This document shows positions 1-64,000 of a stretch of 64,000 bases of DNA, one piece after another. The stretch's first letter is position 1; each line of letters opens with the position of its first letter. This DNA is from Clitopilus passeckerianus (taxonomy: Eukaryota > Basidiomycota > Agaricomycetes > Agaricales > Entolomataceae). The stretch covers positions 248,001 to 312,000 of the forward strand of contig CALYLX010000100.1 of NCBI GenBank assembly GCA_944990035.1, written 5' to 3'. The notes under the pieces were generated by a model. The model was given only the letters and a program-made list of their open reading frames with translations, was not told where the DNA came from and ran no database searches. The translations under genes and the position numbers were made by a program.

Positions 1-154
1 GTCTATGGCGATGGCGACCGGATGACAACCTAATGGCTGAAGGCGAGTAACAGGCGGGGACCTCTAGATGGTCTGTGGAGGAGAATGATAAGCAACATGA
101 CGGGGCCATAGTAAACGGCGCGAACATACCGGAACGAGCAGGCTTAGCTATTTG

Positions 155-1112
155 CCTGTCCGGTGGAGTTGATTCTGGTATTTCCAACAATCAAAGCATT
201 CTTGCCGTCGTCCTTGTAGAAGCTATAGACGGGGAACACCACGAACAGTGCCAACAGCCCGAGGACCATCAATATCAGCGTCGCGATATTAAAGAACCCC
301 CTCCAGCTCACTGAGCCACCACCCACCACTAGCTTCTCATCGGGTGTGAATGGGTCATGCAAACGGTCCGTCTCGTCAGCAGGTTCACGGTCGTCCAGGG
401 TTGGGTCGTAAGCATAGGCGATCAGCCCCCGTTCCGAGCCCATCGACGCCATCGGGTATTTGGAATCCGACGAGAGCGAGGCGAATGATGAGATGGATGC
501 GATTGAGTCGCGGTTGCAGGCCGGCATCGTGGGCGGCGTTAGAAGACCGTCTTCACTTGCGTAGCGGTAGAGGATCATAGAGCCTCTGTTTTGCGTGTTT
601 GTGCTCTGATTGACCGAGAGCATGCCCGAGCTTCCTTTCCCGGCGAGGGCGCGAGACTCTTCGGATGGTATTCGCATGAACTGCGACACGGGACGAGGGG
701 ATGAATTTGCGAATGGTGATGATGATGGGAGGTGTTGCACGGTTGGGTTGAGTGGTGAGGAGGGGATACTTCGTGTTGATAGGGAGCGTGGCTTGCGATA
801 AGGAAGGTGTGATGGGCCAGCTTCGACGTCTTGCGAGTTGGCAGAATTGGATGAATAGGAGTTGGGTGAATATGATCGAGGTTGTGTGCCACTGCTCGAC
901 GAAGAGCTATCGGCTTGTGAATCCAATTCTCGGGAGGGACGCGTTGGTGTGGCGGCCATGTTTGCTAGCATCGACTGTTGCTCGTGAAGAAGCTGTTCGC
1001 TTGGCAGGACAGGCTGGGTATCGTATAGCTCTGAAGGATGAAATTCCCGGTCAAAGTGTTGGTGGAAGGAAGGCTGCTGCACCCATGATGACGGACGTGA
1101 TGAGGATTGCAT
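155..1112 (-). CDS. Kre6/Skn1-like beta-glucan synthesis protein, N-terminal part (partial)
   Basis: This is the first exon of a gene that continues off the left edge. Residues 1-240 are Ser/Pro/Gln-rich and probably cytosolic and disordered. They are followed by the conserved block with RGLIAYAYDP, an acidic LHDPF stretch, and one membrane helix at about residues 275-300 (FFNIATLILMVLGLLALFVV). The exon ends near INSTGQ. This order (long disordered tail, AYAYDP motif, single type II membrane anchor, then a GH16-like luminal domain) is typical of fungal Kre6/Skn1 proteins, which act in the secretory pathway in beta-1,6-glucan assembly. The catalytic domain lies outside the window. The reading frame meets a stop at 144-146, so a splice site must come first. 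The only good candidate is CAG|GCAAAT near 155, a GC donor. I could not place the acceptor. Confidence 0.8.
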
Positions 1113-1114
1113 GA

Positions 1115-2308
1115 TTTTTGAGAGAGAAAAGAATAGAATGACAAGCGAGCGCTCCAGATGTTAAAGACGGTGGGACGTCGCCGTCGTGGGCGCAGAAAGT
1201 TTGACAGACACAAGGTCGGTCGATAGGCCAACCGTATAAGCAGTGTGACGGGGTCTGATGTGTGACCGAGGTTTCAGCACAGAATGTTGACCCGCAAGAT
1301 AACACATCTGGCGGATTTAGGAAACGAGGCAGTGACACGTCTTCACGTTTTCTGCGGTAGAAGAACGTAAATGCCCATTTCGGACGGTATTGCACTGAAC
1401 AAACGTACCAAAATTGAGCGTGTTGCGGGAAACAGGACCGGGACACGCTGCGAACTGCCTTGTTCCATCAGGAAAAGGCCTGGCTCTGTCCCGAGAGATA
1501 GGCACGGCGAAAACTGGCCTACCCATTTGGCCTTCATCAACGGGAATAATCACCGCCCAAAACGGAGATTATGTATTGTGCATGATATCAATCTCGTGTT
1601 TGGCTGCCTCGAGATTTATGGCCATTTCTGCATGGTTTCTTGCACGAAAAGTAACTCTGTAGCACGTCCATGGTGAGGGTACAGGAAGAAAACGCAATTG
1701 GTGCAAATCGTTGGAGCCCGACCTGTTGATGGCTAGGAGCGGGAACGGTCCGCACCACCGAGGACGTTTTCGGCAGTTAATCAATGATTGAATCAAATCC
1801 CTTTGATTACCCAGAGAAATGGGGATGGAAGAAAGGAACAGGGGCCGATAAAGGCTCTGACAATTCGAGGATGACAGGTATGACTCGGGCATTTGAATTC
1901 CAAGCCGAGATCTGCATTGCGACACAACTCTAACAAGTCACGAATTGCTTCTGACTCTGACTACCATGTGCTCGCAGAAGGGACCTATTTCTAGCCCTAT
2001 CTACGGAACTCTTCCATAACCCCTGCTTCTGGCCGCAGTTTTCGAAGCTTGCCAGTTGCAGACCGAAGCAAGTGGACCGAAGCACCTAACTGAGGCTCTG
2101 CTCTGCCACCATTCTGAGAGGACCACCGCTAAATTGTGTTAACTCAAAAAGTCCCAACATCAAGCCACTTTGTGGGGCGAAAGGAAGAAAGTTGGCCGAA
2201 CCATCACCTGGGAGTTAATGGTGGAATATACAATGTTATGGAGCCACCAACGCCTCGAGGGATGGGAGCGATTCTGAGCTATGCTACTTTCATACAGCCC
2301 ATAGGCGT
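1115..2308. other. Intergenic region, no gene seen
   Basis: This is the intergenic region between the Kre6/Skn1-like gene and the dehydrogenase. Its open frames are short, overlap on both strands and show no recognisable motif. It should contain the promoters of both flanking genes. Confidence 0.6.
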
Positions 2309-2310
2309 GC

Positions 2311-2318
2311 TTATATAC
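2311..2318 (+). promoter_or_regulatory. Possible TATA box of the dehydrogenase gene
   Basis: TTATATAC lies about 55 bases upstream of the ATG at 2369. The position suits a TATA element with a short leader, but this is a single AT-rich match. Confidence 0.35.
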
Positions 2319-2368
2319 CTAGCCGGATGGCCTAGCAAGAATGTACGCCAAGAACACCTTCCAGCTCA

Positions 2369-3367
2369 ATGATAGAGAAACAAAGGCGCTTAGTCAACAG
2401 TCCTCAGCCAGCTTCCATCCCTCTCGGAATCTTCGTCGGAGGCACCTCCGGAATTGGTCGAGGAATCGTAGAAGCATTCGCAGTGCATACTCACGGACAC
2501 GCTCATATCATCGTCGTCGGTCGCAACCGCTCTGCGGCTGACGAGATCCTCTCAGCCCTCCCTCGACCCAATGACCCAGGGGCTGAAGCTGTAATCAGAG
2601 AATTCATCCACTGCGACGTCAGCCTCATGCGCAACATTGAAGTCGTAACCACTGCCCTCCTCACGCGGTTCATGAAACTCAACTTCCTAGTCCTAACCCC
2701 CGGCATCCTCTCCATGAAAGGCCGGATCGACACAGAAGAGGGCCTCGACAAGAAGTTGGCGATCCATTATTACGGACGTTGGAAATTTGTTCTTGATCTT
2801 CTGCCTTTACTTCTCCAGGCGCAAAAGGAACGGGAGGACGCGAAGGTGTTGTCGGTGTTGGCTGCTGGGAAAGGAGGGAAGATCGATTCTGGCGACTTTG
2901 GGTTGAAGAAGCATTATTCCACTACGAAGGCTGCGTTAGCTGCGCCTACGTACACGGATCTTATTGCGCAGGTAGGTTGCTTTCCTCTCTTGCTCCTCAA
3001 GCAAGATCTGATTGGCCTAAGGAAGGAACTCGCAGCGCAACATCCAGAAATCACGTTTGCCCACTCCTACCCAGGCATCGTGCGGACGCCGCTTATGTCC
3101 AGAGCAGATTCTGCATTCCTAAGGGTCATCTCGACTTTTACGTTGTATCTGGCCTATCCGTTCTCTATTTCATCCAAAGTGGCTGGAGAAAACATGCTAC
3201 GTGGATTACTGAACGCTAAACAGGGCTTCGTACGCCTTGGGTCGAAGGGAGAGGATATTGGTATGAAGCGGTTCTTTGGCTCGGAAGAGGATAGGGAGAA
3301 GTTGTGGGAGCATACGAGGGAAGAGATGCAATTGTGTAAGAAGCCAGTAGCAGCAATCCGTAAATAG
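2369..3367 (+). CDS. Short-chain dehydrogenase/reductase (SDR)
   Basis: An NAD(P)-dependent oxidoreductase of the classical SDR fold. The dinucleotide-binding motif GGTSGIGRG lies near residues 24-32. The catalytic YxxxK is in HYSTTKAALA, and a serine-containing strand (VLSVLAAGKGG) precedes it. The usual NNAG motif is replaced by LTPG. The frame is open throughout, but positions 2972-3025 (GTAGGT...AAG, 54 nt, phase 0, branch-like CTGAT) look like an intron. Removing it joins IAQ to ELAAQHP and gives about 314 aa, normal for the family. No signal peptide is evident. The substrate cannot be deduced. The start is the ATG at 2369, which leaves a short leader before the Rossmann fold. Confidence 0.85.
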   Translation: MIEKQRRLVNSPQPASIPLGIFVGGTSGIGRGIVEAFAVHTHGHAHIIVVGRNRSAADEILSALPRPNDPGAEAVIREFIHCDVSLMRNIEVVTTALLTRFMKLNFLVLTPGILSMKGRIDTEEGLDKKLAIHYYGRWKFVLDLLPLLLQAQKEREDAKVLSVLAAGKGGKIDSGDFGLKKHYSTTKAALAAPTYTDLIAQVGCFPLLLLKQDLIGLRKELAAQHPEITFAHSYPGIVRTPLMSRADSAFLRVISTFTLYLAYPFSISSKVAGENMLRGLLNAKQGFVRLGSKGEDIGMKRFFGSEEDREKLWEHTREEMQLCKKPVAAIRK

Positions 3368-3477
3368 CGAACAATGTGTGTATGCAGAATAATCAATAAT
3401 GCGAATAAACAATCGTGAATGGCGAACAAATCACAAAACACATGAAAGCAGAATTGTAAAGGCAATTGCAAAATCCA

Positions 3478-5625
3478 TCATCGTGATGTATTCCCCTGAG
3501 CAGGTACCGCTCCCACCACCCCATCACCGTTGAAGGCTCCAGGTATGAACTGCATAGGCACAAACATCTGTTGCGGTTGCCCAGGGCCAGACCCATCCCC
3601 AGACGACCCAGGTGGTGAATGTGATTGGATAAAGTACATGGGTTGAGGTGCGGCGAATGGCTGATACGAGGGATAGCCGTGGCGGTGGGGGCGAGGACCT
3701 CGTGGAATGCTTGACTTGCTGCGTTCAGGAGCGGGAGCTTGCTGGTGCTGGTACGGAGCGTATCCATACGGGAATGGGTAGGGAAAGGGATAGACGGCTG
3801 GGAGGACTGGGCTGGGTGGTTGGATTGGGAATGCGCTGTACTGCGTAATCTGGGTGGTGGTGGTTGCAGAGGACGAAGTTGTATCCCGACGTCTGTCGTG
3901 ACGGTGAGTAGTACGGTGATGAGGCCGATGGTGAGGTCGACGATGTCCGTGGCGACGTGGAGGCTCCGTTGCGCGACGTCTAGTAGGCCTATTGGTCGGA
4001 GCTGGATGCCATTGAGTCCTCGTCGTCACAGTGCTAATCCGCTTGGCTGCAGTTTCGCTTGCAGCGGCTGGAGGAACACCTCCCGGACTCAACAGGTCAA
4101 TGCTGTTGGAGCTTCTAGGCGACATGACAACTCCAGGAGTGCCTCTGTACCACGACCTTGAAGGTTTCTTGCTTACGGCAATTCCATACTTTGAGCCCTT
4201 TCCACGACCAGCTGGAGCATAATCCACCGTAACCCGTTGAGGACCCTGAGCAACCCAAGGCATGTACCACAGCGCACGAACGAAACGGAACAGAGGGTTC
4301 GTCTGCTCGGTGAACGATGGCCCATCAGATAGGTCCGTCGTGTAGGACGTCCTTGATCTGAGAGCAGCTCCCATCTTGCGATAATCTGATGTTGGCATTG
4401 GGTGCGCTTGCACAGGAGCCGTGGATGGAGGAGGACTGGCTGGAGCAGGGGCAGGTTCGCGTCGCGAAGACCGTCCTCCACGACTACTCCTACTTCTCGA
4501 ATTACGAATAGTAGGTGGGCCCGAAGGCATTGGGATCACAGGAGGCGGAATGACGGGTGGTCCAACTGGTGGTGGGGTAGCTGGCGGCTCGCTCGCTGGG
4601 AGTGCGGAGTAGCGGTCTTCTTGAGGCAAGTCATACACGGTGACGGTGTGTTCGGGATGTTGGGGAGGGGGTTCGTTTTCTTCCGGGATTGTCTCCGGTG
4701 GAGGCGATTGGACCATGCCTCCAGGCATCGTATGTGGAATTTCAGGAGTCATTCCGATGTCTTCATTCTGTTCCTCAATATCAGATGGCGGAGTGACGTG
4801 CCAGCTCGGCCCTTGGCGAGGACGAGCACTAATCGACGGTGGCAGATTCATTGAATACTCCGCCCGCATAGGCGTAGGCATTTCTGTTGCTTCCACATAT
4901 ACCGGTCGGCTGACATTCGGCCCCGGATTCTCCGTATACAGAGGAAGTGTATTGCCCCTCTCCAGATCTGCGCCTCGAGTGGGAGAGCCACTGTCAAGAT
5001 CGTATCCTTCCCCATAACTAGCCTTCTCCTTCTTCGACTTTTTCTTCTTCGACGAACCTCTCCGCATGAGGACTCTGGGTAGTCGGCGGAGTCCGCTGAA
5101 GAACCCACCGACGAAACGTCGTGGACTCTCTTCTGGGTCCTCTTGCCGCAATGGCCCAACATCTTCGTATCGCATGGTCGGGGTCTGGAAATCTACGGGA
5201 GGCGCAGGCACGGGCACTCTGCGTACTGGTGGGCGTCCAGTGCTCTCTGTGGGGTACTCCTCCGTTCCGGAACCTTGGGGTTCAATGTTCATGTACTCTT
5301 CGTCATCTTCCATGGTAGGGTTTGTCAAGCGAAGAACGGTGGGATTGTGGGAGTATTGCGAATTGTACTGCATGTACTGAGCTGGATCTGGCAATGGCCG
5401 TGAAGCAGCTCGCTGAGGCGTGGGGTGGGGTGTAGGCTCATCGTCGTCTGGTGGAGGTGGCGGATGTTGAAGGTTGTAGGTAACCCATGACTGGGTACTT
5501 GGTGCCCTGCTCGGATGGTTGTAGTAAGAGTTCGCGTTCGCCGAGTGACGATGTGGATCGACTCCCGGTCCTTCGTGGTAGAGCGATATTCCACGACCAT
5601 CGCTATATTCTGGGTATCCGGACAT
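3478..5625 (-). CDS. Long Pro/Ser-rich basic protein of unknown function
   Basis: A single uninterrupted frame of 715 codons. Most of it is low complexity: proline runs, a polybasic patch (SSKKKKSKKEK, about residue 195) after GGFFSGLRRLPRVLMRRG, arginine-rich stretches, and a Tyr/Pro/Gln-rich C-terminus. One ordered-looking block (FRFVRALWYMPWVAQGPQRVTVDYAP, about residue 450) may be the only folded or membrane-associated part. I recognise no catalytic domain. The polybasic patches could bind membrane or nucleic acid, but that is speculation. The length of the open frame and biased composition make it a credible gene. The antisense frames inside it are shadows. Confidence 0.7.
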   Translation of the reverse strand: MSGYPEYSDGRGISLYHEGPGVDPHRHSANANSYYNHPSRAPSTQSWVTYNLQHPPPPPDDDEPTPHPTPQRAASRPLPDPAQYMQYNSQYSHNPTVLRLTNPTMEDDEEYMNIEPQGSGTEEYPTESTGRPPVRRVPVPAPPVDFQTPTMRYEDVGPLRQEDPEESPRRFVGGFFSGLRRLPRVLMRRGSSKKKKSKKEKASYGEGYDLDSGSPTRGADLERGNTLPLYTENPGPNVSRPVYVEATEMPTPMRAEYSMNLPPSISARPRQGPSWHVTPPSDIEEQNEDIGMTPEIPHTMPGGMVQSPPPETIPEENEPPPQHPEHTVTVYDLPQEDRYSALPASEPPATPPPVGPPVIPPPVIPMPSGPPTIRNSRSRSSRGGRSSRREPAPAPASPPPSTAPVQAHPMPTSDYRKMGAALRSRTSYTTDLSDGPSFTEQTNPLFRFVRALWYMPWVAQGPQRVTVDYAPAGRGKGSKYGIAVSKKPSRSWYRGTPGVVMSPRSSNSIDLLSPGGVPPAAASETAAKRISTVTTRTQWHPAPTNRPTRRRATEPPRRHGHRRPHHRPHHRTTHRHDRRRDTTSSSATTTTQITQYSAFPIQPPSPVLPAVYPFPYPFPYGYAPYQHQQAPAPERSKSSIPRGPRPHRHGYPSYQPFAAPQPMYFIQSHSPPGSSGDGSGPGQPQQMFVPMQFIPGAFNGDGVVGAVPAQGNTSR

Positions 5626-6982
5626 TGCTGAACAATGTTCAAGTTTGCTGTTGAGCTATCAAGCTCAAGAGCCGGAGAGGTGGGCAGGGAAGCACCAAAG
5701 TGCGAAAGTAGAGTGGAGGATAGTGCATTGCAAGATGGTATATGAATGTATGGAGCGTGATACACGTGCCATAGACGGACTCTCCAAGTGACGAAAGTTG
5801 CAGACAAGTTGCACTCTCACAAGGAACGTGCAACTGGAACAGGGATAAACGCCTTTGGCGCCGGCCGAGATTGCTGGTGACATGAGGCAAAGGCAGTGCC
5901 GGTGTTCATTTCGGTCGGGATGATATTCTCGAAGACGATCGTCGAACATTGCTTGCTCGGTCATGATCTGACTATAACGTCGTTAGATTTGCTGTCCGTA
6001 GGTCATTGGTTGATCATACTGACCTGTCAGGTGTTTGCGCGGTTGTGAGATCCAGGCTCTAGACGGAGCATAGGGCCTGGTTCATGACATGCCCTAGAAG
6101 CCACAGACTGGAACCCGTAGGCCCACTGGATGCCTCAAAGCTCGTTTTAAACCGAATAAACAGCAGATGTTGGCTACTGCTTTCGAGGAGGGCTTTCTCG
6201 TTCAAGCTGCAACGAGGATCTGATATTGGTGCATTTTTGGCCCGGAAACTGTGTCATTTGGAAGCTTCATGTGACCTTCAGCGCATTTGCTAGCTCCATG
6301 AAGCTGAATAGCGGAAAGTGAGGCCATTGGGTCCGACCAGAGGCTCGTAGAGTTCGGGTCTGGCCATGGTCGTGGTTTGTCGGAAGGAGGTTGAGCGTGA
6401 GAGGGAGTTCCCCAATTTGGTTATCGCCTTCAGGTTGAAAGTTGGAGACGTGAAAGGCTTAAAATCGATCATTGAAAGGTGAATCTGGGGCACACTAGTC
6501 TCCTTGCTCGAAATATCCAGCATGCAATTTATCAATAATAACTAAACCTGCTGTAGTCCGTACAAGAAACGAGCAATCACAGCCTAGCGTAAAGTACTAT
6601 CACGAATCAGAAAAAAAACCGGAACAGAAATGTCCTGGGTACAACTATTACATATCGATAATACAGTAAGGTGCAGAGATAATTCATTGGTACTGATAAT
6701 TGTAATTCGTAGTTCATATTCTTGAGGTTGGTTAAAAAAGCATTAGCAAAAAATCCTGAGGTAGAGGTATTCGGTAACGGCGATCATAATGAATAATAAG
6801 AGAAGAGGAAGAGAAGTGTAACAAAAAAGATTCCCGGAGAAGAACTGCAAGCGGGGCGGGGAGGGAAGAAACAAATCGAGAGAGCCATTAAAAAGACCAT
6901 GGGGGATACTAGACGAGACGAGTCAAAAGGCGAAAGGGCGAAAATAATCAGTTACAGCCAGCATCACGCATGACGTCCAAAA
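5626..6982. other. Intergenic region, no gene seen
   Basis: This is the promoter side of the Pro/Ser-rich gene and the AT-rich 3' flank of the next gene (6540-6980 has many A/T runs). A minus-strand frame of 81 codons at 6290-6535 has no motif and no homologue in the window. I do not call it. Confidence 0.6.
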
Positions 6983-8302
6983 TCAAGCAGAAGCGGCGGG
7001 TATAGCAGGGATCGGGCCATACAACGCATCAAGGCGTTCCTCCAAACCCTTCCCAAGACCCTCCCTCTCCCACTCCCCACCAGCGTCATCCACCAACACG
7101 CTATCCCTCAGACTCTTCAGGTTCTGGTTCTGATTCGGAGACCCAAACGGATCATTGGGGCTATGCGGCCCCATAGCGAATCCCCGCAGACTTGTCCCCC
7201 TGCTCCCCGGATGAGACCCGACACCGCTCAGCCCGGCAATATGCGTAATATGAGGTGGTGGTTCCACAGCTGACGCTGCAGTGGTGAGCGAAGCAAGCGG
7301 GACGGTGGACGTAGGCGCCGACGTAAGCAGGTCGGCGTACGAGATGAATGATAGACGCTTTGATGCTGAGTTGACGGAGTTGATAGGGGAGTGGGGAGAT
7401 GATGCGGATGGAGAGACGGATTGCATTGGGGATCCTAGACCGAGAGGGGGCAGTGGTTGAGACAGGGTGTTTCGGGCGGAGGGAGAGGAGGAGGATATGG
7501 AGTGGGGTGAACGTGAGATTGCTTCAGAATGGGTCTCGGATGCTTGGGGCAGTGTGGTCGGCGAAATGGGCAGAGGGGAGGGTGACCTCTCCCTGACAGC
7601 TGTTGTGGGATCTTCTTCATGAACGGAGGCAGACTCGGAATCATCTACTACAGAGAAATACGCCGATGTAGGCGTTATGATAGACGGAGGTTGTGAGGGG
7701 CTGGCGTTTGCAGTCTGGAGCTTCGGAGGTGGTTGGAGATTCGAGCCCTTTGGGGGCGAGGCTGAAGTAACAGTATGCTGCTTAGCCTGTTGCTGTTGCT
7801 GCTGTTGCTGAGGAATGCTGAGCAACAGACTTGTCCTGCCATGGCCACCAATTGTGGGGCTTGGGCTGCGACTTCTGAAGCTGCCGATCGGGCTTGCAAA
7901 ACCGCTGCCTCCAAAGAAGCTGGTACCGGAGGTAGCTGGAGCTACAACAGCGACATCATTGGGCTGCATAGATGCAAGAATAGCAGCTGCTGAGTCCAAA
8001 ACGGAGGGAACACTATGTTCGATCTGTTCCGTCGTTTTCGAGCGAGGTATACGGTGGGGGTCTGAAGTCGTCGAATGAAGCGACGACAATGGCGAAGGTG
8101 GTGACATAGGTTCAATATCTCGCTCGAAGATAGCAGATGATGAAGAATGCACAGAAGTGGGAGACGATGGTATTGACGTAGGTGAGCGAGCTGGCGAGCT
8201 ACGTAGCCTGTGACTGTTCAAATTCGAGTTTGAAGTGAGGTGGCGGAGATCCGCCGTGGGTTGTGTTCCAGCCATCGTTGTATGCGTTGTAAAAAAGGTC
8301 AA
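6983..8302 (-). CDS. Ser/Pro-rich protein with poly-Gln, unknown function
   Basis: An intronless frame of 439 codons. It is almost entirely Ser/Pro/Thr-rich and predicted disordered, with a run of nine glutamines near residue 170. Two stretches look constrained. One is RLSFISYADLLTS through VPLASLTTAAS to EPPPHITHIAGL (about residues 315-355). The other is a C-terminal acidic-aromatic segment with DDAGGEWEREGLGKGLEERL. I believe this motif pair recurs in other basidiomycete hypothetical proteins, but I know no function. No membrane segment or signal peptide is seen. The real start could be the ATG used here or the in-frame one nine codons later, before AGTQPTADL. Confidence 0.7.
   Translation of the reverse strand: MTFFTTHTTMAGTQPTADLRHLTSNSNLNSHRLRSSPARSPTSIPSSPTSVHSSSSAIFERDIEPMSPPSPLSSLHSTTSDPHRIPRSKTTEQIEHSVPSVLDSAAAILASMQPNDVAVVAPATSGTSFFGGSGFASPIGSFRSRSPSPTIGGHGRTSLLLSIPQQQQQQQQAKQHTVTSASPPKGSNLQPPPKLQTANASPSQPPSIITPTSAYFSVVDDSESASVHEEDPTTAVRERSPSPLPISPTTLPQASETHSEAISRSPHSISSSSPSARNTLSQPLPPLGLGSPMQSVSPSASSPHSPINSVNSASKRLSFISYADLLTSAPTSTVPLASLTTAASAVEPPPHITHIAGLSGVGSHPGSRGTSLRGFAMGPHSPNDPFGSPNQNQNLKSLRDSVLVDDAGGEWEREGLGKGLEERLDALYGPIPAIPAASA
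7789..7810 (-). repeat. CAG/CAA trinucleotide run coding poly-Gln
   Basis: A pure CAG/CAA codon run gives nine consecutive glutamines in the Ser/Pro-rich protein. Such runs are commonly length-polymorphic. Confidence 0.8.
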
Positions 8303-9336
8303 AGTCGTCGTTAAATCTCGAGTCGACGATGGTTGTGGAGGTTAGGAGGGTCCAACAACGAGAATGGGAAGTGGAGAAAGTTGGCTTATGTAATCTCGGT
8401 CATACGCATTTGTATATTTTCGAGGTTCCATTAGCACGCTCTCGAATCTGGCAAGTACCCACCGCCGAGTCCTTTTTCCGGCGGCTTTTTGCAGCCTTGA
8501 AACACGCTTACAGGCACCGTTGAATCCGTTTCTCGGCGAGTGTGCTGCCAGGAAAAAAGCCACCGGGCAGACTGAGAAACAACTTTTCATCACGCCAGAT
8601 GTCAGGGTGCGATGCCGAATTGTGCATGCTCGATGGAATGATGCCGTCGTCAGTGTAACTCATTTCAATCTTGACGGAAACAGTGGCGTTTCTAGCTCTG
8701 TGTATAGTTAGACTATTGTTCGCTAGGGTTCTTGCCACGTATTGAAATGCTTTGAGCCTTTGAGGATTGTTCTTCCGCAGAAGGGCCTTTAGGCGAGGGA
8801 ACCTCGGAAGATTCGTGATGCCTCCAGACTCCGATGCCCAGTGCCCAGGTGAACCTGTACGTGTACCAGACCTGTACCTACTTCAAACCTGCTTCGGACC
8901 ATGTTCGTGTCGACTCAGCACGGATCATAAATGCTATCTCTTCCGGGTTTTGTTTGCTACCTGAAGCCTAAGCCTAATTTCAGAGAACATCTTTATTCGC
9001 CCATCTCTCGGAAGATTACTATAATGTTTCTACTGGGTCTATGGTTTGCAAAACCTTGAAATTCCTCTCTACATGCCCTCCTAGCTATTCGTTGAAAAGG
9101 ATCGAATAACTTGAGGTGGCGCGTTGTGACTTTGCTTTCACCATGGAAGATTCGGAGGTCAGAAGATAGCCAGCTTTGACTCTGTCTTCTGTCGTCTCAT
9201 CTCTACTCGGCTGCTCGGAGGACATCTACGTCGCGGATGCTGACGACGGTCCAGCAAACTTGACTCTCTCAAAACCTCTCTTAGACATGAACGACTTTAG
9301 TTCAAAGCTTGACCTCATTTAGCTTCTTCCTAGAGG
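8303..9336. other. Intergenic region between the poly-Gln gene and hydrophobin 1
   Basis: Divergent promoter space. The frames present are short, contradictory on the two strands and without motifs. No gene is supported. Confidence 0.6.
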
Positions 9337-9343
9337 TATAAAA
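9337..9343 (+). promoter_or_regulatory. TATA box of hydrophobin 1
   Basis: TATAAAA occurs 135 bases upstream of the ATG at 9472. A CT/CA-rich leader (ACTCAACAG, CTCTTCTATC) follows, typical of strongly expressed fungal genes. The pseudogene copy has only a weaker equivalent. Confidence 0.6.
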
Positions 9344-9471
9344 CCCCTACCAATTCTCTCGAAATACTCAACAGAACAACCACTTCTACTCTCTTCTATC
9401 TTCTCAGATTTCTTCAGCTATCTAACCAGACCAACCAGTCTAAACACCTTCTCTTACCACCTACCCCAACA

Positions 9472-10053
9472 ATGTTCACTCGCATCCACGCTCTCCTCGC
9501 CACCGTCGCTCTTGCCTCCTACGTCTCCGCCGGCGTGATCGTCGAGCGTCAGGGCGTTCAGGGATACTCCAGCAATGACTGTAACACCGGTGAAATGCAC
9601 TGCTGCAATGACACCCAGGATGTTAGTTGTAGATGTCTTCTCGATCGATGTACACTTCGCTGATAGTTTTGATCCTTAGACCAACACTGCCGTCTGGAAG
9701 ATGATCAAGGACGCGATTGGCGCTGAAGGCGGCAGCCTTACTGGTATGATTGGCCGTAAGTTTCTATATCATGCGTCGACCTTGAACCTATCACTTACCT
9801 TCGCTCCAGTCAACTGCAACCCCATTACCGGCGCCGCGCTTGGAGGTAGCATCAACTGGTACGCTTGATGAGTTACGGGACGAAAAAATTGCTAACTTTC
9901 TGCATTCTACAAGCTCTCAACAACCCGTCTGCTGCACTGGCGTTTCCTTCGTGAGTCCTTGGTGACTTTCTTTCACCCCACGAGCTAGCTAACTTCTGAA
10001 TCCAGGACGGCCTCATCCCTGTTGGCTGCAACTCCATCAACGTCAACGCCTGA
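9472..10053 (+). CDS. Class I hydrophobin (intact)
   Basis: A small secreted, surface-active protein that self-assembles into an amphipathic layer on hyphae and fruiting bodies. Five exons: 9472-9621, 9680-9755, 9810-9858, 9914-9950 and 10006-10053, totalling 360 nt (119 aa plus stop). All introns are 54-58 nt with GT-AG ends. Residues 1-20 form a signal peptide ending ASYVSA. The mature part has exactly eight cysteines in the hydrophobin order: C, CC, C, C, CC, C (NDC, HCC, NCN, INC, VCC, VGC). The spacing between the third and fourth Cys is long, as in class I. The gene converges on membrane-protein copy 1. A frameshifted paralogue lies at 21658-23136. Confidence 0.95.
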
Positions 10054-10484
10054 GCACTTTCATGTCTATTACTACGTCGCCCCAAGGGCCTAGCCATAGT
10101 CACATCTTGGACTCGTATCCCACCGTATACACATTATCATTTCTTGTTCTCGTAGCACAGCTGGTTGTTCTTCACCGGCAGCGTCTATACCCGTTCTTTC
10201 CTTGTCGTAGCGTACATTCTTTGAATATTAGTTGCTTTAACCCCCGTAGTTGGGATAAAAACGGTATTGGACTGAGCGTTTTCCTTGGCGGGCGACGGTA
10301 CGATTGCCCGATTCCAAGTGGTCGCTCTTGGGGCAAGTAATTAACTGATGGTTTCCCTGGTCGGCGAGTTTGAGAAGACAAGAGAAAAGTTTACGTATTT
10401 GAAAGTTGATTGATACAATCGTCGGAGTCGTAGGGGCTTATGTACATGTTTGATTACTAGGAAGCTAGCGGTATCGTAAAGGTA
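10054..10484. other. 3' flank shared by the duplicated units
   Basis: This convergent intergenic segment is recognisably similar to 23137-23450. Shared words include a CGTAGC...TTTGAATAT.AGTTGC stretch followed by GTTGGGATAAA. It therefore belongs to the duplicated unit and probably holds the 3' UTRs of both genes. No coding frame is supported. Confidence 0.6.
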
Positions 10485-10988
10485 TCACTCATCGACCACC
10501 ACCTCTGCTTCCCGGATATCCAGCTCCCAGCTCCCGTCCACGTGCTCAATAAAGCCCGCCATGTAACAAGTATCGCTCCATATCCAATCGACCGTCAAAA
10601 TCTTGTCCACCTGTGCACCCATCTGTCTTCCCACAGTCGTAGCCTCTACCCTCTGCCCAGAAACAGCAAGTAGTCGTTCGACCAAACGAGGATCGGAAAG
10701 ATAGAGATCCGCTACCGGTTCGACCAGAAATTCTGCGACCCGTAAGAGTACGTCTGCAACGGTGATCTGTGCTCCTCTTTCAATAATAAGCCTGGGTGGG
10801 ATGTTCTGGTGGAAAATATTCAGCTTGGTCGTTGGCGTGAGTGATGCGGGGGCTGATAGTTGCTCCAGCGAAAAGACATTCTGAAGGGAGAAATCTGGAC
10901 TACTGCATAGATATTTCCTGGGAAGAAGACGTTGGAGAAGAGGCGAGACCCCCAGACCAAAAGTCACGTTTGGGGTCACTGCCCTTAC

Positions 10989-10998
10989 GCCTTGAAAT
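10989..10998. repeat. Target-site duplication, left copy
   Basis: GCCTTGAAAT, repeated exactly at 17953-17962. Ten bases is within the 8-11 bp typical of Mutator-like elements. Confidence 0.93.
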
Positions 10999-11006
10999 GG
11001 GCTACT

Positions 11007-11130
11007 AGAAAACTGCAGCTGGACTTGCAGAGCCTGCAGTCGGTGCAGTTAGCTGCGGTACCCTGCAGTCAGCTGCAGTAGGGTGCAATTAAGGTGCGAA
11101 CAGCTGCAGTCATGTTGCGGCAGATCGGCC
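11007..11130. repeat. Left terminal inverted repeat and TGCAG-rich subterminal region
   Basis: Starts with AGAAAACTGCAG and contains about seven TGCAG words spaced 8-15 bp apart. It mirrors the right end at 17870-17944. The likely role is transposase binding (inference). Confidence 0.8.
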
Positions 11131-11439
11131 ACGGTGTTACAAGTAGCGTACCGTTATCAATATCGCATTCTATTCAAATAATGGAGTGTATTCATTCCGT
11201 ATTCGCTCTTAATTCCCTCTCAAGGAATCATCAGGAATGACCATCATCCTTCAAAAATAACAGAGACAAACATTGACGTGCGGCACTCATGCTGGAGATG
11301 CAAGGATACCATCTGTTCGGTAGACAATCCCCTACATATATTCACTAAGTTCTGAGGCCTGGATCTGATTCTAATACATCATGGGACACTATGTATATAG
11401 GTCAGACTAATTCCACAAGCACTGGTATTGCTCAAGCCT

Positions 11440-14400
11440 CTAGTTTTTGGCCTTTCTTGCGGGTTGCCGACGAGAACGCCCAGTAGCAGGTTTTTTCTTG
11501 GCAGGAGCTTTTGGCGCCGGAATTACAATTTGATTCCGTTTGGCCAAGGGTCTCGGCTTGGGCTGTGGCTTGCGTGGCTGTTCAACGATCTTCTGTTCGG
11601 GCCCCACGAGGAATTCAGGGCCAGGCTGTGACATCACGATCAGTCCCTGCATGCTGTCAGCCATCGTGGCCACTCACCTCCATTTCAGACTCGCTCCAAG
11701 CCTGATAATCGTGGCTACACCAATCGCTCGGTGTTCCCTTCCAGGGGTCCCAATGGTTCTGATGGTCTCCTGCATCTAATCCCCACTGGTAGAACCCTGC
11801 AATTCCTGCACCTGGCGATCGCGTAAACATCTCTCTTTCAAGCCTCGCCAAGCACTCTGCATCGACATCGACCACCTTCTCTTCCATCCGTGCTTCAGTA
11901 TACTGAAGGGTCCATGCCTGGTTGATAAAGTCCTCGACCTTCCGCCCTCTAAGCTTGTCCTTCTGGAGTGCTTGCTGGTACATCTGATCTGCGATGAACA
12001 AGGTAATGGCATGTGCACCTGGGACACATCCAACCCAGTCAGGGCGAAGGCGACGATTTTCGGAGATGTGGACCTCAAACCAGTTGGCAACTCGGGCCCG
12101 TTCAGCTACTGACAGACCACCGGCAAACGAAACTTGGTGCTTGGTAATGTCCTTTCCTTGCGATTCAAGGTAGTGTTTAGCCGGGATGTTGACTTCGGTG
12201 CCCAGCGAATCGGGTTTCTTCAGAAGTGTCGTCAAGATACTAGTCCAAGGTGAGAGCCGCTGTGACATCCGGTGTGTATGGGATCACTGATGGATCTGAC
12301 AGAATATCCTCGCTTTCATCATACCCATACGGCGGATGATCCCAGTGGCCAAGCTTGAACACAATAAGTAAGTCGAATTCACCTGGGTTCAATCTCAATC
12401 ACTTACTCGGATTTGTCTTCTAGCGTGACGGTCTAGCCATAGACTGTCAGTAACGTCCTCTCCCGCGACCATAGACGTTGCTTCTGGCTGAGGTTCGGAC
12501 TTGTCAAACCTGCACCCCCTCCACCATCGAACCTTCCATTTCTTCACCTTCTGATTGTTCTCCTTTACAACCCACTGAATTAACCTGACAGGATACCAGT
12601 AGGTCCCATGGCGAGCAAGAGCACCACAACCAGCTTTTAATCGCTTTTTCAGAGGAGGAAGGTCATTGGCGCTATCGAGACTCTCAAGCCTAGATGATCA
12701 GTGAGTTCCATTTCCGATCCGGTGACTAATTTCTACTTACCTTTCCCATTCAGCCTGATCTTCCTTTGCAATGAAAAGCTCGAGGTCGTCAATCCTACAC
12801 TCATCACATAGGAATCCTTGTTTCTTCGTCAAACCGTGAGCTCTTCCCTTCCTCTGGCACGCTATATGACACCAGTTTTCGCAGGCATCGCAGCAGACAG
12901 CAGCACCATCCTCCTTATCACGATACAGAAGGTTTCCATCGCCCACCACACCACATCGACACTTGAAGTCGAAGTCTTCATTCGGTCCGGATTTCCCTGA
13001 GGATGAAGGTGCGGAACTTGCAGAATCGTCGGATTGAACCTTATCCTCGGATTTGGTACGTTCATCGTCTGAAGAGGTGTCTGAGGTACCGTCTGACTTG
13101 TTCTTGGCGAGCAACAGTTCGGTTTCCTTCGATTCTGGATCGGAGTCTTCAGATTCGATATCGGGTGACGGGGGAGGTGGGTTTTCTTTCTTCTTCGAAC
13201 TATTCCCTTTCACGTACTCTCGAGTCGAAGCAGTGAATGGGTTAGACAGCCAGAATCGCTTTATTGGATCCATATCAACAAGTCCTTCATCACTGTATCG
13301 GACATCCGGTAGCTTCTCTAGTGATTCTCCGATGATCTGAAGGCTAAATCTGCGTGATAGCTCGGATTTACGTTGCTGGAAGAAGTCGAGTTGGGTGGTG
13401 GTTCCTCCTCGAAGACGATAGACGGCGGCGCAGACTTTGTATCCAGGTGGAAGGCTTGGTGAAGATCCGGAGAGATGTGAGGAAACGGTAGCGGTGGGTT
13501 CAGGAAGGGCATGGCCATTGTGAGTGAGGTCATCGTATGTGTAGACTGTGTTCCTGTCTTCGCTAGCGAATCGAGCAATAAAATGTGACTTTCCGCTGCT
13601 GTGGAGCCCAAGGCCGATTAACTCGTAAACGACACCTTTCTCCTTGCCTTTCTGTTGCGCTTTTGCCTTTGGGAGTGGGACAAGAACTTCGGGGAAGTTC
13701 CAAGCGATAGTAGAGTCTGCTGAGACCGTGCTATCAGCCACTTCGATGATGAAGACCACCGGAATTGAAACCACGAGGTCACGAATGTCTTCTCGGGTTC
13801 CAGAGCAGTGTCGCTCGCCTGCTTTGACTCGCCAACAGCCTGACGGAACAGCCGTTCGCTCGCGGTCAAGGGAAAGCAGGGATGAAAACCAGGCAGAAAC
13901 ATCGCCATTAAAGGCAGCATGGTCGGAGGTGGATAGCTGTCGCTGTGTTTCGCGTCGAGCTGGTGCTAATACTGCGACATGTTTCCCACCTGAGGTTGGC
14001 GACCCAGTACAGTAGTGGATCTCGGCTTTCACAAGTTCAAAGTAGGCTGAAGCATCATATGAAAGTGACGAGGCATCTGCAGCCTTACAGGTCGTATCAT
14101 AGAGCCAGGACTATGGAATTATCAGTTGTTAGAATACTAGTAGAAAAGGATACAGATTAGAATGCCACTCACCCACTGAGGTTGGAAACCAAATGGTTTC
14201 TGCAGGTCGACTGCTCCTGTTCGAACAAGTTCCTTTCGAAGAGCGTCACGGTGAGTTGTGAGAAGTTTGACGTCCAGTTCCACACCCTCTGACTGACGGT
14301 CAGGAGACTCCAAAGCGTAACGGCCGTTGAGACATTCAAAAACTGCCTTGAGTCGGTTGTCATCGGGGAGATTATCGAAAAGAACATAGAAGTCGATCCA

Positions 14401-16845
14401 GTTGCATACGACTGCAGCGTACAGAAGTGTCAGCGAGGAGTCGAGCCAGCATGAATTCTTCTTGAAAGAGTATGAAAGAATCGGGCTTGGGATTTTGACA
14501 GCAGCGGCCGAGCGACGTGGTAGTACTCCACGTTTTAGAGTAGCCTTTTGGGTTTGTTTGAGAATATCATGCTGCTTCCGAGCAGCTTCTGCCGATGCCT
14601 GAAGCTTTTCCTTGAAGTTCTTCTTCATTCGCTGGCGCCTTGTTTCGACCTTGGGCCTGGGCTTTTTCTTTGGTGCAAGTTCACGAATGGTATCTGGTGC
14701 GCGCCCACGATCATCATTCTCTTCATCGACTTTGGCACCTTGCTGATTTCGGGGACGTTTGGTGAGGCCAAACTGTTCAGCACGATTTTTATGGGGTTCA
14801 GGGACGCCATAACGGGTGGGGACTCCTCCTATACTGCGGTATTAGCTTCTAGAATATCGAATGTGAGATTCAGTCATACCTTTCTCCGCTATATAAACTC
14901 TTTCGTTATGATCGGCATTTCCTCGCAGTGCGTACAGTCCAGAGAATAGGGAATGGTCCTTGCCGGATCCAATGTAGAGGGTATTGTGAATGGACTCCTC
15001 TGCGTTGGTGGTAGATGGAATACTGTCCCAAATGTCTGGGTCCATCATCCGTTGAGATTTGAATAACATAGCAGCATGCGCTGCCCGAAGCCACCATTCT
15101 AGCCATGGGATCGCTCCTGGAAAATTGTCTAGAAGACCATTGCTGAGCGATTGAAAGTCGGAGTCTGTAGTAGCATCCAAAAGAGCCATAACTCGACTCT
15201 TGAATTCGTTGATGCGATTGGGGGGAACAGCATGACCGACTCGGGAAACACGAACAAGATTCTTCTGAAAGTGATAAACACACCCTCGAAGAAGTGCTGG
15301 TGCCGCCATCTCTAGTTCATCCTTAGTGCGAGAGTCATCGGGTCTGGCCTCCCAGAACTTGATGAAAGCTCTCATAAACCCCAAGCGTTGTGAATCACTA
15401 AAGTCAACGACCTAAAAATTATGTTAGAATCAAGCGGGGATTTTACGAACCAGGACTCACATTGATAAACAGTTCATCTTCGATTGCCATTTTACGTTTA
15501 CTCGCTTCCTCCGCAATGCCCTCAAATAAAGTAAGGAAGTGGAACATGTAGTGCGTGGCACTGACACCATCAGAATACGAGTAGAGAGCAGGGGTCCATC
15601 GAGAGGTCTCTAGTACATAGACTGATGATATAATGAGGATTGAGGTTCGGTCCTTCCAGAATTTATGCGCGCCGTCCGAGAGAATTCCATTTATAGGCTC
15701 GTCAATGACCGCCTCACGAACAAGCTGAGAGCGCATGAAGTCTGTTTGAAGACAGATAACTGTGACTGGATCCATAACTTCGCGTCGAACAAACCCTGGA
15801 TTCTCCCGCTTGAATTGTCGGAAAGTAGCAAAGAAAGTGTCACCAGTCCCAACTACACCTTGGAGAACACTCTGTCTTTCATATCCTACACGGCCAAGGT
15901 TCTGAAGCGCCGGATTGATATCTGCGACTGATTTTCCTGGTCCTTTCAGTCCAGGAACGCCGACTACTAGCTGAAGAGGTGTAGCCTTTGGGTTGGCGAT
16001 GACAAGTTCGGCAAATTCATCCGTTTCGCCAGGGAGGAGATGAAGAGTGCGGGGAGGTTTGGGATGGCCGTGCTCGAGCCGGTTGGTGAACTGTATACCG
16101 CCTTTCCACTTCCGAAGCTCTCCCCTGACAGAACAGGGAATATGAAGGAGTGCGCCGATATGACATATGGGACATGGATCTCGGAGCTGTAGTTCGATAT
16201 CGGCCTGAGTCTTCGCAAGGGGCCGTAAAAGAAATTGGCATCCTTGACCGTTTGGTAACCGCTTTTCGCAAGTGATAACGCCATAGCAGACAATATGGGA
16301 GAGGCGACCGCCCTCAGGTTCCTGTGCATTAATGCCGCCTTTTTTCGTGGGATAGTTGCGGTGAGCCCAGTGGATAACCAGAGTGTTGCCCATGCGTGCA
16401 TATTCTTGGTATGAGACGTCGCATTTGATGTTACCGTCCGGCCAGCCTGTCCAGCGTTCCAGGACGCGTTGCTGCGATGGATCAGAGAGGTCGCGTGTCG
16501 GGGGGATAACAGGAGGGGAAGGGATCTCTTTTCCGGTGCTGGTGGGCGTATCTTGCGGGGGTTCAGTTAGCCTGCTTGCGACTAAGTCTGCGAGCCGATT
16601 CAGATCGATTCCTGTCAAATACATGTAGCGAGTCCATTAAGCAAGAACGAAGCCATGACATACCAGCGACATCTCCTTGACCTTCCCCTCTCACGGGCTG
16701 CTGATTGCGATGCTCAGAAGCCGATCCCGCTGTTTGATTGGCCTGCGATGGCGGATCGAAGAAGTCAAGTAAATGACGGATGAACCCCTAAAGTCCTATT
16801 AGATAACAGCGGTCGGAAAATGAAGAGCGGGCATACCAGAAACAT
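11440..16845 (-). CDS. MULE transposase fused to GCM zinc domain, USP-like protease and PHD finger
   Basis: Ten exons by my model: 16845-16837, 16787-16664, 16611-15461, 15411-14880, 14828-14173, 14110-12741, 12689-12407, 12353-12325, 12239-11678 and 11625-11440. They sum to 4,902 nt, an exact multiple of three, giving 1,633 aa. Domain order: GCM-type zinc domain (about 85-235; WAHRN, CYGVITC, LRP, CPIC, IPC, EHGHPKP); MULE DDE core with D357 (SDGAHKFW), D431 (VVDFSD), CxxH 472-475 (CVYH) and E566/567 (TNAEES); basic NLS-like APKKKPRPK; a cysteine-protease Cys box (NSCWLDSSL, Cys732) with matching His/Asp box (SHFIARF...YTYDDL, His1000); an acidic linker; a PHD finger (about 1200-1265, ending CDEC); and a Lys/Arg/Pro-rich tail. 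Presumed nuclear: it would cut and join the element's ends, and the PHD finger could read chromatin. Exon 8 and its flanking 85-nt intron are the least certain parts. Confidence 0.88.
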
Positions 16846-16989
16846 GGCCGGGCTGTACCAATACTTGGTGGAACAAGGAAAGGCGCAAAATATCTGCGAT
16901 ATGGGGGTCAATAATTTTGGAGGTGATCGGCGCGGCCTCGATCACTGGTCAGTGGTCATCAAATATCCGAGCATCAATGTATTCCCGGT

Positions 16990-17192
16990 CAGCGGTGGTG
17001 ACACAGGCTCTGCAGAACGGATGCAGCAGGTTGCAGTCTATAAGAGATAGCCTGCAGTGTAGTGCAGAGAGGTGCGGTCAGTTGCAGTCAGGTGCAGACC
17101 GGTGCAGAGAGGTGCAGACCGGTGCAGTCAGGTGCAGTCAGTTGCAGAGTGGTGCAGACCGGTGCAGACCAGGTGCAGAAATGTGCAGGCAA
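16990..17192. repeat. Dense GTGCAG subterminal repeat array of the MULE
   Basis: About 17 TGCAG words, mostly in GGTGCAGACC / GGTGCAGTCA / GTTGCAGTC contexts at 8-12 bp spacing, lie just upstream of the transposase start. They could be transposase-binding sites or an autoregulatory promoter element (inference). Confidence 0.8.
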
Positions 17193-17869
17193 GATGCAGT
17201 AACAGATAAACAGAGCTTTCTTGGACCAAGACCAGTCATAGTACGAGGTAGATGTCATTATGATTGCCAGATAGTGTTGAAAAGATATTTGATTGCTTCG
17301 CTCATGTCATCTAGATGTACTTGAATAGTGTGAATATCTAATGCTGATGAACATATATGTGAGCTATTCAAGATTATAATAGTAGGATAGAGTACCAAAT
17401 ACCTTCAATTACTCGATATCTGTGTCCAAAATCTCCTCTTATGATACAGAATTGCGGGCTGAAGGTCTCGCAACGTAGCGTCAATGGGCGAGATGACAGT
17501 TCAAGCGGAGATCGAAACGTCCGCAATCTTGGCTTGGCCTATGACCAAGTCTTCATGAATTATTTTGTACATATATGCCCAGAAGATCCATTATACGCTA
17601 TACTTACACCACGGATGAGTGTTAAATATCTCTACATAATTCAATTGAGAGTGCTACATTCATCCTTCATTGCTTTTCCAAGTACCTTTACCCATCAAAC
17701 TATTTAGACCCCGACATTTCACCCCCCAAGTGACCAAGATCGGTCGTTGCTTCGCACAAGACTTGGGCATCCAGATGAAAAGGTAGCCTATGGTTCAATT
17801 AAATGTATGTAAAGGTTCTCTACATGAAATCTAAACTACAATGTATAGGTTACAATATGGCTAACGGCA
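17193..17869. other. AT-rich non-coding part of the MULE
   Basis: Between the subterminal array and the right inverted repeat. AT-rich, with no supported coding frame. Confidence 0.6.
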
Positions 17870-17944
17870 CGTACTGCAGAAGATGCTGCAAGTAGCCTGC
17901 AGTTGAGCTGCAGAAATGGCTCTGCAGATCGACTGCAGTTTTCT
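17870..17944. repeat. Right terminal inverted repeat and TGCAG-rich end
   Basis: Ends in CTGCAGTTTTCT (complement of the left AGAAAACTGCAG), with five or six TGCAG words inside 75 bp. Confidence 0.85.
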
Positions 17945-17952
17945 GTGAACCG

Positions 17953-17962
17953 GCCTTGAAAT
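17953..17962. repeat. Target-site duplication, right copy
   Basis: GCCTTGAAAT, identical to 10989-10998. Confidence 0.93.
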
Positions 17963-20829
17963 ACTTCTAAGAGTGGCGGAGTTGGAGCGGAAGGCATTGG
18001 AGGGATAAATGGAAGCGGGGGTGCCTCTGAAAATCTGGGTGACGACTCCCACTGGCCACTATTAGCATTTCGCATTGCTAGAAGCGAGTTAGTATACCAC
18101 GGTTGTGTTTAGAGCGGGGCACGAATGGACTAACTGCTTCGGGGCATCCAAACCGTTCTTGGCGATACATTCTCCATCTCGTGGGGATATGAGACATGGA
18201 TCGAAGGGAGACTTCCATGTCCGGGCAATGGTTGCGGAGACGGAATATAATTTGTGACGCCGGGGGAGCCCATTGTGCTTGGAGGAGAAGTCATCATATA
18301 CGTGGAACTCCTACTGAAAGATGGTTCACCAATGGTGTAATTCTCAGGACTAAACTGCAGTCTTTTCCTCGGGATCGTCTCCGGGGGCGACACTGCTCTG
18401 CTAGGTGTTGCCAGTCTGAGTATCAGAGCCCCAGTATCGTCCAACACATCACATCTCGCTACACTTCCAGACATATGGTTGAAGCGACGTTCAAGATCAG
18501 ACGTGAAGGCGAGATCTGTGAGGTAAAGGACGTAGTGCTCAAGATGAGATGGCGGATGACCTGTTTCGAGGCATAAGAGCGCCTCCAACTGGCGTGGCCT
18601 AAACTCCTTCTCATTCCATCGCCGTATGATAGACAGAAGGGCTTCCATGGCCAAACTGTAGTTTTGCCATGGCCGGTTTATCTCCTATAAAATATTATGG
18701 AAATAAGAAAGTCATGTTTTCGTGCTATCGCGGGAAAGCTCACTCGGATGAAGGCGTCCCATTTCCGCTGTCCATCGTGACCGAGCCTCATTGTGAGGAT
18801 ATATGGGGGCGTTCCTAGATACTGATTTGCCGATCCAAAGGCAAACTTCAAGACCGTTATTGGCCTGTAGAATACGGTCGGATAATTGTCGCCTGTTCCG
18901 GTTGAAAGGGGTTCGGTTGGCTGCAGTTGTATCATTGGCACTGGCATCTCGGTCACTGCGTCCGGGGAGTAATCGTTTGACGTATTTAGATCGGATTCCT
19001 GGTGCCTCAAAGGGCTGGTATCATACGAAGTAGGTTCGTGAACCCGTTGAGCGTCAGAGGTGGTACGGCGACGCGTGAGATGCGCTGGCCCATCGGGTGT
19101 ATTGACAGAAGATGCGTCCGATTCGTCGTTATCGCCATTAAGACTGGTCACCCATGCGCGATCCATTTGAGCACCATAGCGTCTGAGGGTGCTGAGGATC
19201 AGAGCTAGATATATCATGCCTGCGACCAGCAGGACACTAATCCCGACCCTCGCAGCCAGTCGAAGACGGGAAGATAGGACCTTCACACTGTCCGGTGATT
19301 CGACGAGCCAGATGAACGCGAATATCTCCGCCACAAAGAGAATAAGTGACCTGGTAACGCCGAATCTGAGTCAGAGAAAGTCGAACTAACAGTAACTAGC
19401 GTACCAGGACAACCATATAGCCGGAATCGACAAGAATATCCAAACATTCCAGAACGGGGCGGTTTTAGTTGCCTCGCCTTCCTGTGCGTGGGATTAACGA
19501 ACTCATCTCCTGAACGGCGTTAAAAAACTCACTCTCGCCCACTCAACCGCTTTGTGAAGAGGCCGCATGATTGAGAATCGAATAATGTACGTGCAGCTGT
19601 AGATCAGGCTCATCAAACCGCAAACTAGTGCTGCGAAACCGATGTAGCGAACGACTTCATTTGCAAACACCGGTCCAATCTGCATCGAAGATATGATAGC
19701 TCTAGAACATGGGCCCATTTAGAGAGACGATAGTTTGGTATTGGGCTGCCAGACTTACGTCAAGAGAAGAACAGCCACGATATTCATCGTCTTCCACTCC
19801 TTCGTCACCGCATCCAAGAACGTGTTCCACAGTGTCTTCAAGCTCTCGACCTCAGGCGGACATTGAGAAAGGTCATAGTATACATGAGCGCTGCCAGGTG
19901 TGTGGAGTTCACCATCTCGGTTGCGATTGCTCTTGATCTCCTGTCTATTCCGTTTGACGTTTTCTTTTATGGCATCTTTAAGCCTCTCTCCACTGCATTG
20001 AACCTCCTTGAATATCTCCGTTACACGGCTATAGTAAAGGAGGGGAAGGAAGAGTAAAAGCGTGTTGAATGCCTGGACCGATGACGCTGCCAACAATCTC
20101 CTGGCTTGCGGCAATAGCCTGGCCTTCTTTCTGCGGGGGTTGGGGTTGCTTGGGGCTGCGCCGGGCTGAGGAAGGGCGCTCTCCGTGACGATATCACCAA
20201 CGGAAGGGAGTTCATCCGTTAATGATGGCAATGAAAGATTATATGGATTGCCAGGCGTATACCCGTCCCTGAATGGCGTCGGAAGTGGGTATCCAGGATC
20301 AAAGTGCCATCTCTTGTCTGGCATGGTTGAGAAACGGGCTAAAGGTACGTGATCTGTGTGAACCGGCCACGATATGAGCGTGTTGTCCATTGGTAGATAA
20401 TAGCTACACATTTACCCCGATAATCACCATTTCCATAGCCACGAGGATACGTGTATAACCGTCGGCCTGTTCGTTGATTTGTCTCGCTAATGGAAGCACC
20501 CTCACGCTGGTCAATGGAGGGGAACGGCAGTTGGCTACCTGATAAGCCGGGAGGCGGAAGGGTAGGAACCTGAGAAAAAGGCGCCTCTGCGACCCAAGTC
20601 ACGCCAGATGAGCTAGCATGTTGTAAGGGGGGACGGGATCCGATAAAGGCTTGTTGGAGGTCTGAAGGATTAGTGGCGACATGCAGGTGCGGTCTGTCCT
20701 CTTGGTTGTCCATGAGCTTGGGAGTGCCTTCGATACTGTTGGGAGGGAGTGATAGTACAGACAGAAAAGCCGCCGTCTGAATGAAATGCGATGATAGCAA
20801 TTCTCCTGTATCGCTCTTGTGGGTCCAGG

Positions 20830-21120
20830 ACCTTATGCTCTATCTGGGCCATCATCGGAAGCAGATTGGATTTGAATGGGTCCTATCAACTTGCTGAAAG
20901 GATGTATCTTTGACGTAAACAAAGGCCAGATGATCCAGAGAGCACTGACAAGTTTCCATACAAAGCCCATATGTTTGACGCAGTGTGGGTCCGTGGTGAT
21001 GAAAACAGGATGGGAAGGTGTCAAAACAGGCGCCAAATTTTGAAGGCGCCAACAGAAAGGCACGAGCCGTCATAACGGTGTTTGGATTAGCTTCAAAATG
21101 TGTTCTTTATACTTCCGTGC
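20830..21120 (-). promoter_or_regulatory. Conserved upstream region of membrane-protein copy 1
   Basis: This segment upstream of copy 1 is recognisably repeated upstream of copy 2 (about 26735-26990) and copy 3 (about 30830-31100). Shared blocks include ATCATCGGAAGCAGRTTGGA, ATTTGAATGGGTYCCT, GATCCAGAGAGC and TTTGACGCAGTGTGGGT-like words. It marks the duplicated unit and probably contains promoter or 5' leader signals. Confidence 0.65.
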
Positions 21121-21657
21121 ATGCTTTCACTTGCGATTACTCGAAAGGCAGGATCATGACGAGAATGACTCGACAGTTTTGAATTTGCCAGTTGATGGTC
21201 AGCTGAAGACGACAGGTCAGAAAAGGCGTTTCATTCCCACGGTCCAAATGCCAAAGCTGAGCCGAATCCCGATGACCCTCAGGGCAGCTTCCCTTCGCCT
21301 TTGAGTTTCTTATGGTGCAGCTCAAGGCGACAGGTTCTGAACTCACAAGCGCTCCTGATAGTCAACAGTCTTGTTCTCTACGGCTTTGTGTCTTATACTT
21401 CTCGTTTGACTCGGGGGCCTGTGATAACTGCACTGTCCAACAGCCTCATGGCGTTCAAGCAAGGTTTACTTCCAAAAAAACCTCTCTTAGATTCGGCCCA
21501 ATCTGACGGGCTTAATGCGAAGCTTGAATTCATCTAGGCTGTTTTGAAGGATATGAAGTCACACCAAATCTCGAGGAATACTCAGCAAGACAACCCGTTC
21601 CACTCGCTTCTACTTACCTCTCCGAATCAGTCTATCTTTTCTCTTGCAACCACAAGA
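21121..21657. other. Upstream region of the hydrophobin pseudogene
   Basis: Leads into the pseudogene. The last 120 bases resemble the leader of hydrophobin 1 (ATTYATCTAGGCT, GGAATACTCAGCAAGACAACC, CTCGCTTCTACT). A word near 21150, AGGCAGGATCATGACGAGAA, recurs at about 27048 ahead of unit 3. No gene is supported. Confidence 0.55.
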
Positions 21658-23136
21658 ATGTTCGCCCTTATCCACGCTCTCTTCACCGTTTCTCTTGCCT
21701 CCTACGTCTCCGCTAGCGTGATCATGGAGCATACCAAGGTAGGGCTCAGTGGATACTCTAGCAACAACTGAATACCTGTTCAGTGCACTGCTGCAACGGC
21801 GTTCAGGATGTCAGCCGTTTGCCCCAAGTTCTTGATGATTCACTCACTGATAATTACGACGCATAGACCAACACCGTCTCTTCGAAGACGATCAAAGGTT
21901 TGCTCGGTGCTCAAGGTGAAAGCCTCACCAGTATGATCGGCTGTAAGTCTCATGGCATTACCAACTGTTATATCTCCAGCTAACAATGACTCCAGTCAAG
22001 TGCAATCCTATCCCTAGCGCCGTGCCTAGGGGTGGCGTCAACTAGTATGTTGACATGCCTCATTGGTTTCTAGGCATGTAAATCACAATTCTGTCATCTT
22101 CGAACTTCACCTTCGACCGCGCTCATCTTACGAATCCCGACTCACTCAACCACCGAGCTTTCTCCGATCTTATCATCAACTTCGCTCCCGCATTTCTCCC
22201 ATCAATTCACCTCATCCTACTCTACTTCGACTTCCAACAATTCGACCCTCAATCTTACACTACCTCTCAAACTTCTCAAACACGCGTTCCTTGTTCCCCT
22301 GGCCGACGTCCACGATTCCGCTGGATTTAGAACGTCAAAACGTCGTTATTCGCACTTCACATGATCGGCGAACTTCGACTTCCAACCTCGAGGGTCCTCA
22401 AGACCCTCATGGTTTGACGTCTCTGCGCTAGTAAAATTTCTTTCACTTATCTATTCGATTTATCGGACTATTTTATTCATCGGACATTTCTCACCGAACA
22501 AAATCTTTTACTTACCTTCTAATTCGAGTTTAGTTACCTTACACTTCACCCAATAATCGAACCATGTACATATCTTTATTCCGGTCGAACTACGTGGCAT
22601 TACCTTCGAGTAGGAATACAAGACCTTGTCAGTAGTTGACTGGAATTCATCTTTCGATCCCCCTCGTTCGTCTCGACTTTCCGGCTCAGAATTATTCTGT
22701 CTCTCTTCGTTCTTTTCTCTCTCTCTCTTCGCTCACCTTCGAACAGCTGCCCATTGCTGTTCTTAGCATCTTCGACAGCACATCCTGCGTTCGTCGAATT
22801 TGTACCTCTCACTTCGACCTACGACCGTCCCTTCGTCGTGGCCTTCGGAGTAGTTCACTGAAACCAATCGCATTCACAACTACGCGATTGAAGCTAGTCA
22901 TATAGCTCTTCTAGCGTACACATACTAGCAAGGACCGCACTTGTCAATGTGTATTAATACTATAGGATCGATGAAGTCCACAAGTGGTTACATCTGTCGA
23001 TAGCTCTCATCCCCCGTCTGCTGCAAGGGCGTTGCCTTCGTGAGTATTTTCTTCTTCTTTAGTTCTGTTTACTTACTCCTTTTTTTCAGAACGGCGTCAT
23101 TCCCGTTGGCTGCAACTCCCTAACATCAACGCTTGA
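21658..23136 (+). pseudogene. Class I hydrophobin pseudogene with solo LTR in intron 3
   Basis: A paralogue of the gene at 9472 with the same five-exon plan: 21658-21809, 21867-21942, 21996-22044, 23004-23039 and 23090-23136. Exons 2 and 3 keep the same lengths (76 and 49 nt). Exons 1, 4 and 5 appear to carry single-base deletions. The exon 1 deletion hits the first Cys codon and creates a stop (YSSNN, then TGA). The Cys codon at the exon 3/4 junction has become TA|C (Tyr). The exon 4 and exon 5 deletions shift frame again. Intron 3 is enlarged to 959 nt by an inserted LTR-like element. The signal peptide region is intact. Not expected to make a functional hydrophobin. Confidence 0.9.
22051..22946. 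mobile_element. Solo LTR (896 bp) in the hydrophobin pseudogene
   Basis: The insert begins TGACA and ends TGTCA (TG...CA termini with a 5-bp inverted repeat). It is flanked by the 4-bp direct repeat ATGT (22047-22050 and 22947-22950). Removing the insert plus one ATGT restores a 59-nt intron, matching the 55-nt intron 3 of the intact paralogue. No coding frame of note. It has a CT-rich middle and a short palindrome near the left end (ACATGCCT...AGGCATGT, 22053-22079). Best read as a solo LTR left by recombination of a Ty3- or Ty1-type retrotransposon; the family is unassigned. Confidence 0.78.
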
Positions 23137-23450
23137 GCATCTTCGTATCTCTGTCTAGTATATGGTCTTACGGCCTTAGACACAACTCTGACCCTTATCT
23201 TCATCGGATGCACCTACCACTCCTTCTCGTATCTCAGCTGGCTATTCTTCGCCAAATATACCCGTTCTTTTTTGTCGTAGCCCACCTTTGAATATAAGTT
23301 GCCCTTACCCCCGGTGTTGGGATAAATACATCGGGCTGAAAGTGTCTCCCTGATTGGCGAGCCGAGAAGATATAAGCTTATATGTATGTAGTGGAAGTAC
23401 CAGTGCATTTGTATATTGAGCAATTCAGAATAACGAGAAAAACAGATGTA
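23137..23450. other. 3' flank of unit 2, homologous to 10054-10484
   Basis: Non-coding. It shares the CGTAGC...TTTGAATATAAGTTGC...GTTGGGATAAAT pattern with the 3' flank of hydrophobin 1, confirming that hydrophobin and membrane gene were duplicated together. Confidence 0.6.
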
Positions 23451-26400
23451 CTAGTACGTGTCATAAATGTATCCCGGAGCGATTACTATTCGCCAGTCTT
23501 TAGCTCCCAGATTCCATCCCCAATCTCTTCTAACCGACACTTCTTCCAACGGCCTCCGGATATCACGAAGCCAATTGAGAACATCTGGTTCTAGGTCTTG
23601 AAGATATTTCTCTGGTACTGGCTCCTTTAGCCGTTCCGATACCTGCTCGAAAAAGTCAGCGACGGTGACAAATGGTTCATGTCGAACCCGGAGTGGGTAA
23701 GGTATATTCTTGTGCTGAACCGTGATATCGGTTGTGGGTAAGCTGCTTGCAGGGCGCGCAAGCGCATCTGTGTATCCTTTATCCGGAAAGCGACAAACTG
23801 GGTTAAGAAGGAAGGATTTGGAAAGATATTGTTGGACGGTCGGTGAGATGTCTGTGAGTGGAGGCAGGAAAAGATCTAAGGATTCTGCGCGATCTGGACG
23901 TTTTAAGATAGGTTTAACCCTCGTTGGAGGCGTTCCGGGAGGGGTAGTTGAAAAAACTGGCTGTAATTTGGACTGTTTTGGTGTCGCCGGTTCTGTGGAA
24001 CGGTTTTTGCTGGCATTCCGCATCGCTAAAGCCATTATCAGCATCTCTATATCCCGAGTCAAATGCAAGAAAGGTGAACAAACCACTACGGAGCCTCCAG
24101 ATGGTCTTTGGACCGTTATCGTCAACCCCTTGCCAGTGGACCCCAAGGGGAGGCGCAGATGGCAAGGGGCGGTTGGCGTTGGAAGGGTGTATGTCCAATG
24201 TACTTGTGCGTGAGCTTGAGTTGCTTGGAGGAAGAATTGAAATCTTTATCGGGTCTGCACTGGACGATGCTCTCCTTTCCTTTCCCTCCACGATACTGAA
24301 TTGCAGCGTCTGTTTCTTCTCCGTTTGTTTAGCTTTGCTGGGGGCTTGCAGCTTCAATCTCAGAACCCCTGTATCGTCGTATATATCGCATTTTTCTGCG
24401 TCTTCGGGTATATGATTGAAGCGAAGCGTCAGGTCGAAAGCGAAGGCAAGATCTGTCAGGTATATCACATATCGTTGGAGGTTAAAAGGCTCCGGTCCCG
24501 TCTCGTGGGATATTAGCGCTTCTAGCTGGCGTGGTCTCAGCTCTTCGTTCCACCGTCGTATGGCGGTCAGAAGGGCAGCCCAACCCCCGTCAAAGTCTCG
24601 CCAGAGTTGAAGTTCCTGTACAGAATCAAAATGTAAAAGCGGCGGTATGGAGAGGAGACTCACTGAGACAAGCTCTTTCCATTTCTCCTGACCACCCAGA
24701 CGACTGCAAAGTGCGTCGGGTGGTTCTCCGTGAAAGCGCTCTGGTCGCTCCAGCAAAAATTTCGTGACCATAGCAGGTCGGTAGAACACCGTCAGCGAGT
24801 TATCTTCCTCCGGCATGGGTTCAGGCGATTGCCCGAGGGCGGTGGCTGCCTCCTGGAGCTCGTCATCTGACGCATCCAAACCAGAATCTTGGCCTCTCGG
24901 AAAGCTGGTGGATGAAAAGATCTCTGGTACTGAGGCCGGTAAGGCATCGGGAGTCGTGCGACGGCGAGCGAGATGGACTTGACTGCTGTGGAGTTGTACC
25001 GGAAGGTCGTTGGACTCAGTGTTGACACTAGCTATCCAGGCGTGGTCCATTTGAGATCCATAGCGCTTTAGCGTGCTCAGAATCAAAGCCAGATATATAA
25101 CACCGGCGGCCAAGACGACGCTGATCAAGACTTTCGCTACCAATCGAAGACTATGCGATAGAACGGTCGCACTTTCTGGTGCGTCAACGAGCCACATGAA
25201 GGCGACAATCTCCGCGACGAAGAGTATGAGTGACCTGTCAAAGTATGAGCGATCTTCCGTTAGGAAAGGATGATAGGCTTACCATGACAACCATATCGCA
25301 GGAATCGACAAGAATATCCACACATTCCAGAATGGCGCTGTCTTCGCCGCCTCGCCTTCCTGAAAATGGCCTTAGCGGGAGTGTTATCCTAACGGAGAGA
25401 AGGACCCTACCTTAGCCCATTCAACAGCCTTGTGGACAGGTCGCATAATGGAGAATCGGATGATGTATGTACAACTATAGATGAGGCTCATCAAGCCGGA
25501 GACCAGGGCCGCGAAAGCGATATAGCGAACAATTTCATTGGCAAAAACAGGTTCTATTTGCATTGAAGAGATGATGGCGCTGCGTCATGGAGTCGTCCGT
25601 AAAGAGTAGTAAAGGATAACGAGCTGAATGTACCCACGTCAAGAGAAGGACTGAAACAAGATTCATGGTCTCCCACTCCTTCGTCACGGCATCGATAAAC
25701 CTATTCCACAGAGTTTTGAGGTTTTCGACCTCGGGGGGACATCGAGAGAAATCGTAGTAAACATGGGCGCTGCCAGGAGTATGGACCTCCGAGCCTTCTT
25801 GGTTTTGCTTAATGTCCTGCTGATTCCGCTTGATGTTCTCTTTGATGGCGTCTTTGAGCCTCTCCCCACTACACTGAACCTCCTTAAATATCTCGGTAAC
25901 GCGACTGTAGTAAAGCAAGGGAAGGAAGAGTAGAATGCCGGTGAATGCGTGAACGGAGGATTCTTCCCACAAGGTTGCGCTCCGTTCCCAAAACCCCAGC
26001 TTCCTTCTGCGTAAAAGGCTAGGAGGCTGAGCCTGAGACGAGGTAGGGATGTTGCTATTAGCGCCATTGGCAACGTAGGGAAGTTCGTCTATTATCGCCG
26101 GAAGCGACCGGTGGTAGGGATTTCCTGGCGTGTACCCATTTTTGATACTATACGGCCTCGACGTGGGGCTCATGTTGGGTACGTATCCGTATCCAGACTC
26201 TGGTCTAAGCGATCTTGTATCGGGTGCAGGCGAGTAGCGGAAAGAAGATACGTGGTCTGAATGGACTGTGAGTGTCGTTGGTAATGACAGCACGATGCTC
26301 AAAATTTACCCTCGAATCGCCCAGTCCCGCCACCCGTGTAAGAGAACGCATGCGATCGTCGACCCGTTGGTCGATTGGTATGGTTAAGGGAAACCAAGGT

Positions 26401-26613
26401 CTCGTTCTGGTCAATGGCCAAAGAAGATAGTCGACCTTCTGACAAGGCGGAAGAATAGACGGTAGACGCTCTACGAGACATTGCTTCGGCCTCCATGGCT
26501 GAACTAGCCTGGATATGGCGCTGATAAAGGGAGCCAGGATTGATTGAGGCTTGCTCTAGACTGGGTAAACTGGCCGCCCCATGAAGTCGTTGTTCGCCCT
26601 CTTGATCGTCCAT
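23451..26613 (-). CDS. Multi-pass membrane protein, copy 2 (altered C-terminus)
   Basis: Starts MDDQEGEQ at 26613; exon 1 ends 26310 in phase 1, as in copies 1 and 3. It keeps the N-terminal disordered part with YTPGNPYHRSLP, the helix AFTGILLFLPLLYY, the LKTLWNRFIDAVTKEWETMN motif, the exon 3 helices, LISVVLAAGVIYLALIL, and the cytosolic LRPRQLEALI...LTDLAFAFDL block. The last exon runs open to PLEEVSVRRDWG and then continues in a different frame to a stop at 23451. The family ending (WEL.x.RE-like) is still present downstream in another frame (DGIWELKTGE, then stop). About 35 residues covering the DWIWDD..HICGFIEH segment are missing, so this copy has a deletion plus frameshift at its C-terminus. 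It may still be expressed. Confidence 0.8.
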
Positions 26614-26734
26614 GAACTTGGAAGTGCCTTCGGTACTGTTGATAGGCAATGATGGCACAGACAGAGAAGCGCTTTAGACTGAGGTCCGAATGAACTGTGA
26701 AGCCAGACATTCTCCCAAATTACTTGTGTGGGTC

Positions 26735-27503
26735 CAGGACCTTATGCTCCGTCAGGCCATCATCAGAAGCAGGTTGGATTTGAATGGGTTCCTGTCAATT
26801 TGCTGATAGGATGTGTCTTTGGTGTCAACAAAGGCCCGGATGATCCAGAGAGCGATAACACGTTTCTACACAAAGCACATGAGCTTGACGCAGTGTGGGT
26901 CCACGTTGATGAGAAGGAGATGAGGAGGTATCCCCAACGAAGAGAAATGATCCCTTCACTGGCATAACAGAGTGTTTATGTCGGCTTCGGGAGCCTCCTC
27001 TTCGCCTTCCGTGCGAGCTTCGGCCTACTGTTACAGAGGCAAGACCATGACGAGAAAGGCGTTAAAGCTTAAAGCTTTTACAAGTAAAGGTTTGGTTTGT
27101 CAGAGTCCAAATGGCAGGTCCGAAAAAGCATCCCGTTCTCACAATCCGAACACTACAGACGATCTCATGCCCCTCCATGAAAGACTTGGATATATTTCCT
27201 TGCTTGTCCCTTGCCTGTCTATATCCTGTTCGTTCAAATGCCATGTCGTATCCTCTGCGAATGTTTTTTGTCCGTAACATCCTCGCCATTGGGCTAGATA
27301 TCATTGGGCCGAGAGTGATTTGGTCTGCCGATTCGACGACCCCAAATACTTAGTACTACTGCCAAGGCAAGGCTAGGCTATGGACGTACAGGATGATATT
27401 TCAAATTATCGCAGAGCCGCTTGAATGCTACGAGTAAAATAAAGTGTATAGATATATGTCGATTATCACACGTCGTAAAAGGATATCATAAGTCAATCGT
27501 CAG
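26735..27503. other. Region between copies 2 and 3; hydrophobin slot without a hydrophobin
   Basis: Positions 26735-26990 repeat the conserved upstream block of the membrane genes. From about 27017 there are short matches to the region upstream of the hydrophobin pseudogene (AGGCAAGACCATGACGAGAA). Around 27290-27340 there are weak matches to the hydrophobin 3' flank (ATATCATTGGGCCGAGAGTG). No hydrophobin exon can be found, so the gene seems to have been lost in unit 3. Confidence 0.5.
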
Positions 27504-30500
27504 CTACGTCTCTCGAAAGTCTAGCTCCCAAGTTCCATTCTGGTGCTCAATGAAGCCACATATATGGGAGGTATCGTCCCATATCCAGTCCACAGTCCGT
27601 ATGACGTCTGGTTGCGCATCAGTTTGTGCTCCCAAACTCCCAACCTGCACCCTTTGACCGGCTGCACTGTGAAGTCGGTTGATCACATCTAGCTCCGAAC
27701 CTCGAAGATAGTTCTTTGGTACCGGTTGCTGCAGCATCTTCGCTATTTGCTTGAACAAGTCGCCGACCGTGATAAGTGGTTCTTTTTGGACACAAAGCGT
27801 ATGCGGAATTCTCTTGTGCCAGATGGTCAGCGTTGTCGTCGGTGTTAGGGTTGCAGAACATGACAGTTCATCGATGGAATATACATCCTGAATGTCGAAA
27901 TTTGGAGAGTGAAGAAACCTCCCGGGGAGACGTCTTTGGAGAAGAGGTGACAGCCCTGGACCCCCAGCGGGCGGGGGAAAAGGTCCCGGGTTTGCGGCAG
28001 TTTCTGAGCTCTCTGATATTCGTTCAATCTTTGAGGAAGGGGTTGGAGGTATCGCCGGGATCGGTGGGGCTTCGGCATGTTTGTGCGTCTTCAATTCCGT
28101 TGAACGATTGCTGGCGCTCCGCATCGCTATGGTTCGATTAGCATTTCGACATTACATATGTGAAAGGGTAGACTGACCGCTTCGGGGCCTCCGGAGTACC
28201 TTGGGAGCTTTATCTTCCACATCGCGAGGGGGCGGAGCCTGTTGTTCATGGGGAGTCTCCCGGATACTCTGCTGTGGGGTGGCGTGGGTATCATTTATTG
28301 CACCAGGAGAGTCGAGTGTGCTTGAACGTGAGCCGGCATTGCTCGGAGGAAGAATCAAAATATCCATCGTGTCTCCATTAGACGACGATTTGCTATTCTT
28401 CTTCTCCGCGGTGCTGAATTGTAGCCTGCGTTTCGGGTCTAGTTGTTTGGTCTTCCCAGGAGCTTCCAGCCTTAGCTTCAAGGCCCCGGTATCGTCGAAT
28501 ATATCACATCTTTCGGCATCTTCTGCTACATGGTTGAAGCGAAGTGCAAGGTCGGATGCGAAAGCAAGGTCTGTCAAGTAAACCACGTAGTGTTGTAGGT
28601 ATGAAGGTGGGTGGCCGGTCTCGTGGCATAGTAACGCTTCCATCTGGCGTGGCCTCAGCTCCCTATTCCAACGTTGAATGACAGTCAGAAGGCTTTCCCA
28701 GACCAAATGCGTATGTTGCCATGCTTGGTTGACTTCCTACAATAAATCAATAAATCAAAGAGGTATGAGGAGAGTGCACGGGACCCACTTGAACGAACTC
28801 CTTCCATTTTTCCTGACCACCCAGTCTAGTGTACACTATATCGGGTGGCTCTTCCTGGTGGTATTCTGTACCTCCGAAAACAAATTTCGTCACGATTACA
28901 GGTCGATAAAACCCCGTCGGACGATTGCCTGCCTCGGCGGGTGAGAGGGGTTCAGGGGATTGCCTCAGCACCGCTGGTCCTAAGTCATTGGCAGCTGCAT
29001 CTTGGAAGGAATCTTTTTCTCCATGAAAGCCAGATTCTCGTCGCCTAGGGAAGTTGTCGAATAGAGGGAATCTTGGTTCTGAGAATTGGCGGGCTTCAAA
29101 GGTTGTATGCGTAGGAACCTCGGATTCGTTGTTGATACTAGCTATCCATGCATTATCCATTTGTGCCCCATAGCGTTTCAGGGTACTGAGGATTAGAGCC
29201 AGGTACACCACACCAGAGGCAAGGACGACACTAATCGCAACTCTTGCAGCCAATCGAAGGCCCGGAGACAGAGCCTTCGCGCTGTCAGGTGAATCAACTA
29301 GCCATATGAATGCGATTATCTCCGCAACGAAGAGAATGAGAGACCTAGAACATCACGGTTGAGTAAAGGAGTATCATCTTACGCCAATTGAGAGGCATAC
29401 CATGACAGCCATATGGCTGGTATCGACAAAAATATCCACACATTCCAGAAAGGCGCTGTTTTAGCCGCTTCGCCTTCCTAATTATGGGATTGGTAAGTTT
29501 GGTCCTCATTGGTAGGCAGAAAGACCTACTTTAGCCCACTCAACCGCTTTGTGGATGGGTCGCATGATTGAGAATCGAATGATGTACGTGCAGCTATAGA
29601 TTAGGCTCATCAAGCCACAGACTAGTGCTGCGAACGCGATGTAGCGAACAATTTCGTCTGCGAAGACAGGTTCGATCTGCATCGAGGAGATGATAGCACT
29701 ATGATACAAAGTCATATTCAGCGAGTGATAGAAAAGGATGCCCGGCGTATACTCACGTCAAGAGAAGAACAGCTACAATGTTCATGATCTCCCACTCCTT
29801 CGTCACGGCATCGATAAACCTATTCCACAGCGTTTTGAAGTTCTCTACCTCCGGGGGACATCGAGAAAGGTCATAGTAGGCATGAGCGCTACCTGGCGTA
29901 CGGCCTTCGCCTTCTTGGTTGTTCTTGATCTCCTCACTATTCTGCTTGATGTTCTCTTTGATGGCGTCTTTGAGCCTCTCCCCGCTACATTGAACCTCCT
30001 TAAATATCTCGGTGACACGGCTATAGTAAAGCAAGGGAAGGAAAAGCAAAAGGCCGTTGAATGCTTGAATGGAATATCCCTCCCAGAAAGCCGTGACACG
30101 TCGCCATAGCCCGCTCTTCTTTCTGCGCGAGCTGGGAGGTCGTGCCAGTGGTGGACCTGCAATGGAGCCTGTCGCGCTCTCGTTGACGCAAGGAAGTTCC
30201 TCGGTTAGGGTGGCTAGCGACTGGCTATATGGGTTGCCCGGCGTATAACCATTCTTGATACTATATGGCCTTTGGATTGGGCGTCCTTCGGGTAAAAACC
30301 CATATCCAGAGTCTATCCTGACTGATCTTTTGTCCGGTGCATACGAATACCGGGAAGGCGATACAGGATCTATGCAAATGAGCCGGAATGTAAGCATTTC
30401 CCAGTTCTTACAAATGGTCACAAACGTACCTTTAGGGTGACCATTTGCCCCGCCTTCATATGAGTACGCGTATGATCGTCTCCCGTTTGGTTGAGAAGGC

Positions 30501-30724
30501 TTCAGGGAGGCGTCGTCCTGGCCAATCGCCAATGAAGCCAGTTGGGGCTCTGAAAAGGCCGAAGAATAGATTGTAGAAGGCCGAGACGACGGTCCCTCGG
30601 TCGCCCAGGTCATGCCAGCTGGACTAACCTGCTGAGACCGGTAGTGAGCACCGATAAGGGCTTGTTGAGAACTCGAGGTAGTGGTTGAGATACGAAGCTG
30701 CTGTTTGTCCTCCTTGTTGTCCAT
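27504..30724 (-). CDS. Multi-pass membrane protein, copy 3 (intact), DUF6699-like C-terminus
   Basis: Seven exons: 30724-30430, 30369-29757, 29698-29530, 29477-29401, 29344-28789, 28736-28178 and 28126-27504. They total 2,892 nt (963 aa plus stop). The N-terminus is disordered and Ser-rich. A hydrophobic segment (AFNGLLLFLPLLYYSRV) is followed by the conserved VQCSGERLKDAIKENI and LKTLWNRFIDAVTKEW-like stretches. Helix pairs follow in exon 3 (IAFAALVCGLMSLIYSCTYI), exon 4 (FWNVWIFLSIPAIWLSW) and exon 5 (ISVVLASGVVYLALIL). Then come a long cytosolic region, ELRPRQMEALLC and YLTDLAFASDL motifs, a Pro-rich linker, and a C-terminal beta-rich domain resembling DUF6699 (SPLLQRRLPGRF, LTPTTTLTIWHKRIP, ITVGDLFKQIA, WELDF). 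Biochemical role unknown. Clear Agaricomycete-type family, tandemly expanded here. Confidence 0.88.
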
Positions 30725-31362
30725 AACCTAACTTCTGCCTTCAATGTTGATGAGAAGCAGGCCAAGATCGTACAGAAGACTGGCGCTTCGGGCTGAGGGC
30801 TGGGTGAGTGGGGAAGCATTCTGTGTGGACCTTGAGCTGGTGGCCCCATTCGGCGCATCACCGGAAGCGGGTGAGATTTGTATGGGTTCCTATCGGTTTG
30901 CCGACAGCATAAAGTCTTGCTGTCAACGAAGATCCAGGTGACCTCGCAGAGCGCTGATGAGTTTCCAGAAAGATCCCATATGTTTGACGCCGAGTGGGTC
31001 GTGGTTGATGAGAAAGTGTCAAGCGGGCGTCTAAAAGCGCCAGCAGAGGGGATATTGATTCCGTCATGAGCGCGGTTTAGATCAGCTTCAAAACTCTGTG
31101 TCCTTTCTGTCTGAACAATGGCACCGAAGTAATGTCAACGGATGGAAAAGATGTCGTACGGGCCTGAGCAGAAAGTCTTCGCACATTGAACTTAGAATAC
31201 CCTGATGACGGTGAATATCTGATATCTTGCTACTGTCCTGTAATTACTACATTAATATAATTCCACAATGGCGTATTCTAATATTTCCCTGAAGTATCAT
31301 CTAAGAGATCTTGATATGTATGGACTGGCTTCATGTTCAATATCGGAACAGAACCCCCTCCT
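30725..31362. other. Upstream region of membrane-protein copy 3
   Basis: Contains the third copy of the conserved upstream block (about 30830-31100; GGGTTCCTATCGGTTTGCC, CCATATGTTTGACGCCGAGTGGGT, ATCAGCTTCAAAACT). The rest, up to the Old Yellow Enzyme stop, holds nothing recognisable. Confidence 0.6.
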
Positions 31363-32695
31363 TTAGAGACGGTTCACCGGGTTCGAGAGTTCCCCTGAAG
31401 ATGGGTTCTGGTTTGCGAACGGATAGTCGGTATATCCCAGTGCGCCGTCCTGTCCTGGCAAGTAATATGTCTTTCGGTCACCGGCATTCAGGGGAATCTC
31501 ATTTTCAAGACGATAGGGCAAGTCAGGCTGCAAGGTAAAGTAAGCATCAATATGAGGCGCTCGCATTCATTTCGCGACTTACGTTGGAAATGAACAACCT
31601 TCCGAAAGCAATGAGGTCGCCTTTGGTCTCGGCAACTTGCATGCTAGAATCCCTCGTATAGCCACCAGCACTGATAAGTCTGGTTCGCTTCGGCCCATCG
31701 CCGCTGCCGTAGATCTCGCGGATGAAATCATTTGACCAATGGGATGGCACTGTGCCTTCCTCCCTCGTTGTGCTTCCATTGACGCGAGGTTCGACCAAGT
31801 GAACGTAGGCAAGGCTGGGGTAAAGCTTTCGCAGTTGAGCTGCAACGTAACCAAAAGTGGGTTTCGGGTCCTTCATTCCCATATCTACACATCTTTCGTC
31901 AGCCCTCTGAAATGAGTTACTTCAGGCGAAGGAAGAACTTGCCTTGGAATGTACCCCACGGACTGAAACGAATTCCAGTCTTGGTTTGACCGACACGCTT
32001 CGTAACAGCATCGACAATCTCCAATGCGAACCGTGCACGGTTTTCAACGCTTCCGCCGTACTCGTCCGTGCGCTTATTGCTCGTGTCTTGCAAGAACTGG
32101 TCGATGAGATATCCGTTGGCACCATGAATTTCGACACCGTCAAAGCCAGCTTTGAATACGGCATTCTCAGCAGCAGTCGCGTAGAGGTCGACATACTCCT
32201 TAATCTCGCTGATGGTGAGTGGTCGTGGGATGTCCTTGCAGTCGGTCAAAGGGACGTCGGAAGAGGAAACGTAGGGAAGGCTAGGATCTTCTGCTTCAAG
32301 TTCTTTAGAATCAGCTGCTCGACCCAATGCCCAGAGCTGCAGGTAAATGTAGGATCCACGAGCATGAACGGCATCAGTGACCTGTACCCAAATCAGCGAA
32401 TGTTAAGAACCATCGTTGGACAGGTGCTCACCTTCTTCCATGATTCGATCTGCTCGTCAGACCAAATTCCAGGTACGTGGGTGTATCCGCCTGCACGTGC
32501 CGCGATGAAGGTAGCTTCGGAGACAAGCAGTGTTCCGGGTGTACTAGCACGTTGCGCGTAGTATTCCGAGACCACAGGTTGGATTGGTACATGGCCATTG
32601 ACGGCGCGCAAGCGCGTCAAGGGAGCCAGCACTACACGATGCTGGAGTTGCAAGTCGCCGACTTGTATAGGTTGGAAGAGTTTTGACGAAGACAT
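31363..32695 (-). CDS. Old Yellow Enzyme family NADH:flavin oxidoreductase
   Basis: An FMN-dependent ene-reductase of the 12-oxophytodienoate reductase/OYE class, which reduces activated C=C bonds. Exons 32695-32432, 32381-31943, 31884-31583 and 31527-31363 give 1,170 nt, 389 aa, a normal length. The (beta/alpha)8 barrel starts LFQPIQVGDLQLQHRVVLAPLTR. The FMN/substrate site includes GFDGVEIHGANGYLIDQFL, with the H..N.Y active-site set, followed by NKRTDEYGGS. The C-terminal phosphate-binding part ends LIAFGRLFISNPDLPYRL. Intron 2 uses a GC donor (AAG|GCAAGT), needed to join GTFQ to DMGMKDPKP. Divergent from the N-acetyltransferase gene at 33140. Confidence 0.94.
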
Positions 32696-33139
32696 TCCGA
32701 GAGTTAGGGGGGAAGTTGTGGAGGTGTTGGAGGCGAATGAAAGCTGTGGGTTGATTCTGGAGAGTAGATTTCGATAGTCATCTCATTAAATATCCGCAGA
32801 ATTGTATAGCCAGGTAAATCTTCGGCTTGGTGAGTAACCAAGCGATGGACCAATGCTGAGTGAGCTCGCAACCTTGGATGATGGTGCAACGGTCCCGCAA
32901 TATGGTCCACCGTGGATTAGGTAATGGCTCGGAAGCGGTTGCCGGGAATCCCCGTTAGGCTTATCTGCATGAATTCGTCAGTTTATTGATGGACCTCGAT
33001 TAGATGTTCGTCAAGGCTTGGCTTCGAGTCTGACTGTAGTCGAGTCAGTTTGCAACGTCAGTACTCTGGGCCTTAGAAAGCCACAATGTCAATTCACTAT
33101 TTATAATATTACCTTGCTCAGCAGTTTTGGCCGACCACT
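32696..33139. promoter_or_regulatory. Shared divergent promoter of OYE and N-acetyltransferase genes
   Basis: 444 bp between two divergent ATGs, both for enzymes acting on xenobiotics or reactive compounds. No single transcription-factor site stands out. Co-regulation is an inference from the layout. Confidence 0.5.
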
Positions 33140-34391
33140 ATGCCGATCGCAATCGGAACTCTGCAAGGAGGAAATTTCATCAAGAAGCTTCCGTCTCCGT
33201 ATACCGAGGAGCAAGTGAAGTCGTACCTCGAGCAGATACAGTACCCGGGAGCAAAAGAGGATGGAGCTATTGCGGACCATCCCACTTCACTGGAGAATCT
33301 GACGCTGGTGATGAGGCTTCATTCGCTCGCATTTCCATTCGAAAATACCGCAATGCACTAGTGAGTAGAAATCCAAAGAGAACGAGGATATTGCGTCTCA
33401 ATGCCCTTTATAAACAGTACAGCCGAGCACAAGATGGATGTTAGCTATCAAGGCGCCTTCAACCGTCTTGTTCTGAATAAAATGGGATCCTACTGCTATG
33501 GACAGAACTCCGTCATGCTCGGAATGTTACGAGGCTTGGGATACAGGTAGGGCTCTTCTGATATATTTAGCAGTGAATTGAAGCAAACCATTCAGAGTCT
33601 ATCCTGGGCATGCGAGAGTTAATGGAGCGCATGCCTCCGCTGGTGCCGCCCCCCAATATGGGGCAAAGAGTCATATGGTGCTCTTTGTTCAGCCAATCGA
33701 GAACAGCAATGAAACCTACATCGTTGACGTCGGTTTTGGCTCTCCCGGTCTGGCGCGGCCCATGCTTCTGTCAGAAGGAAACGTTTCGAGAGGAGCAATG
33801 GCGCCGGAAATGCATACGCTAGGACGCAGACCTCACCCCCAATCTAGTATAGGCGCGTTAAGTCTCTTCCTGATTCCGATTCTGACGTCCTAACCTACAG
33901 ATGCTCCCCGTTTAGATGCTACGAATGACCAATCCCACTTTCTGTGGACCATGGAGATGTTTTACGAAGGATCCAACCCTCCAGTGCATCAACTAATGTA
34001 CACATTCAGCGAGGAAGAAATCTTCCCACCCGAGATGGAACAAGGTTCCTTTGGAGTCTCACAACAACCCGAAATCATCTTCGGCCAGCACGTCTTGTGC
34101 TGCAAGTACGTGCGGCTCTCTGAAGATAGGTTTGCCCTTAACCTCGGCGAGGGAGAGGTGACACCACCATCCAAATTGGACGCCGACGACGACTCGCTGG
34201 TAAGGTACACTCTCTTCGGCAGACAAGTCAAGCGTGTCGCCGGCGGCTCGTCAACTGTCATCCGAGAACTGACAACCGAGGCTCAGAGGATACAAGCGCT
34301 TAGGGGGGTGTTTGGGCTGAATATCCCGGACGAAGCGGAGAAATATATTCAGGGTAGAATCCCGGCATTCAGTTCTGCCAACGCGACCTGA
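33140..34391 (+). CDS. Arylamine N-acetyltransferase (NAT)
   Basis: A cysteine-dependent acetyl-CoA transferase acting on arylamines and hydrazines (or malonyl-CoA, as in some fungal NATs). Exons 33140-33360, 33418-33546, 33596-33846 and 33901-34391 give 1,092 nt, 363 aa. The catalytic triad is visible: Cys in GSYCYGQNSVML, His in AKSHMVLFV, Asp in YIVDVGFGSPG. The N-terminal helical part has LENLTLVMRLHSLAFPFEN, typical of the family. The exon 3 donor is A|GTATAG (phase 1). The protein is longer than bacterial NATs (about 280 aa), as often seen in fungi. Probably cytosolic. It sits head-to-head with the OYE gene, suggesting a small detoxification pair. Confidence 0.93.
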
Positions 34392-35698
34392 ACGACGGGT
34401 CGTAATGGGTATGAAAGTCCATATAATCAGGGCATGCCGTCATTAAATACCACATCATGTAACTATCCTCTCTCTCCGGTGATTAACATCGTTTAAGACT
34501 GGAGCATACACAAATGGTCTACGTTGTGGCGCAAGCTCCCCTATGCATCGGTGTACCAAATGCTAAATCCTCGGAGCGGATCATAACCAGAGATTGCAAC
34601 CGCTTGCGACATTTTACGCAAAATCTGATCAAGAGAGATAATCTGATCGAGTCGCATATTTGTGTCCGTGAAACCACGGGAAGAAATTATTACACGAGAC
34701 TCGCTTGTACTCGTTACACCGAGACGGCCATTCAATATTCGAGAGTGTTCGAGGACAACTGATAAAGCCACTACTACTCACTACACGCATCATCTCCCAT
34801 ATAATTACAAACGGTAGCGATGGCTCAAACCTACAAGAGAACATGGACAATGACTTCAACTCTTGTTGAGTACTTGAGTTACCGGACCGGCATTAGAAAA
34901 TAGCGGGCGTCAAATTTCTGATGACTAATCGAATGCATGTTGCCCTTTGCCTCGACACACGCTTGTGAGGCACGCAGCATCTGCAGCAGACGGCACCTGC
35001 AGATCTATCGACATCTGGCACATCTATATGGCTAAACTAATATTGAAGTGGCTATGATGGGAAACTCGAGGCTGAACAGCTGCGAACGTTCGCTGTGTGT
35101 CATGCAGTCTTGACAAATTCCTGGTTCTGCACTCCAAACGAGATACCCTCGGGCATCTGGCTTGTTGGTTACTTTTACTACCGGTTCGTCAAGCGATGGT
35201 CTGAGGAGCATCCCAGAGACCACGTCAGACTCGCGCCATTCTTTTGCTCAAAGAGTGGATGTGTCAGCACCAGCACCGCCAAACCATACCCCATTTGGGA
35301 AATTGATGCGTATTTCTCAATGCGACGAAACCGCACAGAAGTCGTCAGTGTACCTTTACAATTTTTTGCAAGCCTCAAAAACTGACAATGTTGGTACAGT
35401 ATGACTCAAAATAGTTGAGGCGTTGAAATCTCTAGCCTTTCAGGTGAGTAAATCGCTTTTTATCTGCTATCTAGATTCAAACCTTTGGAAAATTAGTAAC
35501 CGTCTCAATGTCATGGCCGAGGCGGAGCGGACGGACCCGCAAAAATATCTAACATGCAAATTCTCATCCAAGCATGGTATCTAAGCGTACCGGCAATGGC
35601 TTACCGGCAAATGGAGTCCAGCCAAACGACAGACGATAAAGACGCCTCCGTGGTTCTATGGACAGTCCGATATTCTTTCTTCGCTTCTCCCCCTCTCC
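34392..35698. other. Intergenic region, no gene seen
   Basis: Between the NAT gene and the MFS transporter. Only short frames lacking motifs. The last part should be the transporter promoter. Confidence 0.6.
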
Positions 35699-37818
35699 AT
35701 GGCGTCATCCCTCCCGCCACTAAACGCTTCCGCTCGCTCATCTACGACGATGATTGAGGTACCGCACTTCGGCGTCGAGGTCAAGCCTGCGCTTTCTGAT
35801 CCGAAATCACCTCGATCTCCCCTGGAGCAAGAAATTGCAAGAGGCGAAGCTGCTTTCGAGAGCTACGGTGGTGATGACCCCCATGAACCGGAACCTAAAT
35901 CGTCTACCTTTATCTCTCCTACCGCCTCAACAAGTTCAACGCAGCACGAACCAGAACAGGATCCCAATGAAGTTGCCTGGGATGGGGCCGATGATCCTGC
36001 AAATCCTCAGAACTGGTCAGTACGGTACAAATGGTTTATTACCGTGCTGTGCTGCGTTATGACGGTGAACGTGTAAGTCTTTCCGACTTCTTCTGCTGAG
36101 AATGCCGCTGAATCATGGCCCTTCTAGGACATTCGCTTCTTCCGCACCAACATCGGCAGTTACTGGTATTAGACAACAATTCGACGTACCAGCAGAGGTA
36201 ACATACCTAATAACGACGGTTTTCCTTCTCGGCTACACCTTTGGGGTATGTTTTTCCTCCTTACGAGTTCGAATTTCAACTAATCGTCGAATATTAGCCG
36301 CTATTCTGGGGACCTGGCAGTGAAGTCGTCGGTCGACGACCGATCTTCAGGGTGACACTCGTTCTCTATACTCTGTTCCATCTCGGTCAAGCCTTGGCAC
36401 CCAACATCGAGACTCTCTTGATCACCCGTTTCCTTTCTGGCTTCTTTGCTTGCGCTCCTCTCACGAACTGTGGTGGCGTCATCGCGGATATCTGGTCAGC
36501 AGCCGGACGAGGACTAGCTGTCAGCATTTTCACGGCCTGCGTCTTTGTTGGCCCCGTCATTGGTCCCATCATCTCTGGATAGTAAGTCTTTCTTGTCGTA
36601 TTCCACTATCATAATTTCTAATAATCTTCGTCCCTCCAGCATGGTCGAGAGCGGTCTCAGCTGGAGATGGGTCTTCTGGATCATGATGATCTTCGCTGGC
36701 TCCTGTTCGATAGTCGTCATCATCTTCCTTCCCGAAACCTACGCGCCGATTCTGCTTGCCAAGAAGACAAAGCAGATCAGGAAGCAGGACCCTAGCTCGA
36801 AGATTTGGGCGCCACATGAGAAGCAGGATTGGTCGATGAAGGGCCTCGTTCACCGAACGATCTTCCGACCATTCCAGATGCTGTTCATGGAGCCCGTTCT
36901 CGTTCTTGTGACTATCTACCTTTCCCTCGTTTACGGCGTTCTCTATGCTCGTAAGTTCCCTTCCTCTGCCGACTTCCTGGATCATGTCTAACATATTCTC
37001 CTATAGTCTTCCAGGCCTTCCCTATTGTCTACATCGTTAAGCGACACTTCACCATTGGTCAAGACGGCCTCATGTTCATTGGCGTTGGCATCGGAACTAC
37101 CATCGGCTCGTGCCTCAACTATTACCTTAGTCGGCATTACACAACGCTCATCAAGACCTGGAAGGGATTCCCACCTCCAGAACAGCGACTCTTTGGAGCT
37201 ATGATTGGTGGACCTGGTCTGGTCATTGGCGCATTCTGGCTCGGTTGGACTGGACAATACCCAAGTATTCCTTGGTATGTGCCGGGTCTCAGTACCATCT
37301 TGTTGGGAGCCAGCATCAGTATGATCTTCATGTCGTTCTTGGTAAGCCTTCCGTATCTTTCTCCTCGATATGGATTCTGATATAATCATATCTTCTCAGA
37401 GCTACCTCGTTGATACCTACTTGATGTTCAGCGCCTCTGCTTTCGCTGCGAATACTATGATTCGATCCGCTGTCGCCGCTGCGTTCCCCCTGTTCACTGT
37501 TCAGATGTTCACCAACGTGAGTTTTCTTCATACCCTTTGTTCATCTTCCGAAACTAACTTCTTTTCCTCTAGCTCGGCGTTAACTGGGCATGCACTCTAA
37601 TTGGTCTAATTGCACTCGTTCTGGCACCTAGTCCCTTCCTTTTCTACAAGTTTGGCCCCGCGATTCGAACGAAGAGCAAGTTTGCTCCCTGTATCGTAAG
37701 TCTGACCCACATTCACCCAAGGCTCTTGAGCTGACTAAATGACTTTTAGGATCTCAAAATTGCTGCTGCTATGAAAGAGGAGCAGGCAAACGCAGAAAAG
37801 TCTGCGCAATCCGCCTGA
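35699..37818 (+). CDS. MFS transporter, DHA1 drug/polyamine type
   Basis: A proton-driven exporter of the major facilitator superfamily, plasma membrane. Eight exons: 35699-36072, 36128-36245, 36298-36581, 36640-36950, 37007-37341, 37400-37516, 37573-37695 and 37750-37818, totalling 1,731 nt, 576 aa. The acidic, Ser-rich cytosolic N-terminus (about 1-105) ends in PANPQNWSVRYKW, the usual entry to TM1 in fungal DHA1 proteins. The motif GYTFGPLFWGPGSEVVGRRP (TM2-loop 2-3) matches the TPO-type signature, and SGLSWRWVFWI is the conserved TM6 region. Twelve hydrophobic segments can be counted. The substrate is unknown; polyamine or drug/metabolite export is the family expectation. Confidence 0.93.
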
Positions 37819-38122
37819 ACTCCGTGACCTACCTTTTCGTTCTTTCATTTCTCTGGCCTTCATGGACGCTTTCCACTCAATGGTTTAACGCTGGCATTAC
37901 ACAACAACTATTTCTTCCTGGCAACTTTCAAACATAGACTTCACCGTGTCGAGCATCACTTGTAGCTATAGCATCGTCATTCGCACCAATTACGAATTTA
38001 CAGTATTTCTAACTAAATATCCTTATTTGCCATACCAAAAGCTCTTCCGCAGTACATAGAACGTTACCAACAGATGTAACGGTTGATTAAAACGAAATAA
38101 AAAATCAATTTAATAGTCATGG
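37819..38122. other. Convergent 3' intergenic region
   Basis: AT-rich 3' flanks of the convergent MFS transporter and F-box-like genes. Nothing else seen. Confidence 0.6.
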
Positions 38123-40368
38123 CTACCACTGTGAAGACATCCTTTCGATCTCGTACAGGTCGATATTTCTCTCTAGAGCGACCTCTTCTGCCTCCCTTCT
38201 TACTTCGACGTCAATATTGCCCTGCGATTTCCACTCGATACCTATCTTGTTCCATCCGGTAACCCTCACAGCATCAGCAATTGCCACTGTCTCTCGCTCC
38301 CAGCTCTGAAGCCAGAAGTGACTGTTATCTATGGTAACAGCAGTGGCCTTCATGGATCCGTCTTCGTTCATGATTTTCGCTTTTCGCTCAACCGCCAAAG
38401 GAGTGAGGTCGCAATTATAGAAGCGAGCGGTCTCCAACTGGACCATCTGTGCGATAGCAGCATCGATAGCATACTCATCCGTGTACCAATCTAGCTCGAA
38501 ATGAGAGTCGGATATGGTCAAGACCCGAAGTGAATGTGCGATTTTGGTTAGGAAAGTCAGGAGGTCGCTATTTGTTGGCCCTCCTACGTTGTCTAGAGTG
38601 ACCTCGGTAAGAGCCGGAGTCGGTGCTGGGATGAATCTGAGCAATGCCTCTCCGTATAGGTCGAGGTTCAGCAACGTAAGTTTCCGCAGGTTTGGGCACC
38701 ATGTCCAGGTATCAGCTTCCTATAGGACGTGAGTACGGAAGGAGAATGTTGCATTGATTAACAACCAACCTGGTCCAAGTTCGATCTGACATCCAGGCAG
38801 TGGAATCGGGCATTCTGGTGACGAGCTCTGGATCCCCGTACAGACAGGACTTCGCACTGCTCCCATTCGGATATGACTTGCTGCAGCTCACGGATCGAGA
38901 GAGCTTCGAACCAAGCAGAAATTGAAAATTCTTTCACATTACGTAGTGCTTTGAGGTGGGGAAAGAGGGTGTTTGCGTGTTTGCGGGTTGTTATCTTCAA
39001 TGTAAGTGACTGAAGGGAAGTGGCTGCTGAGATTATGCCAGCTATCGCTGTGGGCAACGACTTGGAGAAGAATTGGGCATCATAGCATTCTGCAATGAGG
39101 TGCTTAACACATCTACTTTTGTCCGGCCAGAGTCGGAGCAGATGCGCGAGACCAAAGACAGCGGGTGTTGAGTTGAAGCTGCCTGCTTGCAGTAGAAGTG
39201 CTTCGGTCGCAGCATCATGCCAGGCTCTCGAGACGCTAGCAAGCCTCGTGGCGTGTGAAGGCCAGTTGAAAATGCGGAAATCAATACACTTCCGTATTAT
39301 TCTGAAGAGTACGGATTTGGGGAGGATAGGCGCAACTTTGCGGTGCTTCGTAGAAGTCGAAAGAACGTGGGCTTGGAATGGGTAAATTCCAGGAGCTTTC
39401 CAATCCAGAGGATAATCGGGATCTAAAGGGTCGTAGGACACAAACCCTCTGTTTAGATGTAGGTATTGGACGAAGGCAGGGTTTGAAAGAGTAAACATGT
39501 GTTTCGTTTCGTAAACGATCTTCCAAGGTGCTTCATCGGTGGGCTGCCCCGGTCGTAGAGGCGTATCAGTGCCAAGCTGCAATGATCTCAGGCGCAAACT
39601 AGTCATGTCCTCTATGACAGTTCGGTCGTCATAGATCTCAAGTATAATGGTCATTATGCGCCCATTTGTTTCGCGACTACGTCTCGCTAGCTGACGGTCT
39701 ACAAGTTCCTCACTCATAGCCAGATCCGGCATACCCCAGTAGCGAAGATCCATTCGTCGCGTCATCACCTACGCAGTGAGTATGATGAGCATCTTTGCCC
39801 TGGATACTTTAGAAGCGGAACTCACCAGCTCATCATTCGGCAGTAAGTTACGGTCATGTAGGATAATCAGGTTGATACCAGCGTAGTGCTTTAGGGCCTC
39901 TGGACACAGGACGACTGTGACCAGACAGAGTCTCCCATCCCGAATGATACCAGGGCCATCGCTCACGGAACAGGTGGAACCTGCAACCCAGAATGTCTGG
40001 CCGTCAGCCATAGTCTTGACCGTCAAGGAGGTGGGGCCGTTCCCTTTCACCAGATCCAGCTGCCCTTTTCTGTGAAAAGGTTGCTGATCTTTGCGGCCTT
40101 CCGGGTACCTAACCCCGGTCGGAGCGCTGACTGCACTGACCATGCGTGACTCCTTAGGGATCTCTATACAATCTTCGGAGCCGTTTGCATTTGTAGTCGA
40201 AATCCACCCCCTGGTAGCATGCGAGCTTGCAAGCTGTCCGACGCTGCCCCGGCACTGGCACCAGAACCGTGAATCCTGAGGGTCTAATGAAAGTCGTTGC
40301 GATATGTAACTCAGTGCTTCTGTGGTTAAGTTCAGCTTAGCGAATTTATTCGATCTTTCCAGAGGCAT
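38123..40368 (-). CDS. F-box-like protein with LRR-like C-terminus
   Basis: Exons 40368-39826, 39768-38770 and 38719-38123 give 713 codons (712 aa). The N-terminal 180 residues show no known domain. Around residues 330-375 a sequence resembling a degenerate F-box is seen: ILPKSVLFRIIRKCI ... RLASVSRAWHDAATEALL. After it come leucine-rich strands typical of fungal F-box/LRR-like proteins (LQSLTLKITTR, LRKLTLLNLDLYG, LRVLTISDSHFELDW). The likely role is substrate choice in an SCF ubiquitin ligase, but the F-box is weak and no partner is known. Exon phases are all 0, and all three splice junctions keep the frame. Confidence 0.72.
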
Positions 40369-43220
40369 TGGACGGCATGAATGTTTGAATGGTCATTATT
40401 GTTGCATCGTAAAGTGGCTAGTGCAAGTGGGAGGTGGACCGTGGACAGTTTCGCTAATCGGAACTGTGCTGAGTCCTCTGAAATAAACAAAGGCAAACGG
40501 CCACCCTCCCACTACTCAACGTCCATCTGACGTCCATTATCGTCAGCAGAACGCTCTCTTGAAGACCAAATGATGCTCACAAGCGGTTAACGAAGCTGGG
40601 GCTCAAGTCTTGCTACAAATCTAACGGGATGTCGGCCGCCTCCAGAAGCCACACCCCTCTTTTGAATCCTCGGACGCTTTGATATCCAAAGGTACATATT
40701 TTCAGCTTCAATATTTCTGCCTTCTTTCTTGTCGCACCTTTTCCATGCACCTGAGCCGACTCTCGAATGCCTTCCTTCTTTACGTTACCCTGATTTTATC
40801 TCGTGAACGAACGAATAGGTTGCTGATGGTATTCTTAGGAATTTCATGAAGAACTCTCTTGAGCCCAAAACTCTTGCAAGACTCGCAACGTGATGCCCTA
40901 TATGATGTTGGACGTGTAAAATTGGTGGAAATCGACCAGGTCCAAGTAGGCCTTCTACCTCTTTCGACCAGAGTGATAAACTGATCTCTTCGTTCCAGGA
41001 GCCCATTTCCACTACTACGCTGCAATCCTGGTTCCAGGATGGACTTCTCCTGGTTCATGTGGATTGATACAAAATCCCTCGACCTGTATCAGAAGCGACA
41101 TCCCCGGTCGTAACTCTTGACCAGCTGCATTCGTCAGTGTTGGTCACCAACGACAAACGGAAGCTGTAGCACCAAAATCAAGTTACCACACTGTGGTTTC
41201 ATCCCGGACTCGAATCCCGAAGAAACAAGTTTTGAACTCCCGGAAGGGAATCCAACGATACTGCGTCTGCGGTACTCCTTGAACGTCAAAGGGCCGTTAC
41301 TCCCAAGTTGGACAATGGTAAGTTATTTTCTAGACAAAATATTTTTCAAACCGAATATTCAACAGCTCTTACAGGCTGGAATTGTCAGGAACTGCTGCGA
41401 CTCACCAGCTTGGCATGTGAAGTGGGATGACTGCATGCCCACTCTGTCGCTGTCGCGCTTACGGAGCCTTTGGGAGCAAGGCGCTGTCAATAGCTGGCAG
41501 AACCTGCGCATTGGACAATCGCCGCATATCCCGTCCACATCTGGTGGCATGGAGACCCTGGAAACATTATAACCATCAAGATGCTCCAACGTATACATCC
41601 TCCATTCCGACGTAATATCGAGGTTGTGGTTGTGGTCATCAAGCAGCAATGTCATATCTCCGGTCTGAACGCTACTGTACAGCAGTACCACTACGGAAGA
41701 AGGCTCTTTGTGGACCCGCCGCTGGTCAAGATAGGACACGTCATTCCATATCTCGGCGTTTCTGAGGCCGCCGGATACATGCTATGGAGTCATACGTTGA
41801 CCAAGCTTGCAAGCCTCAACATCCATCCTCCGAGGCTCTGGGTCATCTGGGTCACCCAGATGCCTCACGAGCTCTGGCAAATAGGGGGACATCCGTGGTA
41901 AGTCTCCCGCTATTTTCTCCCGTATTCCAGATGCTAAATCTCTGCTTCATGTTTCTCAGCTGCTAGCTCAATTGCTCGTATTCAAAAAAGGACCTGGACT
42001 TAATGTCCACACCTCTCGGGGCCAATCTTCCGGGAACCTCGCATATACCCACTCGTTCGTATCAAGACGCGGTTTTGTGAGGTCCAGAACCTCCAATCCT
42101 CGACCTACCGAATCCATGTGCCAGGTCATGGTGGACCCACGTATCTCTTCACTCAAGATACGACAACTACGCAAGACCCACCCACCCCGAATGACAACCA
42201 GTCCCGTTTCTTCCTTCATCCTTCCAACTCTAGCTCCGTCTAGCCCACTCGATTCCTCAGCGCTCAGATCCACCTCCAAACATCTGCCAAGCTCGATCCT
42301 TGGAAGGGTCAACGCCATCAGAGCAGGTTCCAAATTTGCGCCTGCTGCTGTTCCCAAGTCGGCTTCTGGCGGGCTCTATTCTCGCATACCCCAATAAAAT
42401 AGGCTTTAGCCATCCAAACGGCAAGACCTATGTCACTGTATCGCCCTATCCTACATCGGACTAGCGTAGCGCTGGGCCAGCTACTTCCCTATCACTCCCT
42501 AGCCAAGGCCTCCAGGTCTCCAGAACCACCTCTAGGCAGCCTCGTTTCCCCAAATCCGCCACAAGGTGCACCCATGGTGGGTGCAGACAGGCCAATGACG
42601 AACCCCGAACGACAGGCTTCCAAACTCTGTATGGCCGCCACCAAGCCAGGAGCACTTCCAAGACCAGGCTCCACTCGTTACCTTTGCGACTGCATTACTC
42701 AGAACAGATTGAAAGTGCGGAATTGTTGCTCCGTTCGTGTTTCGGGGACCACGACGAGATATTAGATGATATCCCAAGCTTTGAAGACACTGGATGATAA
42801 ATCCGTACGTCTGCTACTCAGCAACTCTCTGATAGGCCATACTGATACATTAGATTTAGGTGAACACAGCACGAGTCGGCGCCTCGTATTTGAAGGCAGA
42901 GCCTCTGTTTCCCGTTTTGCAGACATCCAACGACGGAAAGTGAAGGATGGCAGAGAAGATCTAGCTTGTGGAACGTGTTGGGATAGGCACTCGAGAGCGG
43001 CCTCCCCGACTTATTATACAACCAACTGGATGTATGTTGCGCCATGATCGGGCTCCTCTTTTCATCTGTTCTCAAGAGGACGTTACCTACTTGAAACTCT
43101 GATGTACCCCCGATGTTGTTTCCTTCTTGAGCGTTATTGAACACTCTTCGGATATATTGGTTGTATTCGTCCTCGTCCTCATTGGCCAATGAATCTGAAT
43201 GCTCAGGCGTTGACTTTGTC
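40369..43220. other. Decayed gene block upstream of NLR1
   Basis: No intact gene. Positions 41530-41800 translate to LLQRIHPPFRR...LNATVQQYHYGRRLFVDPP...GVSEAAGYMLWSH. This matches the protein-level remnant at 60870-61150 (LLQRMYPPLRH...VNATEVYQLLQ..GGRLFVDEP...GVFEAAIYELWGH). Positions 40670-41310 resemble 56530-57080 (shared CTGCGTCTG.GGTA.TCC). Position 42050-42090 resembles 61400-61440 (CAAGACGCGGTTTTGTG). Stops and frame changes interrupt every stretch. It looks like a duplicated, decaying gene of unknown family. Confidence 0.5.
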
Positions 43221-43330
43221 AACAGATGGGCGTCAATTGGGAGAAAGCTGTGTGGACTGCCTCCGAATCACCAGCGCTTCAGTCCCATGCGTACGCCTCG
43301 TGTCTGAGCAACATTAGGTTGGTTGTCGCC
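43221..43330 (+). promoter_or_regulatory. Conserved NLR upstream block, copy 1
   Basis: GATGGGCGTCAATTG...AAAGCTGTGT...ACCAGCGCTTC...CTCGTGTCTGAGCAAC recurs ahead of NLR2 (about 51389-51545) and NLR3 (about 62738-62905) at a comparable distance from the ATG. Probably the promoter or leader, maintained since duplication. Confidence 0.65.
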
Positions 43331-43397
43331 CTGCAACCCTTCCCACTGTCTACTGTCTACTTGACCGCAGGCTGCGCCTCTGGTCAGACCAAGAAAG

Positions 43398-46300
43398 ATG
43401 GATTCTTACGAAGCCACAGACCACGATCCTACAGATAGCAATGGGCGTTCAAAAAGACCTCTAAGCCCTCAAGGTTCATCCCCTCCCTCCAAAAGAAGCC
43501 GTCCAAACACCGCTCTTCCCGCTTCTACGAATGGCTCGATACAGTCGAACACAATGACAGCTACACGCGATATAAATATACATATCGGGACAACAGATTC
43601 ATCTCAACAAAATCCTTCTTCAGGTAGCCAATCCGGAGGGCATGCCTCTTTTCAACTCTACCGATAGACTGACTTCATTGGTAGATATACGGGAGCTCGC
43701 TAACTGGGTGTCGCCTCTAAACCATCATACTATCCACAAGGACACAATGGGGAAAGTGACAAAGGGGACAGGCTTCTGGATGTTTGAACATCCGAAGTTC
43801 GTCGAGTGGCGTTCTAAGAAGACGAACGTCTTGTGGGGGACTGGCATACGTAAGCACTTTTTCATCATATTCGGTCCTATGAGCTTAGTGAAATCTCACA
43901 TTTCTGAATTGTAGCGGGTGCAGGGAAAACTTGTCTTACGTGAGAATATCTCTACCTGCTTTAGCCCACCCCGTTATTGAGTACGAATTTGAACAGGTCA
44001 ATCGTCGTCAACCATCTCATTCAGCACACACATGCCACGGTCATCTACGTTTACTGCCAATACAATGATAAATTGTCTACCGCCGAGATACTAGGCTGTA
44101 TGCTCAAGCAGATGGTCGAAGCTTCTGAGGGCGTTGCACGATACGTCTCCCACCACCTACACCAAGAATGCCTCCGTACTGGAACCAAACCTTCCAAAGC
44201 GGAACTGTTAACAACGCTTCAAGGCGCCGCCCAACTACTTGCTGATGTGTACCTAGTCGTCGACGCCTTAGATGAGCTCAGAGATGATGTCCGACCGGAA
44301 TTAATCAATGACCTCATCTCGCTTCAACATCCACTCTTCTTAACTTCCCGCACACTCTCCGATTTTCCCAATTTCAAGGAGCCTGATTTCACGATTCTGG
44401 CGCCCGATGATGATTTCCGCGCATACATATCGACCAAAATCGCATCTTCCCCTAAGCTAGAGCGGCTCCTTCAGACGCCTGGATTTCGAGAGGAAATTAT
44501 CACCAAAATTCATGCTCGATGCAACGGGATGTGAGTGAGAATCATCTACTTGACGGGTAACGAGGCTGAGATCATCCCATAGGTTTCTTCTGGCCGCGCT
44601 TCAGGTTGATGCGTTGATATCAGCCGGCATCACCAACCCCAAAGGTCTGCGAGAAACGGTGGAGCAACTCCCTGCTTCACTAAACGCTCAATATGAGCTC
44701 ACATTCGAGCGAATAAAAGCTCAAAAGGCGCAAGAGCGGGATTTGGCATGCAGAGTAATTGTATTTGTGACGCACGCCACCCATATTCTCCGTGTCGACG
44801 AGCTTCTCGACGCGCTAACAGTCGACGTCGAGACGGGTTCTGTTGATGAGGAGTGCCGAACAGCGGAAGAGATCTTGACTGGCGTTTGCAAGGGGTTGGT
44901 GACAATCGAGAAGGAAAGCAGAACAGTCCAGCTTATCCGTATGTCCTCGTCATGTTGAATTCCTTCCGGGCTTACCTTTGACTCTCGTAGACTATACCGC
45001 GCAAGACTTCTTCAGACACCGGAACGATCCACTAGTATTCAGCGACCCACATATGTTCATTGCAGCTACCTCGGCGATATACATAATTCATGCAGACATT
45101 GACCCCGGCACAATTGTTTACGGCTACCATCTGAGAGCACTCAAGACCTACCCCTTCCTCCACTATGCCTGCTATAGTCTGGATCATCATATCGACCAAG
45201 CAGGTGGCACTGGGAAACATCAAATCTCCACCCATATTCGTCAGCTGTGTTGTCAGCGACCTAATCTCCTGCTACCGCTCCCAATGGATTGGTGGAACAT
45301 TGAATACGGGCAAGCCATTCATTTTGGAGCTTTTTATGGCCTGGAAACTCTGTTTGAGGATCGTGAAGGGGTCAATCAGAATTCGGCACTTCAGCATTCG
45401 CTGTTAAAAGACCTCAATGTACGAAACAATAATGGATATACACCCCTTCACTTTGCAGCCAGGAATGGGCACGAGTCGGTCGTTCGACTGCTCCTAAACT
45501 CCCCCGGCATCGAGGTCAATCCAATGGCCGAAGATGGATCGACACCCCTTCACCATGCGGCCGAGAATGGGCATGAGTCGGTCGTTCGATTGCTCCTGAA
45601 CATCCCCGGCATTGAGGTCAATCCAATGGCCAAAGATGGATTGACACCCCTTCACCATGCGGCCAATAATGGGCACGAGTCGGTCGTTCAATTGCTCCTG
45701 AACATCCCCGGCATTGAGGTCAATCCAAAGACCAAGTATGGATCAACACCCCTTCACCATGCGGCCAATAATGGGCATGAGTCGGTCGTTCGACTGCTCC
45801 TAAACTCCCCCGGCATCGAGGTCAATCCAATGGCCGAAGATGGATCGACACCCCTTCACTATGCGGCCAATAATGGGCACGAGTCGGTCGTTCGATTGCT
45901 CCTGAACATCCCCGGCATTGAGGTCAATCCAATGGCCAAAGATGGATTGACACCCCTTCACTATGCGGCCAATAATGGGCACGAGTCGGTCGTTCAATTG
46001 CTCCTGAACAATCCCGGCATTGAGGTCAATCCAAAGACCAAGTATGGATCAACACCCCTTCACCATGCGGCCAGGAATGGGCATGAGTCGGTCGTTCGAC
46101 TGCTCCTAAACTCCCCCGGCATCGAGGTCAATCCAAAGGCCGAAGATGGATCGACACCCCTTCACTATGCGGCCAAGAATGGGCATGAGTCGGTCGTTCG
46201 ATTGCTCCTGAACATCCCCGGCATTGAGGTCAATCCAAAGACCAGCAATGGATCGACATCACTTCATTTTGCAGCCCAGAACGGGCACGTGTCGGTCGTT

Positions 46301-46675
46301 CGATTGCTCTTGAACTCCGCTGGGACAGAGCTCAATGCAACAGGAGAAGGTGGATGGACGCCGCTTCATGGTGCAGCCTTGCGTGGGCATAAGTCGGTCA
46401 TTCAGTTGCTCCTGAACTCAGCTGGCATAGAGGTTAATGCAAAGAGTGAAACGGGATGGACGTCACTTTACCTTGCAGCTGAAAATGGGCATGAGGGGGT
46501 CGTCCAACTACTGCTTGGCTTCCATGGCATAGAAGCCCATGTCAGAGGCCAATTGCCCTGGGATAAATCTCCTCTTGAAGTAGCCAGGTCAAAAAGTGGG
46601 CATCATTCTGTCACATTCTTCAGCCAACTGCCAGAGTTCCCCAGGGCGGACTTAGATGATTCAAGTATGGTTTAA
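43398..46675 (+). CDS. NLR1: NACHT-ankyrin NLR
   Basis: A STAND NTPase of the fungal NLR type, likely a non-self sensor. Exons 43398-43623, 43685-43849, 43915-43939, 43997-44530, 44583-44938 and 44991-46675 total 2,991 nt, 996 aa. The N-terminus is short, Ser-rich, with TATRDINIHIG. The linker LANWVSPLNHHTIHKD...GTGFWMF leads to the P-loop PGAGKTCLTS (about 131-140). Walker B is VVDALDEL (about 226-233). The region after NACHT ends in GLVTIEKESRTVQLIRHYTAQDFF. Eleven ankyrin repeats (about 583-956) follow, many nearly identical. There is no recognisable classical N-terminal effector domain. Ankyrins would bind the target and NACHT oligomerise on ATP binding. Confidence 0.93.
45431..46552 (+). 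repeat. Ankyrin-coding tandem array, 102-bp unit, 11 copies
   Basis: Each 34-codon unit reads approximately DGSTPLHxAAxNGHESVVRL, then LLNxPGIEVNPxx. Units 1-8 are close to identical in DNA. They also follow a three-unit pattern (306 bp): endings PMAE / PMAK / PKTK with central S / I / I, repeated at units 1-3, 4-6 and partly 7-8. Units 9-11 are older and diverged. Confidence 0.95.
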
Positions 46676-49600
46676 CCACTATTGCGACTACATTCCACCG
46701 TTCCACCATGTGTTCACCGTCTATACCTACATGTATACTACCTCCAATATCCATATTATTCACAATAAAGAACTGACTCCTACGTTCTCTCATATGCAAT
46801 GATTCAAATCCTTAGACGGTCAATAGCAGAATACTGGAATTGGTTGTAAATATCTCGTAAATTGCGTATCCCTAACAGTGCAAGTGGCCACCATGGTCAA
46901 GTACAATTTTGATGTACTGTACATTAATTCTTGTCTGCAGTTATTGGGAAGACACGGAGGATTGTGTAGGAGGTCTAGGAAGATACAGGAGTGTGCGCTC
47001 AGCTATTGATGCGAGACCTATACATTTCAAAAGTGCATAGTTTGAACAGACTGAATACCAATGGCCACGCCAAGAGCATCATAGGCATATTCGAGTAAAC
47101 AAGCTCCCATCAACCTTCCTACTCGCAAGACCACCCAACTCCGAATGAACAGGGAAATTGCCTTCTTCTTTTCCATCCTTGACAGCACCTCATAGCGACT
47201 CTCCTGCCCTCTCAGGACAAATTGATAGGATTTTGGATGGCGCGGGGGAGGGGTGAATGCGATGGCTTCCTCAATGGTTTCGTAAGAGCACTGGCATCCC
47301 TGATACGCTTGCGACGTGGGGTCCCCCGAACGCACAAAGAGCAGGTGGCTGAGGTTGGGAAATCTTGAAGGATCGTGTTACGGTCAAAAGGAGATTGTTC
47401 CCGGGAGAGCTCCAGAGATCCGTTACGCAAATGGGCAAGTAGCGAGAAAGTGGGAAATAATGGTGTCCGATAGGCCATGGAATAAACAGTCGACCTGAAA
47501 ACAGGTGTTATTCGCAGAGGTAACCTTTGGAGGTGCACAGGGACGTACAGCATCGATGAATACCTTGCATGGGTGTCAGGTATGGTTCTGAAAGGTTTGA
47601 CGTTGTCGAACTGGGCGTCATATATTGCGACCACACATTCAATCGGAGTTTCCTGCATAAAACCTTGTCAGATTCGCATGTAGGTTGACTCTGGTGCACA
47701 TAAGAACCTTGCTACTAACTTCTAACTGATCCGCTGGAGGTATACTTGACCCTGATCGAGTCGGTACGTTCCAGCAGGCAACCCAAACCACGTTAGCCCT
47801 CCTTAACTCCCCGTGATAGGATGCGGACGCCCCCAAAAAGGTCTCCTAGAGCAATGGAATTTGCTGCCCATCGTAAAGAACCCGACTTTCGTGTGCAAAT
47901 ATCTGTACTCATATCGCACTGCGTCTACATAAAATTTATCATCAATACGAAGATATTTCGGAATGAACTGACCTGCTATATGGAAAACCCAAGCGATAGT
48001 CCTGGTTTCTCTGGTATCTTGTACCGTTGGATTCGTACTGCTTCTCACAGGGGTGATGCGCCTGTTAGCCTCCCGGCTGGCTGGACTTCGTCATTCGCGG
48101 ATAACTCTGATATAAGGGCACCTGTGTAAGAGTTATGAATGATTAACCTCGAGGCTGATTGAGGGTGAGGGAAAAATGTCTGACCAAAGAGGTGAAGTCA
48201 TCCAAGACCGTTGGTGCATGGAGGATGAGCAAGCTGTTTGTTCTGCAGCGACGTTTTAGTCTGGGGCCGATATTAAACACATTCATAGGCTGCCGTAGGC
48301 AACATGCACATCTCAGAGCTGCATAAGCATGTCTATCCGGCGGATTAACGTTCTAAGTCGCCATAGCTGTATATCACGGGTTAGAGCTAAAATAGCTAGG
48401 AGGCGTTGGCGAGATTGGTCTGAGAGATTGATATTGTGGGCACGAAGAGTACACATTTTCAGTCTCGAATAGATCCCATGCTCAAGCTCTAGAGAAAGCA
48501 AAGAATCTTGAGGAAGCAGCTGGAACCAGACGAAACATGATGGTTCTGACCAAGGAGGAGGTGTGGCTGTGACCGACGGGATTTGAGTTTCTTCGACCTC
48601 AACTCCCATCCCAACAAGAGGCCCAGTGTCTTCCAAGCACCAACGACGGGCTCGGCCCCAAAGAACGCAAATACGAACAGCCTGCGTCTAATGCGGCACC
48701 TGCAATTATGTTCGGCCTGCCCAGATCACAGCAGTCGAAGATCTGTTGACAGTTTGGCGTGAGCTTTCAGCTTTTTCATCCTGGCATGTTGGAAGACTCA
48801 CGGACACGTCATTTCAAGTAGGAGATGCTGTATCTGCTTGAAACCAGTCTGCTGCTAGGAAGATGGAACCTAAAACCCACGTGAACGCAACGAGTCCAGT
48901 CAATCAAGTCAAGAAATGACCTGGAATGGTATACCCGAGACGTCTCAGCGAGAAGGAGTTTGGCTTGGTGCATTCTTTCATGCTTATACTACGAAATCTA
49001 GGTTGCTGATACCGTTTTTCTAGGCTGCAGCGAACCCTTCCTTTTTCACCTCATACGACCTACTCGGTCTTGTGCCTCAACACAGGCAAACCCTACTCTA
49101 CACCAGGATCGTCATCATGCAAGACTCGTCAAGAATGAATTTAGGAGATCCTGTCACCACGGGGGGTCTCACGCAGACTTTTACCTCCATAAATTATCGG
49201 TCTGGTAACTCTGGCATCCATTCACGTTGAAAGAAAAGAAACTCATATTAGGCCATTTATTCCAGATACCTACCTGGGATGGTGTGGTCTGGCTATCAGA
49301 TCCCCAGTTCTACGGCCTTACGCGTGATACTTGCGCACCCAGTTGAAAGTATGTTCAAACCCTGTTACTTTGACGAAAGGAGGCTCATTAGTTTGGCGCA
49401 GACGCTCACCCACGCCCGAAGCTGCTGGATGAAAGTCGTGATTCATCAACCTCAAAATTCGAATACCACACAACCCAATGTTCTGGGAATAGCAACCTTC
49501 CTTTCATCCCCCAATCACTCCCGTCTGCTCTCCTCTGAAGACTCTACCTTAGTCTTCCCGACCGCAAATCTGGCGCATCGCCCTTGGGGCCCCTTGAGTC

Positions 49601-51388
49601 GCCACCGGGAGCTCATACCCTCCACCCGCAACGGTCCCTCGGGGTTCTCCAATCCAACCCTTCGGATTCCGAAACGGTGTTCAGCAGCAATATGGCCTCC
49701 GCATCCAGCCTCCCACCTTCCGGATGCATTGGGTCTCTTTAAGCTATACGAACTTCATAGCCTCTTGGTCGGCGAAGAGTATGACCGATGTGGGAGGTAT
49801 GCCAACCCCGCTACGGCATCCATACATCTCGTTCCCCGCACTTTTGTCAAATGGGCCTCAACGCACGAGCAGGGGATATGCGCCTCCCTGGGGTCGGCGT
49901 GGCGAAACCGGTGGGATTCAGGGAGACGCACTCGGGGTGTTGGGGATGATGGTTCAGCATTAGTAATAGGCTTTACATGAACATGCATCGAATTGGTAGT
50001 AATACTGTACTGGGTAGTATTAGTCGTCGTTAATTCATTTATACGACAGTATGTGCAACTTGAGATATAGGTGACGGCGAGGGTTGCCATCGTCCAAGGG
50101 TCCACTGACATAGTCCTCCTAAGCAAGTCGAATATTCGCCCGAGTCAGTATTTCTGCAATATGGTCGTTAGCGCTGCCTGAAATTCTTGGGCAGTAGATG
50201 CACAAACCTACTCGGTATCCCAAAGAGATCAACCTTGCTCATACAACTGAATCCTCATGGATGCAAGGAGCTACTAGTGCACGAGGAATAGCGCAAATCC
50301 AAACGTCACAGCTTCAGGATGCATGGTGGTCATCGACGATAGTGGTACCAGCTCGTAGGAGGAAGCCTGGGAGGCCCTGATGGTCCTTCCGGGATTCGGT
50401 CACGGGCTCTTGATACGTCTGTACGACGAAGTCATCCGGAGCCGTAGGGAACGGCTGACCGCCGAGTTGGAGTGTCAGATTATGTGGTCGGGTTGACAGA
50501 GGGCACGAGGAGAGGGCGCCAAATCCAGAGACAGTTTGCGGAAGATGGATTTGCCAGAGCGGCGCGAATTGACTGGTCAACCTGAAGGAGGAGGAGACGA
50601 TGCTCCCGGATACTTTCATTCCGGTGAAGTCGACATCATCGGTAGTGGAAATAGAATCCTATGGAATTCAATGGAATCGGGTAATCCTGAAGAAAACGTC
50701 GTCAGCATTTCTTGTGGTTAATTCGAGTCTGGCGCCTACACGAACCTTGTTGTTATCCGCGAGCAAAGTAAATTCGCCATTTTCCCCTCAAAAGCCCGAG
50801 GTGTATTGACCAGGTCTTGATGACGACGGATAAATCGAGGAGACCAGGAACGTCGAGAAGATTTTAGTCCGATATGTATCCTTTGCTTGGTTACCGGAAG
50901 CTTATTCTTTCCGACATTTCGCGGCGGGCTGGCAAGGATATTGGAGATAGATGAATATACTTGAAATCTTGAGAGGCAATCGAACCAACTTGAAACTTGA
51001 AAGTGGTCAAGCAGTGGTGGCAGGAGTCACGAGGCTGGGTCCTCTAAATTACACAACAACAAATAAATCTCCTCTCCTCCTTACTCCGAGTCAACCCACC
51101 CCAAGGGTCAAACGATGCAAACCAGCATGCTAGCCGTCCTCTTCATTTCCCTGCCTCCCCCCTGGCGTGGACGGTGTACCAGGGTGGAGGCAAGCGCAGA
51201 CAATTTCAAGGAGTTGTGGTGCCATCCGGCGGATGACCATGGGATGACCAGATGCAGTAGAAATCGGCTGGTGGAAATCTTTTAGGAAGTCGTCTGAAGA
51301 GATATTTAGTCGAGGGCTATGGTTTCTCCTCTTCATCCGTTCTTCAGACTCTGTAGAAGAGTTCATGTTAGACCTGTATATGGATGTA
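46676..51388. other. Gene-poor region between NLR1 and NLR2 with degraded coding fragments
   Basis: No intact gene found. Minus-strand fragments at 47027-48640 have coding-like stretches (FHIAGQFIPKYLRIDDKFYV; FIRSWVVLRVGRLMGACLLE, which resembles VIRGGWVLRSCRILSEEIRG at 41968-42357 minus). Plus-strand 49560-49965 has Ser/Pro-rich fragments in changing frames. Minus-strand 50314-50780 holds an unassigned fragment (TLQLGGQPFPTAPDDFVV) that faintly recalls an aspartic-protease C-terminus. I treat these as remnants. Confidence 0.4.
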
Positions 51389-51545
51389 CGCCGAGATTCT
51401 CAGTGATCGTCCGCCCACAAAATCTCAATATTCGAATTAGTCCTCCGGTCTTCGGCCGATGGGCGCCAAATGTCATGAATAAAGCTGTGTCCACATCCAC
51501 ACCAGCGCTTCTGCGTGCCAGAGCCTCATGTTCTAAGGGACACGA
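51389..51545 (+). promoter_or_regulatory. Conserved NLR upstream block, copy 2
   Basis: GATTCTCAGTGATCGTCCG...GATGGGCGCCAAATGTC...AAAGCTGTGTCCAC...ACCAGCGCTTC parallels 62738-62905, and in its second half 43221-43330. Confidence 0.65.
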
Positions 51546-51633
51546 GTAGGACGCTTGTTACCCTAGAACCATTTGTCTGGTCTACGAGCTACTTCATTCT
51601 GTGGCCCCGATTCGCCCAAAGAAACCCGCTGGA

Positions 51634-54600
51634 ATGGATTCAGACAAAATGACGGACCATGAGCCTGCAAGCAGCGACACCAGACACCCAAAAAGGCGTC
51701 CAACCCTCCCACTTCCTGCTTCGGTGGATTTCTCGATGCATTCAAATGCCACGGTAGCTGGACGCGACGTAAACATCAACGTCGCAGCCGGGGTGCCTCC
51801 CAGAGATCCTGCTATAGGTAGGCAGGACCGACCACATGTTTCTCAATCTATGAACTAACCTCATTGGCAGATATACGGACACTTGCCAACTGGGTATCGC
51901 CTCTAAATCATCATAAGATTCACAAGGATATACTCGAGAAGGTGATGAAAGGAACTGGATCTTGGATCTTCGAACATCCAGGATTTAAGGACTGGCTATC
52001 CAAGAAGACCAAGATTCTATGGGGGACTGGTATACGTAAGTCCTCTTCAACACACTGGGACAACTTGAATACAGTTTAACATTTCTGATTGCAGCAGGAG
52101 CGGGGAAAAGTTGTCTTACGTGAGAATACCTTTCCTTCAGCCCGGCTGGGTATTCAACCCCAACTTGAGCAGGTCAATGGTCATTGAATATCTCATTGAG
52201 CACAAACACGCCACGGCCATCTACGTTTACTGCCAATACAACGATCAACTGTCTGCTGCCGAAATACTAGCTTGTCTACTCAAGCAGATGATCGAAAACT
52301 CTGGAGAGGTTGCACAATATGTCCTGAACGACTTACACAAAAAATGCGTCCGCACTGAAACCAAACCTTCGAAATCTGAACTCCTGACAACACTTCGGGG
52401 GGCTTCTCGACACTTTATGGACGTCTTCTTTGTAGTGGATGCGTTGGACGAGCTTAAAGATGACGTTCGACCAGAACTCATAATCGATCTGATGTCCCTT
52501 CAACAACCGCTCTTTATGACCTCCCGTCCACTCTCGGATTTTCCCTACTCGAGGGCGCCAGACTTCACCATTCAAGCACGCAACGATGATCTCGACACTT
52601 ACATAACGACCAAAATTGCATCTTTCCCGAAGTTGGAACCCCTCCTTCGTGGACCTGGAGTTCGTGAGGATATTATCACTAAAATTCAGACTCGATGTGA
52701 TGGGATGTGAGTGAAAATTGTCCCTCTGTGGTGCAGGGTGGCTAAGATGACCCAATAGGTTCCTTCTTGCCGCTCTCCAGGTGGATGCGTTGTTTTCAGC
52801 TGGCATCATTGACGCCAAAAGCCTGCGAAAAGCGGTGGAGCACCTGCCCACATCGTTAGATGGTCGGTACGAGCTGACGCTAAAGCGAGTTCGAAGCCAG
52901 AATACTCAGGAGCAGGATCTGGCTTTCAGGGCGATTGCGTTGGTGACGCATGCTGCTTCTATTCTTAGCGTCGACGAGCTTCTCGAAGCCCTTACCGTTG
53001 ATGTCGAGGCGGCTTCCGTTGAGGGAGAGTGCCGTACGACGGAAGAGACATTGGTCGGTGTTTGTATGGGGTTCGTGACAATTGAGAAAGAAACCAAAAC
53101 GGTCCAGCTGATTCGTATGTCCTGGCCACGCTTGCTACTTTCCAACCTGAATCAATGATTTCGCAGACTACACCGCACAAGAATTCTTCAAGAGGCAGAA
53201 CGATACCCCAATTTTCAACGACCCACACACGTTCATCGCGAATGTTTCGGCAGTATACCTGAGTCACTCAGACATCGAATCTACCGCGATTCTTACCAAC
53301 GACGACCTTCGAGCGACGAAGTCATCCCACCCATTTCTCCACTATGCCTGCTTCAATCTGGCTTATCACACATGCCAGGCAAGTGCCAGCGGCAAAGGCC
53401 AAGTCCTCACGCATATTGGCGAGCTTTTCCGGAGTCGACCTAATATACCGTTGCCTCTCACTCTCCTGGGGAATTTCATTGATCATGTGCAAGCAATCCA
53501 TTTTGCTGCGCTTCATGGGCTGAAGTCTCTATTTGAGCAAAACCTCGAAGCCCTTGATAGACGCTCAACACTTGGATGTTCGCCATTGTTCTATGCATGC
53601 CTAGGGGGTCACACCACCCTTGTCGAGCATATAATGGACAACTTCAGAGCCAGCCTGGGTGTTGGATGCGCGACGAAGTTTGGTGCTACTATTCTTCATG
53701 CTGCATGCCGAAGCGGACAGCTAGACGCTGTTAAAGTTGTGTTCCCAATTGTCGGTCCCCAAAGCAGCATTTCAACTGTTCGCCGCCTCTTTGGCCATAT
53801 GAACGTTGACGTCAACACTAAAATGTTGGATGGACGAACAGCTCTTCACCTGGCATCGCAATATGGATACGTGTCAGTGGTCGATGCCTTTCTCGGCCAC
53901 GTTGAAACACTTCCCAAAAATGCCGGTGAGCGTCGGGGGACAATTTGCACCTCACCAGTATCCATTGGAGGCCACTGGACAATAGTTCGACAGGGGTTTA
54001 GGTTTGCCAATGTTGACATTAACGCAGGGGACCGGGGTGGACGGACGCCGCTCCATGCAGCAGCGCAGGATGGGCACGAGTCGGTCGCTCAATTGCTCCT
54101 GAACTCCACCGGCATCGAGGTGAATGCAAGAGAGGAAGATGGATGGACACCACTTCACGTTGCAGCCCAGAATGGGCACGAGGCGGTCGCTCAACTGCTC
54201 CTGAACTCCACCAGCATTGAGGTCAATCAAAAGTCCAACAACGGATGGACACCACTTCACCTTGCAGCCGAGAATGGGCACGAGTCGGTCGCTCGTTTGC
54301 TCCTCAACTCCACCAGCATCGAGGTCAATTCAAAGTCCAACAACGGATGGACACCACTTCACCTTGCAGCTGAGAAAGGGCACGAGACGGTCGCTAATTC
54401 GCTCCTCAACTCCACCGGCATCGAGGTCAATGCAAGAGAAGAAGATGGATGGGCACCACTTCACCACGCGGCTGACAGAGGCCACGACCCGGTCGTTCGG
54501 TTGCTCCTGAACTCCACCGGCATCGAGGTTAATTCAAGAGAGGTGGATGGGTGGACACCCCTTCACTTTGCAGCAGAGGAAGGACATGAAGCGGTCGTTC

Positions 54601-54767
54601 GACTACTCCTTGGAGTCCCTGGAGTGGATGCCTACATCCGAGGTACTGGCGAACCCCCTTGGGACAAAACTCCTCTTGAAGCGGCCAGGTCTAAAGATCA
54701 ACACCACATTGTTGCCTTGTTTGAAGAGATGGGGGTTTCGGACGTGGATAATTCAGAGACGGCTTGA
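51634..54767 (+). CDS. NLR2: NACHT-ankyrin NLR
   Basis: A paralogue of NLR1. Exons 51634-51817, 51871-52035, 52095-52119, 52173-52706, 52759-53114 and 53167-54767 give 2,865 nt, 954 aa. Exons 2-5 have exactly the NLR1 lengths (165, 25, 534, 356). The N-terminus carries NATVAGRDVNINVAAG. Then LANWVSPLNHHKIHKD, the P-loop PGAGKSCLTS, Walker B VVDALDEL, and the HYTAQEFFK junction. The C-terminus has a longer, irregular ankyrin region (HFAALHGLKSLF, LFYACLGGHTTLV, ALHLASQYGYVSVV), then six regular ankyrins (NGWTPLHLAAENGHESVARL type) and the tail DKTPLEAARSK shared with NLR1. The repeats are more diverged than NLR1's recent array. Same presumed sensor role. Confidence 0.93.
54031..54645 (+). repeat. 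Ankyrin-coding tandem array in NLR2, six units of about 102 bp
   Basis: Units read GWTPLHxAAxxGHExVxxLL, then LNSTGIEVNxxx. They are moderately diverged, with variable residues concentrated just after LH, after AA and after VN. Confidence 0.9.
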
Positions 54768-57700
54768 TTACTTTTACTATTTCCTTTATGAACCCAAGAA
54801 TCTGTACTTATTTGTACTATCCAGAACAGCCATGCCTACGATACTTCCGGAGTATTGGGTTTCATTTGGTATACGTAGTGAACGGATACATATAACTCTT
54901 TTCCACCCCACCTTCGTATACCCTTGACATAAACGATACTTAGCCCACCAGAGTATCGATGATTAGCATAGGTGCCACAATCAGGTTCCTCTCTGGTCGT
55001 ATTCATGATACCCCGCATTCAGACACGGCACGATACCCCGATATAGGCGTCGCGAAATCCCTCCAGTCCACACGGAAAGAGTCGGTGCAGGAGAGCCTCA
55101 TCTGGCCTCATGGAGAACACGGCGGGCGAGTAGAGCTCGAGTGCCAGATTTAAACAAAGGTGAGTGGCGAAGATGTCGGTACTAGGTTGAACAGGCCTCG
55201 GGTTATCAATTTAAAATTGTCCTGAAAACAGGAGTTGAACTCAAACGAGCGTTCGAAAAGAGGAAAGAACGAACAGCGTTGGTTGTGTACCTACGAACTG
55301 CTATTATTCACTGGTGAATATAATCCACCTGGTCGAGGGCCGTGGGAGGCTATGTTGGTCGTAGCGGCGCTCGAGAGGTCTTCCAGACCGAGACAGCTAG
55401 GTGTTCAGGTTGGTATCAACATGTACAGCTTTTCGAGCGTAGGCAAATACGCTGCGTCTACATGAGAACTGTTTATCGACAAGAAGATACTCGGAGCGTA
55501 CGAACCAGCTTCACAGAAGAGCTGGACCGAATATCCTTGCTATTCGAGTATCCTGCACAGCGGTAATCGTACGGCTTTTTTGAAGAGGTGATATACCTCT
55601 GTAGGCCGGCTTGCGACTCCATTCGTCGCGAAAACGGGCTACACGGGTGGTAGTCATGGAGAATACCAGGTGGAGCTTGGTCTATGCCCCGCAAGGCTGA
55701 CTGGATTCGAGAAAACGAGGTGCAGCAGAATCGAAGCCTTGAGGAGTAGTTGCTGGTACCAGTTGAGGTAAAGCCTGTGACGGAGATTTATTTTGGAGTC
55801 GACATGGGAAATAATGTGCCTTGTCTGCTCCGGGGCGGGTGGTTCTCTCATGGCATCAAATTTCGAGACGCAACGGCTCCGTTAATCTTGCGCGACCCAT
55901 CCATATGCCTGCAATAAATGGGCTTATAAGAGGTAGATCAAGTATAGGTAAAGAATCCTCACCAACCTAGGTTACTAAATCCTGTATGATGTCCATCCTG
56001 GACACGAAATCTTGCACGAAATATAGTTTTCGTTTGGATCTGATCCTGCAACACTTCTGACGGCCTTAATTGAAAAAACAGAGCACGGGTATGACACGAG
56101 GCATGAAGCTTGATGTTAAAATGTTGAAATTGGGAGAGGGGAGAAATGTAGTGGCCTGGTGGTCGACCAGTGTGAGGTTCTGTTTGGAGACTAGTGGTTG
56201 ACCAAGAACTTGAATTGGGTCGGATTTGGGAGGCTGCGTCCTCAGAAGTCAACAGCGCCAAATAAATGCTCTTCCTCAAGCCCTTCGGCTTTTCCTCGGG
56301 ATGCTTAGTGCCTCCAGCTAATCCCAGAACAATGCTGAGCAGCGGCAGCGACGAGCTTGGACGCCAGATTTATCAACTTGAACCAAATTTTCTCCAATGG
56401 CCGCCTTCTCTGGGAAGGTACTCGCGCTACCATCGGTTTTCCGTCGCCAGGGTTCCCCGTGCTCTGGATACGAGATTGTTTGGGTGAATATGGCTGCGAC
56501 TCGCAAGTATCATTCTCGGTATTGAAGCGCTAGCATCTTGGAACTCGGAGGCTTAAGCAAAGGTATATATCTTTCAACAATTTCTTTGCCTCCCGTCACC
56601 TCTCAATATCGGTGAAAATCTCAACCGCCGTCTCTTGTATTCGACAAACCAGAATATTTACTGACGATCTTCCTTTAGATTGGAAATGGAGTGGGACAGC
56701 TTTTTTCTGTTGAAGTTCGATGTGGCCGTGCTTGCCATCTTTGCTGGGGATGTGGTACGTTCACGTACATTTTTCTCCTAATTTGGCACATTATAACCTC
56801 TGGACTTGGCTTCCAGCTTCATCCTTGAACTCCGGAGGCCCCGCTCGCAACTTCAAGAGGCATCTGTAACTTCCTTCCTTGTTGACGCCAAAATATCACC
56901 CCTTCCGGAACTGACCACCAGACATATCTTCATTCAACGATTCATCCGTTCTCGGTCCCTCCTCTTTTGGCTTGTGCAAGATTGCTGGTATTACCCGACG
57001 CCCTCGCCTGAACTTGGGTGCCAGTTAGAGCAACTTCCCAGATTTCGGAGGGAATGTGAGATGAAACTGCGTCTGTGGTATTCCAGCCGCTTGCAAACCA
57101 GACGGCCCTCTGCTTGGCGACGAATTTTCTTCTTGTGAAGGGGAACACGGAGAGAGGCGTTAGGTGCAATATCGCTAACGGTAAGTCGTCTTTCTACACA
57201 TTTCTTTTTTTCTGAACCGGAAATCTAACCTCATGTGCAGACGCCAGTATTTCCTCGGCAACCTGTGGGCAACATGGCTCCATGAAGAATCTCTCGTGCA
57301 ACCTTCAACTACGTTCATGGCGATTCATCAACTAGACGTGCAGCGTGGCGTCGTCCCATACCCTGTCTTTTGCTCTTCATCGAGTTTTTTGGACCGTTTG
57401 GCGCTCAAAAGCTCCCGAATCCCAGTGTCCATTGTATTCCAGCCCACGTATATTCCAGCGCTACGCCAACGGTGAACGACAGCCTTATGATTACGGTATG
57501 TTTCTCGCAGCGTTATCCGATGTTAACGATGTTGATCTTTTTCCGCAGCTTTCCTCGGCTACTCCCTCCCTTCGTTGAAGAACTTCATTGATTGACCTAC
57601 CCGCCCGCCAAGCCGCATATGGCCTCCATCTCGTATCAACGTGCATTTCTGCGAGGCCCAGACCCGCATAGAGCCCTACCACAAGCCGCTCACCGAGCTA

Positions 57701-59857
57701 GGGCCTCTGATTCATCTGTGGATTCCTTCGTCCTCGCAACTTCCGATAATAGCACGAGCAGCTCAGTGCCCCTGACGCCCTTCCGACCATCGGATTCACC
57801 CACCCCACCCCACCCCCGCCTGACCTTTAAACCTCTCACGCCTTGGGAGACTTTGCCACCATTAAAATCGGTTTTCATGTGACCAGGTTCACCTCTCTCC
57901 TTCGGTGTTACTCCTGCTCCACTTTTTGCTCTCCAGAGGAAGTTGCACATTTTACCGTCTCGCCCCATGCCAAATCCTCCAGTCCCACCCGTTCTCAACA
58001 GCCACACACTGTCAGCGCCAGTCACTTGAATAGCAAATGATACGATCGCTGGAACGACCGCTCCGACCTCAAAGAACGGCAAACAGACTACAAATGACGT
58101 TCAGCGTTGCCCAGGTCTCAGCAGTCGAAACCATGATTGACAGTTCATGACTGTCAGCTGTTTTCACCCTTGCGCTGCCTGATAAGCAGAGCAGAGAGGT
58201 TCATGGAAATGGGCCAAGATGGGTTGAGGATATCGGTTGATTGTGGAAGCACGAGGGGTGTAACAGTATCATCTGGCTTGTCATACTTTACATGTATTCG
58301 AGTAGGGTAGTAATGTTGTAGTAAGTACACATTAATGTTATGGCAGCGTGTTGACATTCAAAGCCTTTATTCCGCCTCTTTCTCCTGTTTTCTCTAGTTT
58401 TAGCCTCTTCCAAAGGCCGTGCCTTAAATGCAGGTCGTAGTTCTGCGGTTGGTGGGGTTGAGGCGTCTTGAGAGCTGGTGTAGCGTGGAAGGACACCCAA
58501 CCGTAACGGCTTCTGCTGTTGCAGCTGGCCCTAGTGTCGCTGAAGAGCATCTTCTGCACGCGAGCGAGTATCCACAGGAATGTCAAGCTTCGGTTCTGGG
58601 AATACAGCACGATGAGTTTGCGGGGTCTCTGAAGAAGAATAAGTACCAGAGTTTCCTAGGAGGCTGGAATACTTACGAGGTCGTGGGGCCAAGGCTCTGG
58701 AGGGCTTATCAAGGATGTATGCGCAGCAAACCAGGTGTCGACCTGCAAGTAACGAGCGTCAAGGAGGTTCTGATAGTACGTCGAAATTTCACCTACAAGT
58801 TCGCAATATCATTATGTATTCCAAGCTCTTATCTCCCTCATGACCTCTTATGCGCCGGATGACCAATGCCGTTTCGCGGTAGGGCTACCCCGGCTCTACT
58901 AGAGTTGGATGGTGTCATGTCATTTTTGCCTCTGAGAACACAGATATATCTGCTCTTGAAGACGGCGCCGTTAGTGATAGCGGTGCGAACGAGGGTATGT
59001 TTTCGACGGTGAGAAAGGTGAAGCTGGGCAGGAGAAAGCGAGGTAATGGAGTGGCGAGTGGCGAAGGCACGCTATGCGTCGAGCGAGCCAGAGGACTTGA
59101 ATGTTGAAACGTTGAAGCTCCCTGTAGCCATCAATTGGCCTAGCTTATAGCTGCAGATCTGTGAAGACCTGGTGCATCTGTCAGTTGCTGTACGAGTCGC
59201 CGATTTAGAAGGCCGGGTGGTGTGTTTGGCAGAAGAGAAGGGGACGTTCCAACTATAGGATCGAATAGAACTATACAGATAGAGTGACTGGATGGGATTG
59301 GATAGTTCCCTGAAACGAATCGAGCTCTTCTTGAGTCTGGATGGGCAAAAGCGAGAGGTTACGCGTTCAAGGTGACGTATGGACGGATTTGCCGTGAGCA
59401 GTTTGACAAAGTGGGCTGGTCTGGCAAGAAATTCAAGAATGTCGGCAACCGGAACACGCCAAGGCATCCAAACCACACAAGGACAAACAACCTTGACCTT
59501 CTTGACATCCATCCACCTCGGTGCCCTCGCGTCTGGGCCAAACGATTTGCCAATGAGACTACTATTACTAGGGCTTTCCGTGGTCAAGAAGGAACAACTA
59601 TCAAATCTTATGAGCTGTCCGAATGCCAATTTTTGAGGAGAAGCAATGTAAGCTGAAGACGACGGAAAACCATTCAATCTCGAGTTGCCTCATAGACTGG
59701 AACAAGGTGCATTCTTTTTTCTTTGCTGCTTCTCTGATGTCTGTCTTGGATGCTCGTCACCAGACACGCGCCCTCTTATTGCCTCGTCTTCTTTCTGGAC
59801 GAACGAAAGCCCACGTTACTGATACCATTATATCCAGATTCCTCTGAAGATTATCTT

Positions 59858-60540
59858 GAACTCAAAACTGGCAACACAGCGGCATTTGACGTCTTAAATA
59901 GGCAGACTTTGAGAGCTAGTTTATCCAGGACGAGGTAGGCCGTCTACTTCGTTCTATTGGAGTATTGCCCTGACCTCTTCGTTTCAGAGGCTTGGATTCC
60001 ATCCTTCACACTGAGGCCGGCAGCTTCACAAGACGGAAGTTCACTCGGATTAGCGAAACTTCCTTCGTCCTGGCTGCTAGAAATGACGTTCCTCGCGTCC
60101 AGCTCGAAACCCTCGACCATCTGCACCCCTCCATACTTCTCATTGTGTTTTTGCTGCCGACGGGAAATTTCGTCAACTCCTTTAAAGGCCATACCTGAAC
60201 TCAAAACTTGCAACACAGCGACGTTCGACGTCTGAGGCGTGCAATATTTGAGCCGTATCTCATCCAGAGCGAGGTAGGTCGTCTCCCTCTTTCCATTGGA
60301 GCGAGAAGCTTACCTCTTTCGCCTCAGAATCATCTACACCGACACCCCCGTCAGACAGAACTCTGCAAGTTCACCCTCATTAGCAAAATCCCTTTCCTCT
60401 GCTCTTGCTCCCAGAAGCGACGGTCCTCGCGTTCAGCCCGAAGCCCCCGACCTATCTGCATTCCTTCATGCCGCCCACCACCCCTCTGGAAAACGGGAGC
60501 GCTCGGGTACCAACCAAAGCGACTTTCCATCTCAAAGGGC
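59858..60540. repeat. Imperfect tandem duplication, unit about 340 bp
   Basis: Both copies start GAACTCAAAAC(T/G)TGGCAACACAGC-like, then CGTC, AGCGAGGTAGG.CGTC, TTCTATTGGAG/TTCCATTGGAG, CTGACCTCTT/CTTACCTCTT, TTTC.CCTCAGA, AAGTTCAC..TCATTAGC and CGGTCCTCGCG/CGTTCCTCGCG. The second copy begins near 60199. Frames are broken. Likely part of a decayed gene. Confidence 0.6.
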
Positions 60541-60836
60541 ATGCCAGATGAAATGGCACCTTCGCTGTTCATACAGCTGGATGCCTCATCTTCGTTGATG
60601 AAGAGCTCCATGTCGTTCACACCTGTCTCAGAATGGCATATAGGTATATCTCTCGTTTACTCGCCCTCCATGGGGCGGAAGAAGAATCGCTGCGAAACCG
60701 GACAATGGTGAGTTGGCTTCTAGATATGTTCTTTCAAGCCAGATATCTGACCACTCTTCCAGCGGCCGTGGCCCAACGACAATGGATGAATCAGGCCTCA
60801 TACAGAACTCCCCTCCGAAAGGCTGGTAGAGTTTGA

Positions 60837-61340
60837 GTGGTTCACCTCCAACCCATATCCGAGTGCGTGGCCACCCCAGGCCTCATCGTCAATGTCAGGC
60901 TACTCCAGCGCATGTACCCTCCGCTCCGACACATGGTGAAGGGAATACCGACATTCGCCTACCAAGTTCTACAACGTCATTCCTCCGTTTGGCGGTCAAC
61001 GCTACCGAAGTCTATCAACTACTACAGCACCCCCATGGTGGAAGGCTTTTCGTGGACGAACCTACGTCAGGATATGCCAAATCGTCCTTTTATGTTCCTG
61101 GCGTGTTCGAAGCAGCCATATACGAACTTTGGGGTCATTCGGCGACTACTGCTTCAACACCATCCATAAATGGATACGTAGCCGATTGTCAACTTGACGC
61201 TCTAGCTCACTCCCATGCGTCAGCAGCTGCGGTGAATAGTAGAGATTCGTTCGTAGTATGTTTCTTGCCGTTTCCTCCAATATTTTCCCATTTTAAATTT
61301 ATATCTCAGGTTTCTCAGCTGCTGTCCCCACACCTGTAGC
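60837..61340 (+). pseudogene. Remnant of the unknown gene also seen at 41.5 kb
   Basis: Translated similarity to 41530-41800 runs through two frames: LLQRMYPPLRHMVKG in one, then VNATEVYQLLQ, GGRLFVDEP and GVFEAAIYELWGHS in another. Conservation of the same residues in both copies shows the ancestor was coding. The frame change within a short distance suggests decay, or a missed intron. Function unknown. Confidence 0.45.
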
Positions 61341-62737
61341 AAAAAGGAGACTTACACTCAACGGCCACGTCATCTCAACCTCTACCTTCCGTGAACATGG
61401 CATATAGCCACTTTTCACTTCAAGACGCGGTTTTGTGGATCAGGAGCCCAATCCTGATTCTTCCTCGAGCCTCTGCAGCAATCAATGGTTCTCGGACACC
61501 AACTCCGACTACGTAGGATCGAGCACCACCCGCGTCTGCTCCGCCTCGGGACCCGTGGTTTCCCCAAACGACAAACTTTAGCCCTCATTCCCTCGCAAAG
61601 TCAAGGCGGTGAATGAGCCTCGGTTGCAGCTTCCCCCTCGTACCTATGGCTTCCTCCAAGCCACCCATCAACGATGTTCCAGCTCCGGGTTTCCGTCGCC
61701 TTTTCCCTTAGGAAAAGCCCACCGTTGGTGTATCAAAAGTCGATTCCCAACGCCCTCCCAGATCCGCCGTCGTACCCGACTTCCACTCCAAGTCGTGCAT
61801 TCTCGGCTCTACCTATTCAAGTAGGCAAACCGTATCGGTGTCAGCGTTCAAATAGCAGATCCTGTGGTCACTTGGACCGTCCTATCCTACACCCGACCTT
61901 GATTCAGAACCTCCGGCTCCTTCGTCCAGTACCGGACCTCGGGACCGGCCCGAATAACAAAGACTGAGCCTCCTCACGCCACGACTCAAAGGAGTACCCC
62001 ATATACCAGGTTGAAAGTGTGGCTCCCACCTTGACTCTACACGCCGACCCCATAAGCCACATTCCCCACCGCAATATCCAGGACCTGGACAAGGGAGAGG
62101 TCGATGGCACACGTACATGGGAATTAGTATGTCCAAACAGCTGAGCTACGGCGTAACTCCACTGTTCAGAGTGTTTGCGACAAGGTACCGGACAGCTTTG
62201 AAGACTGCAGGTAGACGCTGCGGATGATAATGCAGTGCGTTTATATTTTCATCCTTGATTTGGAGTCGATGCTGATCTGTTACACTCTAGGTGAACATCC
62301 TCATGGGTGATGATCTTTGCCGCTAGTGCCATATGTATGCCGTAGGTCGAAAGCAGGGCAACTTCTGTGTCCCCTTCGAGATCGTGTTCTCGCAACTATG
62401 CAACGATCAAATAGCCAAGGCCGAGACAGGCGTAGACAATCTCCAGGAGCCATCTTTGAGGTAGATGGTGATCGCGCGGAGAAGCGCCTGCAGAGCTCGT
62501 TTGGGTGGGGACTCAGGGCGGTTGGCCAGGCTTCCTAGATCAACTAGTTGTTGCGGTTATACGTAGTTGGAGTTGTATTACTGTTTTATTTCTTCCTTTA
62601 GAAGAGGTTATTTTAGCTCTAAATCGTATGGTATCTACACCACTTTGATGATACGTGTGGCAATGGCATTCAAGTACTCTTGGGGCCGAAATCACATGCT
62701 TCTTGAATTCCATTTTGAGAGCTCTATGCCCGTGCTG

Positions 62738-62905
62738 AGATTCTCGGTCATCGTCCGTGCATGAAATCTGAATCTTCGAACTCGAACTGACCGAAAGTCA
62801 GGCCGTTGTAGGTGGGCGCCAATTGTGAGGAAAAGCTGTGTCAACCACTTCATAGGCGCTGTCAGACCCTCGTGCATGTGCCTCGTGGTGTCTGAGCAAC
62901 TCTAG
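62738..62905 (+). promoter_or_regulatory. Conserved NLR upstream block, copy 3
   Basis: GATTCTCGGTCATCGTCCG...GGTGGGCGCCAATTGTG...AAAGCTGTGT...GTGTCTGAGCAAC, parallel to the blocks before NLR1 and NLR2. Confidence 0.65.
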
Positions 62906-62989
62906 GTCGCTTGTTAGCTTGCAAGCTTTCCTCCATCCCACCAGCTGCTGTATCCTGCATCTCTAGTCAACCCAACGAAATCCACTGGA

Positions 62990-64000
62990 ATGGATTCAAA
63001 CGAATCCACAAACCATGAACTTACGGATAGTAGTTATGGCAATCAAACAAGACGTCCAACCTATTCTCATATGGATGTCTCGTGGCAGTCGAGCACTATC
63101 ACACCTGGACGCGACGCAATTTTCAACATCACAGCAGCAGCCGATGCACCTCGACTCAATTCTATCGCAGGTAGATATGGAGGGTACACACTGTTCTCTA
63201 CAGATAGAATGACATCGTTGGCTAGATAGACGAACACTCGCCAACTGGCTGTCGTCCCTGAACCACCATAAGGTTCACAAGGATATTTTTGAGAAGGTGA
63301 CGAAAGGGACTGGGTCGTGGATCTTCGAACATCCGAAGTTCAAGGACTGGTTATCCAAGAAGACCAACATCTTGTGGGGGACTGGTATACGTACGTCTTC
63401 CCCTATGTATCAGGTCGACCGCAGTAGAAAATAACGTTTGATGATTGCAGCAGGAGCGGGGAAAACTTGTCTCACGTGAGGATATCTCTTCCTTCCAAAG
63501 GGGATCCGAAGTATTCAGTTCAAACTTGTACAGGTCCATTGTCGTTGAACATCTCATTGAAAACAACCAAGCAACCGTCATTTACATTTACTGCCAATAC
63601 AACGATCAGCTGTCTACCTCCGAGATACTGGCCTGTATGCTTAAGCAGATGGTCGAAACTTCTGAGGAGGCTGCAAAATACGTCTCGGAGAACCTTCGTG
63701 AAAAATGCCTCCGCACCGAAACCGAACCTTCGAGATCGGAACTCTTGACGACGCTTCGAGGAGCTGCCCGACAGTTCATGGACGTCTTCTTTGTAGTGGA
63801 TGCATTGGACGAGCTCGGAGACGAAGTCCGACCAGAAGTCATCAACGATCTAATGTCGCTTCAACAACCACTCTTCATGACCTCTCGCCTCCTCTCCGAT
63901 TTTCCCGGCCTGAAAGATCCTCATTTTAGCATTCAGGCACCAGACAAAGATTTCCGCACTTATATATCGACGAAAATGACATACTTTCCCAAGTTGGACC
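62990..64000 (+). CDS. NLR3: NACHT NLR, 5' part (runs off the window)
   Basis: The third paralogue, cut by the window end. Exons 62990-63170, 63226-63390 (165 nt), 63451-63475 (25 nt) and 63534 to beyond 64000. The N-terminus has ITPGRDAIFNITAAAD. Then LANWLSSLNHHKVHKD...GTGSWIFEHPKFKDWL, the P-loop PGAGKTCLTS, the YVYCQYNDQL block, and Walker B VVDALDEL. It is closer to NLR2 than to NLR1 in the NACHT part (QQPLFMTSR, KTKIL/KTNIL). No stop is met in exon 4 within the window. The ankyrin part, if present, is outside. Confidence 0.92.

Follow-up and report, generated by a model that had tools for sequence, protein, structure and literature searches.

A probable MULE-like transposon of mushroom-forming fungi whose predicted transposase carries a USP-like protease domain and a PHD finger

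Introduction

Ubiquitin-type proteases (Ulp1, OTU, VTD and C19) have been acquired repeatedly by unrelated transposons, and the passages describing them only suggest what they do in transposition (PMC9741609, PMC2836005). For the VTD domain of Helitrons, deubiquitinase activity was shown and a shielding of transposition proteins from the proteasome was proposed (PMC9741609). Ginger1-9_HM is described with Ulp1 plus a PHD finger, Ulp1 is also named for hydra, lancelet and plant Mutator elements, and one legend shows the Ulp1 and PHD domains of Ginger1 transposases aligned with those of Mutator transposases; the same source lists a T. vaginalis transposase_11 protein with peptidase C19 (PMC2836005). 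PHD fingers accompany other transposases as well. The PHD finger of sea urchin RAG2L is reported to bind H3 with dimethylated K4 (PMC7204232). In a MULE survey, the outgroup Rehavkus is listed with a PHD finger, a 9-bp target duplication (TSD) and a minisatellite, and the main text uses none of the terms protease, peptidase, ubiquitin or GCM (PMC6446971).

Here we describe an element in the window (the whole 64,000-nucleotide stretch of Clitopilus passeckerianus DNA that was analysed) which is very probably a cut-and-paste MULE-like transposon of mushroom-forming fungi, whose single protein combines a transposase with a PHD finger and the fold of a USP-type deubiquitinase.

Results

The element and its insertion site

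The element spans 6,954 bp (positions 10999–17952 of the window), with its gene on the minus strand, and has further copies in the genome. It starts with GGGCTACTAGAAAACTGCAG at 10999, ends with CTGCAGTTTTCTGTGAACCG at 17952 and has GCCTTGAAAT on both flanks, and by these ends and flanks the interval proposed in the initial annotation is exact. The two TSD copies (10989–10998 and 17953–17962, no strand) were read at the window copy itself. The TIRs are imperfect, the left one lying at 10999–11018 on the plus strand and the right one at 17933–17952 on the minus strand; the left end recurs at copies C110, C26, C66, C123 and C126. TSD length is 10 bp at the window copy and 9 bp at C26 and C66. 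Copy C123 has a 9-bp TSD with 8 of 9 bases matching, C110 has no clear TSD at its ends, and C139 and C126 hold one element end only.

The element interrupts an exon of a host DUF6699 gene (exon part 10485–10998, minus strand; PF20415 on the frame 10485–11048, 26.4 bits, cut-off 24.1), and a 219-aa frame is open once the element flanks are joined. The element has transposed in the past. Two deletion derivatives, C66 and C123, share one internal junction, which joins positions 1178 and 5483 of the element query, C66 with a clean 9-bp TSD, and TSDs at such derivatives are expected if they were mobilised in trans. C126 was considered as an empty site and rejected, since the region is a diverged paralogue lacking the element and not an allele; protein similarity there ends about 18 residues before the junction, and a gapped DNA alignment of 59% identity crosses it. 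Pack-MULE capture was likewise rejected as the origin of the 7-kb inserts carried by copies C110 and C114; judging from long terminal repeats and from frames recognised by eye, both read as Ty3/Gypsy LTR elements.

The left subterminal region (11014–11110, plus strand) holds TGCAG repeats that are candidate transposase binding sites. The motif occurs 7 times within the first 300 bp of the element and 22 times in the last 1 kb, versus 4 times in 5,654 internal bp. An array of 10-bp units with the consensus GTGCAGACAG lies between the right end and the ATG (17062–17188, plus strand). Binding of the TGCAG repeats by the transposase would fit this distribution; the idea is weaker in a second family of the genome, where the motif is not enriched at the ends, with no occurrence within the first 300 bp, 1 within the last 1,000 and 9 inside.

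The transposase part

The transposase gene (11440–16845, minus strand) was read as a GT-AG spliced model of 1,631 aa, whose numbering is used throughout. Conservation was counted over 36 aligned proteins, taking only the rows that hold a residue at the given column. Near the N-terminus lies a GCM-type zinc domain (residues 98–227; 16064–16453, minus strand) with conserved Cys/His columns; PF03615 reached 16.1 bits in the window, under its cut-off of 25, and matched 3 of 28 relatives (best E 2.3e-05). Zinc fingers of the WRKY-GCM1 kind are reportedly the subject of work by Babu et al. in 2006. The DDE core follows (14896–15787, minus strand), with D357 (15674–15676), D431 (15403–15405), C472xxH475 (15271–15282) and E567 (14995–14997), all on the minus strand. 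D357 is kept in 35/35 covered rows, D431 in 34/34 and E567 in 27/27. A DDE triad with CxxH inserted between the second D and the E is the MULE pattern, and it is present here and conserved in the relatives. At the window copy a TSD of 10 bp adjoins the TIRs, within the 8–11 bp expected of MULEs.

Pfam profiles did not register the DDE core. The window exons matched no DDE and no protease family; the MULE model PF10551 was absent among the families that they did match and, at E 0.01, matched no relative out of 28, and its sole match in the same genome is an unrelated locus at C97. An HH comparison with a host PF10551 frame aligned only the surroundings of the CxxH, over 71 columns (P 0.027; controls 0.22, 0.53 and 0.77), and an IS256 match had E 0.095.

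The PHD finger and the protease domain

The PHD finger (12797–12961, minus strand) shows the C4HC3 pattern at residues 1208, 1210, 1231, 1234, H1239, 1242, 1259 and 1262. PF00628 scored 23.4 bits in the window (E 6e-05), just under the cut-off of 24, and matched 15 of 28 relatives at E 0.01; the family profile lay nearest to Bye1 (E 1.3e-10), SHORT LIFE and ASH1L. The finger would bind H3 tails, probably with methylated K4. It is followed by a conserved small beta-rich domain (residues about 1296–1345; 12497–12646, minus strand), where the model of the relative P0033 has high-pLDDT strands, and by a C-terminal helical domain seen in the alignment and the P0033 model (residues about 1423–1556; 11720–12121, minus strand), which is located past the frameshift described below. 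A PHROGs scan of P0033 gave no match.

The protease domain (residues 722–1069; 13376–14481, minus strand) lies between the DDE core and the PHD finger. Its motifs, NSCWLD ... HFIAR ... YTYD, give the catalytic order Cys, His, Asp (Cys732, 14449–14451; His1000, 13583–13585; Asp1017, 13532–13534; minus strand), with zinc-finger-like residues C858, H868, C916 and C926. In the structure models of two relatives the whole domain adopts a papain-like USP fold, which bears out the fold that had been proposed round Cys732 and His1000. USP domains filled the fold matches listed for these relatives, leaving none to the MULE, PHD or C-terminal parts. Model residues Cys582 and Cys292 fall on USP7 residue 223, which we take to be the catalytic Cys, when placed by the first aligned residues and assuming no gap. 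The domain would act on ubiquitin or a ubiquitin-like protein.

Sequence searches were less telling. Neither C98 (USPL1) nor Pfam UCH (C19) appeared among the Pfam matches of the window exons (E up to 1) or of the 28 relatives (E up to 0.01); UCH has 56 matches in this genome, 0 of them in the element, so that the profile scans are blind to the domain. Against the PDB, a single-sequence search of the protease returned nothing and a 15-row profile one unrelated match (E 0.49). HH comparisons with host USP exons, one of which used 13 of the 15 profile rows, aligned the His box only (P 0.011 and 0.021; controls 0.60 and 0.87), and we take this likeness as support, not proof. USPs usually have an Asn or Asp, forming the oxyanion hole, five residues before the catalytic Cys. 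None was found at that position, which holds W in 23/24 covered rows and F in the window, and for this reason we name the domain USP-like and do not file it as a C19 member. The Ulp1 (C48) catalytic order is His-Asp-Gln-Cys, and a Ulp1 identity was ruled out because here the Cys box comes before the His box; a VTD identity was ruled out by a conserved Asp 17 residues after the His, in place of Asp-x-His.

One rival reading is a putative chromatin editor, in which the PHD finger would bring the complex to promoters that are active, where the USP domain would remove ubiquitin from H2B or H2A, easing integration or preventing silencing of the element. We regard this as somewhat unlikely: the match to Ubp8 was tied with those to USP1, USP18 and USP12, was not the best for the second model, and indicates the fold alone, and the cage tryptophan of the finger, present in the window as W1237, is replaced in a Mycena subgroup. 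Alternatively, the fold may have been kept as a scaffold that binds ubiquitin or partners, its catalytic activity weak or lost, as in Pan2. This appears improbable to us, as C732 is kept in 23/25 rows, H1000 in 34/34 and D1017 in 33/36, which a scaffold would not require. USPs have a zinc site of four Cys in their fingers, and the zinc-finger-like columns here are kept as well (C858, C916 and C926 each in 31/31 covered rows, H868 in 29/31). Two other families of the genome have Asn in place of Asp1017. By pattern search, 45 of 74 annotated relatives have the Cys box and 17 of 74 all four motifs; many of those without the Cys box look like fragmentary gene models, some may be true losses, and the C114 copy has apparently lost it. 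The large single frame, with low-pLDDT stretches on both sides of the protease, would also suit a protease that cuts this protein in two, releasing a transposase and a part that binds chromatin, but USP-fold enzymes mainly act on ubiquitin-like C-termini, and we consider such self-processing very unlikely.

Gene model and relatives

The exons of the model, with splice sites picked by eye, lie on the minus strand at 16845–16837, 16787–16664, 16611–15461, 15411–14880 and 14828–14173 in the 5' part, and at 14110–12741, 12689–12407, 12353 onward (where the frame is broken), 12239–11678 and 11625–11440 in the 3' part. The model reproduces the Cys732 and His1000 numbering of the initial annotation, places the first PHD Cys at 1208, and retains the DDE residues and CxxH reported there. 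It requires a 91-nt intron (12240–12330, minus strand) that proved false: relatives code a conserved EDxLxDP...PYT there, and L015 and L017, the only other copies covering the site, have two bases that are absent from the window copy, a net 2-nt deletion at about 12257–12266. From the relatives' coding and these bases, the window copy carries a frameshift downstream of the PHD finger, barring an assembly error at this place, and may be unable to work by itself. The frame had been described as intact, in a model of 1,633 aa, a length that would fit an 85-nt variant of the false intron; that claim is not confirmed for the C-terminal part, past the PHD finger. The model is colinear with the relatives.

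Whole-length homologues with the same domain order are found among annotated proteins of other fungi, and two further families in the genome share it, so the architecture recurs in other species and in three families of this one. In the one of these two whose ends were read, the TIRs begin with GGGC, except that a single copy has GGGT at one end, and 3/3 copies have TSDs of 9 bp. Across relatives, transposase and protease identities were correlated (rho 0.54; 0/999 permutations as high), and by this measure the two domains diverged together. That splicing by eye joined neighbouring genes or captured host fragments is barely credible, even with one intron false, given the same end-to-end order in the relatives and the three families and the correlated divergence of the domains. 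The support is strong owing to the columns conserved in relatives; the window alone would give a weak case.

Discussion

The initial reading of transposase, USP-like cysteine protease and PHD finger in one gene is upheld by the recurring domain order and the relatives' USP fold. The element's structure, past transposition, domain order and conservation are established, as is that fold in models of relatives, whereas every binding and enzymatic step of the following mechanism is inferred. The N-terminal zinc domain would bind the terminal and subterminal TGCAG repeats, and the DDE core would excise and insert the element with a 9–10 bp target duplication. The PHD finger may anchor the complex on histone H3 tails, probably with methylated K4, while the USP domain would clear the transposase complex and neighbouring proteins of ubiquitin or of a ubiquitin-like protein. 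Its chief use would be to spare the transposase from destruction; we propose stabilisation as the protease's main role only tentatively, as a possibility somewhat short of even. Published parallels, as far as the cited passages go, suggest that transposons may gain from deubiquitinase domains (PMC9741609, PMC2836005). Taken as a whole, element identity plus mechanism, this explanation is on balance probable. In a bolder version, which we consider unlikely, a widespread lineage of mushroom transposons would bring its own deubiquitinase to chromatin: the PHD finger of the transposase would recognise promoters methylated at H3K4, and its USP domain would take ubiquitin off histones or silencing factors at the donor or target site, opening its own landing place. 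If it were true, this would be, to our knowledge, the first transposase with a histone reader, a USP-type ubiquitin eraser and a DDE nuclease in one chain.

The combination recurs in many mushroom species and so looks old and selected, and the lasting association of USP fold and PHD finger with the transposase across many mushroom genera suggests that selection has kept acting on both. If so, it would be a transposon's way of dealing with host proteins and chromatin. The element offers a single-protein system for testing what proteases do for transposition, and it explains mushroom proteins annotated as 'hypothetical' or 'PHD-type domain' as transposases. Since the USP part escapes Pfam, NCBIfam and PDB sequence searches, more such elements may have been overlooked.

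Like MULE/MuDR elements, this one has a zinc domain, a DDE core with a CxxH insertion and a short TSD. The TSD measures 9–10 bp here and 8–11 bp in the survey, and the element differs from the surveyed MULEs in its TIRs, about 20 bp against 14 to 500 bp (PMC6446971). With the RAG1L-RAG2L system it shares the pairing of a DDE transposase with a PHD finger, which there sits on a second protein, a protease being unmentioned in the relevant passages (PMC7204232). Fungal DNA transposons with a TET/JBP dioxygenase also carry a chromatin-acting domain, the dioxygenase in place of protease and PHD finger, and the words PHD, protease, peptidase, ubiquitin and GCM are absent from the main text of that report (PMC12730594).

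Helitrons with VTD or OTU resemble it in having a deubiquitinase domain on board, recognised here by the fold of models, but the papain-like VTD has a flipped Asp-x-His triad, and Helitrons are rolling-circle elements (PMC9741609). The T. vaginalis protein likewise joins a C19-type ubiquitin hydrolase to a transposase, of the transposase_11 type, and its passage mentions neither PHD nor GCM (PMC2836005). Ginger1 and Mutator elements with Ulp1 or OTU share the joining of a transposase to a ubiquitin/SUMO-type cysteine protease (PMC2836005).

Ginger1 belongs to another superfamily. Unlike Ulp1, whose order is His-Asp-Cys, the mushroom domain has Cys-His-Asp with a USP fold. The initial annotation knew of no named family with protease and PHD finger together. 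This holds for a MULE with USP and PHD as far as the titles and abstracts listed in searches of open-licence papers go, none of which describes one, but not for the wider pairing: as that source describes it, the combination has a close published precedent in the Ulp1 plus PHD of Ginger1 (PMC2836005).

The element and its insertion site

The MULE-like transposon starts with GGGCTACTAGAAAACTGCAG at position 10999 and ends with CTGCAGTTTTCTGTGAACCG at 17952, with its gene on the minus strand. These terminal sequences and GCCTTGAAAT, which is found on either side as a target site duplication (TSD), fit exactly the interval proposed in the initial annotation. The insertion site is a coding exon of a minus-strand host gene (10485-11048 and 17963-18108), and joining the flanks with a single repeat retained leaves a 219-aa frame open over the site. 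The low-side part of this gene matches DUF6699 (PF20415; 26.4 bits versus a cut-off of 24.1). The window is C100:248001-312000 of a 64.8-Mb assembly, fungal to judge from what its genes are and what they are related to. A diverged paralogue region lacking the element is present on contig C126 of this assembly, where protein similarity ends about 18 residues before the junction. A cluster of genes akin to the host gene is seen there and farther along C100, the element's own contig; about 1 kb from the insertion (9334-10060) lies a gene for a small, predicted secreted protein rich in cysteine, a putative hydrophobin by its appearance.

The word TGCAG is found 7 times within 300 bp of the element's start, 22 times within 1,000 bp of its end and 4 times in the 5,654 bp of interior, and an array at 17062-17188 has a 10-bp period, about one helix turn per unit. 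The end repeats are candidate binding sites for the transposase.

Other copies and past transposition

A DNA search of the same genome returned 14 matching pieces, including the element itself, and none of them is a complete undamaged copy. The C110 copy has a Gypsy-like element in place of query positions 1978-3909, the C26 copy carries an internal deletion, C139 retains a single end and C126 a 38-bp end. The C114 copy is diverged (64%) and seems to have lost the Cys box; a second Gypsy-like element interrupts it. The C66 (L019) and C123 (L020) copies, of about 2.6 kb each, lie at different sites and share the internal junction 1178|5483; they form a non-autonomous subfamily of deletion derivatives, apparently mobilised in trans. 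The copies on C26 (TCGAACAAA) and C66 (TTGTTTAAG) have perfectly matching 9-bp TSDs, and the one on C123 matches in 8 of 9 bp; no clear TSD was found at the C110 copy, and C139 and C126 have one visible end each. The element has transposed in the past.

Two LTR retrotransposons, Ty3/Gypsy-like and some 7 kb in length, form the insertions at C110 (L015/L016) and C114 (L021/L022); the LTR identities are 97.6% and 99.8%. Nearly identical duplicates on separate contigs are seen for several loci of this genome, UCH matches on C20 and C110 being one case, so the assembly may include both nuclei of a dikaryon.

The encoded protein

Ten exons joined through GT-AG introns, with splice sites picked by eye, gave a protein of 1,631 aa (1,633 in the initial annotation). 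The annotated DDE core with its CxxH insertion (D357, D431, C472xxH475, E567), the protease residues (C732, H1000, D1017) and a C4HC3 PHD finger (residues 1208 to 1262, including W1237) are all present. A GCM-type domain lies N-terminal to the DDE core; it scores 16.1 bits in the window, below the cut-off of 25, and PF03615 is matched by 3 of 28 relatives (best E 2.3e-05). The claim of an intact frame had to be withdrawn: relatives have conserved coding sequence at the place of the model's 91-nt intron, and the two other copies covering it (L015 and L017) have two bases more. Hence either the reading frame of this copy shifts downstream of the PHD finger, or the assembly has an error at this place.

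Conservation among homologues

Two protein searches, scoring the 7,986 and 7,988 candidates with most shared words, gave 35 and 56 overlapping matches and at least 74 distinct homologues. Their labels read hypothetical or uncharacterized, or name a PHD-type or GCM domain. Judged by printed genus names, 72 of the 74 come from mushroom-forming fungi; P0064 is nameless and P0035 is from Entomortierella. In an alignment of the first 35 homologues with the window, counting for each column the aligned rows with a residue (11 of 36 rows were skipped as gapped for C732), the DDE residues are kept in 35/35 (D357), 34/34 (D431) and 27/27 (E567). C732 is kept in 23/25, W961 and H1000 in 34/34 each, D1017 in 33/36, C858, C916 and C926 in 31/31 each, and the PHD residue C1208 in 27/29.

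A pattern search over all 74 matched the first Asp of the DDE in 63 proteins and the PHD in 33. Of the protease boxes, Cys matched in 45, His in 49 and both together in 35; all four motifs matched in 17. Because many gene models are fragmentary these counts are probably lower bounds, and genuine losses are possible. With P0034 and P0035 set aside, pairwise identity in the transposase correlates with that in the protease (rho 0.54, 403 pairs), as does identity in the GCM domain (rho 0.34); 0 of 999 permutations was as high in either case. The distant, non-mushroom P0035 (Entomortierella parvispora) has the Cys box NSCPVD and the His box HFCCTVF...YDG, and is possibly an older relative of the fused transposase and protease.

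Of the 45 PDB sequences that a PHD profile built from 28 relatives matched with an E value no greater than 1, the PHDs of Bye1 (E 1.3e-10), SHORT LIFE and ASH1L scored best. Many members have the tryptophan that precedes the zinc-binding His, but a Mycena group has another residue there.

Further families in the same genome

Searching the genome with the homologue P0001 gave at least 43 pieces (28 of 44 candidates scored), among them two further families colinear with P0001. Two 6.94-kb copies of the second, one on C79 and one on C66, share 99.1% identity and have terminal inverted repeats GGGCTACATGATTTTTGCG / GGGCGACGTGATTTTTGCG and TSDs GTTGCTGCA and ATGTAGGCC; both read GHFTAR...FDYND, and the C79 one of the two has NSCYLD and a PHD with unusual spacing of the second zinc pair. 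TGCAG is not an end word here; GCGTGCA occurs twice within the first 300 bp, once within the final 1,000 bp and not between, and short arrays lie between the left end and the gene. These too are candidate transposase binding sites. An additional C79 copy has GGGT at one end, a large insert and GCGACTTTA on either side; its matching TSDs (L054/L055, C79:441792-476123) are about 34 kb apart, so the insert is some 27-28 kb. The third family, on C157, has NSCWLD, GHFIARF...FTYND and a regular PHD. Both families have Asn at the position of Asp1017.

Proposed working and known parallels

Beside the observed structure, movement, domain fusion and conservation of the element, structure models of two relatives show a USP fold. 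We propose that the zinc domain would bind the element ends, the PHD finger would tether the transposase and the USP-like domain would remove ubiquitin. The role we favour for the protease, tentatively, is to shield the transposase complex from ubiquitin-dependent destruction. Deubiquitination of histones ranks next and seems rather unlikely; a ubiquitin-binding scaffold is more doubtful still, and self-processing is improbable.

Among the open-licence papers that literature searches listed, none describes in its title or abstract a transposase combined with both a USP-like protease and a PHD finger. Its parts have published parallels. Active VTD deubiquitinases are reported in Helitrons (PMC9741609), a PHD finger and TSDs of 9 bp are listed for Rehavkus (PMC6446971), and the PHD of sea urchin RAG2L binds H3 dimethylated at K4 (PMC7204232). 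PMC2836005 describes a T. vaginalis transposase with C19 and Ginger1 transposases with OTU or Ulp1, Ginger1-9_HM having Ulp1 and a PHD; Ulp1 is named for Mutator elements too, and one figure of that paper, by its legend, shows transposases of Ginger1 and Mutator aligned in their Ulp1 and PHD domains.
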